Both the position numbers and the translations under genes were made by a program. Below are positions 1-64,000 of a DNA stretch of 64,000 nucleotides, piece after piece. Below the pieces are notes generated by a model, which did no database searches, had not been told where the DNA came from, and saw nothing but the letters and a program-made list of their open reading frames with translations. The DNA is taken from assembly GCA_014800845.1 (NCBI GenBank), contig JAAVFJ010000009.1, positions 62,001 to 126,000 of the forward strand. The letters are read 5' to 3'. The DNA comes from Bacteroidales bacterium (GTDB lineage Bacteria > Bacteroidota > Bacteroidia > Bacteroidales > Muribaculaceae). The stretch's first letter is position 1; each line of letters begins with the position of its first letter.

Positions 1-802
1 CTTTGATTTCGAGTGTGCCGGTGGTCCGGCTCACTGAGGGGGCGGTGTAGAAGAGGTCGGTGGTGTAGCTGTGAGGCAGGGGTGTGGAGAAGTTGATGGG
101 TACGGAGGTGTAGAGGGGACCGGAAGCGGTGCCGGTGCCTATCATGTCTGTAAACTGTGAGTCTTCGATGGAGAAGGTGGCTGTCAGGCGCGAGTTGTCG
201 TAGACGGTGGCGAGCTTCACGGGTGATTCCTCGCCGGCCACGTAGTTGCCCACACTCAGCAGATTGTCTGACACTGTGCCGCTCACCGGGGCGCGCACGG
301 TGAGATATGACATATTGGTGCGCGCTGTGGAGAGTGCGGCCTGAGCGGTCATCACGGCGGCTTCGGCCTGGCGCAAATCGTTCTGTCCGGAAATCACATC
401 CATGCGGCTGACAGCCTCGGCGGCCATGGCCTTGTTGAGTGCTTCCAGATGCTTGGCGGCATAGTCGCGCTGCGCCTTGGCGTTGGCGAGTTGCGCCTCG
501 GCCTGCCTCACGTCGTCCTGATACTTGGGGTTGGACAGCGTGAAGAGCACCTGACCTTTGGCCACTTTCTGGCCGCTGGTGTAATTAATCGAGGCTATCA
601 CACCGTTGGCTCTGGCCACCACGTCGGCGCTGGTTGAGGCGGTGAGATAACCGGGAAAAGTCTTGTGGAGAGTCACGGAGTCAATCAGCGGCTCGGCCAC
701 GGCCACTGTGGGTGTCTGGGGAGCTTTCTTCTCCTCCTTATGCGAACAAGATGCGGCGAAAAGAAGGGCGAGCAACAGAGCGGGTATAATGCGTGTTTTC
801 AT
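1..802 (-). CDS. RND efflux periplasmic adaptor (membrane fusion) lipoprotein, partial
   Basis: Runs off the left edge, so only the first 267 residues are visible. Translation from the ATG at 802 gives a lipoprotein signal ending AAS-C (Cys19). A lipoyl/barrel segment follows (PGYLTASTSADVVARANG, then SGQKVAKGQVLFTLSNP). Next comes an Ala/Gln-rich alpha-hairpin (about residues 80-150) and the returning lipoyl half (VRAPVSGTVSDNLLSVGNYV). This order is that of HlyD/AcrA-type adaptors, which bridge an inner-membrane RND pump to an outer-membrane channel. The gene follows the TolC-like gene by 40 bases, so the two form an operon; the pump gene is expected beyond the edge. Substrate cannot be told. 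Confidence 0.88.
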   Translation of the reverse strand, partial: MKTRIIPALLLALLFAASCSHKEEKKAPQTPTVAVAEPLIDSVTLHKTFPGYLTASTSADVVARANGVIASINYTSGQKVAKGQVLFTLSNPKYQDDVRQAEAQLANAKAQRDYAAKHLEALNKAMAAEAVSRMDVISGQNDLRQAEAAVMTAQAALSTARTNMSYLTVRAPVSGTVSDNLLSVGNYVAGEESPVKLATVYDNSRLTATFSIEDSQFTDMIGTGTASGPLYTSVPINFSTPLPHSYTTDLFYTAPSVSRTTGTLEIK

Positions 803-842
803 AGCGATATTGAGTGTACGTGTGTTTTCTGTGTGATTTGAT

Positions 843-2321
843 TTAGAAGCCCCCTCCGAGCGATTCGTAGAGGCTGATGAGCGAGAGCAGAGCGTTGGCG
901 CGTGTCTGCAGGCGGGAGTTTTCATATTCGAGCAGGTTCATCTGGGCATCGACCACATTTGTGAATGAGGCGAGTGTGGAGCGATAGAGACTCACGGCCA
1001 GGTCCAGCGCCTCGCGGCTTTGGGCTACGAGGCGGTCCTGGAAGGATAGCGAGTGTATGTAGCCGTCATAAGTGGTGGCGGCGTTGTCCACCTCCTGCAG
1101 GGCGGAGACAATCGTCTGATTGTAGGCATCTATGTCGGCTTCCATCTGCTCGCGGGCGGCGGCTACGCGGTAGTTGCGGGCGAGGCCGTCGAATATGGTC
1201 CAGCTCAGTGTGGGGGCCACGCTGTAGGTAAACGCCTGATTCTTAAACAGGTCGCCGGGCTTATGAGCCGACACTCCCACCTGCCCTTCAAGGGTGAGGG
1301 TGGGGAGGAAGTCTTTCTTGGCAATGCCTATGGCAGCGGCGTCAGCAGCCAGTGTGGCCTCGGCCTGCGCTATGTCGGGGCGGCGGCGAAGCAGCTCCAT
1401 GGGGGTGCCTACAGCCGGATTCTGAAAACAGTTAGGCAGCGGCGCGGGCTCCTCAAGCAGCGGCGCTATGGAGTCGGCATAGGTGCCGAGCAGCGTGGCT
1501 ATGGAGCCTATCTGTGTCTTAATCATTGCCTCGAGGGTGGGGAGCGTGGCCTGGGTGGATGAGAGCACCACCTGCGCCTGCAGCACATCGAGCTTGGGAG
1601 CAAGCCCGGCATCCATGCGTGCCTGGGTCATTTCCACCACTTTTTCCTGAGAATGGACATGCTCGGTGGCCACCAACAGCTCGGCCTGATAGAGGCGCAG
1701 CTGCACGTAGCTCTTAGCCAACTGTGCGCAGAGGCTCACCATGGCGGCGTCATAGTCAGCCTTGGCGAGCATCTGGTCGGCCTTTGCGCTCTTCACCTGC
1801 GCACCCACGCGCCCGAACAGGTCTATCTCCCAGGAGGCTGTGAGGCCCAGCGAGAGGTAATTGAGGTCGGGATTGCGCATGAGCTGCGAGGTGGTGGCAC
1901 CGGAGGCGCGCTCGAGATTGTAGCCGGCCTGCGCGCCGATGGTGGGGAAGTAAGCGGCCTTGGCCTGCTGCTCGGTGCGCCGCGCTATCTGCATGCGGCG
2001 CAGGGCGGCTGCAAGGTTGAAGTTGGAGCTTTCGGCCTGACGTATGAGCGAATTGAGCACGGGGTCATCGAAGGTGCGCCACCACTCATCTTCCGAGGGT
2101 AGCGACTGGTTATACTGTCGCGAAAAACCCCAGCTCTGCGGCAGCGGCATGCGCTCACCCTCGGGCAGCGGCGCGAGGGTGAGCGACGCTGTGTCGGGCA
2201 GAGCGCTGTAAGGTATGGAATCGGAGGGGATGGTGCCCTTCGGTGAGGGTTCATAGGCATACTGGGCGAAGGCCGACGCACCTCCGGCCAGGGTAAGGAG
2301 AATGGTGATAAGTGTTTTCAT
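843..2321 (-). CDS. TolC/NodT-family outer membrane efflux channel
   Basis: 492 residues, the usual length for the family. The N-terminus (MKTLITILLTLAGGASAFAQ) is a type I signal peptide with no lipobox cysteine, although many NodT relatives are lipoproteins. Two OEP repeats are visible. The first holds the phrase SLPSEDEWWRTFDDPVLNSL and long Ala/Gln helices. The second begins near ELLRRRPDIAQAEATLAADA, a phrase typical of NodT/OprM proteins. It should form the trimeric outer-membrane duct of a tripartite RND pump, with the adaptor encoded directly downstream. A hairpin (2342-2370) lies in its leader. Confidence 0.92.
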   Translation of the reverse strand: MKTLITILLTLAGGASAFAQYAYEPSPKGTIPSDSIPYSALPDTASLTLAPLPEGERMPLPQSWGFSRQYNQSLPSEDEWWRTFDDPVLNSLIRQAESSNFNLAAALRRMQIARRTEQQAKAAYFPTIGAQAGYNLERASGATTSQLMRNPDLNYLSLGLTASWEIDLFGRVGAQVKSAKADQMLAKADYDAAMVSLCAQLAKSYVQLRLYQAELLVATEHVHSQEKVVEMTQARMDAGLAPKLDVLQAQVVLSSTQATLPTLEAMIKTQIGSIATLLGTYADSIAPLLEEPAPLPNCFQNPAVGTPMELLRRRPDIAQAEATLAADAAAIGIAKKDFLPTLTLEGQVGVSAHKPGDLFKNQAFTYSVAPTLSWTIFDGLARNYRVAAAREQMEADIDAYNQTIVSALQEVDNAATTYDGYIHSLSFQDRLVAQSREALDLAVSLYRSTLASFTNVVDAQMNLLEYENSRLQTRANALLSLISLYESLGGGF

Positions 2322-2387
2322 AGTTTATAGCAATATAGCAGAGCAGGACGAGATATGCTCTCATCCTGCTTTTATAACATTCTTTTA

Positions 2388-2395
2388 CAAAAATA
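2388..2395 (-). promoter_or_regulatory. Possible -7 element for the efflux operon
   Basis: The minus strand reads TATTTTTG, matching the Bacteroidota -7 consensus TAnnTTTG, about 65 bases before the channel gene's ATG. No good TTTG/TTG lies 19-20 bases upstream, so this is a weak call. Confidence 0.35.
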
Positions 2396-2409
2396 GTTCC
2401 GGTCCCGGG

Positions 2410-3054
2410 CTATTTCCGTCCGAAATCCGCCGGAATCTCCCCCCACTCGGCAGTGTTCCATTTGCGTATGGGGTTGCGCGGAGTGTGGGTCTCAAGCCAG
2501 CGGTCGGCACGCCTGAGAATCTCGAGCAGCTGCGCGTTGCCCGGCGTAGGTGTCAGCTTGGTGTTGGATTGGTGATTGCGCAGCCAGGCGAGCGCCGTCT
2601 TGGAGTCGGTGTAGATCACACGCGAGGTGTCACCCTGCTTCTCCAGCAGGGCGAGCGCATGGATTAGCGCGAGGTATTCACCTATGTTGTTAGTGCCGTC
2701 AGGGAAGGGGCCTTTGCGGAAAATCTCGCGACCTGTGCCCACCTCCACACCGCGGTATTCCATCAATCCGGGATTGCCGGAGCAGGCGGCGTCTACCGCT
2801 ATGGCGGCTGTATCTATTTCCGGTATGGCTTCGTAGTTCACCGCCACGGCCGGACGCTTGAAGAGGTTTATGAGGGTTCTCCCCTCGGCATCATCATCGC
2901 CGCGAAAGGCGCGTATAGCCTCCGCGCGGGAATTGAAGCTCTTGTAACGCGCTCCGGGATAGGTTATAACCTGCTCGGAGGCATCCTCCCAGTTGTCATA
3001 GACACCGGGCTCAATGCCCACCCACACTACGTAATATTTCTGCTTCTTTGCCAT
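2410..3054 (-). CDS. rnhA: Ribonuclease HI with N-terminal hybrid-binding domain
   Basis: 214 residues. Residues 1-50 (KYYVVWVGIEPGVYDNWEDA) are the viroplasmin/RNase H1 hybrid-binding domain, which grips RNA-DNA duplexes. The catalytic domain follows with its acidic residues in order: Asp in IAVDAACSGNPG, Glu in NNIGEYLALIHAL, Asp in VIYTDSKTALAWL and the last Asp in the closing WGEIPADFGRK. It cuts the RNA strand of RNA-DNA hybrids, removing primers and R-loops. It starts 5 bases after the PorW-like gene stops, so it is probably the last gene of that minus-strand operon rather than functionally tied to secretion. Confidence 0.93.
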   Translation of the reverse strand: MAKKQKYYVVWVGIEPGVYDNWEDASEQVITYPGARYKSFNSRAEAIRAFRGDDDAEGRTLINLFKRPAVAVNYEAIPEIDTAAIAVDAACSGNPGLMEYRGVEVGTGREIFRKGPFPDGTNNIGEYLALIHALALLEKQGDTSRVIYTDSKTALAWLRNHQSNTKLTPTPGNAQLLEILRRADRWLETHTPRNPIRKWNTAEWGEIPADFGRK

Positions 3055-3059
3055 GATTT

Positions 3060-5924
3060 TTAATTTTCTGAGGGCTCTGCTGGTTCGGAGTTCTCCGAGC
3101 TCTCCGCGGGCTCTGAAGGCTCCGAGGGCTCCTCTTCGGGCTCTTCCGGCACTACGGCCGCTTCGGTGGCGTGCACGGCTGCCTCCTCTTCGGCGCGGAA
3201 GTATTCCTCAAAGGAGCGCCCCTCGGTCAGTAGTTTCTGGAAGTTCTCCACGCTTATCATAATGGGGCGCACGCACTCCGGCAGCTTGTAACTCTGATAG
3301 CGGGCCAGCACGGTGCGGTAGTGTTCCACCTCCTTGGCGTTGGCAAAACCCTTGATTATCAGCAGGCCCACGTTGCCGAAATTCATCTGCTCCAGGTCGA
3401 AATCCTTCACCACAAATGAGGAGAAGTTGAAGCGGGCTATGTCGTAGAGCAACTGGTTGGGATGAATGGAATCAAGCGGGAAGGCGAGCACGAGCAGCTG
3501 GGGCTTCGTGGGGTCTATGTCAAACTGCGCAGGGGTGTCGGGGGCGGTTCCCTCCTCGGCATTGGCGGTGAGGCGCGTCTCCCAGAGCATGCCGCGCGAA
3601 TTGCCTGAAGATGAAGCATTAAGCTTGCGTCCCTGACCGAGATAGCGGAGCATGTCAGAGGCCATCTGCGTCATGTCCGTGTCAGGCCATTTCTGCAGCA
3701 GTTCGGTCAGGCGCTCCTTAAACTTATCTTCATCGCGGTCAGTGACATAGGTCAACGCGTCGAGGAACACGAATTTCGGCAGAATCTTGCTCAGCGGGTA
3801 GTCCTTCTCCATCTCGGCTGTGAGCGAGCGCACGCGGCTGTTGTCGTTGTCGAGATAGGCAGTGTAGGCCTGATCATACATCTGCTCCTGCTCCTGCACC
3901 TGATCCATGCGGCGCAGATTCTCGAAGTAATCCGGGTCGAGCATGGCCTGCCCGTAGGGGCTGTCGGGGAATTCGCTTATGATGAGCTGACGCCACTTCT
4001 CCGCCTCCCCCGGCTGATTACGGCGCACTGCCATGAGGTAGAGGTTGTAGTACACATCCAGACGGTAGATATTGTCGGGATAACGCTCCAGAAGCTGATC
4101 AAACTCGGAGGCGGAGGCCGGGAAGTCCTCAAGTTTATCCTTGAGGATTACGCCCATGTTGTAGAGGCCCTCCTGGATAATCTCGTTGGAGTTGGCCATC
4201 TCCTCCTCGGTGCGGGGAATATCTTTCAGGTAGTACTCGGGAGAGGCGGGGTCATTCTGCTTGTCGAGCTTCTGCTTCTCCTCGGGGGTGATGGAATCGT
4301 TGGCGGCGGTCAGGGCGTTGTCGTCGGAATCGGAGTCCTCATTGTCGTCAAACGAGAAGGTCACCTTGTTGCGTCGGCGCCAGTCATCCTCAAGCTTTCG
4401 CGCACCCCAACGGCGCTGGAATTCCGTCTTGCCCTGCGCCTTTGTCTGAGTGTTGTAGAAGTACCAACGCTTGTCGGTGTTCATCTGAAACTGCGTTGGG
4501 GCATTGGGATTGTTAATCTGGTTGCCCTGAGCATTTGCCTGAGCTAAAGCCTCCTCGCGGCGGGCGGCCTCAGCCTCATCCTTCATCTTCTTCTCATACT
4601 CCTTGGCCAGACGCTCTGCCACCTTCATCTGCTCCTCCTCGGGCATCTTGGCCAGAGTGAGCAGAGAGTCCTGAAGCTGAACGTTGCCGGAATATGTAGC
4701 CAGCTCGTCGAGGACATCGGAGCGGAGTTTAATCAGCTTATAGTCAGGATATTTGTCATTGAGCTGCGAGACGGCCTCGGAGTATAGCGGCTGCGCCTTG
4801 ACGTAGTCGCCGCGCTCGAAATAGATGCGTCCGAGCGCCAGCTGCGCCAGCGCCTTGTCGATGCCTCCGCGAGTGCTTTTTTCTATGGCTTCGGCATAGG
4901 CCTTTTCCGCCTCGGTGGTGTCGCGGCGCGAGAGATAGAGGTTGCCGATGGCGTAGAAAATCTGGTCGAGGTATTCCTTGTTGCGTTCATAGCGCGCCAT
5001 GCCGCGGAGGGCCTTCACCTCACCCTTCACATTGGTGCCGGTGTAGACCTCGCTCTGCTTTATGCGTGCATTGAATTTGGTACGATAATCGGTAGAGGAA
5101 CCGCTGCCGGCCTTGGCGAAGGCTTCGTAAGCGGCCTGGCGGTTGCCCAGGCGCGACTGAATCTGGCCGAGCAGGAAATAGAGACGGTTGCGCTGACTCC
5201 CCTTGGCAGCCTTAGCGGCGCGGGTCAGGGGGGCTACAGCCTCGGCATCCTTGTCGCTGCGCACATATAGGTCGGCCATATCGAAATCATAGAGGGCACG
5301 CAGCGAGGCATTGGGGAGCTTGTCGGGCTTCACGTGGGTGAGGATGTTTTCAGCCTCATAGAGCCAGTCGAGCGCCAGATAGGAGCGCGCCTGCCAGAGC
5401 TTGGCTTCATCCACCACCTCGGGGAGCCACGTAAAGTGCTTGGAGATATAGAAGAAAGTGGAGGCGGCGCCGAGGAAATCGCCGTTGAAATACTGCGCAC
5501 GCCCCATCATGAGCCACGCATTGTGCAGGAAGGGATTAAACTCCTCGCGGGCGCGAAACGCCTTATCCTTAGGGGTATTGGTGCGCTTCTTCGGCTTCTT
5601 GGTGATGGAGTGCAGCTGAATGGCCTTCTGCATCTTCTCAATCGTGCGCTTGAAGTCGCCGTTAGGTTGCGGGAAATTATCGTCGGCACGCGCCTCAGCC
5701 GGGTGCATCAGCACGGTGCGTGTGTAGTCATCCTGATAGGAGCGTTCCAGCTCCTTCAGCGTCTCCTTATAATGCTCATCGCCATTATAATAGACATTAT
5801 AGCGCGTAGTGAAAGCCTGCCAATTCCTGGAAGCGGCAGTATTCTTATTGGTAGAGCAAGCCCACAGCAGACAGCTGAGAAGCAAGGCACTGATTAATGG
5901 TATGGCTAAACGTCCACGAAACAT
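3060..5924 (-). CDS. porW: PorW/SprE-like T9SS periplasmic TPR lipoprotein
   Basis: About 954 residues from the ATG at 5924; a GTG at 5939 would add five. The signal peptide ends LLWAC, a lipobox. The body is a chain of tetratricopeptide-like helices: N-terminal half with RNWQAFTTRYNVYYNGDEHY, then many A-x-Y-x-x-A repeats, a charged linker near residues 430-560, then a second TPR block. Length, lipobox and this N-terminal phrase fit PorW/SprE, which links the type IX motor ring to the outer-membrane translocon. It sits two genes below a PorE-like gene, which supports the call. The C-terminus is a low-complexity Ser-Glu-Pro/Asn tail encoded by a 9-bp repeat (see findings). Confidence 0.8.
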   Translation of the reverse strand: MFRGRLAIPLISALLLSCLLWACSTNKNTAASRNWQAFTTRYNVYYNGDEHYKETLKELERSYQDDYTRTVLMHPAEARADDNFPQPNGDFKRTIEKMQKAIQLHSITKKPKKRTNTPKDKAFRAREEFNPFLHNAWLMMGRAQYFNGDFLGAASTFFYISKHFTWLPEVVDEAKLWQARSYLALDWLYEAENILTHVKPDKLPNASLRALYDFDMADLYVRSDKDAEAVAPLTRAAKAAKGSQRNRLYFLLGQIQSRLGNRQAAYEAFAKAGSGSSTDYRTKFNARIKQSEVYTGTNVKGEVKALRGMARYERNKEYLDQIFYAIGNLYLSRRDTTEAEKAYAEAIEKSTRGGIDKALAQLALGRIYFERGDYVKAQPLYSEAVSQLNDKYPDYKLIKLRSDVLDELATYSGNVQLQDSLLTLAKMPEEEQMKVAERLAKEYEKKMKDEAEAARREEALAQANAQGNQINNPNAPTQFQMNTDKRWYFYNTQTKAQGKTEFQRRWGARKLEDDWRRRNKVTFSFDDNEDSDSDDNALTAANDSITPEEKQKLDKQNDPASPEYYLKDIPRTEEEMANSNEIIQEGLYNMGVILKDKLEDFPASASEFDQLLERYPDNIYRLDVYYNLYLMAVRRNQPGEAEKWRQLIISEFPDSPYGQAMLDPDYFENLRRMDQVQEQEQMYDQAYTAYLDNDNSRVRSLTAEMEKDYPLSKILPKFVFLDALTYVTDRDEDKFKERLTELLQKWPDTDMTQMASDMLRYLGQGRKLNASSSGNSRGMLWETRLTANAEEGTAPDTPAQFDIDPTKPQLLVLAFPLDSIHPNQLLYDIARFNFSSFVVKDFDLEQMNFGNVGLLIIKGFANAKEVEHYRTVLARYQSYKLPECVRPIMISVENFQKLLTEGRSFEEYFRAEEEAAVHATEAAVVPEEPEEEPSEPSEPAESSENSEPAEPSEN
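3066..3150. repeat. 9-bp CTCCGAG-type repeat inside the PorW-like gene
   Basis: The last codons of the PorW-like gene are imperfect 9-base units of the CTCCGAGnn type. In this frame they read as Ser/Pro-Glu-Asn/Pro/Ser triplets (EEPSEPSEPAESSENSEP). The same unit fills four intergenic elements in this window. Confidence 0.75.
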
Positions 5925-5967
5925 AATATTGTAACGCACATTCGTGGCGCATTATTGCCTTTGCATA

Positions 5968-6843
5968 TCAATGTATTATGGGGCGGTGGGCGGCGCGGCG
6001 GAGGGTGCGGGCCCGGGCGGTTAGGTCGTCGCGCAAGGTGGCCGAGAAGTAGCGGTCGCGGAAGTGTTGCCAGATGTAGTCCACGGCTACGGGGGAGGGA
6101 TGGAGCATGTCGGGGGCGTAAAAGCGGTAGTCGCGCAGGTCATCCATAAGTAGCTCGTAGGCAGGGAAATAATCCACTGCTTCCTCATCCATGAGGGAAT
6201 CTATGGCGAGTGCCAGGGTGGCTTTTGAGAGGGTGTTTTCCCGGGCACCATCCTTGAAATGGCGTATGGGGCTCACGGTGAATATCACTTTCAGCGCGGG
6301 GTTAAATTCCCTCAGCTCTCTGAGCAGGTCGCGCCATTCCGCCGCTATCTGCTCCACACTCAGGCGGCTGCGGCTGAAGCGGGGTGCCGGCACTTTGTGA
6401 CAGTTGCTCACCACCCCCTCAAAGCCGGGGGCAACGTGGGTGTAAACCCACGCGGTGCCGAGGGTCACTATCAATGCTTCAGCCCCCTGGAGCGCTTCGC
6501 GGAGTTCCCCTAACGCCTTTGAACACAGCTCTTTGGCCTCCTGATGCAGCGGCGCCGAGAAGCGCGTGGGCACCAGCCAGCAGCGCCATCGCCCCTCATG
6601 CTCAAAGAAGAGCTCTTCGGCAAGCTCGCCGCTGAGCGCAGCCCTAAGCAGCGAGGCTATGGAGGCAGGGTTATACTGCACGCCGCAGGGGTTGACCGAA
6701 CAGGGATAGCCGCTGGCACGCAGCCGCTCCCCCACCTCGTCGGTGAAACAGCTCCCTATGAGCAGCAGCGCCCCCTGCTCCGGGTTGAGGCCGAAGGGGG
6801 GTGCGGGTGAGGTGAACGTGGTGCGGAAATCAGTACATGTCAT
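5968..6843 (-). CDS. GSCFA domain protein
   Basis: 291 residues, nearly all one GSCFA domain, named for the motif seen here as LLLIGSCFTDEVGERL. This is an SGNH-hydrolase-like fold. Also seen are PCGVQYNPASIASLL, VTLGTAWVY and a late DMLHPSPVAVDYIW block with the likely catalytic Asp-x-x-His. Function is not established; an esterase acting on an acyl or glycan substrate is possible. No signal peptide is visible. The start overlaps the end of the PorE-like gene by 14 bases, indicating translational coupling, and the PorW-like gene begins 43 bases downstream. Confidence 0.88.
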   Translation of the reverse strand: MTCTDFRTTFTSPAPPFGLNPEQGALLLIGSCFTDEVGERLRASGYPCSVNPCGVQYNPASIASLLRAALSGELAEELFFEHEGRWRCWLVPTRFSAPLHQEAKELCSKALGELREALQGAEALIVTLGTAWVYTHVAPGFEGVVSNCHKVPAPRFSRSRLSVEQIAAEWRDLLRELREFNPALKVIFTVSPIRHFKDGARENTLSKATLALAIDSLMDEEAVDYFPAYELLMDDLRDYRFYAPDMLHPSPVAVDYIWQHFRDRYFSATLRDDLTARARTLRRAAHRPIIH

Positions 6844-8827
6844 AGTCTATGGCTGTTACCTGGAATTCGGTGCGGCGGTTTATCTGGTCGGCGGCCTGCT
6901 GGTCCTCCTCGCTGAGAGTGGCTATAAACTCGGGGGTGAGCACAGTGCCCTCCTCAAATTGCGGGAACTCCTTGTTTATTCGCTTCGTCACCGCCTTGGG
7001 TCGCTGCTTGCCGTAGCCCTCGTAGTGCAGGCGGTCCTTGGGGATGCCGGCGGCTATGAGATAGTCCACCACGCTCTTGGCGCGGCGCAGCGACAGGTCA
7101 TTGTTGTAGGCATCGGAGCCCCAGCGGTCAGTGTGGCTCGACATTTCTATCACTATGTTGGGATTGTCGCGTAGCATCTCGGCGAGCTCATCGAGCGCAG
7201 CCTTGCTTTCGGGGCGCAGGGTGGCCTTGTCGAAGTCATAGAAGATGTTTTCCACCACGTTGGGCTTGGAGATGGAGGAGAGCACGAAGTCCACCTCATA
7301 CTCGGCATCCTCTTCGGCATCGTCGCTCGTAAACTCCTGCTTCACATTAAGATATCCCTTGGCGCCGGCCATCATCACATACTTCACGCCCCTCGACAGA
7401 CGGAAGCGGAAGGAGCCGTCATCGCGGGCCACCTCCTTCTGGTTCGACCCATCGTCGCCCACTATGCGGATTACCGCTCCGGGCACCGGCTCGTCATCGC
7501 GGTCCACCACCCAGCCGCTTATGCCTATGTTGAGCTCCGGCAGCTGAAAGGAGTAGATGTGGTCATAGCCGCGGGCATCGCCGCGGTTGGAGGAGAAGAA
7601 GCCGCTCTCACCCTCGCCGAAGGTGATGCCGAAATCATCGGCCTGCGAGTTGACCGGGCGCCCCATGTTCTCCACGCTCCAGCGGGAGCCGCTGGCGTCC
7701 AAACGCGCACGAAACAGGTCCAGACCGCCGAAACCGGGGTGTCCGTCGGAGGCGAAATAGAGCAGCGAGTCGGTGCGCGAATAGGGGAACATCTCGTCGC
7801 CGGGGGTATTGATTTGCGGGCCGAGGTTTTCGAGCGACCCGATTTTGTCCTGAAGATTTACGCGCCAGATGTCCTTGCCGCCGTAGCCGCCCGGCATGTC
7901 GGAGGTGAAGTAGAGGTACTTGCCGTCGGCGCTCACTGCCGGGTGACCCACTGCGGAGATGGTGTCGTTGAGAATCTCATACTTCACCGGAGCGCTCCAG
8001 GAGGCTTCAGAACGCTGCGAGGTGTAGATTTCCACCGATGTGGGGGCTGTCTCGTCGCGGCGCGCGCGGGTGAGATACATGGTTTGCCCATCGGGGGTAA
8101 AGGAGATTACACCCTCGTCGAACTCGGTGTTGAGCTCACCCTCCACCGGCTCGGGGCGCTGCCACTCCCCCTTCTCGTTCTTGGTGGAGAAGAAGATGTC
8201 GCCGTTTTTCATGCCCGTGATAGGGCTCTTATTAGTGCCTGATGCCTTCTCGTTGCTTGAGGTGAAGTAAATGGCATTCAGCTCCTTATCGAGATACATA
8301 GGTGCGTAGTCGGCGCGGCGGGAGTTGAAGAGCTTGGCCTCGCGCACTATGTAGCGGGTGTTGCGCCCCTCCTTCACCTCCATGGCCTGACGGCAGCCGC
8401 GGATACCCTCGCGCGCCAACCCGTCCGAGGGTTTCCACATGAGATACTGCGTGTAGGCCTCTATAGCCGGCTGATACTTGCCGGAGGCCTGCAGCTCCCT
8501 GCCGAGCCAGTAGTAGGCCATGGAGTCGGGATACTCATAGCGTATGGCATTCTGATAGGCCGCAGCCGAGCGCTCATACATGTTGAGGCGGCGGTAACAC
8601 TCCGCCATCTCGTAGGCCACTTCGCCGCGCAACGGGCGCTCCTCGCGCTTGGTCAGCTTATTGTAGACCTTACGATAGGTCTGCGCCGCATCGTAAAACT
8701 CGCCGCGGGCCATCTGCTCGCGCGCCGTCACAAGCTTAGGGGTCTTGCAAGCCGGCAAAATACACGCAAAAAGCAGCGCCACAAGCAGCAGCGGCAGGGT
8801 ATATCTCAGTCTTCTAAGGAATTTCAT
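6830..8827 (-). CDS. porE: PorE-like OmpA-family lipoprotein
   Basis: 665 residues with the PorE domain order. A lipoprotein signal ends LPAC. TPR helices cover about 35-150. A PD40/WD40-like beta-propeller covers about 165-420, with SPDGQ-type blades such as VISFTPDGQTMYLTRAR and FYASDG-like motifs. A carboxypeptidase-D regulatory-like domain lies at about 430-510 (GWVVDRDDEPVPGAVIRIVG). The C-terminal OmpA domain (about 520-665) has FYDFDKATLRPES, SSHTDRWGSDAYNNDLSLRR and NRRTEFQV, the peptidoglycan-binding signature. PorE anchors the T9SS to the cell wall. Other OmpA/TPR/PD40 lipoproteins share parts of this layout, but a PorW-like gene two genes downstream favours PorE. Confidence 0.78.
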   Translation of the reverse strand: MKFLRRLRYTLPLLLVALLFACILPACKTPKLVTAREQMARGEFYDAAQTYRKVYNKLTKREERPLRGEVAYEMAECYRRLNMYERSAAAYQNAIRYEYPDSMAYYWLGRELQASGKYQPAIEAYTQYLMWKPSDGLAREGIRGCRQAMEVKEGRNTRYIVREAKLFNSRRADYAPMYLDKELNAIYFTSSNEKASGTNKSPITGMKNGDIFFSTKNEKGEWQRPEPVEGELNTEFDEGVISFTPDGQTMYLTRARRDETAPTSVEIYTSQRSEASWSAPVKYEILNDTISAVGHPAVSADGKYLYFTSDMPGGYGGKDIWRVNLQDKIGSLENLGPQINTPGDEMFPYSRTDSLLYFASDGHPGFGGLDLFRARLDASGSRWSVENMGRPVNSQADDFGITFGEGESGFFSSNRGDARGYDHIYSFQLPELNIGISGWVVDRDDEPVPGAVIRIVGDDGSNQKEVARDDGSFRFRLSRGVKYVMMAGAKGYLNVKQEFTSDDAEEDAEYEVDFVLSSISKPNVVENIFYDFDKATLRPESKAALDELAEMLRDNPNIVIEMSSHTDRWGSDAYNNDLSLRRAKSVVDYLIAAGIPKDRLHYEGYGKQRPKAVTKRINKEFPQFEEGTVLTPEFIATLSEEDQQAADQINRRTEFQVTAIDYDMY

Positions 8828-8862
8828 ATATAGTTAACGCGCGCGGTGGGGTTGCTATTGTA

Positions 8863-10041
8863 TCAGCGGCGGCGCAGAATGTCGCGATAGCGTCCGGCCA
8901 CTTCGCTCATCACGTCCTGCCAGGAGCGCACCAGTGTGTCGCGAGCACCTCTGCCGGCACGCTGCAGCGCTTCAGGATTCTCGAGCAGCCCGGCTATGAG
9001 CCGCGCATGCGCCTGAGGTGTGCGCTCACACAGGAACCCGTTGAAACCGTCGGCAATAACCTCAGCAGCCGTGGAGCCTACCGGAAGCACGGCGGGGGTG
9101 CCCATGGCCGCAGCCTCGCGCACCACCAGCGGGGCGTTGTCGTAATAGGAGGGGAAGAGAAACAGGTCGGCGGCAGCATAATAGCGCGACAGCTCGCGGC
9201 GGTCATGCAAAACTCCCAGCACGCTTATCTTCCGCTCCAGCCCGGTGCGCTTCACAAGCTCTATCAGCCGCTCGCGCGCATAGCCGGTGCCTATGTAATA
9301 CATCCGGAAGTCGCGCCCCTGCTCATGCAGCAGCTTCATGGCCTCGAAAATCACCTCTATCCCCTTCTCCAGAATATGCTGGCCTACAAACAGAAACACC
9401 GGCACCCCATCGGGCACACCTAAAATCCGCCGCGCATCAGCCTTGTAAGCAGGCAGCTCGGCACGCGACAGTGTGGCCATATCGTTGCCATTTTCCACCA
9501 CCTGCACCGCCCCTTTGAAGCCATATTCCCTGACCGTCTCCTCCACCTGCGCCTGCGGAATCCACACCTCGTGACACTCGTCGAAGAAGCTGATAATGCG
9601 ATTCATGACCGGCTGCACCATCCAGGGGGTGCGGCGCATGGAATGCTCCAGGTCAGTGCGATACTTTGAGTGGAAGGTGCCGATGAGGGGTATCCCCTGC
9701 TTGCGCGAAGCATAGAGCGCCAGCCTGCCGGCAGAAAAAGGGCTGTGGGCATGCACGAGCGCGAAGGGGGTGTTACGCAGGCGCGAATAAATAGTCAGGT
9801 CCAGCCGCGGATAGCCATACCTGTAGGGGCGGCGCGAAGGAATCGGCAGCGAGAAATAAGGCATCACCGGATAGGGTGTGGGCATCATCTGCGGCATACG
9901 CGGCGTAACCACACAGGGCTTCAGCCCCTTATGAAGCAGCCAGTCGGCATAATTCTTCACAGTGAGCGTCACGCCATCCATCACCGGCGGAAAACTGTCG
10001 TTAAACAGCCCGAAGAAAATATCTCTATCAGAACCATTCAT
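8863..10041 (-). CDS. GT4 family glycosyltransferase
   Basis: About 392 residues from the ATG at 10041; a TTG at 10056 is less likely because it overlaps a promoter-like site. GT-B fold of family 4. The N-terminal half opens FFGLFNDSFPPVMDGVTLTV with HAHSPFSAG. The C-terminal half carries FLFVGQHILEKGIEVIFEAM and FLFPSYYDNAPLVVREA, the E-x7-E sugar-nucleotide motif. The opening resembles diacylglycerol glucosyltransferases and mannosyltransferases, so a membrane glycolipid product is plausible but unproven. First gene of the minus-strand run into the T9SS genes, 35 bases before the PorE-like gene. Confidence 0.85.
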   Translation of the reverse strand: MNGSDRDIFFGLFNDSFPPVMDGVTLTVKNYADWLLHKGLKPCVVTPRMPQMMPTPYPVMPYFSLPIPSRRPYRYGYPRLDLTIYSRLRNTPFALVHAHSPFSAGRLALYASRKQGIPLIGTFHSKYRTDLEHSMRRTPWMVQPVMNRIISFFDECHEVWIPQAQVEETVREYGFKGAVQVVENGNDMATLSRAELPAYKADARRILGVPDGVPVFLFVGQHILEKGIEVIFEAMKLLHEQGRDFRMYYIGTGYARERLIELVKRTGLERKISVLGVLHDRRELSRYYAAADLFLFPSYYDNAPLVVREAAAMGTPAVLPVGSTAAEVIADGFNGFLCERTPQAHARLIAGLLENPEALQRAGRGARDTLVRSWQDVMSEVAGRYRDILRRR

Positions 10042-10053
10042 ATTAATAAAAGG

Positions 10054-10061
10054 CAAAATTA
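10054..10061 (-). promoter_or_regulatory. -7-like element before the glycosyltransferase
   Basis: The minus strand reads TAATTTTG (TAnnTTTG), ending 12 bases before the ATG at 10041, so the leader would be only a few bases long. No clear -33 TTTG is present. Confidence 0.4.
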
Positions 10062-10083
10062 GCCAAAAATGTTTAATCGGAGA

Positions 10084-10230
10084 TAGGTTTTAGGTGTTAG
10101 GTTTTAGGTGGCTCGGAGAACTCCGAGTGCTCCGAGCTCTCCGAGTGCTCCGAAAATTCCGAGTCCTCCGAGTTCTCCGGAAACTCCGAGAACTCCGAGC
10201 CCCCTAAAACCCAACACCTAAAAACCTACC
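10084..10230. repeat. Composite CTCCGAG intergenic element 1
   Basis: Ten tandem 9-base units of CTCCGAGnn (10112-10201) lie between a left flank of TAGGTTTTAGGTG-type repeats (10084-10111) and a right flank (10202-10230) that is nearly its reverse complement. The unit itself is close to self-complementary (CTCCGAG/CTCGGAG), so the 147-bp element could fold as one long imperfect hairpin. It fills most of the 339-base gap between the divergent glycosyltransferase and sigma genes; the rest holds the sigma promoter. Confidence 0.85.
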
Positions 10231-10284
10231 AATCACCCACTTATAGTTGTTGCAAAATTTGTAACATTTATTTCACACGTTTTT

Positions 10285-10316
10285 TTTGGCCCTGCTTGTT
10301 TGTTAAACTAATTTTG
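10285..10316 (+). promoter_or_regulatory. Promoter of the ECF sigma gene
   Basis: TTTG at 10285-10288, a 20-base spacer and TAATTTTG at 10309-10316 match the Bacteroidota primary-sigma consensus. The leader to the ATG at 10381 would be about 60 bases. Confidence 0.7.
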
Positions 10317-10380
10317 CAGTGTCAAAACAATCCAATCACCTCGGGACCGTGAAACACCGGTCTCACAAACTTTTTTTATT

Positions 10381-10887
10381 ATGTCAAAGACTTCGCCTTT
10401 TATCAACCGCGTTATCGGATGCCAAAGCAACCTGATGAGTTTCGCAATCAAACTTACCTCTGACCGCGACCGCGCTTCTGACCTCGTGCAGGACACCACC
10501 CTCAAGGCTCTCGACAGCGAAGACAAGTTCGCCGAGAACGTTAACCTCAAGGGTTGGCTCTTCACCATCATGCGCAACATCTTCATCAACAACTATCGCC
10601 GTCAGGTGCGCGAAAACACTGTGACCGACACCACCGAGAACCTCTTCCACCTCAACGCAGCTGCCCCCGAGGCTTACGAGACTCCCGAAGGTTCTTATGG
10701 TGTGAACGAAATCACCGCCATCATCGCCGAGCTCCCCGCCGACTTCCGCGAGCCCTTCCAGATGCACGTGGCCGGCTACAAATATGAGGAGATCGCAGAG
10801 AAGCTGAACCTCCCCATGGGCACCGTGAAGAGCCGCATCTTCACCACCCGCCGTCAGCTCCGCGCCCAGCTCGCCGACTATCGCTAA
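10381..10887 (+). CDS. RNA polymerase ECF sigma factor
   Basis: 168 residues. Region 2 spans roughly residues 10-75 (core-binding and -10 recognition, DRDRASDLVQDTTLKAL, then GWLFTIMRNIFINNYRR). Region 4 spans about 110-165 (ELPADFREPFQMHVAGYKYE, then LPMGTVKSRIFTTRRQL, a helix-turn-helix). No anti-sigma gene is adjacent: the next gene is convergent, and the upstream one is divergent across a repeat element. It may therefore be controlled by transcription or by a distant partner. It has its own promoter and terminator, so it is monocistronic. Confidence 0.92.
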   Translation: MSKTSPFINRVIGCQSNLMSFAIKLTSDRDRASDLVQDTTLKALDSEDKFAENVNLKGWLFTIMRNIFINNYRRQVRENTVTDTTENLFHLNAAAPEAYETPEGSYGVNEITAIIAELPADFREPFQMHVAGYKYEEIAEKLNLPMGTVKSRIFTTRRQLRAQLADYR

Positions 10888-10956
10888 CCGGCTCCGATTG
10901 TTCTGACACCTACACCTCTCATTCCCAAGAAATAAGCGAAGTCAATTAATCAAGAA

Positions 10957-11002
10957 CCGCTGACGCAAAGCCCACCCGGGCAGCGTCAGCGGATCCTTTT
11001 TT
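10957..11002 (+). terminator. Intrinsic terminator of the sigma gene
   Basis: A perfect 10-bp stem (CCGCTGACGC at 10957-10966 with GCGTCAGCGG at 10983-10992) is followed by GATCC and a run of six T. Confidence 0.85.
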
Positions 11003-11037
11003 CCTCCCCACTACCCCAAAACTTTGCTCCCCACCTC

Positions 11038-11085
11038 CCCAAAAAAAGCGACCGGGGGCAAAATCCTTGCGGACTTTGCCCCCGG
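11038..11085 (-). terminator. Intrinsic terminator of greA-HIT transcript
   Basis: A stem of 15 positions with one mismatch (11052-11066 with 11071-11085, CCGGGGGCAAA type) is followed on the minus strand by a T run (the A run at 11041-11047). Confidence 0.8.
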
Positions 11086-11106
11086 CTAACTTGCGGATGA
11101 GGCCGA

Positions 11107-11496
11107 TTAGAGCTTGGAAGTGATAGCAGCCGCTATCTGCTTCATCTTCTCGGGCGACGGGTCGCTGATTTTATGTGCGAAATTCATGTCCCCCTCATTC
11201 TTCAGAGGCACGAGGTGGATGTGGGCGTGAGGCACTTCAAGGCCGAGCACCGTCACACCTACCTTGCGGCAGGGAAGAGCCTCCTTAATGGCGCGCGCCA
11301 CCTTTTTGGCAAACACCATCATGGCGCCGAGCTCATCGTCCGAAAGGTCAAAGATATAATCCTCCTCGCGCTTGGGCACAATGAGAGTGTGGCCCCAGTT
11401 TACGGGGTTTATGTCGAGGAAGGCGAAGAAGCGGTCATCCTCAGCAATCTTGTAGCAGGGGATTTCGCCGTTGATTATTCGGGAGAAGATAGTCAT
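11107..11496 (-). CDS. HIT family nucleotide hydrolase
   Basis: 129 residues, a full-length histidine-triad protein. It begins TIFSRIINGEIPCYKIAEDD, the usual HIT opening, and carries the catalytic triad in VPHAHIHLVPL near the C-terminus. Members hydrolyse or transfer nucleoside monophosphates from substrates such as adenosine 5'-phosphoramidate or dinucleoside polyphosphates; the substrate here is unknown. It begins 2 bases after greA stops, so the two are co-transcribed, a pairing often seen in Bacteroidales. Confidence 0.92.
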   Translation of the reverse strand: MTIFSRIINGEIPCYKIAEDDRFFAFLDINPVNWGHTLIVPKREEDYIFDLSDDELGAMMVFAKKVARAIKEALPCRKVGVTVLGLEVPHAHIHLVPLKNEGDMNFAHKISDPSPEKMKQIAAAITSKL

Positions 11497-11498
11497 AA

Positions 11499-11963
11499 TC
11501 AGATCTCAATCTTAATGATTTCAAACTTCATGGTGCCGGCCGGAGCCTTGATTTCCACCACATCGCCCACCTTGTGGCCCATCAGACCCTGAGCAATGGG
11601 GGTAGATGAAGCTATCTTGCGCTCGCGCAGGTTAGCCTCGCTTTCGGTCACGATGGAGTAGGTCACCGTCATGCCGTTAGCCACATTCTTGATAGTCACC
11701 TTGTTGAGCAGCTGCACAGTGTCGGTGCCGAGCTTGCTCTCATCGATGATGCGGGCGGTGGCCACGAGCTCCTTAAGCTTGGCTATCTTCATTTCAAGCA
11801 TGCCCTGAGCCTCCTTAGCTGCGTCATACTCAGCATTCTCGGAGAGGTCACCCTTGTCGCGAGCCTCAGCTATAGCGTGTTTGATGGCCGGACGCTGGGC
11901 TTCCAGCTCCGCCAGTTCCTGCATTTTCTTGTTGTAACCCTCTTGGGTGAGGTAAGTTGCCAT
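11499..11963 (-). CDS. greA: Transcription elongation factor GreA
   Basis: 154 residues from the ATG at 11963; a 12-residue longer form is possible but not conserved. The N-terminal coiled coil holds YLTQEGYNKKMQELAELEAQ and the acidic tip GDLSENAEYDAAKEAQ. The C-terminal FKBP-like domain carries TPIAQGLMGHKVGDVVEIKA. GreA enters the secondary channel of RNA polymerase and stimulates cleavage of backtracked transcripts. It has its own promoter (12112-12143) and a leader of about 140 bases with a GC-rich hairpin near 12070-12092. Confidence 0.95.
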   Translation of the reverse strand: MATYLTQEGYNKKMQELAELEAQRPAIKHAIAEARDKGDLSENAEYDAAKEAQGMLEMKIAKLKELVATARIIDESKLGTDTVQLLNKVTIKNVANGMTVTYSIVTESEANLRERKIASSTPIAQGLMGHKVGDVVEIKAPAGTMKFEIIKIEI

Positions 11964-12111
11964 GGTTATTTTAAAAGTATTATAAAAGGAGCACAACACT
12001 CACCCGCCAGCTTGATGCCGGGGCTTGAAGGCACTCCGATTTTCAGTAAACAATAAAAAAAGCAGAACCCCTGGCTGCATGGCAGCCCGGGACCCTCTAT
12101 CTCTTTGAGGG

Positions 12112-12143
12112 CAAAGTTACGAATTTTTTTTCATACCCGCAAA
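12112..12143 (-). promoter_or_regulatory. Promoter of greA
   Basis: The minus strand has TTTG (12140-12143), a 20-base spacer and TAACTTTG (12112-12119), an exact consensus. Confidence 0.75.
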
Positions 12144-12157
12144 TTCCTCCTAATCTT

Positions 12158-12189
12158 TTTGCCCGAAAGGGAATAATTTATTACATTTG
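12158..12189 (+). promoter_or_regulatory. Promoter of the cytochrome bd operon
   Basis: TTTG at 12158-12161, a 20-base spacer and TACATTTG at 12182-12189. It is divergent from and partly interleaved with the greA promoter, so the two transcripts start within about 90 bases of each other. Confidence 0.75.
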
Positions 12190-12193
12190 CGGT

Positions 12194-12409
12194 GTGAAGA
12201 AAAATCTGTTTCATAGGGCCCTGAATATGTATGTCGAGGGGTTTCGCTCCATGACCGTGGGGCGCAGCCTCTGGATTATGATTGCACTCAAGCTCATCAT
12301 TATCTTCGCTGTGCTGAAGCTCTTTTTCTTCCCCGACCTTCTCTCTACTTCCTACGACACCGACACGGAACGCGCCGCCGCCGTGCGCTCTGCTATGACA
12401 TCACGTTAA
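12194..12409 (+). CDS. DUF4492 small membrane protein, cytochrome bd associated
   Basis: 71 residues with one central membrane helix (LWIMIALKLIIIFAVLKLFF) after the motif MYVEGFRSMTVG that marks DUF4492. The family is found just ahead of cydA in Bacteroidota and relatives and is thought to belong to the oxidase, perhaps like the small CydX-type subunits; that is inference. The chosen start is the GTG at 12194, five bases after the -7 element, so the mRNA may be leaderless. An ATG at 12227 would cut into the conserved part. Confidence 0.85.
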   Translation: MKKNLFHRALNMYVEGFRSMTVGRSLWIMIALKLIIIFAVLKLFFFPDLLSTSYDTDTERAAAVRSAMTSR

Positions 12410-12425
12410 ACCCAATTTTATAGAT

Positions 12426-13997
12426 ATGAACGACCTTCTGAGTACCGTGGATTGGTCGAGGGCTCAATTCGCACTTACAGCCATGTATCACTGGCTCTTC
12501 GTGCCCCTCACCATCGGGCTTTCCCTGATAGTAGCCATCATGGAAAGCATCTATGTGCGCACCGGCAAGGAGCGCTGGAAAAGCATTACTAAATTCTGGA
12601 TGACACTGTTTGGCATCAACTTTGCCTGCGGTGTGGCCACCGGCATCATTCTGGAGTTTGAGTTTGGCACCAACTGGTCAAACTACTCCTGGTTCGTGGG
12701 CGACATCTTCGGCGCCCCGCTGGCCATCGAGGGCATCGTGGCATTCTTCATGGAGGCCACCTTCGTGGCTGTCATGTTCTTCGGCTGGGGCAAGGTGAGC
12801 CGCCGCTTCCACCTGGTCAGCACCTGGCTGGTGGCCGTGGGCGTGAGCCTCTCGGCCCTTTGGATTCTTGTGGCCAACGCATGGATGCAATACCCTGTGG
12901 GCATGCAGTTTGACCCCGCTCAGATGCGCAATGTGATGGACGACTTCGCCGCCGTGGCTCTCAGCCCCGTGGCCCTCAATAAGTTCTTCCACGCCGTGAC
13001 GAGCAGCTGGGTTGTGGGTGGTGTCTTCGTAATCGGTGTGAGCAGCTGGCTGCTGTGGCGCAAGCGCAACGTGGAGGTGGCCCGCGACTCCATCACCATA
13101 GCCGCCTGGGTGTCTCTGGCCGGCATCATCTTCACTATGTGGACCGGCGACGGCTCTGCAGTGGAGGTGGCCCGCGTGCAGCCCATGAAGCTCGCTGCCA
13201 TGGAGGGTCTCTACGACGGCAAACAGGGGCAGGAACTCGTAGGCTTTGGCCTGGTGAACCCCGACAAGAAGCCGGGCGACGACAAGCAAGCCATCTTCGC
13301 CGAAATCTCCATACCCTATGGCCTCTCTATTCTGGCTAACCACGACATGAACTCCTTCGTGCCCGGCATCAACGACCTCATCAATGGTGTGTCGATCAAT
13401 GCTGAGGGTGACACCATCAACACCGTCAGCTACGCCGAGCGCATAGCCATGGGCAAGCAGGCCCGCACCGCTCTGGCCGACTACGGCAAAGCGCAAGCCG
13501 CCGGCGACTCCGCAGCCATGGCCGAGGCTTACACCCGCCTCATGCCCAACTACAAATACTTCGGCTACGGCTATCTCTCTGCCCCCGAGGACGCCGTGCC
13601 CAATGTGCCGATGACCTTCTACGCCTTCCGCATCATGGTAATCATAGGTGGCTATCTGCTGGCGCTCGCGCTGCTCGGCATAGTCTGCACGCGCTGGAAA
13701 GCAGCCTGGCTCGAGAAGCGATGGTTCCACATCGTGGGCATACTCAGCATACCCCTCGTGTGGGTCTGCAGCCAGGCCGGCTGGGTGCTCGCCGAGGTGG
13801 GCCGCCAGCCCTGGGTGATTCAGGACCTCATGCCCACCGGAGTGGCCATCTCCGACATCTCAGCCTCATCCGTGCAGCTCACCTTCTGGCTCTTCGCCAT
13901 CCTCTTCACCCTCATGCTTGCCGCTGAAGTGAGCATCATGCTGCGCTACATAAACCGCACCTCGAAAACCGACATAATCAACAACTCTAAACTCTGA
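12426..13997 (+). CDS. cydA: Cytochrome bd ubiquinol oxidase subunit I
   Basis: 523 residues with about nine membrane helices. Heme ligands and motifs are visible: His in TAMYHWLFVPLTIGLS (heme b595 side), the acidic pair in LAIEGIVAFFMEATF, His in LNKFFHAVTSSWVVGG, Met in VPMTFYAFRIMVIIGG, and GRQPW near the end. Subunit I carries the hemes and the quinol site. The complex reduces oxygen to water with high affinity, letting Bacteroidales survive and respire trace oxygen. It lies 16 bases after the DUF4492 gene and 5 before cydB. Confidence 0.97.
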   Translation: MNDLLSTVDWSRAQFALTAMYHWLFVPLTIGLSLIVAIMESIYVRTGKERWKSITKFWMTLFGINFACGVATGIILEFEFGTNWSNYSWFVGDIFGAPLAIEGIVAFFMEATFVAVMFFGWGKVSRRFHLVSTWLVAVGVSLSALWILVANAWMQYPVGMQFDPAQMRNVMDDFAAVALSPVALNKFFHAVTSSWVVGGVFVIGVSSWLLWRKRNVEVARDSITIAAWVSLAGIIFTMWTGDGSAVEVARVQPMKLAAMEGLYDGKQGQELVGFGLVNPDKKPGDDKQAIFAEISIPYGLSILANHDMNSFVPGINDLINGVSINAEGDTINTVSYAERIAMGKQARTALADYGKAQAAGDSAAMAEAYTRLMPNYKYFGYGYLSAPEDAVPNVPMTFYAFRIMVIIGGYLLALALLGIVCTRWKAAWLEKRWFHIVGILSIPLVWVCSQAGWVLAEVGRQPWVIQDLMPTGVAISDISASSVQLTFWLFAILFTLMLAAEVSIMLRYINRTSKTDIINNSKL

Positions 13998-14002
13998 CCG
14001 CC

Positions 14003-15142
14003 ATGACAGAACTACAAATGTATCAATCTTACTGGTGGCTGCTGATAGCCGTGCTCGGCGCAGCCCTCGTCTTCATGCTCTTCGTGCTCGGCGGCCAGTC
14101 CATGCTTCTGTCGCGCCTGAGCGAACAACACCGTCAGCTGATGGTCAACTCCTTAGGACGCAAATGGGAGCTCACCTTCACCACCCTCGTAGTGTTTGGC
14201 GGCGCATTCTTCGCCTCCTTCCCCCTCTTCTATTCCACCAGCTTCGGCGGTGCCTACTGGCTCTGGATGAGCATACTGTTCTGCTTTATCTTCCAGGCCG
14301 TGTGCTACGAATTCCGCCGCAAGAAAGGCAATCTCTACGGCCGGCGCACCTACGACTTCCTCCTCTTCCTCGGCGGAACTCTCGGCTGCGTGCTGCTCGG
14401 CGCAGCCGTAGGCATGATGTACTTCGGCGGCTCCTTCGTGATAGACCGCGGCAACCTGGCCGAGGGAACAATGCCGGTAATATCCATGTGGGCGCCCACA
14501 CACGGCATAGAAGTGCTCGGTTGCTGGCAGTGCATGCTGCTCGGCCTCACGGTCTTCTTCCTGGCCCGCACGCTGGCCGCCATGTATTTTGTCAACAATA
14601 TCCGCACTGACGAGGCCTTCGACACCCGCATGCGCCGCGCCACCTGGAGCAACGGTGTCCCCTTCGCCGTGCTCTTCGTGGCCTTCACCATCGTGCTGCT
14701 CACCTCGCCGGGACTGCGCGCCGACGCCGCCGGACGCATACAGAGCGAGGATTACCTCTACCTCCACAACCTGATAGAGATGTGGTGGTGGGGCGCAGCG
14801 TTCCTCATCGGCGTAGTTCTGGCGCTGTGGGGCATAGGCGTCACAGTCTTCACCGACAGCCGCCGCGGCATCTGGTATAGCGGCATAGGCACTGCACTGG
14901 TAATCATAGCCTTACTTGCTGTAGCCGGCTACGCCAACACCGCCTATCTCCCCTCGCTGATCGACCCGCAGAGCTCCCTGACGCTTGCCAACTCATCGTC
15001 CTCGCTCTTCACGCTGAAGACCATGAGCATCGTGAGCCTGCTCGTGCCCTTCGTGCTCGCCTACATCATCTACGTCTGGCGCAAGATGAACGCCAGCCCC
15101 CTGACAGACAAAGACATAGACAAGCACGCCCACCAGTATTGA
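14003..15142 (+). CDS. cydB: Cytochrome bd ubiquinol oxidase subunit II
   Basis: 379 residues, about eight to nine membrane helices, beginning YWWLLIAVLGAALVFMLFVL with the GGQSML turn usual for this subunit in Bacteroidota. CydB pairs with CydA and stabilises the heme site. The gene ends the operon and is followed by a clear terminator. Confidence 0.95.
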   Translation: MTELQMYQSYWWLLIAVLGAALVFMLFVLGGQSMLLSRLSEQHRQLMVNSLGRKWELTFTTLVVFGGAFFASFPLFYSTSFGGAYWLWMSILFCFIFQAVCYEFRRKKGNLYGRRTYDFLLFLGGTLGCVLLGAAVGMMYFGGSFVIDRGNLAEGTMPVISMWAPTHGIEVLGCWQCMLLGLTVFFLARTLAAMYFVNNIRTDEAFDTRMRRATWSNGVPFAVLFVAFTIVLLTSPGLRADAAGRIQSEDYLYLHNLIEMWWWGAAFLIGVVLALWGIGVTVFTDSRRGIWYSGIGTALVIIALLAVAGYANTAYLPSLIDPQSSLTLANSSSSLFTLKTMSIVSLLVPFVLAYIIYVWRKMNASPLTDKDIDKHAHQY

Positions 15143-15185
15143 CAAGCATGACCTGATTCAGAGGTTAAAAGCCTCCTCACCATAT

Positions 15186-15220
15186 CCCCGGCAACTGCAG
15201 TGGCTGCCGGGGAATTTTTT
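15186..15220 (+). terminator. Intrinsic terminator of the cyd operon
   Basis: An 8-bp stem, CCCCGGCA (15186-15193) with TGCCGGGG (15205-15212), then AA and six T. Confidence 0.82.
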
Positions 15221-15290
15221 CCGGGGAGAGGTGTAGTTTTTCGGAGGTTGACAACGTCTAACGGGTAAACACAATGCTTAAAACAACGAG

Positions 15291-15773
15291 ATGAATGAAT
15301 TGAAACAGGAATTTGAAAAGCTGATTAAGCGGGAGAAGAGTACGGTGTATTCCATCTGCCTGATGTTCGCGCCCGACAAAGCGAGCGCCAACGACCTTGC
15401 GCAAGAAGCTCTGATTAACATCTGGCTGGGTCTGCCTAAATTCAAGGGGCAAAGCTCTATGCACACGTGGGTATACCGCATCACGCTCAACACGTGCCTC
15501 TCTTTCAAACGAAAGAAGAAATTGCCCTCTGCAGGCAACATTGAAATCGACCCTTCCATCTTCTCAACCGAAACGAGCGAAGGGCGCAACACCTGGTTGC
15601 TTCACAAACGCATACAGATGCTTGAGCCTTTTGACCGGGCGATTGTGCTGCTATGGCTCGAAAACATCTCCTACGATGAAATAGGAGCCATAGCAGGTAT
15701 CACTGCCAAAGCCGTGGGCGTGAGGCTCGTAAGAATCAGAGAGAAGCTGAAAAATATTAACGTAACCGAGTAA
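15291..15773 (+). CDS. RNA polymerase ECF sigma factor
   Basis: 160 residues. Region 2: VYSICLMFAPDKASANDLAQ through FKGQSSMHTWVYRITLNTCL. Region 4: LEPFDRAIVLLWLENISYDE then GITAKAVGVRLVRIREKLKN. Its base composition is more A+T-rich than its neighbours. The next gene starts 14 bases later and encodes a small membrane protein, so the pair looks like a sigma/regulator unit, though the partner does not resemble a known anti-sigma factor. Confidence 0.9.
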   Translation: MNELKQEFEKLIKREKSTVYSICLMFAPDKASANDLAQEALINIWLGLPKFKGQSSMHTWVYRITLNTCLSFKRKKKLPSAGNIEIDPSIFSTETSEGRNTWLLHKRIQMLEPFDRAIVLLWLENISYDEIGAIAGITAKAVGVRLVRIREKLKNINVTE

Positions 15774-15787
15774 CAACCTATCTTGAA

Positions 15788-16396
15788 ATGGAAAATAATA
15801 ACACAGAATATCGGGAACTTGAGCAAATGCGCCAAGATATGGCCAAATTGCGCCACAGTCTGCAGGAGCAGAAAATATTTTCAGACAAAATGATGCGACA
15901 CGTCATGGCGGAGCGCTCATCGTGGATCAATCGATTTGTCAAGGCGGAGTTTTTACTGATGATTCCGATTCTAATATTGGGATTGCTCTTTATAATGAGG
16001 TATATGGGTGCATCATGGACGTGTGTAATCTTCACCATACTGTTCTGCAGCGCCGACGCCGTGTGGGATGCGATTATCAACCGACTGAATACCACGGACT
16101 TCACAACCCTGTCGCTGGTTAAGCTAAAAGAAAGATTACTGAAACAGCGAAAGATGCGCCGGAACCAGATGATGATTGAGGTGCCTTTGGTAATACTTTG
16201 GGCCGGATGGTTTGCTTACGACCTTATCTCAAACGCCAAGGGGATGTATCAGGATTTTCCGGCTCTGCTGCTGGTCATAATGATTGGGGTTCTGCTGGTC
16301 ATCGGCATTGTGATAGTATTCAATATCTACCGAAAGATGCAGGCCACTGACAGCGAGTCGCTTGCCGAAATCGAGAGGCTTCAGCGGGAAATTTAG
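15788..16396 (+). CDS. Four-helix membrane protein, possible sigma-factor partner
   Basis: 202 residues, not recognised. The N-terminal 45 residues are a charged cytoplasmic helix (LEQMRQDMAKLRHSLQEQK). Two helical pairs follow at about 57-95 and 120-180, the last being LLLVIMIGVLLVIGIVIVFN, and it ends in an acidic helix. Co-transcription with the ECF gene suggests it may hold the sigma factor at the membrane through the N-terminal helix. No zinc-binding anti-sigma motif or FecR domain is present, so this is inference from position and topology. Confidence 0.7.
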   Translation: MENNNTEYRELEQMRQDMAKLRHSLQEQKIFSDKMMRHVMAERSSWINRFVKAEFLLMIPILILGLLFIMRYMGASWTCVIFTILFCSADAVWDAIINRLNTTDFTTLSLVKLKERLLKQRKMRRNQMMIEVPLVILWAGWFAYDLISNAKGMYQDFPALLLVIMIGVLLVIGIVIVFNIYRKMQATDSESLAEIERLQREI

Positions 16397-16430
16397 TTTT
16401 TTTCGGGGAGATTCGGGAGGAATGGAAATT

Positions 16431-16490
16431 ATAGGAGCTATGGGAGGGCTGGGATTTGCATAATTCCTATCAATCCTCCCATGCTCCTAT
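16431..16490. repeat. Long imperfect inverted repeat
   Basis: Arms at 16431-16447 (ATAGGAGCTATGGGAGG) and 16475-16490 pair with a single bulged base around a 27-base loop. A T-rich run follows 15 bases later (16507-16512). It could end the sigma-operon transcript, but the T run is far for an intrinsic terminator, so a palindromic repeat is the alternative. Confidence 0.55.
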
Positions 16491-16521
16491 TGCCCACTAA
16501 ATACAGTTTTTTGGCAGATTG

Positions 16522-16553
16522 TTTGGCGGGGCGGGGGATTATTTCTATTTTTG
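16522..16553 (+). promoter_or_regulatory. Promoter of nadB
   Basis: TTTG at 16522-16525, a 20-base spacer and TATTTTTG at 16546-16553. The transcript would begin near 16559, downstream of the upstream TTG start, which supports the ATG at 16629. Confidence 0.72.
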
Positions 16554-16628
16554 CATGTTATTACGCGTGGTGCCTCTACTTCCGCACCCGGCAGCCCTCG
16601 GCGCCCCGCGTTTGAGTTTTTAGACAAG

Positions 16629-18194
16629 ATGGTTTACGAATACGATTATCTCGTTATCGGCAGCGGCATAGCCGGCATGAGCTTCGCGCTCAAAGTGGCC
16701 GGCAGCGCACGCGTGGCTATTATCTGCAAGACCTCGCTTGAGGAGGCCAATACATTTCTCGCTCAGGGTGGTGTGGCAAGCGTCACCAACCTTGAGGTGG
16801 ACAATTTCGCCAAACACATTGACGACACTATGGTGGCCGGCGACCAGCTCTCCGACCGCGCCGCTGTGGAAAAAGTCGTGACCGGCGCCCCCGAACAGAT
16901 TGACTTCCTCGTGAAGCATGGCGTGAAATTTGACCGCACCCCGGCCGGCAACTACGATCTGCACCGCGAGGGGGGCCACTCCGAGTTCCGAATTCTGCAT
17001 CATGCCGACAACACCGGCGCCGAGATTCAGACATCGCTCATCGACGAAATCAAGGCCCATCCCGGCATAGACATCTTCACTGACCGCTGCGCCATTGAAA
17101 TCATAACTCAGCACCACCTGGGCAAGACGGTCACTCGCCGCTCACCAGACATTACCTGCTACGGCGCCTATGTGCTCGACGAGGCCTCCGGCGAGGTGGA
17201 CACCTTCCTGAGCCGCGTGACTGTAATGGCCACCGGTGGCTGCGGCACCGTCTACACCACCACCACTAACCCCCTGATAGCCACCGGCGACGGCATTGCC
17301 ATGACCTATCGGGCCAAAGGCACCGTGGAGGACATGGAGTTCATTCAGTTCCACCCCACGGCGCTCTATCACCCCGGCGACCGCCCCAACTTCCTCATCA
17401 CCGAGGCAATGCGCGGCTACGGTGCCGTGCTGCGCAACATCAATGGTGAGGAGTTCATGCACAAATATGACCCCCGCCTCTCGCTCGCTCCCCGCGACAT
17501 CGTGGCTCGCGCCATCGACTCCGAGATGAAAGCCGCCGGCTCGGACCATGTCTACCTCGACGTGACCCACAAGGACCCCGAGGAGACCAAGCGCCACTTC
17601 CCCAACATCTACGAGAAGTGCCTGAGCCTGGGCATCGACATCACGAAGGACTATATCCCCGTGGCCCCCGCCGCCCACTATCTCTGCGGCGGCATCAAGG
17701 TGGACCTCAACGGCGAGAGCTCCATCAAGCGCCTCTACGCCGTGGGCGAATGTTCCTGCACCGGTCTGCACGGCGGCAACCGTCTGGCCTCCAACTCACT
17801 GATTGAGGCTGTGGTCTACGCCGATGCCGCCGCCCGCCACGCCTCGCAGCACATAGGCGACTACGAGCTCCGCAGCGATGTGCCGGAATGGAACGACGAG
17901 GGCACTGCCCACCCCGAGGAGATGGTGCTCATAACCCAGAGCATGAAGGAGGTGAACCAGATTATGAGCTCCTACGTGGGAATAGTGCGCAGCGACCTGC
18001 GCCTGAAGCGTGCCTGGAGCCGCCTCGACATCCTCTATGAGGAGACCGAACGCCTCTTCAAGGTGAGCAAGCCGAGCCGCGCCCTCTGCGAGCTCCGCAA
18101 CCTCATCAATGTGGCTTACCTGATAATGCGACAGGCCATGGCCCGCAAGGAGAGCCGCGGCCTGCACTACACGGTGGACTACCCGCACGTGTAA
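16629..18194 (+). CDS. nadB: L-aspartate oxidase
   Basis: 521 residues from the ATG at 16629. FAD-binding Rossmann motif at the N-terminus (YDYLVIGSGIAGMSFALKVA). Later motifs are NTFLAQGGVASV, REGGHSEFRILHHAD, EDMEFIQFHPTALYH and the FAD site CSCTGLHGGNRLASNSLIEA. These separate NadB from succinate dehydrogenase. It oxidises aspartate to iminoaspartate, the first step of NAD synthesis, completed with NadA and NadC (not in this window). The following S41 protease gene starts 21 bases later and is probably co-transcribed. Confidence 0.95.
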   Translation: MVYEYDYLVIGSGIAGMSFALKVAGSARVAIICKTSLEEANTFLAQGGVASVTNLEVDNFAKHIDDTMVAGDQLSDRAAVEKVVTGAPEQIDFLVKHGVKFDRTPAGNYDLHREGGHSEFRILHHADNTGAEIQTSLIDEIKAHPGIDIFTDRCAIEIITQHHLGKTVTRRSPDITCYGAYVLDEASGEVDTFLSRVTVMATGGCGTVYTTTTNPLIATGDGIAMTYRAKGTVEDMEFIQFHPTALYHPGDRPNFLITEAMRGYGAVLRNINGEEFMHKYDPRLSLAPRDIVARAIDSEMKAAGSDHVYLDVTHKDPEETKRHFPNIYEKCLSLGIDITKDYIPVAPAAHYLCGGIKVDLNGESSIKRLYAVGECSCTGLHGGNRLASNSLIEAVVYADAAARHASQHIGDYELRSDVPEWNDEGTAHPEEMVLITQSMKEVNQIMSSYVGIVRSDLRLKRAWSRLDILYEETERLFKVSKPSRALCELRNLINVAYLIMRQAMARKESRGLHYTVDYPHV

Positions 18195-18215
18195 CACCCT
18201 AAAAACCATACGCTT

Positions 18216-19904
18216 ATGAAACTGTCATTCAAAAATATTACCGCTTCGCTCGCGCTCGGCTCCCTCGTGGCCGCCTCGGCATGGGCCGCTGCTCCGGCTC
18301 GCAACCATGACCAGGCCGTCTCCCGCAAGCTGACCACGTTCAACGCCATTGTGCGCGAACTCTCGGAGAATTACGTGGACACCCTCCCGGTGGACCGCGC
18401 CTTCGACATGGCCATCACCGGCCTGATGATGAGCATTGACCCCTACACAGAATACTTCACCAGCGAGGAGCGCGAAGGCTTCAAGACCATGACCACCGGC
18501 CAGTATGGCGGCATCGGCTCATACATACAGATGCGCCCGGACAGCCTCGTCTACATCTCCGGACCCTACGAGGGCTCTCCGGCCGCACGCGCCGGACTCC
18601 GCACCGGCGACCTGATTCTGAAAATAGACTCTACCGACGTCACCCACGCCGGCACCAACCGCGTCAGCACGCTGCTGCGAGGGCAACCGGGCACCATTCT
18701 GGAGGTGACAGTGCAGCGCCCCTACGCCACCCCCGACTCCATCCTCACCATACCCATAAAGCGCGAAAAGCTCGACCTCCCCTCGGTGCCCTACTACGGT
18801 GTAACACACGACAATATCGGCTACATACGCCTCACCTCCTACATGGAGAAGTCGCCGCAGGAGGTGCGCAAGGCTCTGGAGGAATTCAAGGCCAACCCCG
18901 ATGTGAAAGGCATAGTGCTCGACCTCCGCGGCAATGGAGGCGGACTGGTGGAGAGCGCCGTGGAGATAGTCAACTTTTTCGTGCCCAAAGGCACCGAGGT
19001 GCTCCGCATGAAGGGGCGCGAGAAGGGCTCCGAGCGCATCTATAAGACTACCAAGCAACCGCTGCTACCCGACATGCCGCTGGCCGTGCTCATCGACGGC
19101 GCCTCTGCCTCCGCCTCCGAAATCACCGCCGGCGCCCTGCAGGACCTGGACCGCGCCGTGCTCATCGGCTCCCGCTCATTTGGCAAAGGTCTGGTGCAGA
19201 GCACTCGCCCCCTCCCCTACGACGGGATGCTGAAGGTCACCACCGCCAAATATTACATCCCCTCCGGGCGCCTCATCCAGGCGCTTGACTACTCACGCCG
19301 CAATCCCGACGGCTCTGTGGCGGCCACTCCCGACTCCCTCTGCAACACATTCACCACGCGCGCCGGACGCCTCGTGAAGGATGGCGGCGGCCTGCAGCCC
19401 GACATAAAAGTAGAATGGCCTCAGCCCGCTCCCCTCACCATAGCTCTCGTGCGCGACAACTGGATTTTTGACTACGGCACCCGATTTGCCGCCTCTCACC
19501 CCACCATCGCTGCTCCCCAGGATTTTGTCGTGACCGATGAAATCTATGAGGACTTCAAGAAATCCATAGACCCCGCGCGCCTGAAGTATGACAAGAAGTG
19601 TGAGGACCTGCTCGCCAATCTGCGCGCCACGGCCGAAAAGGAGGGTTACCTCAACGACTCCACAGCCGCTGCGTTCGACGCTCTCGCCCCCATGCTCACC
19701 CATGAGCTGCAGCGCGACCTCGACACCCATCGCCGCAACATCTCCTCCTTCATAGCCGACGACCTGCTGGGGCGATATTACTACAACCGCGGACAGATCA
19801 TAGGGGACCTCAAGGAGGATGAAGCCACCGACCGTGCAGCCGAAATCCTGACCAATCCCGCGCGATACCGCGAAATCCTCTCTGCTCCCAAACCGCAAAA
19901 GTAA
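18216..19904 (+). CDS. S41 family C-terminal processing peptidase
   Basis: 562 residues. A signal peptide (about 1-25, ending AWAAAPA) places it in the periplasm. A PDZ domain covers roughly 85-170 (GSPAARAGLRTGDLILKIDS). The protease core follows with the Ser-Lys dyad: Ser299 in DGASASASEI and Lys324 in GSRSFGKGLVQ. It is longer than E. coli-type CtpA, with about 150 residues of helical C-terminal region. Such enzymes trim C-termini of envelope proteins and lytic enzymes. It sits between nadB and aroK, 6 bases before the latter. Confidence 0.92.
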   Translation: MKLSFKNITASLALGSLVAASAWAAAPARNHDQAVSRKLTTFNAIVRELSENYVDTLPVDRAFDMAITGLMMSIDPYTEYFTSEEREGFKTMTTGQYGGIGSYIQMRPDSLVYISGPYEGSPAARAGLRTGDLILKIDSTDVTHAGTNRVSTLLRGQPGTILEVTVQRPYATPDSILTIPIKREKLDLPSVPYYGVTHDNIGYIRLTSYMEKSPQEVRKALEEFKANPDVKGIVLDLRGNGGGLVESAVEIVNFFVPKGTEVLRMKGREKGSERIYKTTKQPLLPDMPLAVLIDGASASASEITAGALQDLDRAVLIGSRSFGKGLVQSTRPLPYDGMLKVTTAKYYIPSGRLIQALDYSRRNPDGSVAATPDSLCNTFTTRAGRLVKDGGGLQPDIKVEWPQPAPLTIALVRDNWIFDYGTRFAASHPTIAAPQDFVVTDEIYEDFKKSIDPARLKYDKKCEDLLANLRATAEKEGYLNDSTAAAFDALAPMLTHELQRDLDTHRRNISSFIADDLLGRYYYNRGQIIGDLKEDEATDRAAEILTNPARYREILSAPKPQK

Positions 19905-19910
19905 ACAGCC

Positions 19911-20462
19911 ATGAGCCTGCCTATGCGCCCCCCGATTTTTCTCACCGGCCTGCCCGGCTGCGGCAAGACCACGCTGGGCCGCGCATTGGCTCGCGAGCTG
20001 CACTGCGATTTCATAGACCTCGACGCCTACATCGAGGGGCGCTTCTCCTGCTCCGTGGCTGACATTTTCGCCCGCCACGGCGAGGAACGCTTCCGAACCA
20101 TAGAGCACAATCTGCTCCATGAAGTGGCCGAGATGAACGATGTGGTAATAGCCTGCGGCGGGGGCACTCCCTGCTTCTTCGACAATATGGACTACATGCT
20201 ATCGCGCGGCTTCGTGATCCATCTGCAAGCCTCGCGCGAAAGGCTCTTCGACCGCCTGAAGCGCAAGCGCGCCAAGCGCCCGCACGTCAAGCAGCTCTCT
20301 GACTCCGAGATACTTACGTACATCGACAATATCTCGCGAGAGCGCGCCCCCTTCTACTCCAAAGCCCCCCTCACCTTCGAGAGCTCCCGGCTCGAAGACC
20401 GTGACCAGATAGCCGGCAGCCTGGCTCGCCTCATGCCCCTCCTCCCTAATGATTACCTCTAA
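19911..20462 (+). CDS. aroK: Shikimate kinase
   Basis: 183 residues. Walker A FLTGLPGCGKTTLGRALARE at about 9-28. The shikimate-binding Asp and Arg are in DFIDLDAYIEGRF and GEERFRTIEHNLL, followed by the conserved VIACGGGTPCF and lid ERAPFYSKA. It phosphorylates shikimate in aromatic amino acid synthesis. The stop codon lies in the first copy of a 21-base tandem duplication (20450-20489). Confidence 0.94.
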   Translation: MSLPMRPPIFLTGLPGCGKTTLGRALARELHCDFIDLDAYIEGRFSCSVADIFARHGEERFRTIEHNLLHEVAEMNDVVIACGGGTPCFFDNMDYMLSRGFVIHLQASRERLFDRLKRKRAKRPHVKQLSDSEILTYIDNISRERAPFYSKAPLTFESSRLEDRDQIAGSLARLMPLLPNDYL

Positions 20463-20489
20463 CACATAAGTGATTACCTCTAACACATA
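20450..20489. repeat. 21-base tandem duplication at the aroK stop
   Basis: TGATTACCTCTAACACATA occurs at 20450-20468 and again at 20471-20489. The first copy contains the last two sense codons and the stop of aroK; the second is untranslated. Confidence 0.9.
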
Positions 20490-20495
20490 TCTACC

Positions 20496-21581
20496 ATGAC
20501 TTCCCCCACACCCCAACCCTGCGAAACCTCCACGGCCACACGCAAACCGCTGCTCACTCTGGGCATACTTAATAACTATCGCGAATCAGACGAGACCCGC
20601 CTCTTCCTCACCCCCGAGGCCTGCGGCATGCTCCACACCATGGGCATACGCATACTCATGGAGTCAGGTGCAGGCATCGACATAACCTACTCCGACGAGG
20701 CTTATGCAGGCCACGGTGTGGAAATCGTGACCCGCGTGCAAGCGCTTCACGCCGAGATGGTTATCTCCGTCCGCTCCCTCAAGGCTTCCGACGTGATGCA
20801 CATGCGCCCCGACGCCACGCTCATGACCCTGGCCGACCCCGAGCTGCCGCGCGACACCGTGCAGGCACTGCTCGACCGCCGCATCACTCTTCTGGCCATT
20901 GACCGCATCTGCTCCGCCAACCAGCAGTACACTTTCGAGCGCGTGCTTGAGGAAATCGATGGCCGAGCAGCCATACTTTACGCCCAGGAGGGCCTCTCTT
21001 TCCTCGGCGAGGGCAAAGGGGTGCTCCTCTCCGGAATAGCCGGCGTGGAGCCCTGCGAAGTGCTCATCATAGGAGAAGGCTGCCGAGTGCAGAGCGCCGC
21101 CAAAGCCGCGCTGAGCGCCGGCGCCCGCGTCACCCTCATGGACAACGATATCTCCGCCCTGTTTGATGCCGAAGCCAACTGCGGCCCCATGCTCAACACC
21201 TCGGCCATTCACCCCCACGTGCTCTACAACAAGGTGAAGAGCGCCGACGTGATTATTCTCGATGCCTGCACACGCGAGTTTGACTTCCCCAAGCAGCTCT
21301 CCGCTGCCATGAAGGACAACGTCTACCTGCTCGACATGGCCGAAACCATCCCCTCGCTCATCGTGCCCCGCACCGTGGCGATGGCCATGAGCAACGTCAT
21401 GCTCAACTTCCTCTCCGAGACGCTGCAGATGGGTGGCATAATCCGTCAGATTCAGACAATGCCCGGCGTTCAGAACGCCGTAGTGACCTATCAGGGGCGC
21501 CTTACCGACAAACTCATAGCCCTGCGCCACGGCCTCTACGCCGTAAACATCTCGGTGCTGCTCAGCGCTACAGCCAACTGA
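20496..21581 (+). CDS. Alanine dehydrogenase/PNT-family protein, diverged
   Basis: 361 residues with the two-domain AlaDH/transhydrogenase fold: N-terminal domain LGILNNYRESDETRLFLTPE, NAD domain near VLIIGEGCRVQSAAKAALSA with DACTREFDFPKQLSAAMKDN after it, and IPSLIVPRTVAMAMSNVMLN near the end. Expected catalytic features look altered. The usual V-K-E-P lysine block reads VRSLKASDV. The LHLA histidine is missing (ATLMTLADPEL). The Rossmann GxGxxG reads GEGCRV. It may bind NAD poorly or do another reaction. A stop-GTG junction links it to the next glycosyltransferase. The family assignment is firm, the activity is not. Confidence 0.72.
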   Translation: MTSPTPQPCETSTATRKPLLTLGILNNYRESDETRLFLTPEACGMLHTMGIRILMESGAGIDITYSDEAYAGHGVEIVTRVQALHAEMVISVRSLKASDVMHMRPDATLMTLADPELPRDTVQALLDRRITLLAIDRICSANQQYTFERVLEEIDGRAAILYAQEGLSFLGEGKGVLLSGIAGVEPCEVLIIGEGCRVQSAAKAALSAGARVTLMDNDISALFDAEANCGPMLNTSAIHPHVLYNKVKSADVIILDACTREFDFPKQLSAAMKDNVYLLDMAETIPSLIVPRTVAMAMSNVMLNFLSETLQMGGIIRQIQTMPGVQNAVVTYQGRLTDKLIALRHGLYAVNISVLLSATAN

Positions 21582-21582
21582 C

Positions 21583-22674
21583 GTGCCCACCTTAATCCAC
21601 CTCATATCAGCCACCACCTGGGGCGGAGGGGAGCGCTATGCTCTCGACATCTGCCGCCACTTCCGCTCCCTCGGGTGGCAGGTGCTCGCCGTCACGCGCG
21701 ACTCCAACGCCGTAGACATCCCCTTTGAAAAAGAGGGGATTAAAATCAGGCATCTACCCCTGCGTGGCTACACCGACCTCGTGTCCCCCGTGCGCCTGGC
21801 CTCCATGCTCAAAAGGCGCCCGGCCGACACCGTCATTCATGTGCATAAATACAAGGACGCCTTCACTGCCCTGCTCGCCCGCAAACTCGCAGGCCGTCAT
21901 GATATCCGCGTGGTGCTCACGCGCCACCTCGTGCGCCCTGCCAAGCGCGACCGCCTCTCGCGCCGCATCTACCGCAACCTCGACGCGCAGATATTCGTAA
22001 GCGCTCTGGCCCGCAGCCGCTTCACGAGCTCCTGGCAGGGTGCACCCCTCCCCTTCCCCTCACAGCGCATGCACACGCTCCACAACTCCCTCTACGGCCC
22101 TACGCCGGAATACACACCACCCCCCGAAAAGGGGCCGCGCATCATCCTTTTCCTCGGGCGCCTCTCCCCCGAAAAGGGTATAGAGACGCTGCTCGAAGCG
22201 CTCCCGGCGCTGCGCGGACGACGTGCCCGCGCCTGGATATGCGGCACCGGACAGGCCGACTACGTAGACTCGCTCAAGCGCACAGCCACCCGCCTGGGGG
22301 TCATGGACCTCATAGACTGGAAAGGGCATGTGGCCGACGCGGAAGCCGCCATACGCGCCTGCCACGTGGCAGTGCTCCCCTCAGTGGCCGAAGAATCATT
22401 CGGACTGGCCAACGTGGAGGTGATGCGCATGGGCCGCGCACAAATCTGCACCGCCCACGGCGCCCAGCGCGAATACCTGCGCGACGGCCGCGACGCACTG
22501 TTCATAGCCCCCGGCGACTCGAAGGCCCTGGGCCGCCACCTCGCCACACTGCTCGACGACACGGCCACACCCAACCGCCTGACCACCATAGGCCAAACGG
22601 CCCGAAGCACCTACCTCGAGACCCTCGCGTGGCCCCGTTTCGCCACCCGCCTCGAAGCAATCTACCGCACCTAA
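21583..22674 (+). CDS. GT4 family glycosyltransferase
   Basis: 363 residues starting at a GTG one base after the preceding stop. N-terminal acceptor half: LIHLISATTWGGGERYALDI, then HVHKYKDAFTALLARKLAG. C-terminal donor half: IILFLGRLSPEKGIETLLEA and the E-x7-E motif in LPSVAEESFGLANVEVMRMG. Likely adds a sugar to a cell-surface glycan or lipid; acceptor and donor are unknown. It closes the run that starts with nadB. Confidence 0.87.
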   Translation: MPTLIHLISATTWGGGERYALDICRHFRSLGWQVLAVTRDSNAVDIPFEKEGIKIRHLPLRGYTDLVSPVRLASMLKRRPADTVIHVHKYKDAFTALLARKLAGRHDIRVVLTRHLVRPAKRDRLSRRIYRNLDAQIFVSALARSRFTSSWQGAPLPFPSQRMHTLHNSLYGPTPEYTPPPEKGPRIILFLGRLSPEKGIETLLEALPALRGRRARAWICGTGQADYVDSLKRTATRLGVMDLIDWKGHVADAEAAIRACHVAVLPSVAEESFGLANVEVMRMGRAQICTAHGAQREYLRDGRDALFIAPGDSKALGRHLATLLDDTATPNRLTTIGQTARSTYLETLAWPRFATRLEAIYRT

Positions 22675-22789
22675 CCCCCATTGGAGAATTTTTCGGGGAT
22701 AATTCGCGCAAAAACGCGGGAGTATATAATTGATTTATTGTATGTTACCGAATTTATTAACACTTTAAGAGAATTTAAGGGTTCGGGGG

Positions 22790-22820
22790 TTTGCAGTTCC
22801 GTAGTTATTTTGTTACTTTG
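22790..22820 (+). promoter_or_regulatory. Promoter of the parA operon
   Basis: TTTG at 22790-22793, a 19-base spacer and TTACTTTG at 22813-22820 (one mismatch to TAnnTTTG). Leader of about 40 bases. The 192-base gap before parA is markedly A+T-rich, and no parS-like 16-bp palindrome was seen in it. Confidence 0.6.
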
Positions 22821-22866
22821 CAGTTTGAATATTTCAACCCCTTTTCTTTGAATATTCCGACTCTTT

Positions 22867-23646
22867 ATGGGTAAAATTATAGCAATTGCCAATCAGAAGG
22901 GTGGTGTGGGCAAAACCACCACCTCAATCAATCTCGCTTCCTGTCTGGCGGAAGCCGGCAAAAAGGTGCTCCTCATTGACGCTGACCCGCAGGCTAACGC
23001 CACTTCCGGCCTGGGCATCGACCCGCGTCAGGCGCAGGCCAGCATCTACGAATGTCTGGTCGACGGCTACCCGGTGGCATCTGCCCTGCAGGAGACCTGC
23101 ATCCCCGGCCTCAGCCTGCTCAGCTCCCGCATTGACCTGGTGGGCGCCGAGCTTGAGCTCATCAACAAGCCGCAGCGCGAGCGCGTGCTTGCCGCCGCTC
23201 TGGCACCCGTCAAGGACCGGTTTGACTATCTGCTGATAGACTGCAGCCCCTCGCTCGGCTTCATCACTGTCAACGCGCTCACCGCCGCCGACTCCGTGAT
23301 TATTCCCGTGCAGGCCGAATATTTCGCCCTTGAGGGCATCACGCAGCTGCTCAACACCATACGCATCATCAAGAGCCGACTCAACCCCCAGTTGGAGATT
23401 GAGGGCTTCCTGCTCACTATGTACGATGCGCGCCTGCGCCTCGCCAATCAGATCTACGAGGAGCTCAAGGGGCACTTCGGCCAGATGGTGTTCAGCACCG
23501 TCATTCCCCGCAACATCAAGCTCTCGGAGGCTCCCTCCCACGGCCTGCCCGTGATACTCTACGACACCGATTCGCGCGGCGCCATCTGCCACCGTCAGCT
23601 GGCTCGCGAGCTCGTGAACCGCAACAAGAAATCAGCTTCGCGCTGA
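22867..23646 (+). CDS. parA: Chromosome partitioning ATPase ParA/Soj
   Basis: 259 residues. Deviant Walker A near the start (IIAIANQKGGVGKTTTSINL), A' motif in LLIDADPQANATSGLG, Walker B in YLLIDCSPSLGFITVNAL. No N-terminal helix-turn-helix, as in chromosomal ParA. It binds DNA as an ATP dimer and moves ParB-bound origins. It is followed 18 bases later by parB. Confidence 0.95.
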   Translation: MGKIIAIANQKGGVGKTTTSINLASCLAEAGKKVLLIDADPQANATSGLGIDPRQAQASIYECLVDGYPVASALQETCIPGLSLLSSRIDLVGAELELINKPQRERVLAAALAPVKDRFDYLLIDCSPSLGFITVNALTAADSVIIPVQAEYFALEGITQLLNTIRIIKSRLNPQLEIEGFLLTMYDARLRLANQIYEELKGHFGQMVFSTVIPRNIKLSEAPSHGLPVILYDTDSRGAICHRQLARELVNRNKKSASR

Positions 23647-23664
23647 GCTACAACTCTTTAAACC

Positions 23665-24558
23665 ATGGCTATCAAACGCAACGCTTTGGGCCGCGGCCTC
23701 GATTCGCTCATCTCCATGGGCGACATTCAGACCTCCGGCTCCTCAGAAATAAACGATATCGAGCTCTCGCTCATTAGCCCCAACCCCGAGCAACCCCGCA
23801 CCAATTTCTCGCAGGACGCTCTCGAGGAGTTGGCCGCTTCCATTCGCGAGCTCGGCATCATCCAGCCCCTCTCGCTGCGCACCATGCCCGACGGCACTTA
23901 CCAGATTATAGCCGGCGAACGCCGCTGGAGAGCCGCCCGCATGGCCGGCCTGCTGCGTGTGCCGGCTTACGTGCGCACCGCCACCGACGCCGAGATGACC
24001 GAGATGGCGCTCATCGAGAACATTCAGCGCGAGGACCTCAATGCCATAGAGGTGGCGCTAACGTTCCGCAAACTCATTGACCAATACAATCTTACGCAGG
24101 ACCGCCTCTCGGAGCGCGTGGGCAAGAAGCGCGCCACCATAGCCAACCACCTGCGTCTGCTCCGCCTCCCGGCCGAGGTGCAGCTCGGCCTGCGCGACCG
24201 CCGCATCGACATGGGCCATGCCCGCGCGCTGCTCACTGTCGAAGACCCCAAGAATCAGCTGAAGCTCTACAATCTCATCCTCTCCGAAGGGCTCTCCGTA
24301 CGCCGCGTGGAGGAGCTGGCCAAGGAGGCCAAGGAGGCTGAGATGCGTGGTGAAAAGCCTGCGCTCAACAAGAAGACGGCAGCTGCCTCGGCCCCCTCGC
24401 ATGACTACGACTTTTTCCGCCGCGACCTGCAGCGTTACTTCGCCACCCCGGTGAAGTTCTCACGCAAAAACGATGGCCGCGGTTCCATAACCCTCTCATT
24501 TGCCAACGACGACGAGCTCCAGCAACTCGTTATGCTCTTCGAGAAACTCAAGCAATGA
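23665..24558 (+). CDS. parB: Chromosome partitioning protein ParB/Spo0J
   Basis: 297 residues. The ParB/sulfiredoxin-like nuclease domain at about 35-125 includes NPEQPRTNF and the CTP-binding block AGERRWRAARMAGL. A helix-turn-helix covers about 130-200 (LTQDRLSERVGKKRATIANH). The short C-terminal domain serves for dimerisation. ParB loads at parS sites as a CTP-dependent clamp. Its last four bases overlap the next gene (ATGA). Confidence 0.95.
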   Translation: MAIKRNALGRGLDSLISMGDIQTSGSSEINDIELSLISPNPEQPRTNFSQDALEELAASIRELGIIQPLSLRTMPDGTYQIIAGERRWRAARMAGLLRVPAYVRTATDAEMTEMALIENIQREDLNAIEVALTFRKLIDQYNLTQDRLSERVGKKRATIANHLRLLRLPAEVQLGLRDRRIDMGHARALLTVEDPKNQLKLYNLILSEGLSVRRVEELAKEAKEAEMRGEKPALNKKTAAASAPSHDYDFFRRDLQRYFATPVKFSRKNDGRGSITLSFANDDELQQLVMLFEKLKQ

Positions 24559-25295
24559 CCCTCAGCTTACGAAGCATATTACCCCCTCTTAACTGCAAGG
24601 CGCTGCTCCTTGCGGCGCTGCTCTGCGTGATGGCCTCGGCTGCACGCGCTCAGGAGGGTGCCGACTCGGTGCTCGATGTGAAGGTGCTACTGCCTGTCCG
24701 CGAAGATGTGCCCGCCGCTCAGGAGGCCACCGACTCCGTGGACGACGGCCTTGACTACTTCCGCGCCGCCGGCTACACCCCCATGCTTGAGAAGAAGCGC
24801 GAGTTTAACCCCGACCCCACGCGCGCCGTCTGGTTCTCGGCACTCTTCCCCGGCCTGGGACAGGTCTACAACCGCCGCTACTGGAAGCTCCCGATAATAG
24901 TGGCCGGATACATGGGGCTGGGCTACGCAACCTCGTGGAACAACGGTCAGCTTTCCGATTATTCGCAGGCCTACCGCGACCTTATGGATGCCGACCCCTC
25001 CACAAATTCCTACATGAATTTCTTCCCTCCCACCACCGGCGAGGCGGACCTGGACCGCGAGTGGCTGCAGAGCGTGATGCGCAGCCGCCGCGACTACTAC
25101 CGCCGAAACCGCGACCTCTGCATAATAGCTATGGTGGGGGTCTATCTCCTCTGCATGATTGACGCTTACGTGGATGCCACAATGGCCCACTTCGATATAT
25201 TGCCGGACCTATCCATGGATGTGCAGCCGGCAATCTTTCAGGCGCCCGGCGACAAGCTCCCCGCCGTGGGGGTGCAATGGGCCCTAAATTTTTAG
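24555..25295 (+). CDS. DUF5683 domain membrane protein
   Basis: 246 residues. A signal peptide or anchor at 15-33 (LLAALLCVMASAARAQ), a spacer, then the DUF5683 core with FNPDPTRAVWFSALFPGLGQ, VYNRRYWKLPIIVAGYMGLG and a second helix IIAMVGVYLLCMIDAYVDA. Function unknown. In Bacteroidales it sits between parB and a MltD-type transglycosylase, as here, and the ATGA overlap with parB implies coupled translation. Confidence 0.87.
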   Translation: MTLSLRSILPPLNCKALLLAALLCVMASAARAQEGADSVLDVKVLLPVREDVPAAQEATDSVDDGLDYFRAAGYTPMLEKKREFNPDPTRAVWFSALFPGLGQVYNRRYWKLPIIVAGYMGLGYATSWNNGQLSDYSQAYRDLMDADPSTNSYMNFFPPTTGEADLDREWLQSVMRSRRDYYRRNRDLCIIAMVGVYLLCMIDAYVDATMAHFDILPDLSMDVQPAIFQAPGDKLPAVGVQWALNF

Positions 25296-25328
25296 AAATA
25301 AATCCTAACCTCCTCATACATAACCGCT

Positions 25329-27152
25329 ATGACAATTAAGAAATTCTTCCTTTCAGTTGCTCTCACTGCCGCGGTGGCGCTCCCGGCCGCGGCCAAGACG
25401 AGCAATGTGCTTGATATCAAGGAGTCGCTCACCGACTCGGCCATAGTCTTCCCTGAATCTTTTGAGCAGAACACCCAGCGCATGCTCGAGGGCTGGTATC
25501 TGAAGAATTACACCACTACTGACGACCGCTACGCGCGCGCCAAGGATGTCCCCGCCTCCGACGATGAGCTCCGCCGCCGCCTGGCAGAACTCCCCACGCT
25601 GCTCGATATGCCTTACAACCAGGTGGTGAAGACCTATATCACCAACTACACCTCAAAGTCGCGCGCCCAGGTGGCTTCAATCCTGGGACTGAGCAACTAC
25701 TATATGCCCATCTTCGAGCAGGCGCTTGAAGCTGCCGGCATGCCTCAGGAGCTGAAGTATGTGCCCGTCATAGAGAGTGGTCTCGACCCCAACGCCGTGA
25801 GCTCGAGCGGTGCCGCCGGCCTCTGGCAATTCATGGTCACCCCCGCAAAGGCTATGGGCCTGGAGGTAAACTCGCTTGTCGATGAGCGCCGCGACCCCTA
25901 TCTGTCGTCGGAAAAGGCTGTGCAGCTGCTCAAGGACCTCTACGACTCCTACGGCGACTGGTATCTGGCCATAGCGGCCTACAACTGCGGCCCCGGCACC
26001 GTAAACAAAGCTCTGCGCCGCGCCGGTGGCGACCCCAAGCAGCATGACTTCTGGAGCATCTACAAGTTCCTGCCCGAACAGACCCGCGGCTATGTGCCCA
26101 AATTCATAGCTGCCAACTACGTGATGAACTATTACGACAAGCACAACATCTCCCCCGTGCTTGCCACCAAGCCGCTCGTCACCGACACCGTGGCGGTGAC
26201 ACACCGTCTCCACTTCAATCAGGTAAGCGAAGTGCTCAACATCCCCGTCGAGGAGCTGCGAATACTCAACCCCCAGTTCCGCGCCGACATAATTCCGGCC
26301 ACCCCCGAGCGCCCCTACTATCTGATTCTCCCCTCTCAGCAAGTCTACGCCTACATTGTGAGCGAAGATGCCATCTTCAATCATGATGCCGACAAATATG
26401 CCCGCCGCGAGACTGCCGAGCCGGGCGAAGCCGCTCCCACTACGCTGGTAGCCACCGCTACTGCTCCTGAGGACAATCTCGTAGCCGAAGTGGCCGCCGC
26501 CCAGGAGCTTGCCGCCGTGAGCACTCAGAGTGCCGCCTCCCGCTCCGGGGGCAAGAGTGTGACCCACAAGGTGGCAGCCGGCGAGACCATCAACACCATA
26601 GCGCAGACCTATGGCTGCACCGCCGCCGACATCAAGGAGTGGAACAATCTGCGTCGCAACGCTGTGCGCACGGGCCAGCAGCTCGTGATCTACACCGCCC
26701 AGGCTCCCGCAGCAACCCCCGCCGCTCCCGCTCCCGCCAAAGCCGCTACTGCCGCTCCCGCCAAGACCCCCGCAGCACAGCCCGTCACCCCCGCCGCTAC
26801 TCCTGCCCGTCAGCGCAAGCAGAGCAAGGTTCAGGAGCAGCCCGCTCCCGCACCCAAGCAGCCTAAAAAGCAGACCAAGCAGCAGAAGCAGAAAGCTCAG
26901 GAGCCGAAGGCCACGCAGCAGACTGTGAAGGAGGGTGACAGCCTGGAGCGCATAGCCCGCCGTCAGGGTGTGACTGTGGATCAGCTCCGCAAAGCCAACC
27001 CGCAGATTAAGGGTGACATGATTCGCACCGGCGACAAGATTAATGTGCCCTCGGCCGGCAAACAGGCCAAAGGCGCCAAGGCCACCAAATCAAGCGGCAA
27101 ATCAAGCTCCAAATCCGCCAAGAGTGGCAAGAGCAGCAAGCGCCGCAAATAA
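25329..27152 (+). CDS. mltD: MltD-like lytic transglycosylase with LysM domains
   Basis: 607 residues. Signal peptide 1-22. The SLT domain at about 120-260 has the catalytic Glu149 in KYVPVIESGLDPNAV, then SGAAGLWQFM and IAAYNCGPGTVNKAL. Two LysM domains follow at about 415-460 (HKVAAGETINTIAQTYGC) and 535-580 (VKEGDSLERIARRQGVT). They are joined by an Ala/Pro/Lys/Gln-rich linker, and the tail is rich in Lys and Ser. It cleaves peptidoglycan to anhydromuropeptides in the periplasm. The basic linker may hold the enzyme on the wall. Confidence 0.93.
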   Translation: MTIKKFFLSVALTAAVALPAAAKTSNVLDIKESLTDSAIVFPESFEQNTQRMLEGWYLKNYTTTDDRYARAKDVPASDDELRRRLAELPTLLDMPYNQVVKTYITNYTSKSRAQVASILGLSNYYMPIFEQALEAAGMPQELKYVPVIESGLDPNAVSSSGAAGLWQFMVTPAKAMGLEVNSLVDERRDPYLSSEKAVQLLKDLYDSYGDWYLAIAAYNCGPGTVNKALRRAGGDPKQHDFWSIYKFLPEQTRGYVPKFIAANYVMNYYDKHNISPVLATKPLVTDTVAVTHRLHFNQVSEVLNIPVEELRILNPQFRADIIPATPERPYYLILPSQQVYAYIVSEDAIFNHDADKYARRETAEPGEAAPTTLVATATAPEDNLVAEVAAAQELAAVSTQSAASRSGGKSVTHKVAAGETINTIAQTYGCTAADIKEWNNLRRNAVRTGQQLVIYTAQAPAATPAAPAPAKAATAAPAKTPAAQPVTPAATPARQRKQSKVQEQPAPAPKQPKKQTKQQKQKAQEPKATQQTVKEGDSLERIARRQGVTVDQLRKANPQIKGDMIRTGDKINVPSAGKQAKGAKATKSSGKSSSKSAKSGKSSKRRK

Positions 27153-27170
27153 TAATCAAACGCTGAAAAG

Positions 27171-27905
27171 ATGAAAATAGCAATCATAGGTCACGGCAAA
27201 ATGGGCCGTGAGGTAGAAAAAGTGGCGCTGAGCCGCGGCCACGAGATAGTGTGCATAATCGACTGCGATAACCGCGACGACTTTCAGTCCGAGGCCTTCC
27301 GCAGCGCCGACGTAGCCATAGAATTTTCAGTGCCGGTGGCCGGCATGTCTAATGTACTCGCCTCTTTTGCCGAGAATGTGCCGGTCGTAAGCGGCACCAC
27401 GGGCTGGCTCGATGAGGCCACTGCCGCCGAGATAGAACAGCTATGTGCCGGCGGAGCAACCCTGCTTCATGCCACCAACTTCTCGCTGGGCGTGAATGTG
27501 ACTATGGCCGCCAACCGCCTGCTGGCTCGCCTGCTCGCTCCCTATCCCGAATACCACGCCTCGCTTGAAGAGGTGCACCACATTCATAAGTTGGACCACC
27601 CCAGCGGCACTGCCATCACCCTGAGCGAACAGCTCGTGAGCGCCAACGAACGATACTGTTCATGGGCCGAAACCGACATACCGGCCCCCGGAGTGCTCCC
27701 CGTAAGAGCTCTGCGCGAGGGTGAGGTGCCCGGCATCCACACAGTGACCTGGACCAGCCCCGACGACAGCATCACGCTGCGTCACGAAGCCAAGAGCCGC
27801 CACGGGTTTGCCGTAGGCGCCGTTGTCGCCGCCGAATGGCTTGCCAAAGCCCCCCGCGGCCACCGCTACTCCATGGCCGATGTGCTCGGCCTCTCCGACA
27901 TTTAA
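27171..27905 (+). CDS. dapB: 4-hydroxy-tetrahydrodipicolinate reductase
   Basis: 244 residues. N-terminal NAD(P) motif IAIIGHGKMGREVEKVAL, then VVSGTTGWLDEATAAEI. The catalytic and substrate block EEVHHIHKLDHPSGTAITL carries the DapB His and Lys signature. It makes tetrahydrodipicolinate for lysine and diaminopimelate, hence cell wall. It lies between the lytic transglycosylase (18 bases) and lepB (11 bases), one operon. Confidence 0.95.
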   Translation: MKIAIIGHGKMGREVEKVALSRGHEIVCIIDCDNRDDFQSEAFRSADVAIEFSVPVAGMSNVLASFAENVPVVSGTTGWLDEATAAEIEQLCAGGATLLHATNFSLGVNVTMAANRLLARLLAPYPEYHASLEEVHHIHKLDHPSGTAITLSEQLVSANERYCSWAETDIPAPGVLPVRALREGEVPGIHTVTWTSPDDSITLRHEAKSRHGFAVGAVVAAEWLAKAPRGHRYSMADVLGLSDI

Positions 27906-27916
27906 TCTAATTAAGC

Positions 27917-29347
27917 ATGGAACAGAAACCCCGCCTCTTCTCCAAAGATGATTTTCTGAGCCGCCTGCGCGCCATTAAGGCCACGCGCTGGGTGCGCTTC
28001 TCCATAGTCTGCCTCGTCTACATCCTCTGGGTGATATGGATGGGCAACCCCTGGCTGCTACTTGTGCTGCCGCTGCTCTTTGACATCTACATCACCTCCT
28101 ACATCCCCCTGACATGGTGGAAGAGCTCCAAGAGCAAAGTGACCCGCACCGTTATGAGCTGGGTAGACGCCATAGTCTACGCTCTCGTGCTCGTCTACTT
28201 CATCTTCGCCTTCGTGGGGCAGAACTACAAGATACCCTCTTCAAGCCTTGAGAAGACGCTGCTGATCGGTGACTATCTCTGGGTGAACAAGGCCGTCTAC
28301 GGCCCCCGTGTGCCCCAGACTCCCATCCATTTCCCTCTGGCGCAGCACACACTGCCCGTCACCGACAGCAAGAGCTATTCCGATATTATTCAACTCCCCT
28401 ACCACCGCCTGCCGGGCGTACGCAGCGTGGAGCGCTACGACATAGTAGTGTTCAACGCTCCCTGCGCCGACACCGTGGCGCTGAAGATGCAGGAGCCTGA
28501 TTACTACCATATTGTAGACATGCTCGAGGCTGAAGGTGTACCCGATGGCCGCGCCTACATAGCCGCTCACCCCGAGCAGTTCGGCGAAGTGGTGTGGCGC
28601 CCCGTGGACCGTCGCGAAAACTTCGTGAAGCGCACCATAGGTCTGCCCGGCGACCGCATCAAGATTGTAGACGACATTATCTACATCAACGGCAAGCCGC
28701 TGACGGAACCTAAATATGTGCAGCACAACTACGTGGTGCCGGTGAGCTCCCCCGTGAGCAGCGAGCAGTGGAAGGGGTCGGGCGTAAGCCTCGTCGATGC
28801 CGGCACCGCTCCCCAGACCGCTCCGGGCATAGACTATCAGTTCTACAATGTGCCCCTCACCTCCGAATCGCTCGCCAAGGTGAAGAAATTCCCGCAGGTG
28901 TCAGGCGAGATTGTGCGTCTCTCGAAGCTGACCACACCCCTCACTCAGGGCATCTTCCCCGTGGGTGAAGGCCTCGGCTGGGAGCTGCGCAACATGCCGG
29001 AATTCTGGATACCCAAGCAGGGTGCCACTCTCCACCTCACGCCGCAGAATCTCCCCGTCTATCGCCGCGCCATTGAGACTTATGAAGGCAACAAGGTGGC
29101 GCTGCGCGACGGCAAAATCTATATTAACGGCGAGCCTACTGAATACTACACTTTCAAGCTCGATTACTACTGGATGATGGGCGACAACCGCGACAATTCC
29201 TCCGACTCACGCTTCTGGGGCTTTGTTCCTGAAGACCACATTGTAGGCACACCCATGACGGTGCTCGTAAGCTTCGACAATGAGGAGACTTTCCCGGGAA
29301 ACATTCGCTGGAACCGTATGTTCCGCACCCCGAATCCGGATAAGTAG
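27917..29347 (+). CDS. lepB: Signal peptidase I
   Basis: 476 residues, the long form usual in Bacteroidales. Membrane helices at about 27-65 and 83-100. The catalytic Ser110 is in IPSSSLEKTLLIGDYLWV and Lys238 in FVKRTIGLPGDRIKIV. The C-terminal box is YWMMGDNRDNSSDSRFWGF. The residue after the nucleophile is Leu and the usual Pro is Lys (PSSSLEKTL in place of PSxSMxPTL). A large insert of about 110 residues separates the Lys box from the C-terminal box. It removes signal peptides of exported proteins. Its TAG stop is also the first triplet of repeat element 2. Confidence 0.93.
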   Translation: MEQKPRLFSKDDFLSRLRAIKATRWVRFSIVCLVYILWVIWMGNPWLLLVLPLLFDIYITSYIPLTWWKSSKSKVTRTVMSWVDAIVYALVLVYFIFAFVGQNYKIPSSSLEKTLLIGDYLWVNKAVYGPRVPQTPIHFPLAQHTLPVTDSKSYSDIIQLPYHRLPGVRSVERYDIVVFNAPCADTVALKMQEPDYYHIVDMLEAEGVPDGRAYIAAHPEQFGEVVWRPVDRRENFVKRTIGLPGDRIKIVDDIIYINGKPLTEPKYVQHNYVVPVSSPVSSEQWKGSGVSLVDAGTAPQTAPGIDYQFYNVPLTSESLAKVKKFPQVSGEIVRLSKLTTPLTQGIFPVGEGLGWELRNMPEFWIPKQGATLHLTPQNLPVYRRAIETYEGNKVALRDGKIYINGEPTEYYTFKLDYYWMMGDNRDNSSDSRFWGFVPEDHIVGTPMTVLVSFDNEETFPGNIRWNRMFRTPNPDK

Positions 29348-29410
29348 GTTTTAGGTGTTAGAGAGCTCCGAGAACTCGGAGTACTCCGAGAACTCCGAGC
29401 GCTCCCCCCC
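29345..29410. repeat. Composite CTCCGAG intergenic element 2
   Basis: TAGGTTTTAGGTGTTAG (29345-29361) is followed by five 9-base CTCCGAGnn units (29366-29410). The lepB stop codon is the first triplet of the element. The right flank seen in element 1 is missing. Confidence 0.82.
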
Positions 29411-29430
29411 ACTCCCAAATCAAAATTACC

Positions 29431-29937
29431 GTGTATTTAGCTTCAATAGAATGGTATCGTGGCTGGCTCCGCTCCCGCCTGTGCGACGAGCAGGAGCCGG
29501 CTGATGCTGCTTTGCTGACGCGCACCACTATACGCGGCAAATGGGGGGAGCAGCAGCTGACCCTCCCGGTGGAGGGCGGTCGCCGACGCGCGCGTCGGCT
29601 TCCCCCCGCGGAGCGGCGCCTCTCGGAGCATGACGACTGGCGACACACTCACTTTCAAGCCATTACGAGCGCCTACGGCGCCCTCCCCTATTTCCAATAC
29701 TTCGCCCCCTACTTCGCGGAAATCTATGCCTCGGGGGAGAAAAATCTGCTTGCGTTCTGCACCCGTCTGCACGAAACCATCCTCTCACTGGCCACCCTCC
29801 CGGAGCTTACCGAGTATCTTCTACGCAATCCGCGGCGCCTGACACCCCCGGAAGATGCCGACCAATTTCCGCCACACATCACAATTCTTGAACTCCTCTT
29901 TGCCCGCGGGCCCGAAACCATCTTCTATCTGCTTTAA
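29431..29937 (+). CDS. WbqC-family protein
   Basis: 168 residues from the GTG at 29431, just beyond repeat element 2. Features of the WbqC-like family are an early WYRGWLRSRL, a middle DWRHTHFQAITSAYGALPYF and YFAPYFAEIY. Related proteins occur in surface-polysaccharide loci, and here the gene follows lepB as it does in other Bacteroidales. Enzymatic role unknown. It is shorter than typical members (about 200), with a short N-terminal part. Confidence 0.75.
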   Translation: MYLASIEWYRGWLRSRLCDEQEPADAALLTRTTIRGKWGEQQLTLPVEGGRRRARRLPPAERRLSEHDDWRHTHFQAITSAYGALPYFQYFAPYFAEIYASGEKNLLAFCTRLHETILSLATLPELTEYLLRNPRRLTPPEDADQFPPHITILELLFARGPETIFYLL

Positions 29938-29945
29938 TTACCGCA

Positions 29946-30551
29946 ATGCTCCGTTTAGCACTCATACTCTCCCTGCTGTCTGCTTCGCTTCTGCTCCGCG
30001 CCGAAGAGCCGGAAGTGGAGGTGAAGGCCTACCGTGGCTTCTACAGATTTGTAGATGAATACGGCGATACATGCCGCATGACGGTGATTCGCGACATCTA
30101 CGTCTACCCCCCTCTCCGCTTCAAAAACAAGAAGGATGAGGAATTCTATTGGCGCACGGTGCGCGATGTGCGCAAGACGCTCCCCTACGCCAAACTCGCC
30201 TTCTCCACCCTCTGCGAGACTTACGAATACATACAGACCATTCCCGACGCCAAGCGCCGCGAGGCTCATCTGAAAAGGCTTGAAAAGGACATATTCGAGC
30301 AATATAAGCCCGCCATCAAGTCCATGACCAAAGGGCAGGGGAAGGTGATGCTGAAGCTCATAAACCGCGAGACCCACCAGAGCACATTCAATATTGTAAA
30401 AGCCTTCTTGGGGAGCTTCCGAGCCGGCTTCTGGCAGACCTTCGGCCGCTTCTTCGGCATCAACATCAAGCAGTCCTGGCATCCCGACCGCAACAAAGAG
30501 GACGCCACTATCGACCGCATTGCCACCCTAATAGAGCAAGGCGCCCTTTAA
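29946..30551 (+). CDS. DUF4294 domain protein
   Basis: 201 residues. Signal peptide about 1-19 (LALILSLLSASLLLRAEEP), then a single DUF4294 domain with DIYVYPPLRFKNKKDEEFYW, VRDVRKTLPYAKLAF, MTKGQGKVMLKLINRET and a closing SWHPDRNKEDATIDRIATLI. Secreted, of unknown function. Begins 8 bases after the WbqC-family gene and ends this plus-strand cluster. Confidence 0.88.
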   Translation: MLRLALILSLLSASLLLRAEEPEVEVKAYRGFYRFVDEYGDTCRMTVIRDIYVYPPLRFKNKKDEEFYWRTVRDVRKTLPYAKLAFSTLCETYEYIQTIPDAKRREAHLKRLEKDIFEQYKPAIKSMTKGQGKVMLKLINRETHQSTFNIVKAFLGSFRAGFWQTFGRFFGINIKQSWHPDRNKEDATIDRIATLIEQGAL

Positions 30552-30610
30552 CACCGCACCTCAAATCTCCAAAGCACACAGAAAGGCGCGGAGCGCCACA
30601 ATCTCAATAG

Positions 30611-30677
30611 CCGGGGGCGCAGCCCCCGGTGGGGTCCGGCAATTAACGTGCCCCGGAGGGGTACTACTCCGGGCTTG
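30611..30677. repeat. GC-rich double palindrome between convergent genes
   Basis: An 8-bp hairpin CCGGGGGC/GCCCCCGG with a 3-base loop (30611-30629) is followed by a 7-bp hairpin CCCGGAG/CTCCGGG (30653-30674). Neither has a T run. The pair sits between converging DUF4294 and coiled-coil genes and looks like a REP-type palindrome that could protect or end both transcripts. Confidence 0.6.
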
Positions 30678-30680
30678 CCT

Positions 30681-31208
30681 TTAGAGTTCGTCATCGTAGG
30701 GGGAGGTGTACCAGTTGTCGGATAGGTCAGGGGGCGCGGGGGGTGCGGAATCGGAGGCCGGTTTCGGGGCTGCTGACTTCGGGGGGAGGGGGCTCAGCTC
30801 CTCTGACGATTCGCTCAGGGCGCTGCTGAGGCGCGTGCGGGTCTCGGCCAACTGGCGGCGCGCCTCCGAGAGCCGCGACTTCAGCTTCTCAATGCGGCGA
30901 CGGTAGGCCGAAATCAGTTCATCGACCTTGTCAAACTCCTCCTGCAAAGTGCGTATCTCCTCGGCCTGGTCCTCGTAGCGGGTGCGCTCCGCGGCGTAGA
31001 GCTGCTGCTGCTCGCTCATGAGCATCGTGAGCCGCTGGCGCTCATTCTCGGCTTCGGTGAGCCGCCCCTGCATTAACGCCTGATTTTCAAGAGCTTCAGT
31101 CTGAAGCGTCTGCATGCGCGCATCGGCCTCGGCGAGCGCGGCCTCAAGCTCGGCAAGCGCACGCGAGGCGCGACACGGATGAAAGAAAACCTGGCGCGGT
31201 GTCATCAT
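30681..31208 (-). CDS. Coiled-coil protein, partner of the PEP-synthase-like gene
   Basis: 175 residues, family not recognised. About residues 15-130 are an uninterrupted charged coiled coil (LEAALAEADARMQTLQTEAL through RLSEARRQLAETRTRL). A Pro/Ala/Ser-rich tail follows, ending in an acidic DDEL. No signal peptide or membrane segment. Its ATG overlaps the stop of the upstream twin-receiver gene by four bases (ATGA), so the two are translated together and may interact. The start could be either of two adjacent ATGs. Confidence 0.7.
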   Translation of the reverse strand: MMTPRQVFFHPCRASRALAELEAALAEADARMQTLQTEALENQALMQGRLTEAENERQRLTMLMSEQQQLYAAERTRYEDQAEEIRTLQEEFDKVDELISAYRRRIEKLKSRLSEARRQLAETRTRLSSALSESSEELSPLPPKSAAPKPASDSAPPAPPDLSDNWYTSPYDDEL

Positions 31209-34189
31209 TTGTGGTCGGGACGCATTACTATGCCGCGCGATTTGCGGCCATTAATGGCTATGGTCAGGGGGTCTGGGAAGGCCACGACACGCAGACTGTC
31301 AGTCTCATACTCAGCGGGGATCGAGTCGAGATAGGCGTGGTCAAAGAAGCCGCTGCCTGTGAAGGGATTGACGGTGAAATAGCCCACGCCGAAGCTCGTA
31401 AGATTCTGGAAGAAGTGAGTGCCCTGGCTGGGCTCCACGGTGTAGCCCGGCAGCGCGGTCTCCGCTATGAGGCGTGCGCCGGCAATCTGCGCCCACTTCA
31501 CCGGTATGCCCAGCGCGGAGTCAGAGGAGCCCCAGCGCCCGGGACCGATGAGTATATAGGGCTTCTGCTCGGCAATCATCCGGGTGTTGAGCTCCTCAAT
31601 CTCACGCGCCAACTCGGAGTTGCGCGAGGAGTCGAAAGCCTCGGGACGCACGTAGACAATGTGGCGCACATCCTCCATCAGCCCGTGGCCGAGCGCAGTG
31701 TCGGAGCGCAGAATCAGTTCGGAATCCGGGTGGTCGAGCACCGAATCGTCGAGCATCTCCTTCTGGTCCACGATGGGGCGTATCTGTAGCCAATAGATGG
31801 TTCCCTTATGCTCTGACGAGGCGTTGATGCCGGGGGCTATCACGCCGGCAAACTCTATCTCCACCGGTCGCCCCATGGCGGCCTGCCCCGTCTCGAGCAT
31901 AAACTGCACGGCGGGGGCGAGGGGGAAGATGTCATGGCGCAGCACATTGGCAAAGGTCACCACCTTGCGTCCGCGCCCCTGATCGGTGTCGCGCATGATG
32001 CGGTCTATGCCGTCGTAGGTGCTCACCATGAAGCGCATGGAGCCGTCGGCCACGGCGTCGGCCACCTTCAGGCGCGTTATGTTGAAATCATCATTGACCT
32101 GAAAGTCGCGAGTTATGTCGGCGCAGGGGAGCGCGTCAAACTCCGTCTGGGTGTCGCGCAGAGCCAGGTCGAGCGTAGAGGTCTGCAGCACATTGGCCGG
32201 GTGATGAGGGGAGAAGCGGAGAGCGCGACCGCCGTCCACTATGTATTTACCCAGGCCCACGGCCACCTCAGCCACACCCTCCTCGGGCACCTCGTCGCCT
32301 ATGGGGTAGTAATTTATGGAGCGCCCCACGCCGGAGAATGAGGGGTAATGATAGTCGCCGTGGGTTTCACCCACCACCTCCTGAAGGATGACGGCCATCT
32401 TCTCCTGGTCAATCACGTTGCGGGTGGCGTTCATGTAAGCCTTTGACTCAGCGAAGAATACGGAGGCATAGACACCCTTGATGGCATCGGTCAGGAGCGT
32501 CAGCATGCGGTCGCGGTCAGGCAGACGGGGAATCATGTAGGTGCTGTAGACACCTGCAAAGGGCTGATAATGAGAGTCTTCAAGCAGCGATGAGGAGCGC
32601 ACGGCCAGCGGACGGTCCACCACGTCGAAGAGCGCCAGCAGGTCCTCCTTCACCTTCTCGGGAAGCGATGCGCGCAGAAACGCACGGAGTATCTCCTCGT
32701 CGCCGGCATTGGAGAGCGCCAGGGGGTAGAGACCGTTGTTCTCCATGAATTCGTCGAAAATGTCGGTACAGAGTACCACCGTACGGGGGATGGTAATCTG
32801 TGCGCCGTGGAAATTCTCGCACTCCGGGTGGCGCTTGATGATGGAGTCTATGAATGCCAGGCCGCGCGCCTTGCCACCCATGGAGCCCTGTCCTATGCGG
32901 GCGAAGTTGGAATAGCGGTCAAACCGGTCTTTCTGAAACACGGCCACCACGCCGCGGTTCTTCATGCGGCGGTATTTCACTATGCACTCGGCTATGAGCT
33001 GGCGCACGGCCGGCACCTGATTTATGTCGGTCATCTGCAGCGTCTTGAGCGCGGAGGCTATGGGGAACAGAGCTCGGGAATAGAGCCAGCGCGATATGTC
33101 GTTGTTGCGCGAATGAGCATAAAGTGCTTCTGCCGGAATTTTATCTACATTAAGCTGAAGGTCCTTGAGATTGCGCAGACGCATTATCTCGTGGCCATCC
33201 TTAGGGTCCTTCACCAGGAAGTCGCCGAAACCGAATAGGAAACCCACGGCGCTGCGCAGCTCCTGCGGCAGTGTCTTGGAGTTTTTGTCAATGAAGTGGC
33301 CTCGGAAGGGGGCTACGCGGTCGGCGTTCTCGGTCTCGGAGCTTTCTACTATTATGGGTATGCAGGGGTCCTTTTCGCGCACATACTGCGCAAACTCTAT
33401 GCCCGCGTTGCGGTCCTTGCGTCCGTGGCGGGGAAAAGATACGTCAGTGATTATGCCGAGCATGCGCCCCGCGTAGCGGTCATAAAGCTCGCAAGCCTCC
33501 TCGTAGTTACGCGCAAGAATCACTTTCGGGCGTCCGCGCATGCGCAACATCTGCTCATGCTCATTGAGAGCCTCGGTGCTGAACTCGCGGCTCTGGGTGA
33601 GCAGGAATTTATAGAGATGCGGAAGCACGGCGGAGTAGAAGCGCACGGAGTCCTCCACGAGCAGAATGGTCTGCACGCCGATCTCGCCTACATCGACCGG
33701 GGCGTTCATCTTGTCCTCCAGCAGTTTGATGATTGCCAGAATCAGGTCTACGTTGCCGAGCCAGGAGAACACGTAGTCCACACCGGAGAGGTCCTCGTTC
33801 TCCAGCCTGCGGCTCACCTCTTTGCTGAAGGGGGTGAGCACCACAAAGGGGATGTCGGGGTATAGCCGGTCTATCTCCTTAGCCTCGCGGAAGGTCTCGG
33901 ATATGTCCACGCCGGGCATGGCTATAATCAGGTCAAAGGCCTGGGTGGCAAGCAATTCGCGGGCCTGGGCGAAGGTCGCGGCCTTTGTGAAGCGGGGGGG
34001 CGAGGAGAGGTTGAGGGAGACATACTCCATGTAGACCTGCTCCTCCACGCGGCCATCCTCCTCCATCATGAAGGCATCGTAGGGGGTGGCTATGAGCAGA
34101 ACATTGAAGATACGGCGCTGCATTAACTGGCCGAAAGCAGTGTCTTTAAGGTAGAGGCGAGAAATTGCCGCTTCGTTGATGCGGTGCAT
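31205..34189 (-). CDS. Twin-receiver PEP/pyruvate-binding (PPDK N-terminal) protein
   Basis: 994 residues. A first receiver-like domain (about 25-160) lacks the phosphoacceptor Asp (LIIAMPGVD). A second (about 172-325) keeps the set: Glu179-Asp180, Asp249 in GIITDVSFP, Ser in IIVESSE and Lys302. From about 430 to the end comes an ATP-grasp PPDK/PEP-synthase N-terminal domain with GQGSMGGKARGLAFID and RSSSLLEDSHYQPFAGVYS. The swivelling His domain and PEP barrel of real PEP synthases are absent. It is therefore probably a phosphorylation-tuned ATP-binding regulator or phosphotransferase; the substrate is unknown. Often annotated simply as PEP synthase. Confidence 0.85.
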   Translation of the reverse strand: MHRINEAAISRLYLKDTAFGQLMQRRIFNVLLIATPYDAFMMEEDGRVEEQVYMEYVSLNLSSPPRFTKAATFAQARELLATQAFDLIIAMPGVDISETFREAKEIDRLYPDIPFVVLTPFSKEVSRRLENEDLSGVDYVFSWLGNVDLILAIIKLLEDKMNAPVDVGEIGVQTILLVEDSVRFYSAVLPHLYKFLLTQSREFSTEALNEHEQMLRMRGRPKVILARNYEEACELYDRYAGRMLGIITDVSFPRHGRKDRNAGIEFAQYVREKDPCIPIIVESSETENADRVAPFRGHFIDKNSKTLPQELRSAVGFLFGFGDFLVKDPKDGHEIMRLRNLKDLQLNVDKIPAEALYAHSRNNDISRWLYSRALFPIASALKTLQMTDINQVPAVRQLIAECIVKYRRMKNRGVVAVFQKDRFDRYSNFARIGQGSMGGKARGLAFIDSIIKRHPECENFHGAQITIPRTVVLCTDIFDEFMENNGLYPLALSNAGDEEILRAFLRASLPEKVKEDLLALFDVVDRPLAVRSSSLLEDSHYQPFAGVYSTYMIPRLPDRDRMLTLLTDAIKGVYASVFFAESKAYMNATRNVIDQEKMAVILQEVVGETHGDYHYPSFSGVGRSINYYPIGDEVPEEGVAEVAVGLGKYIVDGGRALRFSPHHPANVLQTSTLDLALRDTQTEFDALPCADITRDFQVNDDFNITRLKVADAVADGSMRFMVSTYDGIDRIMRDTDQGRGRKVVTFANVLRHDIFPLAPAVQFMLETGQAAMGRPVEIEFAGVIAPGINASSEHKGTIYWLQIRPIVDQKEMLDDSVLDHPDSELILRSDTALGHGLMEDVRHIVYVRPEAFDSSRNSELAREIEELNTRMIAEQKPYILIGPGRWGSSDSALGIPVKWAQIAGARLIAETALPGYTVEPSQGTHFFQNLTSFGVGYFTVNPFTGSGFFDHAYLDSIPAEYETDSLRVVAFPDPLTIAINGRKSRGIVMRPDHK

Positions 34190-34208
34190 AGGCGCTGAGG
34201 GTTTAGGT

Positions 34209-34246
34209 AAAAAAGGAAAGCGGCCGATGCTGAGTGCATCGGCCGC
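34209..34246 (-). terminator. Terminator of tRNA-Met
   Basis: A perfect 11-bp stem (34220-34230 with 34236-34246, GCGGCCGATGC) follows the tRNA on the minus strand; a pyrimidine run TTTCCTTTTTT follows. It lies 19 bases before the next minus-strand gene, so it separates the tRNA from it. Confidence 0.82.
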
Positions 34247-34260
34247 AAGGTTGTTGTTTG

Positions 34261-34334
34261 TAGCGGGATCGAGAATTGAACTCGAGACCTCCGGGTTATG
34301 AATCCGACGCTCTAACCAACTGAGCTATCCCGCC
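34261..34334 (-). tRNA. tRNA-Met (CAT anticodon)
   Basis: 74 bases on the minus strand. The acceptor stem GGCGGGA pairs with TCCCGCT apart from one wobble/mismatch at the end. The D arm is GCTCAGTTGGTTAGAGC, the anticodon loop TTCATAA (CAT) and the T arm TCGAGTTCAATTCTCGA. CCA is not encoded. The G1-C-type acceptor pairing fits elongator Met rather than initiator. A CAT anticodon could also be lysidine-modified tRNA-Ile, which cannot be excluded by eye. Confidence 0.93.
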
Positions 34335-34457
34335 AGCTAATAATAGCTTTTGATTATACGCATCGCGCGCTCATCAACCAAAATGTCTATCAACTTTTAA
34401 CCATGAGATTTATTGACATATGAAAAATGAAAACGACGTGTCTCATGATTTCGGGTG

Positions 34458-34489
34458 CAAAGTTACGCACTTTCCCCGAAACAGACAAA
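34458..34489 (-). promoter_or_regulatory. Promoter of tRNA-Met
   Basis: The minus strand has TTTG (34486-34489), a 20-base spacer and TAACTTTG (34458-34465), giving a 5' leader of about 115 bases before the tRNA. Confidence 0.7.
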
Positions 34490-34518
34490 TTTTTCGCCGA
34501 CTTTTTTCGCCCGCCCCT

Positions 34519-34690
34519 GAATTTTTAGTAACTTTGCCTCGAACAAATCGCTGCGCGAACGGGTACCGGGCTCCCGCCCGACTATCCCTTTTGTTCTTCG
34601 GCGAAGTGAAACACTTTGCCACATACAAATGGTCGTGACCTCCCGCCCGACTACCCCTTTTTGTTCTTCGGCGAAGTTTTAGTAACTTTG
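34519..34690 (+). repeat. Promoter-bearing tandem repeat, locus A
   Basis: Three imperfect copies of a promoter module follow each other: TAACTTTG at 34529-34536, a decayed copy at about 34591-34620 and an intact one at 34660-34690 (TTTG, 19-base spacer, TAACTTTG). The block CCCGCCCGACTAnCCC followed by TTTTGTTCTTCGGCGAAGT occurs twice (about 34574-34607 and 34642-34677). The same spacer text recurs at 47795-47825. This fills the 365-base gap between the tRNA and the flippase-like gene, with the divergent tRNA promoter. Confidence 0.75.
34660..34690 (+). promoter_or_regulatory. Promoter of the flippase-like gene and kdsB
   Basis: TTTG at 34660-34663, a 19-base spacer containing TTCTTCGGCGAAG, and TAACTTTG at 34683-34690, ten bases before the ATG. 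The leader would be only a few bases. Confidence 0.72.
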
Positions 34691-34699
34691 CCAATAAAT

Positions 34700-35812
34700 A
34701 TGGCTGATAATTCTTCTGTTAATAATACGGTATCGGATGCGACCGGTAAGTCCATGAGCTGGTGGAAGATTCTTCTGCCGGTGCTCATCGGTCTGTCGGT
34801 GGTGGCGTGGCTCTTTTGGCGCGACGCCCGCTCCCAGGATCTCGGCGCCGAGCTGCGCGCCATCTCTTTTACGCCTTACGTCGTAGGGTGCATTGCCCTG
34901 GCATGGCTCTTCATGATCGGGCGCGACTTCGGCCTCTCCTGGCGTTTCCGTGCGCTGACTGACAGGCAATTATCCTGGAAACAGGCCATCAAGGTCAACT
35001 GTCTCTGTGAGTTTACCTCCTGCATCACCCCCTCGGCTGTGGGGGGCAGCTCGCTCGGCATGGTCTTCCTCAATCGCGAAGGCATAGAGCTGGGGCGCGC
35101 CACCACGCTGATGCTCACCACGCTCTTCCTCGATGAGTTTTTCTTTGTGGTCTCCTGCCCCATTGTGGTGCTCATAACCCCTGCCGGTGAGCTGTTTAAC
35201 AGCGGCGGCACTACCTTTCAGGCCGGCCTGCAACTCACCTTCTGGATTGTCTACGCCTGCATAACGGCCTGGACTGCCCTGCTCTTTTTCGGCATTATTC
35301 TCTGGCCCAAGGGCATCAGTTCCCTCATAAAGCGGCTCTTCCGCCTGCGCTGGCTCAACCGCTGGCAACAGCAAGCCAACGACTTGGCGGCCAACATGGT
35401 AGCCACAGCAGCCGCGCTCCGCTCCAAGCCCAAGCGCTTCTGGCTTGAGACCTTTGGGGGCACAGCCCTCTCCTGGACCTCTCGCTATCTGGTGGTCAAC
35501 GCCCTGTTTCTGGCCTTTGTGCCGCAGGCCGACCCGGATCAGTGGCTGATTCTTGCGCGCCAGTTTGTGGTGTGGGTAGTGCTGATGGTGAGCCCCACCC
35601 CCGGCGGCTCAGGCCTTAGCGAATGGCTCTTCACTGAGTTTTACGGCTCGCTGATTCCCACAGCAGCCCTCGCGCTGATTATGGCCATCTTCTGGCGCAT
35701 TATTTCTTATTACGTATATCTGATCATAGGAGCTGTCCTCGTGCCCCGCTGGCTGCGCGATTCCTTCTCGCGCTCTCGGAAAAGCTCTGGAAAACAAGCT
35801 GTCAAATCATGA
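34700..35812 (+). CDS. Lysylphosphatidylglycerol synthase TM/flippase-like membrane protein
   Basis: 370 residues from the ATG at 34700; an upstream in-frame start would read through the promoter repeat. About eight membrane helices. Family marks are GRDFGLSWRFRALTDRQLSW, FTSCITPSAVGGSSLGMVFL and MVSPTPGGSGLSEWLF, the glycine-rich motif of the UPF0104/AglD-like group. No catalytic lysyltransferase domain. Probably moves or modifies a lipid-linked substrate in the inner membrane. Its stop overlaps kdsB (ATGA), which hints at an envelope role. Confidence 0.85.
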   Translation: MADNSSVNNTVSDATGKSMSWWKILLPVLIGLSVVAWLFWRDARSQDLGAELRAISFTPYVVGCIALAWLFMIGRDFGLSWRFRALTDRQLSWKQAIKVNCLCEFTSCITPSAVGGSSLGMVFLNREGIELGRATTLMLTTLFLDEFFFVVSCPIVVLITPAGELFNSGGTTFQAGLQLTFWIVYACITAWTALLFFGIILWPKGISSLIKRLFRLRWLNRWQQQANDLAANMVATAAALRSKPKRFWLETFGGTALSWTSRYLVVNALFLAFVPQADPDQWLILARQFVVWVVLMVSPTPGGSGLSEWLFTEFYGSLIPTAALALIMAIFWRIISYYVYLIIGAVLVPRWLRDSFSRSRKSSGKQAVKS

Positions 35813-36564
35813 CTTTTCTCGCTATAATCCCCGCCCGCTACGCCTCTACGCGTTTCCCAGGCAAACCGCTCGCCATGCTTGGCGACACTGAAGTAATCAA
35901 TCATGTCTGGCGCCGGGTGGAGAAAGCCGGGGTGCCCGCCGTGGTGGCTACCGACGACTCCCGCATCTTCGACTGCGTCACTGCCGCCGGCGGACGCGCC
36001 GTCATGACCCGCGCCGACCACAAGTGTGGCACCGACCGCCTCGTGGAGGCTGTGGAGAAGCTCGCCACCGATGCCGACGTGATAATAAATGTGCAGGGTG
36101 ATGAGCCTTTCATCCACCCTACTCAGATTCAGTCGCTTACCACTCTCTTCACCAACCGCCCCGACACACAGATAGCCACTGTGGTGCGCCTCTATCCGCA
36201 GGATGCTCCGGCCTCCGGGCTCCTGGACCCCAATGTGGTGAAGGTAGTGACTGACAATCAGGGGGATGCCCTCTACTTCTCACGCAGCGCCATCCCCTAC
36301 CTGCGCGGGGTGGAGCAGCAGGAGTGGCCCTCACGCCACCATTTTCTCACCCATGTGGGCATCTACGCCTATAAGCGCGAGATACTGATGAGCCTGCCCG
36401 GGCAGCCCCCCTCACCGCTCGAAACAGCCGAAAGCCTCGAGCAGCTCCGCTGGCTGCAGGCCGGTCTGAAGATTTCCACCGTGGAGACCGACAAACCCAC
36501 CGTAGGCATCGACACCCCCGCCGACCTCGAAGCCGCCCGCAGCTATCTTAATTCACTTTTTTAA
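35809..36564 (+). CDS. kdsB: 3-deoxy-manno-octulosonate cytidylyltransferase
   Basis: 251 residues. Begins FLAIIPARYASTRFPGKPLA, the CTP-binding motif. Then ADHKCGTDRLVEAVEKL, INVQGDEPFIHP and the late HVGIYAYKREILMSL with LESAESLEQLRWL-type ending (ETAESLEQLRWL). It makes CMP-Kdo for the lipopolysaccharide core. Translationally coupled to the preceding membrane protein gene. Its 3' end overlaps the convergent small gene by 17 bases. Confidence 0.95.
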   Translation: MTFLAIIPARYASTRFPGKPLAMLGDTEVINHVWRRVEKAGVPAVVATDDSRIFDCVTAAGGRAVMTRADHKCGTDRLVEAVEKLATDADVIINVQGDEPFIHPTQIQSLTTLFTNRPDTQIATVVRLYPQDAPASGLLDPNVVKVVTDNQGDALYFSRSAIPYLRGVEQQEWPSRHHFLTHVGIYAYKREILMSLPGQPPSPLETAESLEQLRWLQAGLKISTVETDKPTVGIDTPADLEAARSYLNSLF

Positions 36565-37072
36565 GAATTTTATTATAATCCCAGACTGTTCCTATAGGAA
36601 TAATATTACGCTGCGCCAGTTTCTTGGCTTGACGTGAACCCGGCGTGATTTTCAATGCAGTATTCCCAGAAGATATCCAATAAAACTTATGAGCCCCACT
36701 ATGTAATTTGGGCATTGTCAAAATCTCCGGAGCATAGTCGGTCAACCACTTTTTGACAAAATCCACCTTCTTTATTACGCACTCAATCTCTGAAGTAGAT
36801 GCCGGATGGACCTCCAAGAAAAAAATACGACCATCATATTCTATTGCGTAATCCCATCTGTTAGCTTCCGGAAATTTAGATTCTGCAGCGGCATCAAGTT
36901 GAACACTGCAACCTATTAAAGCTGGCAATGGGACCTTTATAAACTTCCTCTCACTTCCCTTTATTGCCCCTAAGCCTGCTTTATAAAATTCTCTAAGATG
37001 AGTATTCTTTCTACACAGATCCAAAAGTTCCGAAGCATATGGTTTTCTCAAAAGATTTGGTTTTGCTGACAT
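36548..37072 (-). CDS. Small putative PD-(D/E)xK-like protein of an A+T-rich island
   Basis: 174 residues, family not recognised. The core reads NRWDYAIEYDGRIFFLEVHP. Asp74, then Glu87-Val-His89, sits at the strand-turn-strand position of PD-(D/E)xK nucleases, with His where Lys is usual; Glu64 could be a further ligand. A basic C-terminal helix follows (GSRQAKKLAQRN). No signal or membrane segment. Codons are A+T-rich, unlike kdsB, which it overlaps tail to tail. It lies 197 bases downstream of an ATPase gene on the same strand, and the two probably form a unit. The nuclease reading is inference. Confidence 0.65.
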   Translation of the reverse strand: MSAKPNLLRKPYASELLDLCRKNTHLREFYKAGLGAIKGSERKFIKVPLPALIGCSVQLDAAAESKFPEANRWDYAIEYDGRIFFLEVHPASTSEIECVIKKVDFVKKWLTDYAPEILTMPKLHSGAHKFYWISSGNTALKITPGSRQAKKLAQRNIIPIGTVWDYNKILKKVN

Positions 37073-37268
37073 AAGTAAGTATCAAAAATTAAACGATATC
37101 AAATTCTGAAGTAAGTGTTATATATTGAACATATAATTCTTGTTCTTTTAGGCCGCTTTCACCTTGTCACTCAGTCGCATAGCTTATGCTATGCACCCCC
37201 GCGCAGCGGCAAAATCGCCTCGAAAATAACTGCGCCTTATATGGCCATTAATTTTTGACACTTACTTA
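37072..37268. repeat. Inverted-repeat-bounded 197-bp element
   Basis: The ends 37072-37092 and 37248-37268 are inverted repeats matching at 20 of 21 positions. Inside is a palindrome GCATAGC-TTAT-GCTATGC (37178-37195) and a GC-rich patch unlike the A+T-rich ends. No ORF. It exactly fills the gap between the ATPase stop and the small gene's ATG. It resembles a MITE or a large structured spacer. Confidence 0.7.
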
Positions 37269-37269
37269 A

Positions 37270-38415
37270 TCATATTAAAAATTGAGCAACCACATCGTTG
37301 ACACGAGTGGAAAATTCAGAAATACCACCCCATTCAGAGAGAGCTAACTCATCAGAATAAACATCAAGCTCGCTAATATCTTTGGAATAAACTTTATTAC
37401 CTTTCCCATCGCGAGAGAAATAAAAGGTTTTAATAGTTTTATTACATATCTTGCTCAACATCATTCCTACAGAAGATGTCTTAGAAACTTTTAACAGTGC
37501 GCACAGTGCACCATGGAAATCTTCAGTATGATTATTTAGTGTGTTGAAAGCCCACGCAAATTCAATAAAAAGAGATGAATGAGTGGACACAATTACTCTA
37601 TATCCGTCTGCAATCAATTCACATATTTGCAATAATACACTGAGTATAGCCATAGGATGCAGCCCCATTTCTGGCTCTTCAATAATAACGGTAGTATATC
37701 TATCACGTTTTATCACCCTTGACGGAGGTCCGGAAAGACAATAAAATGCCAACAACAAGGGCATAAACTCCTTTTGACCGGCACTCCACGCCATAAAAGG
37801 AATATTCATTTCGTCTACAGACAATAACATTTTCTTTTGACCGGCAACCTCCGCCATTATTACCCTTCCATCATGGAAAATACTTTTATCAAAAGATTTT
37901 TTCTGAATATTCTTCAGTCGTTCTTTTATGGGGAAAATTATAGTTTTATTTGCCATTCCAAATTGAACAAAAGTTCGGAGGGTCTCGGTAAATTCTCTTA
38001 AGACATACGGAGTAGTAAATGAAAAATCACTAAAAAATTTTGGATAACCGTCCCCCATACAGATAATACGTTGGGCCGGAACATAAAATACCGAGCCTTC
38101 CGCACCTGAAGAATTTTTTGAAAGCTTTGCAAGAGTTAATTCTTTGCCATCGAGCACGACATGGGTATTCGAGCGCCAAATACTATCCATACCTTCACCA
38201 AAATAGACATTTAATATCTTTTTGGCATTATGACCAAGAATATAATTATATCTATCAAGCGTTTCTATAATGCTATCTCTATCCTCAATCAACTTTATTG
38301 TCTCAAGAGTGATACTCTTTCCACTTGCTTGGGGTCCGACAAAAAAAGTCAGGTCACCAAACTCAATGTCAACTTCTCCAATTGGGCCTAAGTTATTAAT
38401 CTTTAAATGTCTCAT
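37270..38415 (-). CDS. RecF/SMC-like AAA ATPase of an A+T-rich island
   Basis: 381 residues of the ABC-type AAA (AAA_15/OLD-like) class. Walker A is GPQASGKS (27-34), the signature-like motif WSAGQKEF (210-217), Walker B TTVIIEEPEMGLHP (241-254) and switch His in IVSTHSSLF (275-283). There is no C-terminal Toprim domain, so it is not a complete OLD nuclease. Proteins of this type form the ATP-driven sensor in many two-gene phage-defence systems, with the effector next door. Here the neighbour is a small putative nuclease. Strong A+T bias and isolation between housekeeping genes point to transfer. Confidence 0.82.
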   Translation of the reverse strand: MRHLKINNLGPIGEVDIEFGDLTFFVGPQASGKSITLETIKLIEDRDSIIETLDRYNYILGHNAKKILNVYFGEGMDSIWRSNTHVVLDGKELTLAKLSKNSSGAEGSVFYVPAQRIICMGDGYPKFFSDFSFTTPYVLREFTETLRTFVQFGMANKTIIFPIKERLKNIQKKSFDKSIFHDGRVIMAEVAGQKKMLLSVDEMNIPFMAWSAGQKEFMPLLLAFYCLSGPPSRVIKRDRYTTVIIEEPEMGLHPMAILSVLLQICELIADGYRVIVSTHSSLFIEFAWAFNTLNNHTEDFHGALCALLKVSKTSSVGMMLSKICNKTIKTFYFSRDGKGNKVYSKDISELDVYSDELALSEWGGISEFSTRVNDVVAQFLI

Positions 38416-38431
38416 GAGTAATTACTTTCCA

Positions 38432-38463
38432 CAAAAGTACAAATTTTTATTGTTACTATCAAA
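38432..38463 (-). promoter_or_regulatory. Promoter of the ATPase gene
   Basis: The minus strand has TTTG (38460-38463), a 20-base spacer and TACTTTTG (38432-38439), with a leader of about 11 bases. Confidence 0.7.
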
Positions 38464-38476
38464 CTAACAACCAAAA

Positions 38477-38520
38477 AAATCTTCGGCAAAAATCTTGTCT
38501 TTGATTTTTGCCGAAGATTT
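38477..38520. promoter_or_regulatory. Perfect 18-bp palindrome in a divergent promoter region
   Basis: Arms 38477-38494 (AAATCTTCGGCAAAAATC) and 38503-38520 are perfect reverse complements around an 8-base loop. The right arm is the spacer of the DUF2723 promoter, and its -33 TTTG (38500-38503) sits in the loop. The position suits an operator or a hairpin affecting both directions. Confidence 0.8.
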
Positions 38521-38530
38521 ATTACCTTTG
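38500..38530 (+). promoter_or_regulatory. Promoter of the DUF2723 gene
   Basis: TTTG at 38500-38503, a 19-base spacer and TACCTTTG at 38523-38530. Leader about 75 bases to the ATG at 38612. Confidence 0.75.
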
Positions 38531-38611
38531 TGGGCTGTAAAATGCGGACTCAGGTTCTTGTACAATAACCTGAGCTAAAGCAATCGCACATTATTTTGAA
38601 TTAATGATATT

Positions 38612-41600
38612 ATGGTTTTTAGCCGACGTTACAATCTTATTAATAATGCGTTGGGCTGGGGCGTTTTTGTTATCGCTCTGCTCTCGTACTGGCTCACGCT
38701 CGAGCCTACGGCCTCCTATTGGGACTGCGGCGAGTTTATCACCCAGGCCGACAAGCTTGAAATCGGTCACCCGCCCGGCAACCCCATCTTTATGCTCACG
38801 GCGCGCTTTTTCGCCAACTTCGCTTTCGGCGATGCCGCCCGCGTGGCGCTGATGGTCAATGCCATGAGCGGCCTGCTCAGCGCCCTCACTATTCTGCTGC
38901 TCTTCTGGACGGTGACCCACCTGGTGCGCCGCCTCGTGATGTATTCCCCCCGCAGCAACATCGCCACCGACGGTGAGCCCTCACTCACTCAGTATCTGCT
39001 GATTATGGGCTCCGGCATCTGCGGCGCTCTGGCATACGCCTGGAGCGACACCTTCTGGTTCTCTGCCGTGGAGGCCGAGGTTTACGCCTTCTCCAGCTTC
39101 TGCACCGCCCTGGTGTTCTGGCTCATTCTCAAGTGGGAAAACCACTGCGACGAACCCCGCGCGGACCGCTATCTGATTCTCATAGCCTACGTGATCGGCG
39201 TCTCTGTAGCCGTCCATCTGCTCAACCTGCTCTGTATCCCCGCCATAGTGCTCGTCTACTGCTTCCGCCGCTTCCCCGGTATGAATGTAGGCAAATCGCT
39301 GCTGGCGCTGCTCGTGAGCTTCGCCATAATCGTGCTGGTGCTCTACGGCCTCGTGCCCGGCTTCATCAAGGTGGCGCAGTGGTTTGAGCTGCTGTGTGTC
39401 AACACCTTCGGCATGGGCTTCAACTCCGGCACCGGCCTCTATGCGCTCATCACTCTGCTCGTGTTCATCTGGGCCCTCGTGGAGCTCTATCGCCAGCAGT
39501 CAGCCGCGCTCATCAGAGCGAGCTTCTTTGTGGCCACTCTGCTCTCGGGCATGCTCTTCATAGGCAGCAGCCTCATCATAGGCATCCTGCTGGCCTGTGT
39601 GCTCGCTTACTTCCTCTTCTTCAAGTGGAAAAAGGGGCTGCCGGTGCGCTGGCTCAATGTGGCCATGTGGAGCATCTGCGTAATCTTCGTGGGCTACAGC
39701 TCCTACGCGCTGATTCTCATACGCTCCGGCGCAGCCACCCCCATGAACCAGAATCAGCCCGACAACGTGTTTGACCTGTCGGCCTACCTCAGCCGCGAGC
39801 AGTATGGCGAGACTCCGCTGCTCTACGGACAGACCTTCGAAAGCTCCCCCATGCAGGAGATGACCGACGAAATCGACCCCCGCGAGAATCTCCCCGCCGG
39901 CTACAGCCCCACCCATGAGCGCACGCTCGTGACCAAGGGCAAAGCCGAGTATGCCAAGGGAGTGAAGAATGCGGTGCCCGATAATGCCAACGAGTTCCTC
40001 ACTCAGGAGCAGGTAGACAAGGTGGTGACCGCCTCCAAGTCAGGCCGCCCCTTCTACGCGCTCTATGACTATGTGGCTGAATACAAGATGAATCCGGAGC
40101 TCAACGTGCTCCTGCCCCGCATACACTCCACCGCTCCCGGCCATGCTCAGGCCTATGAGCTCTGGGTGCCCTCGCTGCGCGACGCCGAGCGTGTGGAGCT
40201 CTCTGCCTGGGACCCCCGCACGCAGACCAACGTGCCCCTGCTCTCCACTCAGCAGGCGGTGAACGAGGCTGGCGAATATTACCAGCCCATCGAGACTGCA
40301 CGCAAGCCCTCGTTCTGGCAGAACATGCAGTTCTTCTTCAACTATCAGCTCAACCACATGTACTGGCGCTACTTCCTCTGGAACTTCGCCGGCCGACAGA
40401 ATGATGTCAACAATCAGTATGGCGAAAAGGATGCCGGCAACTGGCTGACAGGCATCCCCGTCATCGACAACGCCCGACTTGGCGACCAGTCGCTCCTCCC
40501 CGCCGACCTTGGCAAGGAGAACAAGGGGCATAACGTGTTTTACATGCTCCCGTTGCTGCTCGGCATCATCGGTCTGCTTTGGCAGGCTCTGCGCGGACGC
40601 CGCGGCATCGAGCAGTTCTGGGTGGTCTTCTTCCTCTTCTTCATGACCGGCATAGCCATAGTGCTCTACCTCAACCAGCCCCCCCTCCAGCCCCGCGAAC
40701 GTGACTACGCCTTCGCCGGCTCCTTCTACGCCTTCGCAATCTGGATCGGCATGGGTGTGGCCGGAATCTACTACGGCCTCAAGTGGCTGCTTGAGCGCCG
40801 TCAGCAGAAAGCCGGTCGTCCCTCGGAGAACTCCGAGAGCTCCGAGAACTCCCAACCCTCCGCTGACGCCCACAAGAACTTAGCCTGGATAGCCGCCGCA
40901 ATAGGCCTCTTAGTGCCCCTGCAGATGGTCTCTCAGACCTGGGACGACCATGACCGCTCAGGCCGCTACGCCGCCCGCGACTACGCCATCAACTATCTGG
41001 AAAGCCTTGAGCCCAACGCCATTATCTTCTGCAACGGCGACAATGATACCTTCCCCCTCTGGTATGCCCAGGAGGTCGAGGGTGTGCGCCCCGACGTGAA
41101 GATTATCAACCTCTCCTATCTGGCCTCCGAGTGGTATGCCAACCAGCAGCGTCTGCAGACCTACTCGGCCATGCCGGTAGAATTCACCGCTAAGCCCGAG
41201 GACTACGCCTACGGACGCCGCAGTGTGACCTACATCACCCGCGTGACCGACCGCACCACCCCCACGCCGCTCGTCACGGCGCTCAAGGAAATCTACGGCC
41301 CCGACGCCATAGACCGCGGCTACAATCTCCCCATAGCTCTCCACTCCAACACCTATATACCCGTCGACTCCGCAGCCGTAGTGAAATCGGGCCTCGTAAG
41401 CCCCGAGGAGGCCAAGCTGCTGGAACCCATGATTCCCGTGCAGCTCTCATCAATGAGCCTGGGCAAGCTGCTGATGCTCGACATCATCGCCACCAACGCT
41501 CAGAATGGCTGGAAGCGACCCATCTATTGGGCTATGACAGTGGGCAGCGACCAATACTCGCAGTTCCTCCCCTATCTGCGCCAGACCGGCATGGCTCTCC

Positions 41601-42529
41601 AGCTTGTGCCCTATCAGGCTAATCAGAAGGTCAACACCCGCCTGGCTTACCCCATCATCATGAACAAATACCGCTGGGGTGGCGCCGAAAATGGCAAAGC
41701 CTACTTCGACGAGACTGCCGGCCGCATGCTCTCGGGCGTGCGCATGACAGTGCTCGACCTGGCCAATTCCCTCACCCAGCAGGGCGACTTCAAGAAGGCG
41801 CTGGAGGTGGTCCGCACCTACGAAAAGAACCTGGGTGACGGGGTGCGCCCCGCCAATTTCCAGGACGTCTACACCCTCGGCACCGTCTACTGTGTGATCG
41901 GCGACGAGACTCACGACAAGAAGCTCACCGAGCATGGCCTGCGCATACTGGCCGACGGCCTCAAGCGCTACGCTACCAACGTGAAATACATGCTCGACCT
42001 GGGCCAGCGCTACGGCTTCTATGAGGCCACAGGCCAGGATGGCACCGTGACCGTGCAGGTCAACGTTATGACAACCCCCGAGAACCAGGCTATTCTCTAC
42101 AGCTACTACGTGATGGTGCAGGCCTATGAGACCTATGCCGGCACCCCCGCCACACTCAAGCTGCTCAAGGGCTTCGGCATCTCTGAAAAGCTTCTGAACC
42201 AGCTGCGCAAATACTACGAGGACTCCATCACCCCCCGCGCTGTCAATGCCGGCGGCGTACCTGCCGACGGCTATGTGGCCGAGATAGGCAAATGGATCGA
42301 GATTGTGTCGGTAATGCAGGAGAAGAGCCCTGAGGAATACCGCAACTCAGCCCCCGAAGAGCTCGAGATTGACTCCGCCTTCGCCATAGTGCTCGCAGAA
42401 TTCCTGCAGAGCGGCGGCACCGAGGAGATGCTCTCCCCCTACGCCGAGAAGCTCGAAAAGATAGACCTGGACCGCAGCATGAACCTGGCCAAAGCCTACC
42501 GCGAAGCCCACCCCGAGCTGGGACAGTAA
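38612..42529 (+). CDS. DUF2723 GT-C-like polytopic membrane protein
   Basis: 1305 residues. The N-terminal 250 are the DUF2723 domain, with the acidic motif ASYWDCGEFITQADKLEIGH and PPGNPIFMLTARFFANFAFG as in protein O-mannosyltransferase-like GT-C enzymes. About a dozen helices follow to near residue 780, then a large soluble region rich in Tyr, with TPR-like helices near the end. It is probably a periplasm-facing glycosyltransferase using a lipid-linked donor, perhaps for protein O-glycosylation; that is inference. A repeat-encoded insert PSENSESSENSQPS (bases 40822-40860) lies in a loop before the last helix. Confidence 0.88.
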   Translation: MVFSRRYNLINNALGWGVFVIALLSYWLTLEPTASYWDCGEFITQADKLEIGHPPGNPIFMLTARFFANFAFGDAARVALMVNAMSGLLSALTILLLFWTVTHLVRRLVMYSPRSNIATDGEPSLTQYLLIMGSGICGALAYAWSDTFWFSAVEAEVYAFSSFCTALVFWLILKWENHCDEPRADRYLILIAYVIGVSVAVHLLNLLCIPAIVLVYCFRRFPGMNVGKSLLALLVSFAIIVLVLYGLVPGFIKVAQWFELLCVNTFGMGFNSGTGLYALITLLVFIWALVELYRQQSAALIRASFFVATLLSGMLFIGSSLIIGILLACVLAYFLFFKWKKGLPVRWLNVAMWSICVIFVGYSSYALILIRSGAATPMNQNQPDNVFDLSAYLSREQYGETPLLYGQTFESSPMQEMTDEIDPRENLPAGYSPTHERTLVTKGKAEYAKGVKNAVPDNANEFLTQEQVDKVVTASKSGRPFYALYDYVAEYKMNPELNVLLPRIHSTAPGHAQAYELWVPSLRDAERVELSAWDPRTQTNVPLLSTQQAVNEAGEYYQPIETARKPSFWQNMQFFFNYQLNHMYWRYFLWNFAGRQNDVNNQYGEKDAGNWLTGIPVIDNARLGDQSLLPADLGKENKGHNVFYMLPLLLGIIGLLWQALRGRRGIEQFWVVFFLFFMTGIAIVLYLNQPPLQPRERDYAFAGSFYAFAIWIGMGVAGIYYGLKWLLERRQQKAGRPSENSESSENSQPSADAHKNLAWIAAAIGLLVPLQMVSQTWDDHDRSGRYAARDYAINYLESLEPNAIIFCNGDNDTFPLWYAQEVEGVRPDVKIINLSYLASEWYANQQRLQTYSAMPVEFTAKPEDYAYGRRSVTYITRVTDRTTPTPLVTALKEIYGPDAIDRGYNLPIALHSNTYIPVDSAAVVKSGLVSPEEAKLLEPMIPVQLSSMSLGKLLMLDIIATNAQNGWKRPIYWAMTVGSDQYSQFLPYLRQTGMALQLVPYQANQKVNTRLAYPIIMNKYRWGGAENGKAYFDETAGRMLSGVRMTVLDLANSLTQQGDFKKALEVVRTYEKNLGDGVRPANFQDVYTLGTVYCVIGDETHDKKLTEHGLRILADGLKRYATNVKYMLDLGQRYGFYEATGQDGTVTVQVNVMTTPENQAILYSYYVMVQAYETYAGTPATLKLLKGFGISEKLLNQLRKYYEDSITPRAVNAGGVPADGYVAEIGKWIEIVSVMQEKSPEEYRNSAPEELEIDSAFAIVLAEFLQSGGTEEMLSPYAEKLEKIDLDRSMNLAKAYREAHPELGQ
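40822..40860. repeat. CTCCGAG 9-bp repeat inside the DUF2723 gene
   Basis: Four 9-base units (CTCGGAGAA, CTCCGAGAG, CTCCGAGAA, CTCCCAACC) read in frame as Ser-Glu-Asn/Ser triplets in a hydrophilic loop. They match the core units of the intergenic elements. Confidence 0.85.
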
Positions 42530-42530
42530 C

Positions 42531-42704
42531 AAGGGTGAAGGGTGAAGGGTGAAGGGTTAAGGGTGAAGGGTGAAGGGTTAGAGTGCTCCGAAAACTCCGA
42601 AAACTCTGAGAACTCCGAAAGCTCCGAGCACCCATAACCCTTAACCCATAACCCTTAACCCATAACCCTTAACCCATAACCCTTAACCCATAACCCATAA
42701 CCTA
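42531..42704. repeat. Composite CTCCGAG intergenic element 3
   Basis: The left flank has seven-base AAGGGTG/AAGGGTT repeats (42531-42580). Five CTCCGAGnn units form the core (42586-42630). The right flank has alternating CCCATAA and CCCTTAA heptamers, four 14-base copies and more (42632-42704). The flanks are near reverse complements. It lies directly between the DUF2723 stop and the tsaE start. Confidence 0.87.
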
Positions 42705-42710
42705 AAATAA

Positions 42711-43133
42711 ATGACCCTAAATATCCCCTCTACCGACGCGCTCCCCGAAATAGCAGCCCAAGTGGCCGCGATGCTCGGGGAGCGGCGTGTTGTGGTGTTT
42801 CAGGCACCTATGGGTGCCGGTAAGACCACCTTCATCTCCGCCCTCTGCGCCCACCTCGGCGTAGACCCGCTGGAGGTCAACTCCCCCACGTTTGCCATTG
42901 TCAACGACTACTCCTCACCCGCAGGTCCCATCTACCATTTTGACCTCTATCGCCTGCGCGACCTCGAGGAGGTTCTCGACATTGGCCTGACTGACTATCT
43001 CGACTCCGACCACCTCTGCCTCATAGAGTGGCCCGATGTGGCCGAACCGCTGCTCCCCTCCCCCAAGGAGCGCGTAAACATCAGCATAAACGTAGACCCC
43101 GACACCGGCCTGCGCACTCTCACCATTGACTGA
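42711..43133 (+). CDS. tsaE: tRNA t6A biosynthesis ATPase TsaE
   Basis: 140 residues. Walker A in FQAPMGAGKTTFISALC, then VNSPTFAIVNDYSSPAGPIY with HFDLYRL and the acidic LIEWPDVAEPLLP, all TsaE marks. With TsaB, TsaC and TsaD it forms the N6-threonylcarbamoyl modification on A37 of ANN-reading tRNAs. It starts a few bases after repeat element 3. Two genes on lies mtaB, which methylthiolates the same base, a functional neighbour. Confidence 0.94.
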   Translation: MTLNIPSTDALPEIAAQVAAMLGERRVVVFQAPMGAGKTTFISALCAHLGVDPLEVNSPTFAIVNDYSSPAGPIYHFDLYRLRDLEEVLDIGLTDYLDSDHLCLIEWPDVAEPLLPSPKERVNISINVDPDTGLRTLTID

Positions 43134-43142
43134 CAACCAACT

Positions 43143-43898
43143 ATGCACTACATCGAGCTCCCCTCAGTCTCCTCAACCTTCACCTACGTGGCCACACACG
43201 CCACCGAGCTTGCCGACCGCACCCTCGTGAGCACCCCCTGCCAGACCGAAGGGCGCGGGCAACGAGGCAATCACTGGGAAAGCGAGCCGGGGCAAAACCT
43301 CACTTTCACCGCCATCATGCGTCCGCAGGCATGGGAGGCACGCCGACAGTTCCTCATAAGCGAAGCAGTGGCAGTAGCCATCGCCGACACCCTCGCGGAG
43401 CAGTGCGGAGTGGAGTGCAGCGTGAAATGGCCCAACGACATCTACGCTCACACCCCCGACGGCGACGTTGGTAAAATCTGCGGCATACTCATCTCCCACT
43501 CCCTCGACGGCTCCATGATACGCCACACCATCATAGGCGCCGGCATCAACATCAATCAGACCCGTTTCCTCTCCGATGCGCCCAACCCCGTGAGCGTTAA
43601 GGGTATAACCGGCCGCGAACACACCCTCTCGCCACTGCTCCGCGCCTTTGGCGAAGCGATAGAGAGGAGTGTGGACCGCTTGTGGAACGACCCCGACTAC
43701 TCCACCCTGCTGCACGAACGCTACATGCAGCTGCTCTGGCGCGGCGACGGCGGCCTCTACCCCTGGCTTGACACCGCCACCGGCGAACGCTTCCAAGCCA
43801 CCCTCTTCGCCATCGAGCCCCTGGGCCACATGGTGCTCCGCACCCCCGACGGCACCCTCCGCCGCTACGCCTTCAAGGAGGTGGTGTTCATTGATTAG
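43143..43898 (+). CDS. birA: Biotin--[acetyl-CoA-carboxylase] ligase
   Basis: 251 residues, the monofunctional form without the DNA-binding domain. Motifs: TEGRGQRGNHWESEPGQNLT (biotin and ATP site), VKWPNDIYAHTPDGDVGKIC, GAGININQTRF and a short C-terminal SH3-like domain. It attaches biotin to carboxylase carrier subunits. It begins 9 bases after tsaE. Its TAG stop is the first triplet of repeat element 4. Confidence 0.94.
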   Translation: MHYIELPSVSSTFTYVATHATELADRTLVSTPCQTEGRGQRGNHWESEPGQNLTFTAIMRPQAWEARRQFLISEAVAVAIADTLAEQCGVECSVKWPNDIYAHTPDGDVGKICGILISHSLDGSMIRHTIIGAGININQTRFLSDAPNPVSVKGITGREHTLSPLLRAFGEAIERSVDRLWNDPDYSTLLHERYMQLLWRGDGGLYPWLDTATGERFQATLFAIEPLGHMVLRTPDGTLRRYAFKEVVFID

Positions 43899-44007
43899 GT
43901 TTTAAGGGTTAAGGGTTAAGGGTTAGAGAGCTCCGAGTGCTCGGAGTACTCCGAGTACTCCGAGTACTCCGAGTACTCCGAGTACTCCGAGAGCTCCCAA
44001 AACTCCC
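43896..44007. repeat. Composite CTCCGAG intergenic element 4
   Basis: TAGGTTTTAAGGGTTAAGGG (43896-43915 onward) is followed from 43931 by eight 9-base units, four of them identical CTCCGAGTA. The birA stop codon is the first triplet, as for lepB in element 2. There is no right flank. Confidence 0.85.
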
Positions 44008-44034
44008 ATTTTTTTCAATTTCCCGGGATTTTTG

Positions 44035-44042
44035 TAATTTTG
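44035..44042 (+). promoter_or_regulatory. -7 element directly before mtaB
   Basis: TAATTTTG ends five bases before the mtaB ATG at 44047, so transcription would start at or next to the start codon (leaderless). The -33 position shows only TTTT. Confidence 0.5.
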
Positions 44043-44046
44043 TCGT

Positions 44047-45372
44047 ATGAATAATAGTCAGGGCGCGTTGCGCGTCTCATACCATACGCTTGGCTGCAAG
44101 CTGAATTTTGCTGAAACCTCTACCATCGGGCGCCTTCTCTCCGAGAAGGGCTGGCTGCGCGCGCAGCCCGGCGAGGAGCCGGCGCTCTGTGTGGTCAACA
44201 CTTGTTCGGTCACTGAGATGGCCGACAAGAAGGGGCGGCAGCTTATCCGTCAGCTTCACCGGCGCCATCCGCAGGCCCGCATCGTCGTGACCGGCTGCTA
44301 TGCGCAGCTCAAGCCCGGGGAGGTGAGTAGCCTGCCGGGGGTGAGCATCGTGCTCGGCCAGGACAAGAAGGGGGAGATAGCCGATTATGTAGCGCAGCTC
44401 ACTCAGGAGGTCTCCACCCCTAAGGTGGTGGAGGTCAAGGATTTCAAGGAGCTCCGGGAGTTTGTGCCGGCCTGCGAGCGGGGCGACCGCACGCGCTACT
44501 GGCTGAAGGTGCAGGATGGCTGCGACTATTGGTGCTCCTATTGCACTATCCCCATGGCTCGCGGGCGTTCGCGCTCGGCATCGGTCGAAGCCTGCGTGGA
44601 GCAGGCGCGGAAGGTGGCCGCCGAGGATGGCCGCGAGATTGTGCTGACGGGCATCAATGTGGGCTGTTTCGGCCAGGAGCGCGGAGAGAGTCTGCTGCAG
44701 CTCATCAGGGCGCTCGATGAGGTGGAGGGAATCAGCCGCTACCGCATCTCGTCGATAGAGCCGAATCTGCTGACCCCTGAGATTATAGACTTCGTGGCCG
44801 GGTCGCGGGCTTTTATGCCCCACTTTCATGTGCCGCTGCAGAGTGGCAGCGATGAGGTGCTCAGACTGATGCGCCGCCGCTATGACACAGCGCTGTTTGC
44901 CTCACGCATGGAGTTGATACGCAGCCGCATACCTCACGCCTTTATAGGTGTGGACATCATAGCCGGGGCACGCGGTGAGACCCCCGAGGAGTGGCAGAGG
45001 AGTCTGGAGTTTGCATCCTCGCTGCCGGTGCAGCAGCTGCATGTGTTCCCCTACAGCGAACGCCCCGGCACCCGCGCTCTGGAGATAGGGGGCATCGTGC
45101 CACAGGAGGAGAAGCATCGGCGTGTGGCTCAGCTGCTTAAGGTGAGCGAGCAGAAGTATGCCGCTTTCATGAAGGCCAACGCGGGCACTCGCCGCCCGGT
45201 ACTCTGGGAGCAGCCGCATGCCGCCGAGGGGGTGATGCATGGCTTCACTGACAATTATCTGCGTGTGGAGGCGCCGCTCGCGCAGGGGATGATTAACCGC
45301 ATTACGCCTGTGGCGCTCGGTGAGCCTATTGACAGCGAGTGCCTCAGCGGACAGATAATCACGGAGTTATGA
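44047..45372 (+). CDS. mtaB: tRNA (N6-L-threonylcarbamoyladenosine(37)-C2)-methylthiotransferase
   Basis: 441 residues. N-terminal UPF0004 domain with its cysteines in SYHTLGCKLNFAETSTIG, VVNTCSVTEMADKKG and VTGCYAQLKPGEV. Radical SAM motif CDYWCSYCTIPMARGRSRS (CxxxCxxC). Short TRAM-like C-terminus. This is the MtaB subgroup, converting t6A37 to ms2t6A37. It sits two genes after tsaE, which helps make the substrate. Its stop overlaps the acyltransferase start (ATGA). Confidence 0.93.
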   Translation: MNNSQGALRVSYHTLGCKLNFAETSTIGRLLSEKGWLRAQPGEEPALCVVNTCSVTEMADKKGRQLIRQLHRRHPQARIVVTGCYAQLKPGEVSSLPGVSIVLGQDKKGEIADYVAQLTQEVSTPKVVEVKDFKELREFVPACERGDRTRYWLKVQDGCDYWCSYCTIPMARGRSRSASVEACVEQARKVAAEDGREIVLTGINVGCFGQERGESLLQLIRALDEVEGISRYRISSIEPNLLTPEIIDFVAGSRAFMPHFHVPLQSGSDEVLRLMRRRYDTALFASRMELIRSRIPHAFIGVDIIAGARGETPEEWQRSLEFASSLPVQQLHVFPYSERPGTRALEIGGIVPQEEKHRRVAQLLKVSEQKYAAFMKANAGTRRPVLWEQPHAAEGVMHGFTDNYLRVEAPLAQGMINRITPVALGEPIDSECLSGQIITEL

Positions 45373-46274
45373 GCAAGCGAGAGGTACCCATAGGGATGCG
45401 TATAGCCTTTGCGCCGCTGTGCGCTCTGCTGAGCCTGCTGGGGTTGTTGCCCTGGTGGATGCTCTGGGGAGTGAGCGATGCGTTGGCTTTTCTGGCACGC
45501 GACGTGGTACGCTACCGCCGTCGGCTGGTTGAGCGCAATCTGGAGCGCGCCTTTCCGGAGCTTTCCCCCGGGGAGCGACAGCGGATTGTGCGTCGCTTTT
45601 ACCGGCATCTGACCGACTACTTCGTGGAGACGGTGAAGTTTCGCTCCATGAGCGCTGAGGCGCTGAAGCGACACATGACTTTTGAGAACACCGAACTGAT
45701 AGACAAGACGTTGGCTTCGGGCAGAGATATTGTGATTTACACTTCTCACTTCGGCAACTGGGAGTGGATAACGACCATGGGCCTCTGGTGCCGCGAGGCT
45801 GAGAGCGCCAAGTTCAGCCACGTCTACCGGCCGCTGCGGCAGCCCTGGTTCAACCGCTGGTTCCTGCGGCTGCGCAGCCGCTTCAATGTGTCGATACCCA
45901 TGAAGCAGGTGCTCAGGCAGCTGCTCACGTGGCGCCGCGACGGGGTACGGTTCATCACCGGCTTCCTCTCAGACCAGAAGCCCTCACACGCCGGCAAGGT
46001 CTTCACGGTCCCCTTCATGGGTGTGGACACCCCCTTTATAGGTGGCACCGAGGAGCTGGCTGCGAAACTCGACGCGGTGGTGATGCTGTTTGACACGCGG
46101 GTGACGGGGCGCGGCCGCTACCACTCCACCATCCGCCTGCTCACCGAGCATCCGCGCACCCTCCTGCCCGGAGAGCTGACGCGCCTCTACGCCGCCAACC
46201 TGACCGACCAGATCCGCTCCTGCCCCCCCGCCTACCTCTGGAGCCACAACCGCTGGCGCCTCCCCAAACACTAA
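45369..46274 (+). CDS. LpxL/HtrB-like lipid A acyltransferase
   Basis: 301 residues from the ATG at 45369, which overlaps the mtaB stop by four bases. An N-terminal membrane segment (FAPLCALLSLLGLLPWWMLW), then RYRRRLVERNLERAFPELSP. The catalytic His-x4-Asp/Glu block is YTSHFGNWEWITTMGL, followed by FLSDQKPSHAGKVFTVPFMG. It transfers a secondary acyl chain to lipid A at the inner membrane. Ends just before a set of 23-bp repeats. Confidence 0.9.
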   Translation: MSKREVPIGMRIAFAPLCALLSLLGLLPWWMLWGVSDALAFLARDVVRYRRRLVERNLERAFPELSPGERQRIVRRFYRHLTDYFVETVKFRSMSAEALKRHMTFENTELIDKTLASGRDIVIYTSHFGNWEWITTMGLWCREAESAKFSHVYRPLRQPWFNRWFLRLRSRFNVSIPMKQVLRQLLTWRRDGVRFITGFLSDQKPSHAGKVFTVPFMGVDTPFIGGTEELAAKLDAVVMLFDTRVTGRGRYHSTIRLLTEHPRTLLPGELTRLYAANLTDQIRSCPPAYLWSHNRWRLPKH

Positions 46275-46277
46275 CCC

Positions 46278-46367
46278 CGGCCAAACAACCGAACAGATTT
46301 CGGCCAAATAACCGAATGAAACCCGGCCAAATGACCGAATGGATTCCAGCCAAATAACCGAATTGCC
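46278..46367. repeat. Four 23-bp tandem repeats upstream of a DUF4143 ATPase
   Basis: Copies at 46278-46300, 46301-46323, 46324-46346 and 46347-46367 (last truncated), each with the core GGCCAAATAACCGAAT and small changes. They end 12 bases before the -7 element TACCTTTG at 46380-46387. Confidence 0.88.
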
Positions 46368-46379
46368 AAAAATTTTTAT

Positions 46380-46387
46380 TACCTTTG
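46380..46387 (+). promoter_or_regulatory. -7 element of the DUF4143 ATPase gene
   Basis: TACCTTTG, 21 bases before the ATG. The -33 region falls within the last 23-bp repeat and shows no TTTG, so an activator bound to the repeats may be needed. Confidence 0.55.
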
Positions 46388-46408
46388 CGGGCAAAAACAG
46401 GATCGTAA

Positions 46409-47692
46409 ATGACTAAGAATAAGACCTACAGACCGCGCATAGCCGACAAACTCCTTGCCCGAAAGCTTCAGGGCAAAGGGGCGGTGCTCATTGAGGGTGC
46501 CAAGTGGTGTGGGAAAACCACTACCGCCGAACAGGTGTGCCGGAGCGTGCTCTATATGACTGACCCGGAGAAGCGAGACCAAAACATTCAGCTGGCACGA
46601 CTGAATCCGTCGTTGCTTCTGAGGGGCGAAAAGCCGCGGCTTATTGATGAGTGGCAGGTAGCGCCCACCCTTTGGGATGCTATCCGCTTCACGGCTGACC
46701 ATGAGAAGGAGTTGGGGCTATTTGTCCTCACGGGGTCGAGTGTGCCGGCAGACATGAGCGAGGTGATCCACAGCGGCACCGGCAGATTCGGATGGCTGAA
46801 AATGCGCCCTATGTCTCTTTGGGAGTCAGGCGATTCCACCGGCGATGTGTCGCTCGGTGCCCTCTTCGATGGCGCCACCGAAATAGCCGGCATGGCTAAT
46901 CATAACCTTGAGCGCATGGCGTTTCTTACGTGTCGCGGCGGATGGCCGCTGGCGGTGGATATGGCCGATGAAATAGCTCTTGACCAGGCCTTTGATTATG
47001 TAGCGGCCGTGGAGAAGCGTGACATACAGATGGCCGATGGCGTAGCGCGCGAGGCCGGCAGGGTGCACCGCCTTTTGCGCGCATACTCCCGACATCAGGG
47101 TGCGCAGGCCTCCATCTGCGCCATTCGCGACGACCTGCGGGAAAACGAGGGGGACACCTTTGATGCCGACACGGTGGCTTCTTACATAGAGGCTCTGAAG
47201 CGTATTTTCGTGATAGAGGATGTGGAGGCGTGGAATCCCAATCTGAGGTCCAAGACCGCTATCCGCACCTCTGACACTCGCTATTACACCGACCCCTCGA
47301 TAGCCACTGCCGCGCTGGGCATCGGCCCCGCTGACTTGATAAACGATCTGAATACTTTCGGATTAATTTTTGAGACCCTGTGCATCAGGGATTTAAGGGT
47401 CTACGCCGAGGCGCTCAACGGCAATGTCTATCATTATCGCGACAAGAACGGTCTGGAGTGTGACGCTGTGGTGCATCTGCGCGATGGCCGCTACGGGCTC
47501 ATAGAAATCAAGCTTGGCGGCGAAAGCAATATAAATCAGGGTGCCGAGACGCTGAAAACCCTCGCCAAGAAGATTGATACCGACAAGATGAAAGCGCCCT
47601 CTTTCCTCATGGTGCTCACTGCTATAGGTGACTATGCCTACCGCCGTGAAGATGGCGTGCTGGTGGTGCCTGTCGGCGCGCTTAAAGACTGA
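46409..47692 (+). CDS. AAA_14/DUF4143 ATPase
   Basis: 427 residues. AAA_14 ATPase domain: Walker A GAKWCGKTTTAEQV, Walker B RLIDEWQVAPTLWDAI, sensor LFVLTGSSVP and MRPMSLWESGDSTG. The C-terminal DUF4143 domain is nuclease-like (FGLIFETLCIRDLRVYAEAL, then DKNGLECDAVVHLRDGRYGL with IEIKLGG). Such genes are common in gut Bacteroidales, often in several copies. Proposed roles range from defence to mobile-element functions; none is established. Monocistronic, with tandem repeats in its promoter. Confidence 0.9.
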   Translation: MTKNKTYRPRIADKLLARKLQGKGAVLIEGAKWCGKTTTAEQVCRSVLYMTDPEKRDQNIQLARLNPSLLLRGEKPRLIDEWQVAPTLWDAIRFTADHEKELGLFVLTGSSVPADMSEVIHSGTGRFGWLKMRPMSLWESGDSTGDVSLGALFDGATEIAGMANHNLERMAFLTCRGGWPLAVDMADEIALDQAFDYVAAVEKRDIQMADGVAREAGRVHRLLRAYSRHQGAQASICAIRDDLRENEGDTFDADTVASYIEALKRIFVIEDVEAWNPNLRSKTAIRTSDTRYYTDPSIATAALGIGPADLINDLNTFGLIFETLCIRDLRVYAEALNGNVYHYRDKNGLECDAVVHLRDGRYGLIEIKLGGESNINQGAETLKTLAKKIDTDKMKAPSFLMVLTAIGDYAYRREDGVLVVPVGALKD

Positions 47693-47733
47693 TTTTCTTA
47701 CTGCGTTTACCCGTAATTGCAAAAAAGTTTTTG

Positions 47734-47825
47734 TAACTTTGCCTCAATCAAATGGCTTCGCCAGCGGCACCGGGCCCGGGGGCCGACGTTCCCTTTTGAT
47801 TTTCGGCGAAGTTTTTGTAACTTTG
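47734..47825 (+). repeat. Promoter-bearing repeat, locus B
   Basis: Two promoter -7 elements (TAACTTTG at 47734-47741 and 47818-47825) bracket a GC-rich middle (GGCACCGGGCCCGGGGGCCG). The block aligns with locus A (34529 onward), sharing TAACTTTGCCTC, CAAAT, a CCGGGC-rich centre and CCCTTTTGnTTTTCGGCGAA-type text. Confidence 0.72.
47795..47825 (+). promoter_or_regulatory. Promoter of the secreted DUF3256-like gene
   Basis: TTTG at 47795-47798, a 19-base spacer (ATTTTCGGCGAAGTTTTTG) and TAACTTTG at 47818-47825. The ATG is nine bases on. Confidence 0.72.
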
Positions 47826-47833
47826 TGGGCATT

Positions 47834-48523
47834 ATGAAGATTGTTTTTTCTCTGCTGGTCTGCCTTTGCGCTTGGCTCCCGATTTGGGCCGAGGCGCCGA
47901 AGGGTGCTGACTCCGGGGCTATCACGGCTAAGGAGGCTTTTCTGCGCCTGAAGGGTGACCCGCTCCAACTCATCTCCGAAAGCACGCGCCGCGACATGGT
48001 GCTCTGCTTTGAGGGGAATCAGAAATATACGCCGCTCAATTCGCTGCGCGGCACCTGTGAGCTGAAGGCGCTTACCCCCTCCTATGCCATGGTGGAGGTG
48101 AGCAAGGCAAGCACGGTACAGATTGCTATCCTCCCCGCCGGCAAGAAGCAGGTCGTGGCGGTGATCTACACGGTCGATGGGGGTGACAGTCCCGACTCTG
48201 AGCTGCTGCTCTACGACGAAAAGCTCACCCCTCTGCCGCTGGGCAAGTATTTCAAGGAGCCGCAGATGCAGATGTTTATGGTCAAAGGCAAGGAGGCGCA
48301 GCAGGCGCAGGAGCTCGTGCCCTTCCTGCTCGTGAGCTACGCTTTTGACATCACGGGCGACACCCCGGCCCTCGAGGCTCAGCTCAATGTGAAGGGCTCC
48401 ATGAGCGAGGAGGATTTCGACCGCCTTCGCCCCTATCTCTCCACCTACACTCTTATCTATTACTGGGACGGCAAGCGATTCTCCGCGCCGCGCCCTATGA
48501 CCGATATTAATATCACGGAATAA
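47834..48523 (+). CDS. Secreted DUF3256-like protein
   Basis: 229 residues from the ATG at 47834; a longer frame starting at 47717 would translate the promoter repeat and is rejected. Signal peptide 1-20 ([20 protein letters not shown]). The body ([34 protein letters not shown], then [20 protein letters not shown]) resembles DUF3256, a Bacteroidales-restricted periplasmic or outer-membrane family of unknown role. No lipobox. The family call is from memory of the pattern and only moderate. gltX starts 14 bases later. Confidence 0.7.
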
Positions 48524-48537
48524 GAAGGAATAAGAAT

Positions 48538-50067
48538 ATGAACAGACCCGTACGCGTACGTTTCGCCCCCTCACCCACGGGGCCTCTCCACATAGGCGGT
48601 GTGCGCACCGCTCTTTTCAATTATCTCTTTGCGCGCCGCAACGGCGGCAAGATGATTCTCCGCATTGAGGACACTGACTCTCAGCGCTTTGTGCCCGGTG
48701 CCGAGGATTACATAATAGAGAGCCTCCGCTGGCTCGGCATTGAAATTGACGAGGGTGTGGGCGTAGGTGGTCCTCATGGTCCCTACCGCCAGAGCGAACG
48801 CCGCGACATCTACCGCAAATATGTGGACCAGCTGCTCGCCGCCGACCGCGCTTACATAGCTTTCGACACCCCCGAGGAGCTGAACGCCGCCCGCGAGGCT
48901 ACCCCCAATTTCCAGTATGACGCCTCCACCCGCATGCAGATGCGCAACTCCCTCTCGCTCCCTGCCGAGGAGGTGAAGCGCCTCCTCGACGAGGGCACGC
49001 AGTATGTGGTGCGCTTCAAGATTGAGCCGGGGCGCGACGTGGTAGTCAACGACCTGGTGCGCGGCAAGGTGACCATCAATTCCTCTATTCTCGACGACAA
49101 GGTGCTCTTCAAGAGTGCCGACAATCTGCCGACCTATCACTTGGCAAACATAGTGGACGACCACCTGATGGAGGTGAGCCACGTGATTCGCGGTGAGGAA
49201 TGGCTCCCCTCGGCTCCGCTTCATGTGCTTCTGTATGAGGCGTTTGACTGGGCCGACACGATGCCGCAGTTCGTTCACCTGCCGCTGCTGCTCAAGCCCG
49301 TGGGCAACGGTAAGCTCTCCAAGCGCGATGGCGACAAGCTCGGCTTCCCCGTCTTCCCCCTCGACTGGAGGGACCCCGCCACCGGCGCCCTCTCTTCCGG
49401 CTATCGCGAGAAGGGCTATCTGCCTGAGGCTGTGGTCAATTTCCTGGCGCTGCTCGGCTGGAACCCCGGGGACGACACGGAGATGATGTCCATGCAGGAG
49501 CTGATTGATAAGTTCTCGTTTGAACACTGCTCTAAGGCAGGCGCGAAGTTTGACTACAAGAAGGGAATCTGGTTTAACCACGAATACCTGAAGGCTATGG
49601 ACCCCGAGCGCCTGACCGACCTGTTCATGCCCATCCTCGCCGGCCGCGGCCATGCCGATGTGCCCCGCGAGTATGCCGGCCGCGCCGCCGCTATGGTGCA
49701 GGGTCGCGTGGACTTCCCCGAGGACCTGTGGCGCGAGGCTTCTTTCTTCTTCGAAGCTCCGCAGGAGTATGCCGAGAAGGATGTGAAGAAGCGCTGGAAA
49801 GAGGGTATGCCTGAAATCATGGCCGAGCTTATCACTGTGCTCGAGGGCATCGACGACATGACGAGCGCCAACGCCGAGAAGATTGTGCTCGCCTGGATTG
49901 CCGACAAGGGTTACCACCTGGGCAATGTGATGAATGCTTTCCGTCTGGCGGTGGTGGGCGCCTGCAAGGGTCCCCACATGTTCGACATAACCGAGCTTAT
50001 GGACAAGCAGGAGGTGCTCGCCCGCATACGCCACGCCATCGACACCCTGCCCGCACCGCAGCAGTAA
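48538..50067 (+). CDS. gltX: Glutamyl-tRNA synthetase
   Basis: 509 residues, class I. HIGH-type motif in [20 protein letters not shown] and the KMSKS counterpart [12 protein letters not shown]. Catalytic-domain phrases [19 protein letters not shown] and [20 protein letters not shown]. It charges tRNA-Glu. The Bacteroidota form carries the insert [20 protein letters not shown]. Its stop overlaps folK by one base. Confidence 0.96.
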
Positions 50068-50489
50068 TGGTCTACATCAACATAGGCACCAATCTGGGTG
50101 ACCGCCGCGCCAACCTCGACAATGCGCTCAAGGGGCTCGCGCGCCACTTCCGCATTGCTGCCGTAAGCGATATTTTCGAGAGTGAGCCCTGGGGATTCAG
50201 CAGTCCCCACGGCTTTCTCAATATATGCGCGGCCTTTGACGCCGAGGGGCTGACACCCCTGCAGGTGCTCGCCATCACGCAGGCGGTGGAGCGCGAAATC
50301 TCTCCGCTCTCTCATCGCAACCCCGACGGCAGCTACCGCGACCGCCTCATCGACATAGACTTAGTGGTAATCGATGGTGTGGAGATGTCCGCTCCCCAGC
50401 TCACTCTCCCCCACCCGCATCTGCATGACCGCGACTTCTTCCTCACCCCCTACTGCGAGGTGCGCGCCCTCATAGAAGGTCCACGGTAA
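50067..50489 (+). CDS. folK: HPPK, folate biosynthesis pyrophosphokinase
   Basis: 140 residues. Begins VYINIGTNLGDRRANLDNAL, then SDIFESEPWGF (the EPWG pterin motif) and NPDGSYRDRLIDIDLVVIDG followed by LPHPHLHDRDFFLTP. It transfers pyrophosphate to 6-hydroxymethyl-dihydropterin. A TAATG junction with gltX implies coupling. The last 20 bases overlap the convergent hemW gene. Confidence 0.93.
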   Translation: MVYINIGTNLGDRRANLDNALKGLARHFRIAAVSDIFESEPWGFSSPHGFLNICAAFDAEGLTPLQVLAITQAVEREISPLSHRNPDGSYRDRLIDIDLVVIDGVEMSAPQLTLPHPHLHDRDFFLTPYCEVRALIEGPR

Positions 50490-51606
50490 TCGGGTCGAGC
50501 AGCATCATCCCCTCCTCGGTCAGGTGCAGTCTCCCCGCTTCATTTCTTAGCTGACCGCTGCGCAGATGCTTCTCTGCACGGCGCAACAGCCGGCGCTCCT
50601 CGTCGGCACCAAAGCGGGCGCGCAGCTGCTCCAGGTCTATGCCGGCAGCCATACGCAGACCGGTCATGATCAACTCCTCGCGCAGCTCCTCGTCTGATAG
50701 CCGCTCCTCCTGATAAAACTCCCCGGCCCCTTCGCCCCCATAATGCTCCAGATACCCCCGAAGGTCAGCCGTATTAGCCCGGCGCGTGCGCTCCCCGTCG
50801 TAGCTGTGCGCCCCGGGGCCGAGACCTAAATATGGGGTGCCGAGCCAGTAGGATGTGTTGTGGCGCGAATGGAAACCCGGGCGGGCATAATTGCTAATCT
50901 CGTAGTGCTCATAGCCGGCGCGCATCAGACTGTCGGTCAAGAGCTTATACATCTGCACATTCTGCTCCTCGGGCATCTCCTCCACGCGCCCCTGGCCGCG
51001 CATCACGCTCAGCGCCGTGCCCTCCTCCCACATCAACGTGTAGGCCGAGATATGCTCCGGCTCCAGCGCAAGGGCCTGCTCAAGAGTGTGTCGCCAGCTT
51101 TCCTGCGTCTGCCCCGGAAGCCCGAACATCAGGTCGATGCTCACATTGCCTATCTCGCGCAGCAGGGCGTAAGCCTGCAGCGCCTGCGCGGCGGTATGCC
51201 TGCGCCCCACGCGACGCAACTCCTCGTCGCTGAAGCTCTGAATCCCCATGCTCACGCGGTTCACCCCGCTGCGCTTCAGGCGCGCCACGAGCTCCCCGGT
51301 GACATCGTCAGGGTTCACCTCCACCGTAAACTCCCTCACCTGAGCGAAATCAATCATGCCGCGCAAGCCCTCCATCAGCCGCTCCCACTGCTCCGGCGGT
51401 AGCAGCGACGGCGTGCCCCCACCTATATATATAGTGGTGAAAACATCCTCGCGTGCGCCATTAAACTCCCCGCGCCGGCGCGCAAACTCCCGCAGCAGCG
51501 CCGCGACAAACTCCTGCCAGGGGGCATTGCGCGCCCCCAAGCTATAAAAATCGCAGTATACGCACTTGCGCTTGCAGAAGGGAATATGGATATAGAGGCC
51601 TTTCAC
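50470..51606 (-). CDS. hemW: HemW-like radical SAM heme chaperone
   Basis: About 378 residues from the GTG at 51606 (KGLYIHIPFCKRKCVYCDFY); a TTG at 51630 would add eight unlikely residues. Radical SAM CxxxCxxC as CKRKCVYC, then TTIYIGGGTPSLLPPEQWER, VEVNPDDVTGELVARL and SVDLMFGLPGQT-type phrase (IDLMFGLPGQTQESW). The HemW C-terminal region has NTSYWLGTPYLGLGPGAHSY. It is often annotated as oxygen-independent coproporphyrinogen oxidase. The short C-terminal HemN_C domain and the lack of the HemN-specific N-terminus favour HemW. Confidence 0.9.
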   Translation of the reverse strand: MKGLYIHIPFCKRKCVYCDFYSLGARNAPWQEFVAALLREFARRRGEFNGAREDVFTTIYIGGGTPSLLPPEQWERLMEGLRGMIDFAQVREFTVEVNPDDVTGELVARLKRSGVNRVSMGIQSFSDEELRRVGRRHTAAQALQAYALLREIGNVSIDLMFGLPGQTQESWRHTLEQALALEPEHISAYTLMWEEGTALSVMRGQGRVEEMPEEQNVQMYKLLTDSLMRAGYEHYEISNYARPGFHSRHNTSYWLGTPYLGLGPGAHSYDGERTRRANTADLRGYLEHYGGEGAGEFYQEERLSDEELREELIMTGLRMAAGIDLEQLRARFGADEERRLLRRAEKHLRSGQLRNEAGRLHLTEEGMMLLDPITVDLL

Positions 51607-51714
51607 ATAGTTAACAACGTATAAAATCAAATAGTATTATTGTAATAACTGTTAAATAGTATTAAATAACTCGATTTTTTATGTGTTATATAACATAGTT
51701 TAAAAAAATATTTG

Positions 51715-51797
51715 TACCTTTGCATTGAGTTTTTCATGGTATTAGATTTTAAGGTTAACACAATGGATTGGTTGTCGAGATGACAATCAATTTTTTT
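51715..51797 (+). ncRNA. Candidate small RNA with its own terminator
   Basis: TACCTTTG (-7) at 51715-51722 is followed about 40 bases later by a terminator hairpin: GATTGGTTGTC (51766-51776) with GACAATCAATT (51782-51792), then T to 51797. The transcript would be about 70 bases with no ORF. It lies in the 434-base gap between hemW and the first cargo gene and is not the promoter of either. The text TTTTTCATGGTATTAGATTT in it looks familiar from other Bacteroidales, which a search should test. Confidence 0.6.
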
Positions 51798-51915
51798 ATG
51801 TACCTACCCCAACCATCGACCCGCACTGTCCACGCCGCCACGATAAACACGCGGCGATGACGCGGCAATGAAGCAGGGGAAACACAGGGGGAAATTCCAA
51901 AAAATCCATAATTTT

Positions 51916-51946
51916 TTTGGTAGAATAATTCTTTTTTATACCTTTG
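51916..51946 (+). promoter_or_regulatory. Promoter of the T9SS cargo operon
   Basis: TTTG at 51916-51919, a 19-base spacer and TACCTTTG at 51939-51946. Leader about 90 bases to the ATG at 52041. Confidence 0.72.
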
Positions 51947-52040
51947 CGTGTTGATTTGTACCTAATTAAGTGGAAATCCATTTCTACACTTCAGCATCTA
52001 CCTAAAAGACCGCAAAAGAATACCGACATTTATCATATTC

Positions 52041-55000
52041 ATGAATAAATTATTACTCATCATAGCAGTTACGCTGACCCTGTTTTCGGTGTCGGCAGCG
52101 CAATCCTTACCCGCTGCCACAGCACAGCGTGTACAGCCTATTCACTCCGGAAAACCTGTCGGTAGCGCAACAGTCTGCAATAATCCCCGCGTGCGCAAGG
52201 GGGCTCCTTCACCCTTTGCCCCAGCCCTGAGCACACCGTTGCTGCAAAGCGTGGCCCGCGTGCCGCAGTTTGCCGCCGGGACTCTTCAGGCTAATCTGCT
52301 GGGTGTGGTTATCTACGATTCCGAACTTGAAAAAGTGGCCTACGGTTACCATGGCCTCTATGAGGTAGATGTCAATAGCCCCGCACCATTCATCGCGCTA
52401 TTTACCAACAGCTCAATATCTTTCGGTGCATTTGTGGCCGATGGCAAGCTTTACTGCCCCCACCTCGACACGCTGTCAGGCCTCGTCACCGGTGCCGGAA
52501 TGAATGTCTTTGACATGCAGACGGGGCTGCTGCTTGAGGAGATTGAGCAGATGCAGACTCGATTCGAGATTCTTACGGCCACTTACGTGCCGGCTATCTC
52601 CAAAGCCGTATGCTTCGTCAATGACCTCCAGACCCGTAAAGGCGCACTCGTAGCCCTCGACCTTAACGGACAATTCACTGAATTAAAGCAGCTCCCCGAC
52701 ATGGACTTCTACGGCGGCCTCACGATAGCTGACTCCGCTCTGCTCGGCCTCTCGGAAAGCGGCGCACTCTATCGCATTAACACCTCTGATTGGTCGGCCT
52801 CGCTCGTGGCTGACACCGGCATTGCGGGTTACTATGCCTCCGCCCTCGGCTATGATGAGAACAACAATGTGATTTACACCACTAACAGCCCGGCCGACGG
52901 ACAGTGCTCGTTCTTCACCATTAACCCCTCTACGGGCGAGGCCACCAAGCGCTTCGACTGGGGGCGCACAGTGGAATTCGGACTGCTTTACTCCCCTACC
53001 ATCTACACTGACAAAGCACCCGCGGCGCCTTCCGGCATCACGGCTGATTTCCCGCAGGGCTCGCTTCAGGGCAATCTTTCTTTTACGGCCCCCTCCACCA
53101 CCTTCGACGGCATGCCGGCCGATGGCTCTTTTAACTATTCCATCCTCGCTTATGGCAGCGAAGTAGCCACCGGGACAGCCACTTACGGGCAGGGCAAAGT
53201 AGCCGTGCCCCTCACTCTCCCCAGGGCCGGCACCGTCACTTTTGAAGTGACACTGAGCAACGAGGCCGGCAAAAGCCCTGCGGCTCGCCTCACCACTTAT
53301 GCCGGTCCCGACATCTGCGCTCCCCTCACCGGCCTCTCCCTGACCTACTCCGAGGGGGCTTTCCGACTGAGCTGGGATGAGCCCACAGGAATGAATGGCG
53401 GCTACCTCAACCCCGCGCAGGTGGCTTACCGCATAGAGCGCACCACCGCTGCCGGCACCGCCGTTGTGGCCACTGCCGCCACGGGCACTGCTTACGCTGA
53501 CACTTACCCCCTCACCCCCGGCTCCCCCGAATGGGCATATTACTCTGTGACCCCCACCTACGAGGGGCAGAGCTCCCCCGCCACAGAATCTGCCAAATAT
53601 GTGGCCGGTGAAGCCGCGCTCCCTTTCTCGGCTGACTTGTCTGATGTCAACTCGGCCAATCTGCTCACAGTGGTTGATGCAAACGCCGACGGCTCCACTT
53701 GGCGCTACACCCTTTCGGAGGGGATAGGAATCTTTGCGTATAACTACAGCAAGCAGAACGCTGCCGATGATTACCTTATTCTCCCGGCCGCCCACCTGCA
53801 GAAGGGAAAGCTCTACTTCCTTACATTCCAGGCAGGGTGCGCAGGCTCCTACACCGAGCGCATAGCCGCATACGCCGGCACAGCCCCCGGCCCGGAGGCC
53901 ATGACCGAAGTGATTCTGCAACCCACTGATATAGATGTGCCCGCCACTATTGCAGACGGCCAACCCGCAGGGCGCGAATTTACCTGCCGCTTCTCTCCCG
54001 AGGCCGACGGCACATACTATTTCGCCATCCGCGCATGCTCGGATGCCGACAAGAACCGACTCGGGGTGTTTGACATACACCTGTCGGCAGCTACCGGCTA
54101 CGATGCCCCCGCAGCCCCCACCGACCTCAGCCTCACTCCTGATGCTGACGGCGGCGAGAGCGTGACGATGAAATTCCGCGCCCCGGCGCTGACCATCGGC
54201 GGCAATCCTCTTGCTGCCCTCAGCCGAGTGGAAATCTACCGCGACGGCATCCTCGCTGCCACCCTCAAGCCGGCCATTGGTGCCGAGGTCACCTACGTGG
54301 ACACCGCCACCGGAAGCGGAGTGCATCACTACGAAGTAGTGCCCTTTAACGCCGAAGGGCGCGGACTCTCTGCCAAAGGCTCTGTCTACGCCGGCCTCTC
54401 TGTGCCCGCGCCCGTAGAGAATGCCTCCCTGACTCCGGGCGATGATTACGGCATGGTAAACCTCAGCTGGTCCCCGGTGACCAAAGACATCAACGGCAAG
54501 AACCTGAAGAAGGTGACCTACACTGTAGCAGTCTATGACTCAGGCCAATGGACACCTGCGGCTACCGGCATTACCGCCACCAAAGCACAGGTGCATATCT
54601 GCGCTGCCGATGCCACTCAAAGCTTCGCTCAGATAGCCATATTCGCTGTCAACGAGCAGGGAAGCGGAGAGGGCTACAATCCCGGCCTCATCCCTGTGGG
54701 CAAACCTTACTCCATGCCTTTCTGCGAAAGCTTCACGTTCAGCACCATAATCGGACAGAGCGTGTCGGGCAACAGTGCCAAATGGTCTCCCTGCACCGAT
54801 GCCTCTTACGCAGACATCTCAAGCCAGGATGCCGACGGCGCCTTCTTAGCCTTCATTGGTGAAAACACCAACGATTCAGGCCGCATCTTCACAGGCCGCA
54901 TACTCCTGGATGACTCTCAGACCAACCCCACGGCAATCTTTTATTACTATTGCTTCCGCAAAGATGACCGCAATACGCTGCAACTGCTCGTAAACGACGG

Positions 55001-56549
55001 CTCGGGCTTCAAGAAAGCCGGCAACCCCGTGACCATAGGCAGCGGCATCGCAGGCAACTGGAACCGTGTGGCTGTGCCCCTCTCGGAATACAAAGGTCAG
55101 GCACTGCAACTGGCCCTTGACGCTACCTGCGCGAACTTCAGCGAAATAATCATCGACAACCTGCGTCTGGAGAATCTCTTTGACCACGACGCGGCTGTGG
55201 ACCTTGCAGTGCCCGCCACCGTGGAGGCCGGCAAGCCCATGACCGCCACCGCAATAGCCACAAACAACGGCAGCGCCACGCTGGAGTCATACAGCGTGGA
55301 CCTGATAGTAGACGACGCTGTAGTGGCCCACGCCTCTGGCACCGACCTGCGTAGCGGCGCCTCTGCTCCCCACACCTTCACCTTCACAGTGCCCGAACTG
55401 TCGGCTGAAACCCTCAGCGTCTGGGCACGCATCAATGTGGGCGCTGACAGCGACTGGAGCAACAACGCCACGCCGCGCCAGCAGGTCTACGTCCTCCTGC
55501 CCGACTTCCCCGCCGTGATTGACCTTAAGGCTGAGGGGGCTGACGGCAGCGTGACTCTAAGCTGGAGTACCCCCGACTACTCTAACTATCAGGCACCCGT
55601 GACCGACAGCTTCGAGGCCTACGACAGCTTCGCCACAATGCGCGGCGGCTTCACCGGCGACTGGACATTCCTGGACCGCGACGGCCACTTTATAGGCAGC
55701 ATCAACGGAGTGGACCTCCCCAATGTGCCATTCAACGAGCGCCAGTCATTCTTCGTGCTTGACAACAGCATAAGCGCCATCCGTGACTGCTCATATCCCG
55801 CCTCATTCGGCTGCCACTCCGGCAATCAGTGCCTGGCAGCACTCTATAACTACAACCTGGCACAGTGCGACGACTGGGCCATATCCCCCGAGCTCAACGG
55901 CGCCGCACAGTTCATCTCTTTCTACGCCCGCTCCTATAGCTCCGAGTATCCCGAGACACTCGAAGTGCTCTACTCCTCCACTGACCGGGAGCCGGAGAGC
56001 TTCAAGTCCGTAGCCACCTTCCCCGGCATCAGCACCGATGCCGACTTCGGCTGGACGCGCTACGAGTTCCGTGTGCCGCAGGGTGCCCGCTACTTCGCAA
56101 TACGCTTCATCAGCGCCGACACCTTCATGGTGATGGTCGATGATGTCACCTACACCGGCAAGGAGAGCTCACCGCTCACCCTGCTCGGCTACAACGTCTA
56201 CTGCGACGGCGTGAAGCTCAACACCACCCCGCTGCAGACTGCTACTTTCACTCATACCCCCACGGCAGAGAAACCCGTGTATCACGTCACTGCCCTCTAC
56301 GAAGCCGGCGAATCACGTGCCTCTAACGCCGTCTACCCCTACGGCTCCGGCCTATCCGAAATCCTCACCGGGCTGCGCGTGAGCGGCCTGCATGGTGCGA
56401 TAGCCATAGAGGGCGCTGCCGGCCCTGTGCAGATTGCCGACGCACAGGGGCGCGTAATCCACCGAGGCGGGGGTGGGCACATCCCGGCAGCCCCCGGTGC
56501 ATACATAGTCACCTGCGGGCGCACCGTAGTTAAAGTAATCGTAAAATAA
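52041..56549 (+). CDS. Large T9SS cargo protein with Fn3-like, choice-of-anchor J and CARDB-like domains
   Basis: 1502 residues. Signal peptide 1-20 (LLLIIAVTLTLFSVSAAQS). A propeller-like region covers about 80-330. Fibronectin-III-like modules follow (from KAPAAPSGITADF and again after APAAPTDLSLTP). Jelly-roll choice-of-anchor J domains come with the block SGRIFTGRILLDDSQTNPTA. Then a CARDB-like segment (AVPATVEAGKPMTATAIATN) and another anchor-J domain (SFEAYDSFATMRGGFTGDWT). The last ~75 residues look like a T9SS sorting signal: IQ-like VQIADAQGRVIHRGG, then GAYIVTCGRTVVKVIV. Probably an exported surface adhesin or glycan binder; the ligand is unknown. Confidence 0.85.
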   Translation: MNKLLLIIAVTLTLFSVSAAQSLPAATAQRVQPIHSGKPVGSATVCNNPRVRKGAPSPFAPALSTPLLQSVARVPQFAAGTLQANLLGVVIYDSELEKVAYGYHGLYEVDVNSPAPFIALFTNSSISFGAFVADGKLYCPHLDTLSGLVTGAGMNVFDMQTGLLLEEIEQMQTRFEILTATYVPAISKAVCFVNDLQTRKGALVALDLNGQFTELKQLPDMDFYGGLTIADSALLGLSESGALYRINTSDWSASLVADTGIAGYYASALGYDENNNVIYTTNSPADGQCSFFTINPSTGEATKRFDWGRTVEFGLLYSPTIYTDKAPAAPSGITADFPQGSLQGNLSFTAPSTTFDGMPADGSFNYSILAYGSEVATGTATYGQGKVAVPLTLPRAGTVTFEVTLSNEAGKSPAARLTTYAGPDICAPLTGLSLTYSEGAFRLSWDEPTGMNGGYLNPAQVAYRIERTTAAGTAVVATAATGTAYADTYPLTPGSPEWAYYSVTPTYEGQSSPATESAKYVAGEAALPFSADLSDVNSANLLTVVDANADGSTWRYTLSEGIGIFAYNYSKQNAADDYLILPAAHLQKGKLYFLTFQAGCAGSYTERIAAYAGTAPGPEAMTEVILQPTDIDVPATIADGQPAGREFTCRFSPEADGTYYFAIRACSDADKNRLGVFDIHLSAATGYDAPAAPTDLSLTPDADGGESVTMKFRAPALTIGGNPLAALSRVEIYRDGILAATLKPAIGAEVTYVDTATGSGVHHYEVVPFNAEGRGLSAKGSVYAGLSVPAPVENASLTPGDDYGMVNLSWSPVTKDINGKNLKKVTYTVAVYDSGQWTPAATGITATKAQVHICAADATQSFAQIAIFAVNEQGSGEGYNPGLIPVGKPYSMPFCESFTFSTIIGQSVSGNSAKWSPCTDASYADISSQDADGAFLAFIGENTNDSGRIFTGRILLDDSQTNPTAIFYYYCFRKDDRNTLQLLVNDGSGFKKAGNPVTIGSGIAGNWNRVAVPLSEYKGQALQLALDATCANFSEIIIDNLRLENLFDHDAAVDLAVPATVEAGKPMTATAIATNNGSATLESYSVDLIVDDAVVAHASGTDLRSGASAPHTFTFTVPELSAETLSVWARINVGADSDWSNNATPRQQVYVLLPDFPAVIDLKAEGADGSVTLSWSTPDYSNYQAPVTDSFEAYDSFATMRGGFTGDWTFLDRDGHFIGSINGVDLPNVPFNERQSFFVLDNSISAIRDCSYPASFGCHSGNQCLAALYNYNLAQCDDWAISPELNGAAQFISFYARSYSSEYPETLEVLYSSTDREPESFKSVATFPGISTDADFGWTRYEFRVPQGARYFAIRFISADTFMVMVDDVTYTGKESSPLTLLGYNVYCDGVKLNTTPLQTATFTHTPTAEKPVYHVTALYEAGESRASNAVYPYGSGLSEILTGLRVSGLHGAIAIEGAAGPVQIADAQGRVIHRGGGGHIPAAPGAYIVTCGRTVVKVIVK

Positions 56550-56584
56550 AAACTCTGTCCTCACGTTTTCTCCTCACACTCCTG

Positions 56585-58993
56585 ATGAAACATTTACTAC
56601 CAAAATCAATTTTTATGAGACAACAACTGTTTACACTGCTTGCAGCCACGGCTCTGACCGCCGGCTGTGCATTCGCAGCTCCCGGTGACCGAGTGACCGG
56701 CATCCCCGAGTCACCCTTCTCCATCCCCCGTGTGAGCGCCATCAAGGGCACCCCGCTGCCCTCCATCAGCAAAGCGCCCTCACTCGCCGAGGCCACCGCT
56801 GAGGATGTGCCCTGCGCCGTTGAGAGCATGATTTGGGAAACCGGTGCCGACTACGGTGAGGTGAAACTCACCTGGTCACCCGTAACCAAAATGACCTCAG
56901 GTGCTGACGTTCCCGCTAACCTCACCTACACCATCTGTGAGCTTACTCTCAACGGTATCGAACCCGTGAAGGAGGGCATCACCGGCACCACCACCACCCT
57001 GCGCGTATGCGAGCCCACCGCTCAGCAAGGCTTCGTAATGTATGCCGTCTACGCCGTTGTCCCCGCCTCCGAAGGCTCCTCTGAGCTTATCTCCGACGGT
57101 GGCGCTTACACCGGCATGGTACCCGTAGGCCAGCCCGAATCCATGCCCTGGAACGAGAGCTTCCTCTTTGACCACATCCTCGGCCAGGAGAACATGGCCG
57201 GCGACGGCGAATGGGTGCCTATGGATGACTCTTGGGTAGCCAGCCAGGATGGTGACGGCGCTTACATGCTCTTCATGGCTAATCAGCCCGGCGACATGGC
57301 CCGCATCTTCACCGGACGCATACATGTCGACGAGAATGTGCTGAATCCCACATTCTCTTACTGGTACTACAACATGTCGCAGGTGGACTCCTACGGCCAG
57401 CCCGTGGCTGACACCAACTCAATCCAGGTGCTCATCAACGACGGCTCCGGCTTCAAGAAAGTAGGCGAAGCCACTGAGCCCGGCAAAGGCAATCTCGACG
57501 CCTGGAACCGCGCAGCTGTGTCTCTGGAAGCCTACAAGGGCAAGGATGTGCAGATTGCTATCCAGGTAGTGGCAATCAGCAGCAGCTACATCTTCCTCGA
57601 CAATATGGAGGTGAAGGGTTCTCATCCCAACGACCTCACTGTGTCAGTCTTCTGCAACCAGACACGTGTAGCCCCCGGCGACTTCCTGACCATCAACGCC
57701 GCTGTCGACAACTTCGGCGCAAACGAAGCCTCTGCCTACACCGTGACCTTCATGGCCGACGGCGCCAACATCGGCGTGATGAACGGTCCCAAGATTGCAG
57801 CCGGTGCCTCAGGCCAGGTTAAGTGGCAATACACTGTGCCTAACACAGTAGGCGAGACCCTTGAGCTTTCAGCCAAGGTTGAAATCGCCGACGACGGCGA
57901 CCCGAGCAATGACGTGGCAGCCCCCATCACTATCGCCGTGAAGCTCCCCAACTTCCCCGCTGTAAGCAACCTGAACTGGAATGTGGAAAATGACGGCTCT
58001 GCCCTCACACTCAATTGGAACGAACCCTCCTACGACGGCATCTCTACCAAATACACCGAAGACTTCGAGGAATTCGACTCCTTCGCTACCACCGATCAGG
58101 GCTACAAGGGTAACTGGACCTTTGTAGACCGCGACGGCGGCGGCGCAGGTGGCATGGAAGGTTTCGACTATCCCAACGTGCCCAAGATGTCAAAGCAGTC
58201 ATGGATCGTGTGCGACCACACCTGGGAAGTATGCACCCGCTCTGAATACACCACCCACTCCGGCAACCAGATGCTGATGGGTCTCTACAACGCCAACAAG
58301 GTGGCCAACGATGACTGGGCTATCTCACCCGCCCTCTCCGGCAACCAGCAGACCATCTCATTCTTCGCCCGCCCCTACGACGAGGAATTCACTCCCGAGA
58401 TTGTCGACGTGATGATTTCATCTACCGACGATGACCCCGCTAACTTCACTCTGCTCAAGACCTTCAGAATCGAGGGTGACTACCGCAGAATCTGGACCGA
58501 GTGTGAGGCTGTGCTCCCCGCCGGCACCAAGTACTTCGCTCTGCGCTACCGCAGCACCTATCAGTTCATCCTGTTCATCGACGACGTGACCTACGAGCCC
58601 GCCGGCGCCGAGGACCTCGAGCTGCTGGGCTACAACGTGTACTGCAACGACAAGAAGCTCAACGACACCCCCGTAGTTGAACGCAAGTATGAGGTGAAGA
58701 ACCCCGCCGACGAGGCTGAGTATGCTGTGACCGCAGTCTACGCTCAGGGTGAATCACGCGCTTCAAGCAAGGTTAAGCCCATCTCTTCAGGCGTGGAGAG
58801 CGTTGACGCCGCTTCAGTAATCGTACGCACCGGCGCAGGCGTAATCCTCGTGGCCGGCACCGACGAGAACGCAAGCGTATATGACCTGCAGGGCCGCATG
58901 GTCTACAACGGCAAGCCCGGTGTGATCGACGTAGCTTCAGGCGCCTACATCGTGCGCGTGGCAGGCAAGTCCTGGAAAGTGCTCGTGCACTAA
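56585..58993 (+). CDS. T9SS cargo protein, shorter paralogue
   Basis: 802 residues from the ATG at 56585; the ATG at 56615 gives a more compact signal peptide. The signal ends LTAGCAFA-A. Cleavage after AFA fits a T9SS cargo, though TAG-C could act as a lipobox. The domain order repeats the C-terminal half of the preceding protein: an anchor-J block (ARIFTGRIHVDENVLNPTFS), CARDB-like (NQTRVAPGDFLTINAAVDNF), a second anchor-J (FEEFDSFATTDQGYKGNWTF), Fn3-like, and a sorting domain with SVYDLQGRMVYNG and ASGAYIVRVAGKSWKVLVH. It lies 35 bases downstream, so the two are co-transcribed tandem duplicates. Confidence 0.85.
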   Translation: MKHLLPKSIFMRQQLFTLLAATALTAGCAFAAPGDRVTGIPESPFSIPRVSAIKGTPLPSISKAPSLAEATAEDVPCAVESMIWETGADYGEVKLTWSPVTKMTSGADVPANLTYTICELTLNGIEPVKEGITGTTTTLRVCEPTAQQGFVMYAVYAVVPASEGSSELISDGGAYTGMVPVGQPESMPWNESFLFDHILGQENMAGDGEWVPMDDSWVASQDGDGAYMLFMANQPGDMARIFTGRIHVDENVLNPTFSYWYYNMSQVDSYGQPVADTNSIQVLINDGSGFKKVGEATEPGKGNLDAWNRAAVSLEAYKGKDVQIAIQVVAISSSYIFLDNMEVKGSHPNDLTVSVFCNQTRVAPGDFLTINAAVDNFGANEASAYTVTFMADGANIGVMNGPKIAAGASGQVKWQYTVPNTVGETLELSAKVEIADDGDPSNDVAAPITIAVKLPNFPAVSNLNWNVENDGSALTLNWNEPSYDGISTKYTEDFEEFDSFATTDQGYKGNWTFVDRDGGGAGGMEGFDYPNVPKMSKQSWIVCDHTWEVCTRSEYTTHSGNQMLMGLYNANKVANDDWAISPALSGNQQTISFFARPYDEEFTPEIVDVMISSTDDDPANFTLLKTFRIEGDYRRIWTECEAVLPAGTKYFALRYRSTYQFILFIDDVTYEPAGAEDLELLGYNVYCNDKKLNDTPVVERKYEVKNPADEAEYAVTAVYAQGESRASSKVKPISSGVESVDAASVIVRTGAGVILVAGTDENASVYDLQGRMVYNGKPGVIDVASGAYIVRVAGKSWKVLVH

Positions 58994-59020
58994 TCAGGCC
59001 TACGCAATACCATGATTATT

Positions 59021-59061
59021 AGAGGGGTGTGAGCTGCGGCTCACACCCCTCTAATCTTTTT
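59021..59061 (+). terminator. Terminator of the cargo operon
   Basis: A perfect 14-bp stem (59021-59034 with 59039-59052) with loop TGCG, then AATCTTTTT. Confidence 0.88.
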
Positions 59062-59093
59062 ACAGGCCGCAGGCGCTCAATAGCGGTGAAAAA

Positions 59094-59125
59094 TTTGTCA
59101 CGTTCGGAAATATTACTTAATTTTG
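59094..59125 (+). promoter_or_regulatory. Promoter of mgtE
   Basis: TTTG at 59094-59097, a 20-base spacer and TAATTTTG at 59118-59125; leader about 20 bases. Confidence 0.75.
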
Positions 59126-59148
59126 TAAGGATATAAAGTTGTTAATAT

Positions 59149-60522
59149 ATGAAGGAGTTTACTGACGAAGACATCGAGCGCATAGAGCAAGCCATTGATG
59201 AAAAGGATGAGGCACTGGCGCGTGTAGAGCTTACCGACCTGCACCCCGCCGACATAGCGGAGCTGTTTCGCACACTCAACCTGCGTCAGGCCGAGTGGCT
59301 CTTTTCATTGCTTCCCGACAATGAGACTAAGGCCGACGTCCTCATGGAGCTCGATGAGGATGACCGCCGCAAACTCCTGGAGGGGATGGACCCCGAGCAG
59401 ATCGGCCACTTCATTGACCTGCTCGACACGGACGATGCCGTGGACCTCATTCAGGAACTCGACAAGGAGGACCGCGAGGAGGTAATCTCACACATAGACG
59501 ACATGGAGCAGGCCGGCAACATCGTGGACCTGCTGCAATATGACGAGGACACTGCCGGCGGCCTTATGGCCACCGAGATGATTGTGGTCAACGAAAACTG
59601 GAGCATGCCCCGCTGCATCAAGGAGATGAGGTCGCAGGCCGAGGAGCTCGACGATATTTATAACATCTACGTCATTGACGACGACGAGCGCCTGAAAGGC
59701 ATCCTCCCGCTCAAGCGCATGATTACCGACCCCTCGGTGAGCAAAATCAAGCGCGTGATGGAGGTGGACCCCATGTGCGCCCACACCGACACCCCCATCG
59801 ATGACCTGGCCCTGGACTTCGAAAAGTATGACCTTGTGGCCATGCCGGTGGTAGACAGCATAGGGCGCCTGGTGGGGCAAATCACCGTGGACGACGTGAT
59901 GGACGAGGTGCGCGAACAGAGCGAACGCGACTATCAGCTCGCCTCAGGTATCGCATCGGACATAGACGCAGACGACAACATCCTGCATCAGACGCGCGCC
60001 CGCATCCCCTGGCTCCTCATCGGCATAGCGTCGGGCATCGTGGCGTCGCTCATCCTCACCGGTTTCGAAAGCCAGCTGGCCGCCGTCACCACCCTTGCGC
60101 TCTTCATCCCCATCATTGGTGGCACGGGGGGCAACGTGGGTGTGCAGGCTTCAGCCATAGTGGTACAGGGTCTGGCCAACGGCACTCTCGACATCAAGGA
60201 ATTCGGACGCCAGATGGGCAAGGAGGTCTGCATAGGCCTGCTCAACGCCACGATAATGGCCAGCGTCATATTCGTCTACAACCTCATAATGATTCCCGGC
60301 GAGTTTGCCGTGACTATCTCGGTGGCTACCAGCCTGTTTATAGTCGTCATGTTCGCCACGATTCTGGGCACGGTGGTGCCCCTCACGCTTGAGAAAATCC
60401 ACATAAACCCGGCGCTCGCCACCGGGCCGTTCATTCAGATAAGCAACGATATAGTCGGCCTGATTATCTACGTGAATATCTCCACCTGGTTCCTTAAAAT
60501 CTTCGGAGGAGTGACTATCTGA
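59149..60522 (+). CDS. mgtE: Magnesium transporter MgtE
   Basis: 457 residues. An acidic MgtE_N superhelix (about 10-130, rich in Asp and Glu, with ELHPADIAELF-like LTDLHPADIAELFRTLN). Two CBS domains (about 135-255: MATEMIVVNENWSMPRC and the second near DDLALDFEKYDLVAMPVVDS). Then five membrane helices starting RIPWLLIGIASGIVASLILT with GGTGGNVGVQASAIVVQGLA. The cytoplasmic domains sense Mg2+ and close the pore. Own promoter, monocistronic. Confidence 0.95.
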   Translation: MKEFTDEDIERIEQAIDEKDEALARVELTDLHPADIAELFRTLNLRQAEWLFSLLPDNETKADVLMELDEDDRRKLLEGMDPEQIGHFIDLLDTDDAVDLIQELDKEDREEVISHIDDMEQAGNIVDLLQYDEDTAGGLMATEMIVVNENWSMPRCIKEMRSQAEELDDIYNIYVIDDDERLKGILPLKRMITDPSVSKIKRVMEVDPMCAHTDTPIDDLALDFEKYDLVAMPVVDSIGRLVGQITVDDVMDEVREQSERDYQLASGIASDIDADDNILHQTRARIPWLLIGIASGIVASLILTGFESQLAAVTTLALFIPIIGGTGGNVGVQASAIVVQGLANGTLDIKEFGRQMGKEVCIGLLNATIMASVIFVYNLIMIPGEFAVTISVATSLFIVVMFATILGTVVPLTLEKIHINPALATGPFIQISNDIVGLIIYVNISTWFLKIFGGVTI

Positions 60523-60594
60523 GGCGGCTGATCACCTCGTTGTTTTTAACATGCGTTAACCCCGTTGTGCCCCATGTCGGCACACCCCGCATCG

Positions 60595-60602
60595 TAACTT
60601 TG
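60595..60602 (+). promoter_or_regulatory. -7 element of recA
   Basis: TAACTTTG, 38 bases before the recA ATG. No TTTG/TTG at the expected -33 position. No LexA box was recognised, but the Bacteroidales SOS operator is not known to me. Confidence 0.55.
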
Positions 60603-60640
60603 CATCATCTTAAGAATAAAATTAAACACAACATACTCTC

Positions 60641-61792
60641 ATGGCAAAGAAAACCAAGACGGTCGCAACAGGCCGCATCAACGAACCGACTGAGAAGCTC
60701 AAAGCCCTCGGTCGCGCTCTGGAACATATACATAAGGATTTCGGCGACGGCTCCATCATGAAACTCGGCGACGACGCCGTGCAGGATGTAGAGGTAATCC
60801 CCACCGGCTCCATCGGACTCGACGTGGCCCTCGGCGTAGGTGGTTACCCCCGAGGCCGTATCATTGAAATCTATGGCCCCGAGTCTTCCGGTAAGACCAC
60901 GCTGGCCATCCACGCTATTGCCGAGACTCAGCGCCAGGGTGGCGTGGCTGCCATAATCGACGCCGAGCATGCCTTCGACCGCTTCTATGCCGAAGCTCTC
61001 GGTGTGGACATCAACAATCTCTGGATTTCACAGCCTGACAACGGTGAACAAGCGCTGGCCATAGCCGAGCAGCTCATCAACTCCGGCGCGGTGGATATCC
61101 TCGTGGTCGACTCCGTGGCGGCACTAACCCCCAAGGCTGAAATCGACGGCGTGATGGGTGACAAGAACGTAGGCCTCCACGCCCGCCTCATGAGCCAGGC
61201 CATGCGCAAACTCACCGGCGCCATCTCCCGCACCCGCACCACCTGCATCTTCATCAACCAGCTGCGCGAGAAAATCGGCGTGATGTTCGGCTCCCCCGAA
61301 ACCACTACCGGCGGCAACGCTCTGAAATTCTACGCCTCCGTGCGCCTCGACATCCGCCCCAGCGGCATGCTGAAGGACGACGAGGAGACCGTGGGCCGCA
61401 CCGTGAAGGTGAAGGTGGTGAAGAACAAGGTGGCGCCCCCCTTCCGCCGTGCTCAGTTTGACATCATGTTCGGCGAGGGCATCAGCCAGAGCGGCGAGAT
61501 TCTGGACCTCGGCGTAGACATGGGCATCATCAAGAAGAGCGGCAGCTGGTTTAGCTACGACGGCTCCAAACTGGCCCAGGGCAAGGAATCGGCCCGCCGC
61601 GCCATCATGGACAACCCTGAGCTGCGCGAGGAGCTCAACGAGAAGATACGCGCCGTAATCAAGGAGAGAGGTGCCGATGCCATCCCCTCATCGGGCCCCT
61701 CCTCTAAGAAGGAGGTGGAAGCCGACACCGCGGACACCGACGCGCAGGACCCCTACGCCGACGATCCCGAGCTCGACATTGACATAGACTAA
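60641..61792 (+). CDS. recA: Recombinase RecA
   Basis: 383 residues. Walker [18 protein letters not shown], then [16 protein letters not shown] before it, catalytic Glu in [19 protein letters not shown], Walker [20 protein letters not shown]2 loop [20 protein letters not shown]. The C-terminal tail is longer than in E. coli and very acidic (last ~35 residues, many Asp). It forms filaments on single-stranded DNA for recombination and repair. Own promoter and terminator. Confidence 0.97.
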
Positions 61793-61825
61793 TCCCGGCC
61801 ACGCGCGGCCCGGATGCAGAATAAG

Positions 61826-61865
61826 CCGGGGGTGAAAGCGCATCGCTTTCACCCCCGGTATCTTT
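61826..61865 (+). terminator. Terminator of recA
   Basis: A perfect 14-bp stem, 61826-61839 with 61845-61858 (CCGGGGGTGAAAGC), followed by TATCTTT. The stem also faces the convergent cobalamin gene 96 bases on. Confidence 0.8.
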
Positions 61866-61953
61866 ACAATCGACACCAATCCCGCCGGGATTGGCACGGG
61901 ACTATTTTGCTAAAAATTCGCTATTATTTTGCTATGACGGGATGCCCGGCGGG

Positions 61954-62511
61954 TTAGCTATGCCAGGTGATTTCGGCTACGCCGGAGCGGTAGTTGTAAT
62001 AGCGGGCCAGGATGAAGAGCCAGTCGCTCAGGCGGTTGAAGTAGCTGAGCACCAGGGGATCTACATAGCTCTCGGCGGCCAGCGCCAAGATGCGGCGCTC
62101 GGCACGGCGGCAGACTGTGCGGGTGATGTGGGCCTCGGCTGAGTCGCGTGTGCCACCGGGGAGCACAAAGGCATGCACCTTGGGCACCTCGGCATCGAGC
62201 GCGTCGATGGACTGCTCTATCTCTTTTATGTCGGCCTCGGTCAGCCCCGTGATGCGCGGCTCGGTGCCCGGCTCCACATCGGTAGCCAGATAGGCGCCTA
62301 CGGAAAACAGACGGTGCTGCACGGCTGTGAGCAGCGCGCGCACGGCGGCCGAATTAGCCTCGAATGTGATCAGCAGACCCAGATGTGAAGAAAACTCATC
62401 GACAGTGCCGTAAGCTTCCAGACGTGTGCAATTCTTCGGGGCGCGCTTGCCACCCACGAGCGAGGTCATTCCGGCATCGCCTGTGCCGGTATAAAGCATT
62501 GATTTCTCCAT
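61954..62511 (-). CDS. Cob(I)yrinic acid a,c-diamide adenosyltransferase (PduO type)
   Basis: 185 residues. ATP-binding N-terminus YTGTGDAGMTSLVGGKRAPK, then RLEAYGTVDEFSSHLGLL. The helical bundle carries VLPGGTRDSAEAHITRTVCR (Arg and Glu of the active site) and VLSYFNRLSDWLFILARYYN. It moves adenosyl from ATP to cob(I)alamin, making coenzyme B12 for mutases. Stands alone on the minus strand, with no other cobalamin genes here. Confidence 0.94.
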   Translation of the reverse strand: MEKSMLYTGTGDAGMTSLVGGKRAPKNCTRLEAYGTVDEFSSHLGLLITFEANSAAVRALLTAVQHRLFSVGAYLATDVEPGTEPRITGLTEADIKEIEQSIDALDAEVPKVHAFVLPGGTRDSAEAHITRTVCRRAERRILALAAESYVDPLVLSYFNRLSDWLFILARYYNYRSGVAEITWHS

Positions 62512-62585
62512 GGTATTTATTTTTTGTGTAAGTGTTCCTGTTTCTACAGTTTAAATCTTAACACTTTCCTGTTCTTATCAGTTTG

Positions 62586-62617
62586 CAAATATACCAACTA
62601 TCCCCGAGCTCCGCAAC
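62586..62617 (-). promoter_or_regulatory. Promoter of the adenosyltransferase gene
   Basis: The minus strand has GTTG (62614-62617), a 20-base spacer and TATATTTG (62586-62593); leader about 70 bases. Confidence 0.62.
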
Positions 62618-62654
62618 TTTAAAGGGTGTAGTGAGAGGTTTTTTGCACGTTTTT

Positions 62655-62685
62655 TTTGATTTTGAGCAAAGTTTTTCTAACTTTG
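62655..62685 (+). promoter_or_regulatory. Promoter of the acyl-CoA synthetase gene
   Basis: TTTG at 62655-62658, a 19-base spacer (ATTTTGAGCAAAGTTTTTC) and TAACTTTG at 62678-62685. The spacer resembles that of the promoter repeats at loci A and B. Leader about 105 bases. Confidence 0.72.
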
Positions 62686-62796
62686 CGGAGAGAAGTTTGT
62701 TATAACATAGAGTGCCGAGGTGCTCTGACATAGCCCTAAGCATCTCGCTCATGCGCGGCACGCGCACTGTCACCCGTAAAAAAGATAGAAGTATTT

Positions 62797-64000
62797 ATGT
62801 ACCGTTATCCCGATAATTTCATTAAACTCTTCGAGAAGAGTTTCCGTCGTCATGCCCATCTGCCCGCCCTCTCCCTCTACGGCAAGCCGGGGGTGAAGAG
62901 CTATCTGCATCTGGCTAAAAACATAGCGTTCACTCACCTGCTGCTCAAAGAGATAGGCATTGAGCCGGGCGACAAGATAGCCCTCTGCGGCAAGGACTCC
63001 GACATGTGGGTAGAGGCCTTCATGGCTGTTATCACTTACGGAGCCACGGTGGTGCCCATCCTCCCCGACTTCTCCCCTGACGACATTGTGCACATCCTGC
63101 GCCACAGCGAGGCGCGCCTGCTCATGGTGAGCGACAGCATTTTTCACACACTGCCCATAGGCAAGCTCAAGGATAACGAGGCTATCTTCTCTCTCGACAC
63201 CAGCAAACTTCTGGCCGGCAAGGACATGGAGAAGGTGCAGGCCGCCCTCGACACCCTCCCCGCCCGCTTTGCCGATGCCTATCCCAATGGCTTCAAGCCC
63301 TCGGACATAGCCTATCCGGATGTGAGCAATGATAATGTGATAGTGCTCAACTACACCTCCGGCACCACCGGTTTCTCCAAGGGGGTGATGCTCACGGGCT
63401 GGAATCTGGCCGGCAACGTTGTGTTCGGCATGCATGAACACCTGCACTGGGCGCGCTCACGTGTGCTCACTTTCCTGCCGCTGGCCCACGCCTACGGCTG
63501 CACGTTCGACATGCTCACCCCGCTGGCATGCGGCACCCACATAACGGTGCTCGGACGCACCCCCACGCCGGCCATTCTGCTCAAGGCTCTTCAGGAGGTG
63601 AAGCCCCACCTCATTCTCAGCGTGCCCCTGGTGTTTGAAAAAATCTACCGCAAACGCATCGAGCCGCTCATCTCCACCCCCCGCATGCAGCGACTGCTGC
63701 AGATGCCCGTAGTGAAAAACCTGGTTCACCGCAAGCTGCGCAGCAAGCTGATGAAGGCACTCGGCGGCGAATTCAGCCAGGTGATAATAGGCGGAGCGGC
63801 TATGGATGCCGAGACCGAGGCCTTCCTGCGCATGATTCACTTCCCCTTTACCGTGGGCTACGGCATGACCGAGTGCGGACCCCTGGTGAGCTACACATTC
63901 TGGAAAGAATTCATACCCGGTTCAGCTGGACGCACCCTGCCCGAAATCATGGAGACACGCGTGGAGAGCCCCGACCCGCAGTCCATTCCGGGCGAGATTT
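62797..64000 (+). CDS. AMP-binding long-chain acyl-CoA synthetase, partial
   Basis: Runs off the right edge after 401 residues. Starts MYRYPDNFIKLFEKSFRRHA. The AMP-binding P-loop is VLNYTSGTTGFSKGVML, then FLPLAHAYGCTFDML, SVPLVFEKIYRKRI and the A5 motif VGYGMTECGPLVSYTFW, as in FadD-type ligases. It activates fatty acids to acyl-CoA through acyl-AMP. No membrane helix seen in this part. It is divergent from the adenosyltransferase across a 285-base region holding both promoters. Confidence 0.92.
   Translation, partial: MYRYPDNFIKLFEKSFRRHAHLPALSLYGKPGVKSYLHLAKNIAFTHLLLKEIGIEPGDKIALCGKDSDMWVEAFMAVITYGATVVPILPDFSPDDIVHILRHSEARLLMVSDSIFHTLPIGKLKDNEAIFSLDTSKLLAGKDMEKVQAALDTLPARFADAYPNGFKPSDIAYPDVSNDNVIVLNYTSGTTGFSKGVMLTGWNLAGNVVFGMHEHLHWARSRVLTFLPLAHAYGCTFDMLTPLACGTHITVLGRTPTPAILLKALQEVKPHLILSVPLVFEKIYRKRIEPLISTPRMQRLLQMPVVKNLVHRKLRSKLMKALGGEFSQVIIGGAAMDAETEAFLRMIHFPFTVGYGMTECGPLVSYTFWKEFIPGSAGRTLPEIMETRVESPDPQSIPGEI

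What the first reader, a model, noticed from the sequence alone, without database searches (positions are those of the whole stretch)
10084..10230. Composite intergenic repeat family with a 9-bp CTCCGAGnn core and inverted G-rich flanks
Seen directly: four gaps (10084, 29345, 42531, 43896) carry the same build. A TAGGTTTTAGG or AAGGGTTAAGGG flank comes first, then 5-10 tandem 9-mers of CTCCGAGnn. In two of the four the opposite flank is a near reverse complement. In this copy flanks plus the near-self-complementary core could fold as one ~147-bp hairpin between two divergent genes. I know no named Bacteroidota element with this build. It may be a mobile hairpin minisatellite, a protein-binding array or an mRNA stability structure.
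Basis: seen in the sequence. Interest (0 to 1): 0.72.

Follow-up and report, generated by a model that had tools for sequence, protein, structure and literature searches.

The report
Polarised short-repeat hairpins between genes
This unnamed bacterium carries dozens of short-repeat blocks wedged between its genes, nearly always built guanine-rich first and cytosine-rich last and missing from its nearest available relative, which points to an unexplained DNA process that writes the same few short words at gene edges.

Summary
CTCCGAGnn arrays sit in the four named gaps and at 28 places genome-wide (48 exact unit pairs, 0 reversed-control matches). In 754 kb, tandem arrays are almost only of period 7 (29) and 9 (39). 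Seven-base G-rich words (GGTTTTA, GGGTTAN) stand left, self-complementary 9-mers in the middle, C-rich complements right: of 34 core clusters 21 are purely G-first, none purely C-first, 1 both, 12 without flank words. The order prevails in tandem, convergent and divergent gaps (29 against 5); words begin at stop or start codons. The nearest available relative (median protein identity 72%) keeps the same neighbours with short, array-free gaps. Non-trivial 20-mers recur at unlinked elements, so words seem copied between loci. Other genomes use other words; the order holds in 10 of 12 scorable arrays. I favour a DNA-level copying process that extends the G-rich 3' strand away from gene edges, with hairpin snap-back, over a selected RNA hairpin, without certainty. 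Closest known kind: the G-rich heptamer repeats of Xanthomonas and Nostoc, which share the polarity. Tests for RAYT, Ku and a UG17-type reverse transcriptase found no clear driver.

The parts
10084..10110 (+). left G-rich heptamer arm (GGTTTTA/GGTGTTA)
10112..10199 (+). core: about 10 CTCNGAGnn units, first CTCGGAG then CTCCGAG
10200..10230 (+). right C-rich arm, near reverse complement of the left arm including the TGTT variant unit
29345..29406 (+). element 2: TAG stop codon inside GTAGGTTTTAGGTGTTAG, then 5 core units running into C-rich sequence
42531..42584 (+). element 3, left arm: AAGGGTG/AAGGGTT heptamers, starting next to the stop codon (TAA)
42586..42628 (+). element 3, core units
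42630..42703 (+). element 3, right arm: ACCCATA/ACCCTTA heptamers ending just before the tsaE-like start codon
43896..43930 (+). element 4, left arm: TAG stop codon inside TTAGGTTTTAAGGGTTAAGGG
43931..44008 (+). element 4, core (CTCCGAGTA repeated) running into CTCCCAAAA units
40822..40862 (+). in-frame 9-mers (S-E-N) in a linker of the TMEM260-like protein; linker length in G110 differs by one residue
3084..3166 (.). in-frame 9-mers coding a Ser/Glu/Pro-rich C-terminal tail (gene on - strand)

Best explanation
The four gaps are copies of a dispersed family of mosaic short-repeat elements made by a DNA-level process. Short words of 7 or 9 bases are written onto the G-rich 3' strand running away from a gene edge. 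At the two sides of a gap this gives G-words on the left and, read on the same strand, C-words on the right. The self-complementary 9-mers CTCNGAGnn lie between them and let the 3' end fold back or the two sides anneal. Words are copied from other arrays in the genome, probably by microhomology-primed template switching; stop codons TAG and TAA match the words TTAGG and TTAAGG and may serve as landing points. Where one arm is copied by snap-back, the element becomes a near-perfect hairpin, as at 10084. Shown: presence, periods, order, gene-edge position, length excess over G110, words shared between loci. Inferred: 3' outgrowth, template switching, snap-back, near-neutrality of most copies.
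For: Periods almost only 7 and 9 (29 and 39 arrays; other periods from 4 to 13 at most 6) in 754 kb against 1 and 10 in 1.19 Mb of G110. Order: 21 of 34 core clusters purely G-first, 0 purely C-first, 1 both, 12 without words; adjacent opposite word runs G-C 16, C-G 0. Word-free G-minus-C test: array gaps 29 G-first, 5 C-first (tandem 19:3, convergent 7:2, divergent 3:0) while array-free convergent gaps lean the other way, 9:27. Coding-strand words within 40 nt: G after stop 25, C after stop 8, C before start 20, G before start 1. TAG is the stop at 8 of 22 word-adjacent ends against 42 of 505 others. Syntenic array gaps: median 106.5 bp against 27.5 bp in G110; gaps without arrays 33 against 41. 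173 non-perfect 20-mers shared by two or more elements, 36 of 47 elements sharing some 20-mer, 0 in 188 random windows. Of 11 elements with at least two words on each arm, 5 carry different word types on the arms. Single arrays do not fold better than shuffles. Other genomes, other words: 10 arrays consistent, 2 opposite, 2 filling the gap.
Against: No enzyme or template was found. No strain-level comparison was possible, so growth was not seen. Gaps with arrays are no richer in synteny breaks (2 of 13 against 19 of 96), which speaks against misjoined breaks. A looser word set gave 21 G-C and 8 C-G neighbours, every C-G pair having a single word on its C arm. In convergent gaps alone 7:2 is not significant (p 0.18). 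Six of 11 two-armed elements have the same word type on both arms, not more than chance over all 29 pairs (P 0.18). Random windows are a weak control for shared 20-mers, because arrays built from few words can coincide. The in-gene array at 40822 lies in a linker of unchanged length, so it is not an added insertion there.
Confidence: 0.4

Rival explanations
1. Selected RNA elements: transcribed intercistronic or 3' hairpins that protect, process or insulate mRNAs, working like REP/BIME elements of enterobacteria, kept G-first because of how they are read.
For: Two-armed copies fold far better than shuffles (10084: z -12.5; 42531: z -8.3; several with z -5 to -9). 26 of 37 array gaps are tandem, 8 convergent, 3 divergent, against 229, 46 and 60 of 335 gaps of at least 30 bp, so divergent gaps are poor in arrays.
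Against: Median z over 48 array regions is only -1.5 and single arrays reach +2.6 (20 shuffles each). The syntenic gaps listed for G110 show no arrays. Words differ between arms in 5 of 11 two-armed elements. Core words also occur inside genes.
Confidence: 0.25
2. Plain replication slippage of G-rich 7- and 9-mers plus selection: G-rich, Shine-Dalgarno-like or quadruplex-forming words are purged just before start codons, which leaves C-words there and G-words elsewhere.
For: Only 1 G-word before a start against 20 C-words. All 5 small gaps filled by one array have C-words on the coding strand (four G arrays between - genes, one C array between + genes). Heptamers have been suggested as favoured by polymerase slippage (PMC4692102, discussion read).
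Against: Does not predict G-first between convergent genes (7:2 against 9:27 in array-free gaps). Does not explain words shared between unlinked loci or why G110 at similar gene content has almost none.
Confidence: 0.22
3. A non-autonomous transposable element moved by a transposase in trans (MITE or REP moved by a RAYT).
For: Dispersed, intergenic, palindromic, patchy between species.
Against: No fixed ends or consensus unit. Y1_Tnp (RAYT-type) hits in G000 are two weak ones, one with a stop inside; array-free G110 has three strong ones; array-bearing G035 has none. Target-site duplications were not tested.
Confidence: 0.05
4. Products of a repeat-writing reverse transcriptase of the DRT10/UG17 or telomerase kind, entering the chromosome.
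For: DRT10 makes tandem repeats, 9 nt in one system and of other lengths in others (PMC12632851, passages read). RVT_1 matches in 4 of 5 array-bearing genomes tested and 0 of 2 without. G-first/C-last equals the polarity of fused telomeres (recalled).
Against: The only RVT_1 match in G000 scores best as a generic RT (140.8 bits) and only 88.8 bits as UG17; from recall it looks like a diversity-generating type. UG17-model matches: 8 of 18 array-bearing and 2 of 10 other genomes, with cross-hits among RTs; array-rich G239 has none, though it is only 85% complete.
Confidence: 0.06

Closest known systems
G-rich heptamer repeats GGGNATC / GGGGA(C/T)T of Xanthomonas and Nostoc (Rehm et al. 2015, PMC4692102; abstract and sections 10, 13, 14, 16 read)
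   Same: Heptamer G-rich arrays spread over the genome, mostly intergenic, nearer to the 5' neighbouring ORF whatever its orientation, overlapping stop codons, often as convergent inverted pairs (70 and 75 cases), rare between divergent genes.
   Different: Here a self-complementary 9-mer core lies between the arms, several words are mixed in one element, and the nearest available relative lacks them; in Xanthomonas 83% were shared between two species. Different phylum.
TAACTGA heptamer repeats of Beggiatoaceae, Cyanobacteria and some Bacteroidetes (MacGregor 2015, PMC4679880; abstract and section 12 read)
   Same: Intergenic heptamers near gene starts, patchy across distant taxa, relatives with shorter gaps and no repeats.
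   Different: One word, mostly one-armed, no G-first/C-last order described in what I read.
REP/BIME palindromic elements (recalled)
   Same: Dispersed mosaic palindromes between genes.
   Different: No conserved 20-40 nt unit and no RAYT link here.
BrickBuilt MITE of Porphyromonas gingivalis (PMC4596501, abstract read)
   Same: Bacteroidales minisatellite between inverted ends, intergenic.
   Different: 23-nt unit with fixed leader and tail; it lies 49-591 nt from genes, whereas ours can touch stop and start codons.
Borg tandem repeats (PMC9879509, abstract read)
   Same: Fast-evolving tandem repeats both between and inside genes, giving disordered protein stretches.
   Different: Borg repeats are described as A-enriched and lie on extrachromosomal elements.

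Membership tests
G-rich heptamer repeats of the Rehm type | tandem G-rich heptamers, two or more units, mostly intergenic | tested here: met
   28 period-7 arrays with G- or C-bias, 27 of them intergenic
G-rich heptamer repeats of the Rehm type | unit GGGNATC or GGGGA(C/T)T | tested here: not met
   Words are GGTTTTA, GGTGTTA, GGGTTAN, GGGTGAN
G-rich heptamer repeats of the Rehm type | G strand nearer to its 5' neighbouring gene | tested here: met
   G arrays near left edge 14 of 19, C arrays near right edge 15 of 17
G-rich heptamer repeats of the Rehm type | forms G-quadruplexes in vitro | not testable with these tools
   needs spectroscopy
REP/BIME with RAYT | conserved palindromic unit of 20-40 nt | tested here: not met
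   units and ends vary between elements
REP/BIME with RAYT | RAYT-type Y1 transposase in array-bearing genomes | tested here: inconclusive
   weak or broken hits in G000, none in G035, strong in array-free G110
MITE | constant terminal inverted repeats | tested here: not met
   arms differ in word type in 5 of 11 two-armed elements
MITE | target-site duplication | not tested
   the relative is too diverged to align gaps
DRT10/telomerase-like repeat products | UG17 reverse transcriptase in array-bearing genomes | tested here: inconclusive
   8 of 18 array-bearing, 2 of 10 other genomes match the model, with cross-hits; best hit of G000 is generic RT
DRT10/telomerase-like repeat products | template RNA matching the repeat word | not tested
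   no RNA data; templates not searched

The most novel reading that the evidence does not exclude
These bacteria have a telomerase-like activity: an enzyme, perhaps with an RNA template that differs between species, adds short G-rich words to free chromosomal 3' ends. Two such ends then join through the self-complementary 9-mer, leaving fossil head-to-head pairs between genes, with the polarity of fused telomeres.
Probability: 0.06. Interest if true: 0.93.

Novelty: new variant of a known kind. Interest (0 to 1): 0.6.

Why it matters
Short G-rich repeats between bacterial genes have been described in distant phyla without a mechanism. Here their order is nearly strict, does not follow gene direction, is anchored on gene edges, goes with species-specific word sets and is absent from the nearest available relative. 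That makes the origin question testable by sequencing close strains. If the order reflects 3' outgrowth, bacteria have a so far unnamed way of writing tandem repeats into chromosomes. If it reflects selection, it is a genome-wide RNA or DNA element class in these bacteria.

Tried and rejected
RAYT-driven mobility: not supported. Ku-dependent end joining: no Ku match in 28 of 28 genomes, control hit in Bacillus subtilis. UG17/DRT10 reverse transcriptase: no clear association. Rearrangement joints: not supported. Phage carriage: 6 viral contigs match the three-unit pattern; the stretches seen look like coding repeats without heptamer flanks. AB alternation of units (period 14 or 18) as a rule: not general, lag-2 identity exceeds lag-1 in 12 of 29 period-7 and 6 of 29 period-9 arrays. 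Co-occurrence of the two words: GGGTTAN arrays in 24 and CTCCGAG pairs in 76 of 397 family genomes, both in 7 by my count, about 4.6 expected. Single CTCCGAG pairs are not informative: by my count roughly 65 of the same 397 genomes have at least one hit of the reversed control, but its highest count is 3, whereas 29 genomes in 8 genera have 5 or more true hits. Sites shared with array-bearing congeners: 19 foreign loci tried, no clear shared site except perhaps one (L047). Literature searches that found no description of this build.

Full report
Check of the observation. The four gaps carry the stated build. The pair CTCCGAGNNCTCCGAG with up to two mismatches occurs 47 times in the window against 0.81 expected, and 48 times exactly in the 2.45-Mb genome with no match of the reversed control. 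These 48 lie at 28 places by my count of the listing. Tandem Repeats Finder gives the same arrays. The focal element 10084-10230 folds as one hairpin at -82.6 kcal/mol, z -12.5, or z -9.2 with DNA parameters.

What the family looks like. Taking 754 kb of the same genome (plus the window), I listed tandem arrays by period. Period 7 gave 29 and period 9 gave 39; the other periods from 4 to 13 gave at most 6 each, and 14, 18 and 21 are multiples. The sister G110 gave 1 and 10 in 1.19 Mb. G110 is the best match among the 111 genus genomes searched with window DNA, at a median protein identity of 72% over 266 best hits. Some period-9 arrays are ordinary coding repeats: of 68 arrays 9 lie mostly in genes, and G110's listed ones look of that kind.

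Words. G-arms are built of GGTTTTA, GGTGTTA, GGGTTAN or GGGTGAN heptamers, or of 9-mers such as GGGAGTTTT and GGGAGCTAT. The core is CTCNGAGnn. C-arms are the complements. One arm may change word midway (for example, L139 18822-18985).

Order. With words in either orientation scored alike, 34 core clusters in 776 kb gave 21 purely G-first, 0 purely C-first, 1 with both (two neighbouring elements), 12 without flank words. Adjacent opposite runs were G-then-C 16 times and C-then-G 0 times. The words were chosen after seeing elements, but the choice is blind to order. A looser word set gave 21 G-C and 8 C-G neighbours, with every C-G pair having a single word on its C arm; with at least two words on each arm it is 11 to 0 (counted from its rows). 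A word-free test on G minus C in the two halves of each gap gave 29 G-first and 5 C-first array gaps (one tie): tandem 19:3, convergent 7:2, divergent 3:0. Array-free gaps gave tandem 92:88, convergent 9:27, divergent 36:18. So the order is not the background skew, at least in tandem and convergent gaps; convergent alone is not significant (p 0.18). In divergent gaps background and arrays point the same way.

Gene edges. G-arrays lie nearer the left gene edge in 14 of 19 and C-arrays nearer the right in 15 of 17; five of the seven exceptions fill a small gap from gene to gene. Within 40 nt, coding-strand G-words follow stops 25 times and precede starts once; C-words precede starts 20 times and follow stops 8 times. 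At 22 ends with a G-word close by, the stop is TAG 8 times and TGA 3 times, against 42 and 192 of 505 other ends (Fisher p 0.0004 and 0.02). By eye, in about 8 of the 22 the stop codon is itself in phase with the repeat, for example TTTTTAG|GTTTTAGG and GGGTTAA|GGGTTAAGGG.

Comparison with the relative. Twelve syntenic gaps with arrays have a median of 106.5 bp against 27.5 bp in G110; 123 without arrays have 33 against 41. Two of the twelve are doubtful: C9 89153 is a lysine-rich gene end, and for C5 19055 the G110 gap is 1607 bp. Of the other ten, nine are longer in G000. The G110 sequences printed show no arrays. Gaps with arrays are not richer in synteny breaks, 2 of 13 against 19 of 96.

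Copying between loci. 215 20-mers recur in two or more of 47 elements, 173 of them not perfect repeats; 36 elements take part. 188 random windows gave none, a weak control for repeat arrays. One 18-bp double unit (GGGAGTTTT GGGAGCTAT) underlies 20-mers found in 5 elements, and a GGTTTTA/GGTGTTA mixture in 4.

Inside genes. In-frame 9-mers code S-E-N stretches at 40822; the linker there has the same length, within one residue, in G110, so words replaced sequence rather than adding it.

Distribution. Three-unit arrays occur in 5 of 111 genus genomes. Two-unit pairs occur in 76 of 397 family genomes, but by my count roughly 65 genomes have one or more reversed-control hits, so only higher counts mean something: 29 genomes in 8 genera have 5 or more, and the control never exceeds 3. 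GGGTTAN arrays occur in 24 of 397, where one genome (G053) has 19 control hits that themselves look like another G-rich heptamer. In other genomes with other words, 10 arrays obeyed the order, 2 did not, 2 filled the gap; mixed and contig-edge arrays were not scored. These 10 come from 8 elements, and one (L101) was fetched with a pattern that favours G-first.

Folding and function. Over 48 array regions the median z is -1.5; two-armed ones reach -5 to -9, single arrays up to +2.6 (20 shuffles each). So an RNA hairpin cannot be the common property, although it fits the focal copy well. Arms carry the same word type in 6 and different types in 5 of 11 two-armed elements. The focal copy has matching arms down to its variant unit, which suggests copying of one arm from the other.

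Drivers tested. Y1 transposases: weak or broken in G000, strong in array-free G110, none in array-bearing G035. Ku: 0 of 28. RVT_1: 4 of 5 array-bearing, 0 of 2 other genomes. UG17 model: 8 of 18 and 2 of 10. The RT of G000 is best called generic; that it is of the diversity-generating type is recall. Several of these genomes are incomplete.

What is known. Rehm et al. 2015 (PMC4692102, sections read) describe GGGNATC-type heptamers with the same nearness to the 5' neighbour and 70 to 75 convergent pairs in xanthomonads. MacGregor 2015 (PMC4679880) describes TAACTGA heptamers with shorter, repeat-free gaps in relatives. DRT10 makes 9-nt tandem repeats (PMC12632851, passages). Eight searches of the held library found no description of the composite build; subscription papers and most preprints are not in it.

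Verdict. A real, genome-wide, polarised repeat family; a new variant of a known kind; mechanism inferred, not shown. The comparison that would decide, close strains, was not available.

Noticed in passing
51727-51800: Rfam match to BTncRNA_FopS, a family of paralogous sRNAs of Bacteroidetes.
   Followed up: no
46276-46363: Array of a 23-bp repeat (CCGGCCAAATAACCGAATGGATT), 3.8 copies, between genes, unrelated to the family.
   Followed up: no
20450-20489: Perfect 21-bp tandem duplication across the end of one gene.
   Followed up: no
18581-18673: ARAGORN calls a tRNA-Thr antisense inside a long ORF; the Rfam scan does not list it, so it may be a false call.
   Followed up: partly
G000 C17:33845-33968 (L018): G110 has a GC-rich hairpin in the same gap; in G000 the 9-mers lie in the tip of a hairpin there, as if grown inside it.
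   Followed up: partly
L047 (G035) and G000 C9:131474-131510: The same gene (89% identical) is preceded by a CTCCGAG array in G035 and by C-heptamers in G000; the left neighbour of L047 found no match.
   Followed up: partly
L250 4217-4337 (G410): 8-bp repeats (AACAAGCT-like, then the complement) with the purine-rich strand first: another word length with a similar order.
   Followed up: no
G053: 19 hits of the reversed heptamer control (ATTGGGN repeats), so this species may use another G-rich heptamer.
   Followed up: no
L284 1189-2734 (G000 C42): The only RVT_1 reverse transcriptase match of the genome, next to a 187-aa ORF; looks like a diversity-generating type from recall.
   Followed up: partly
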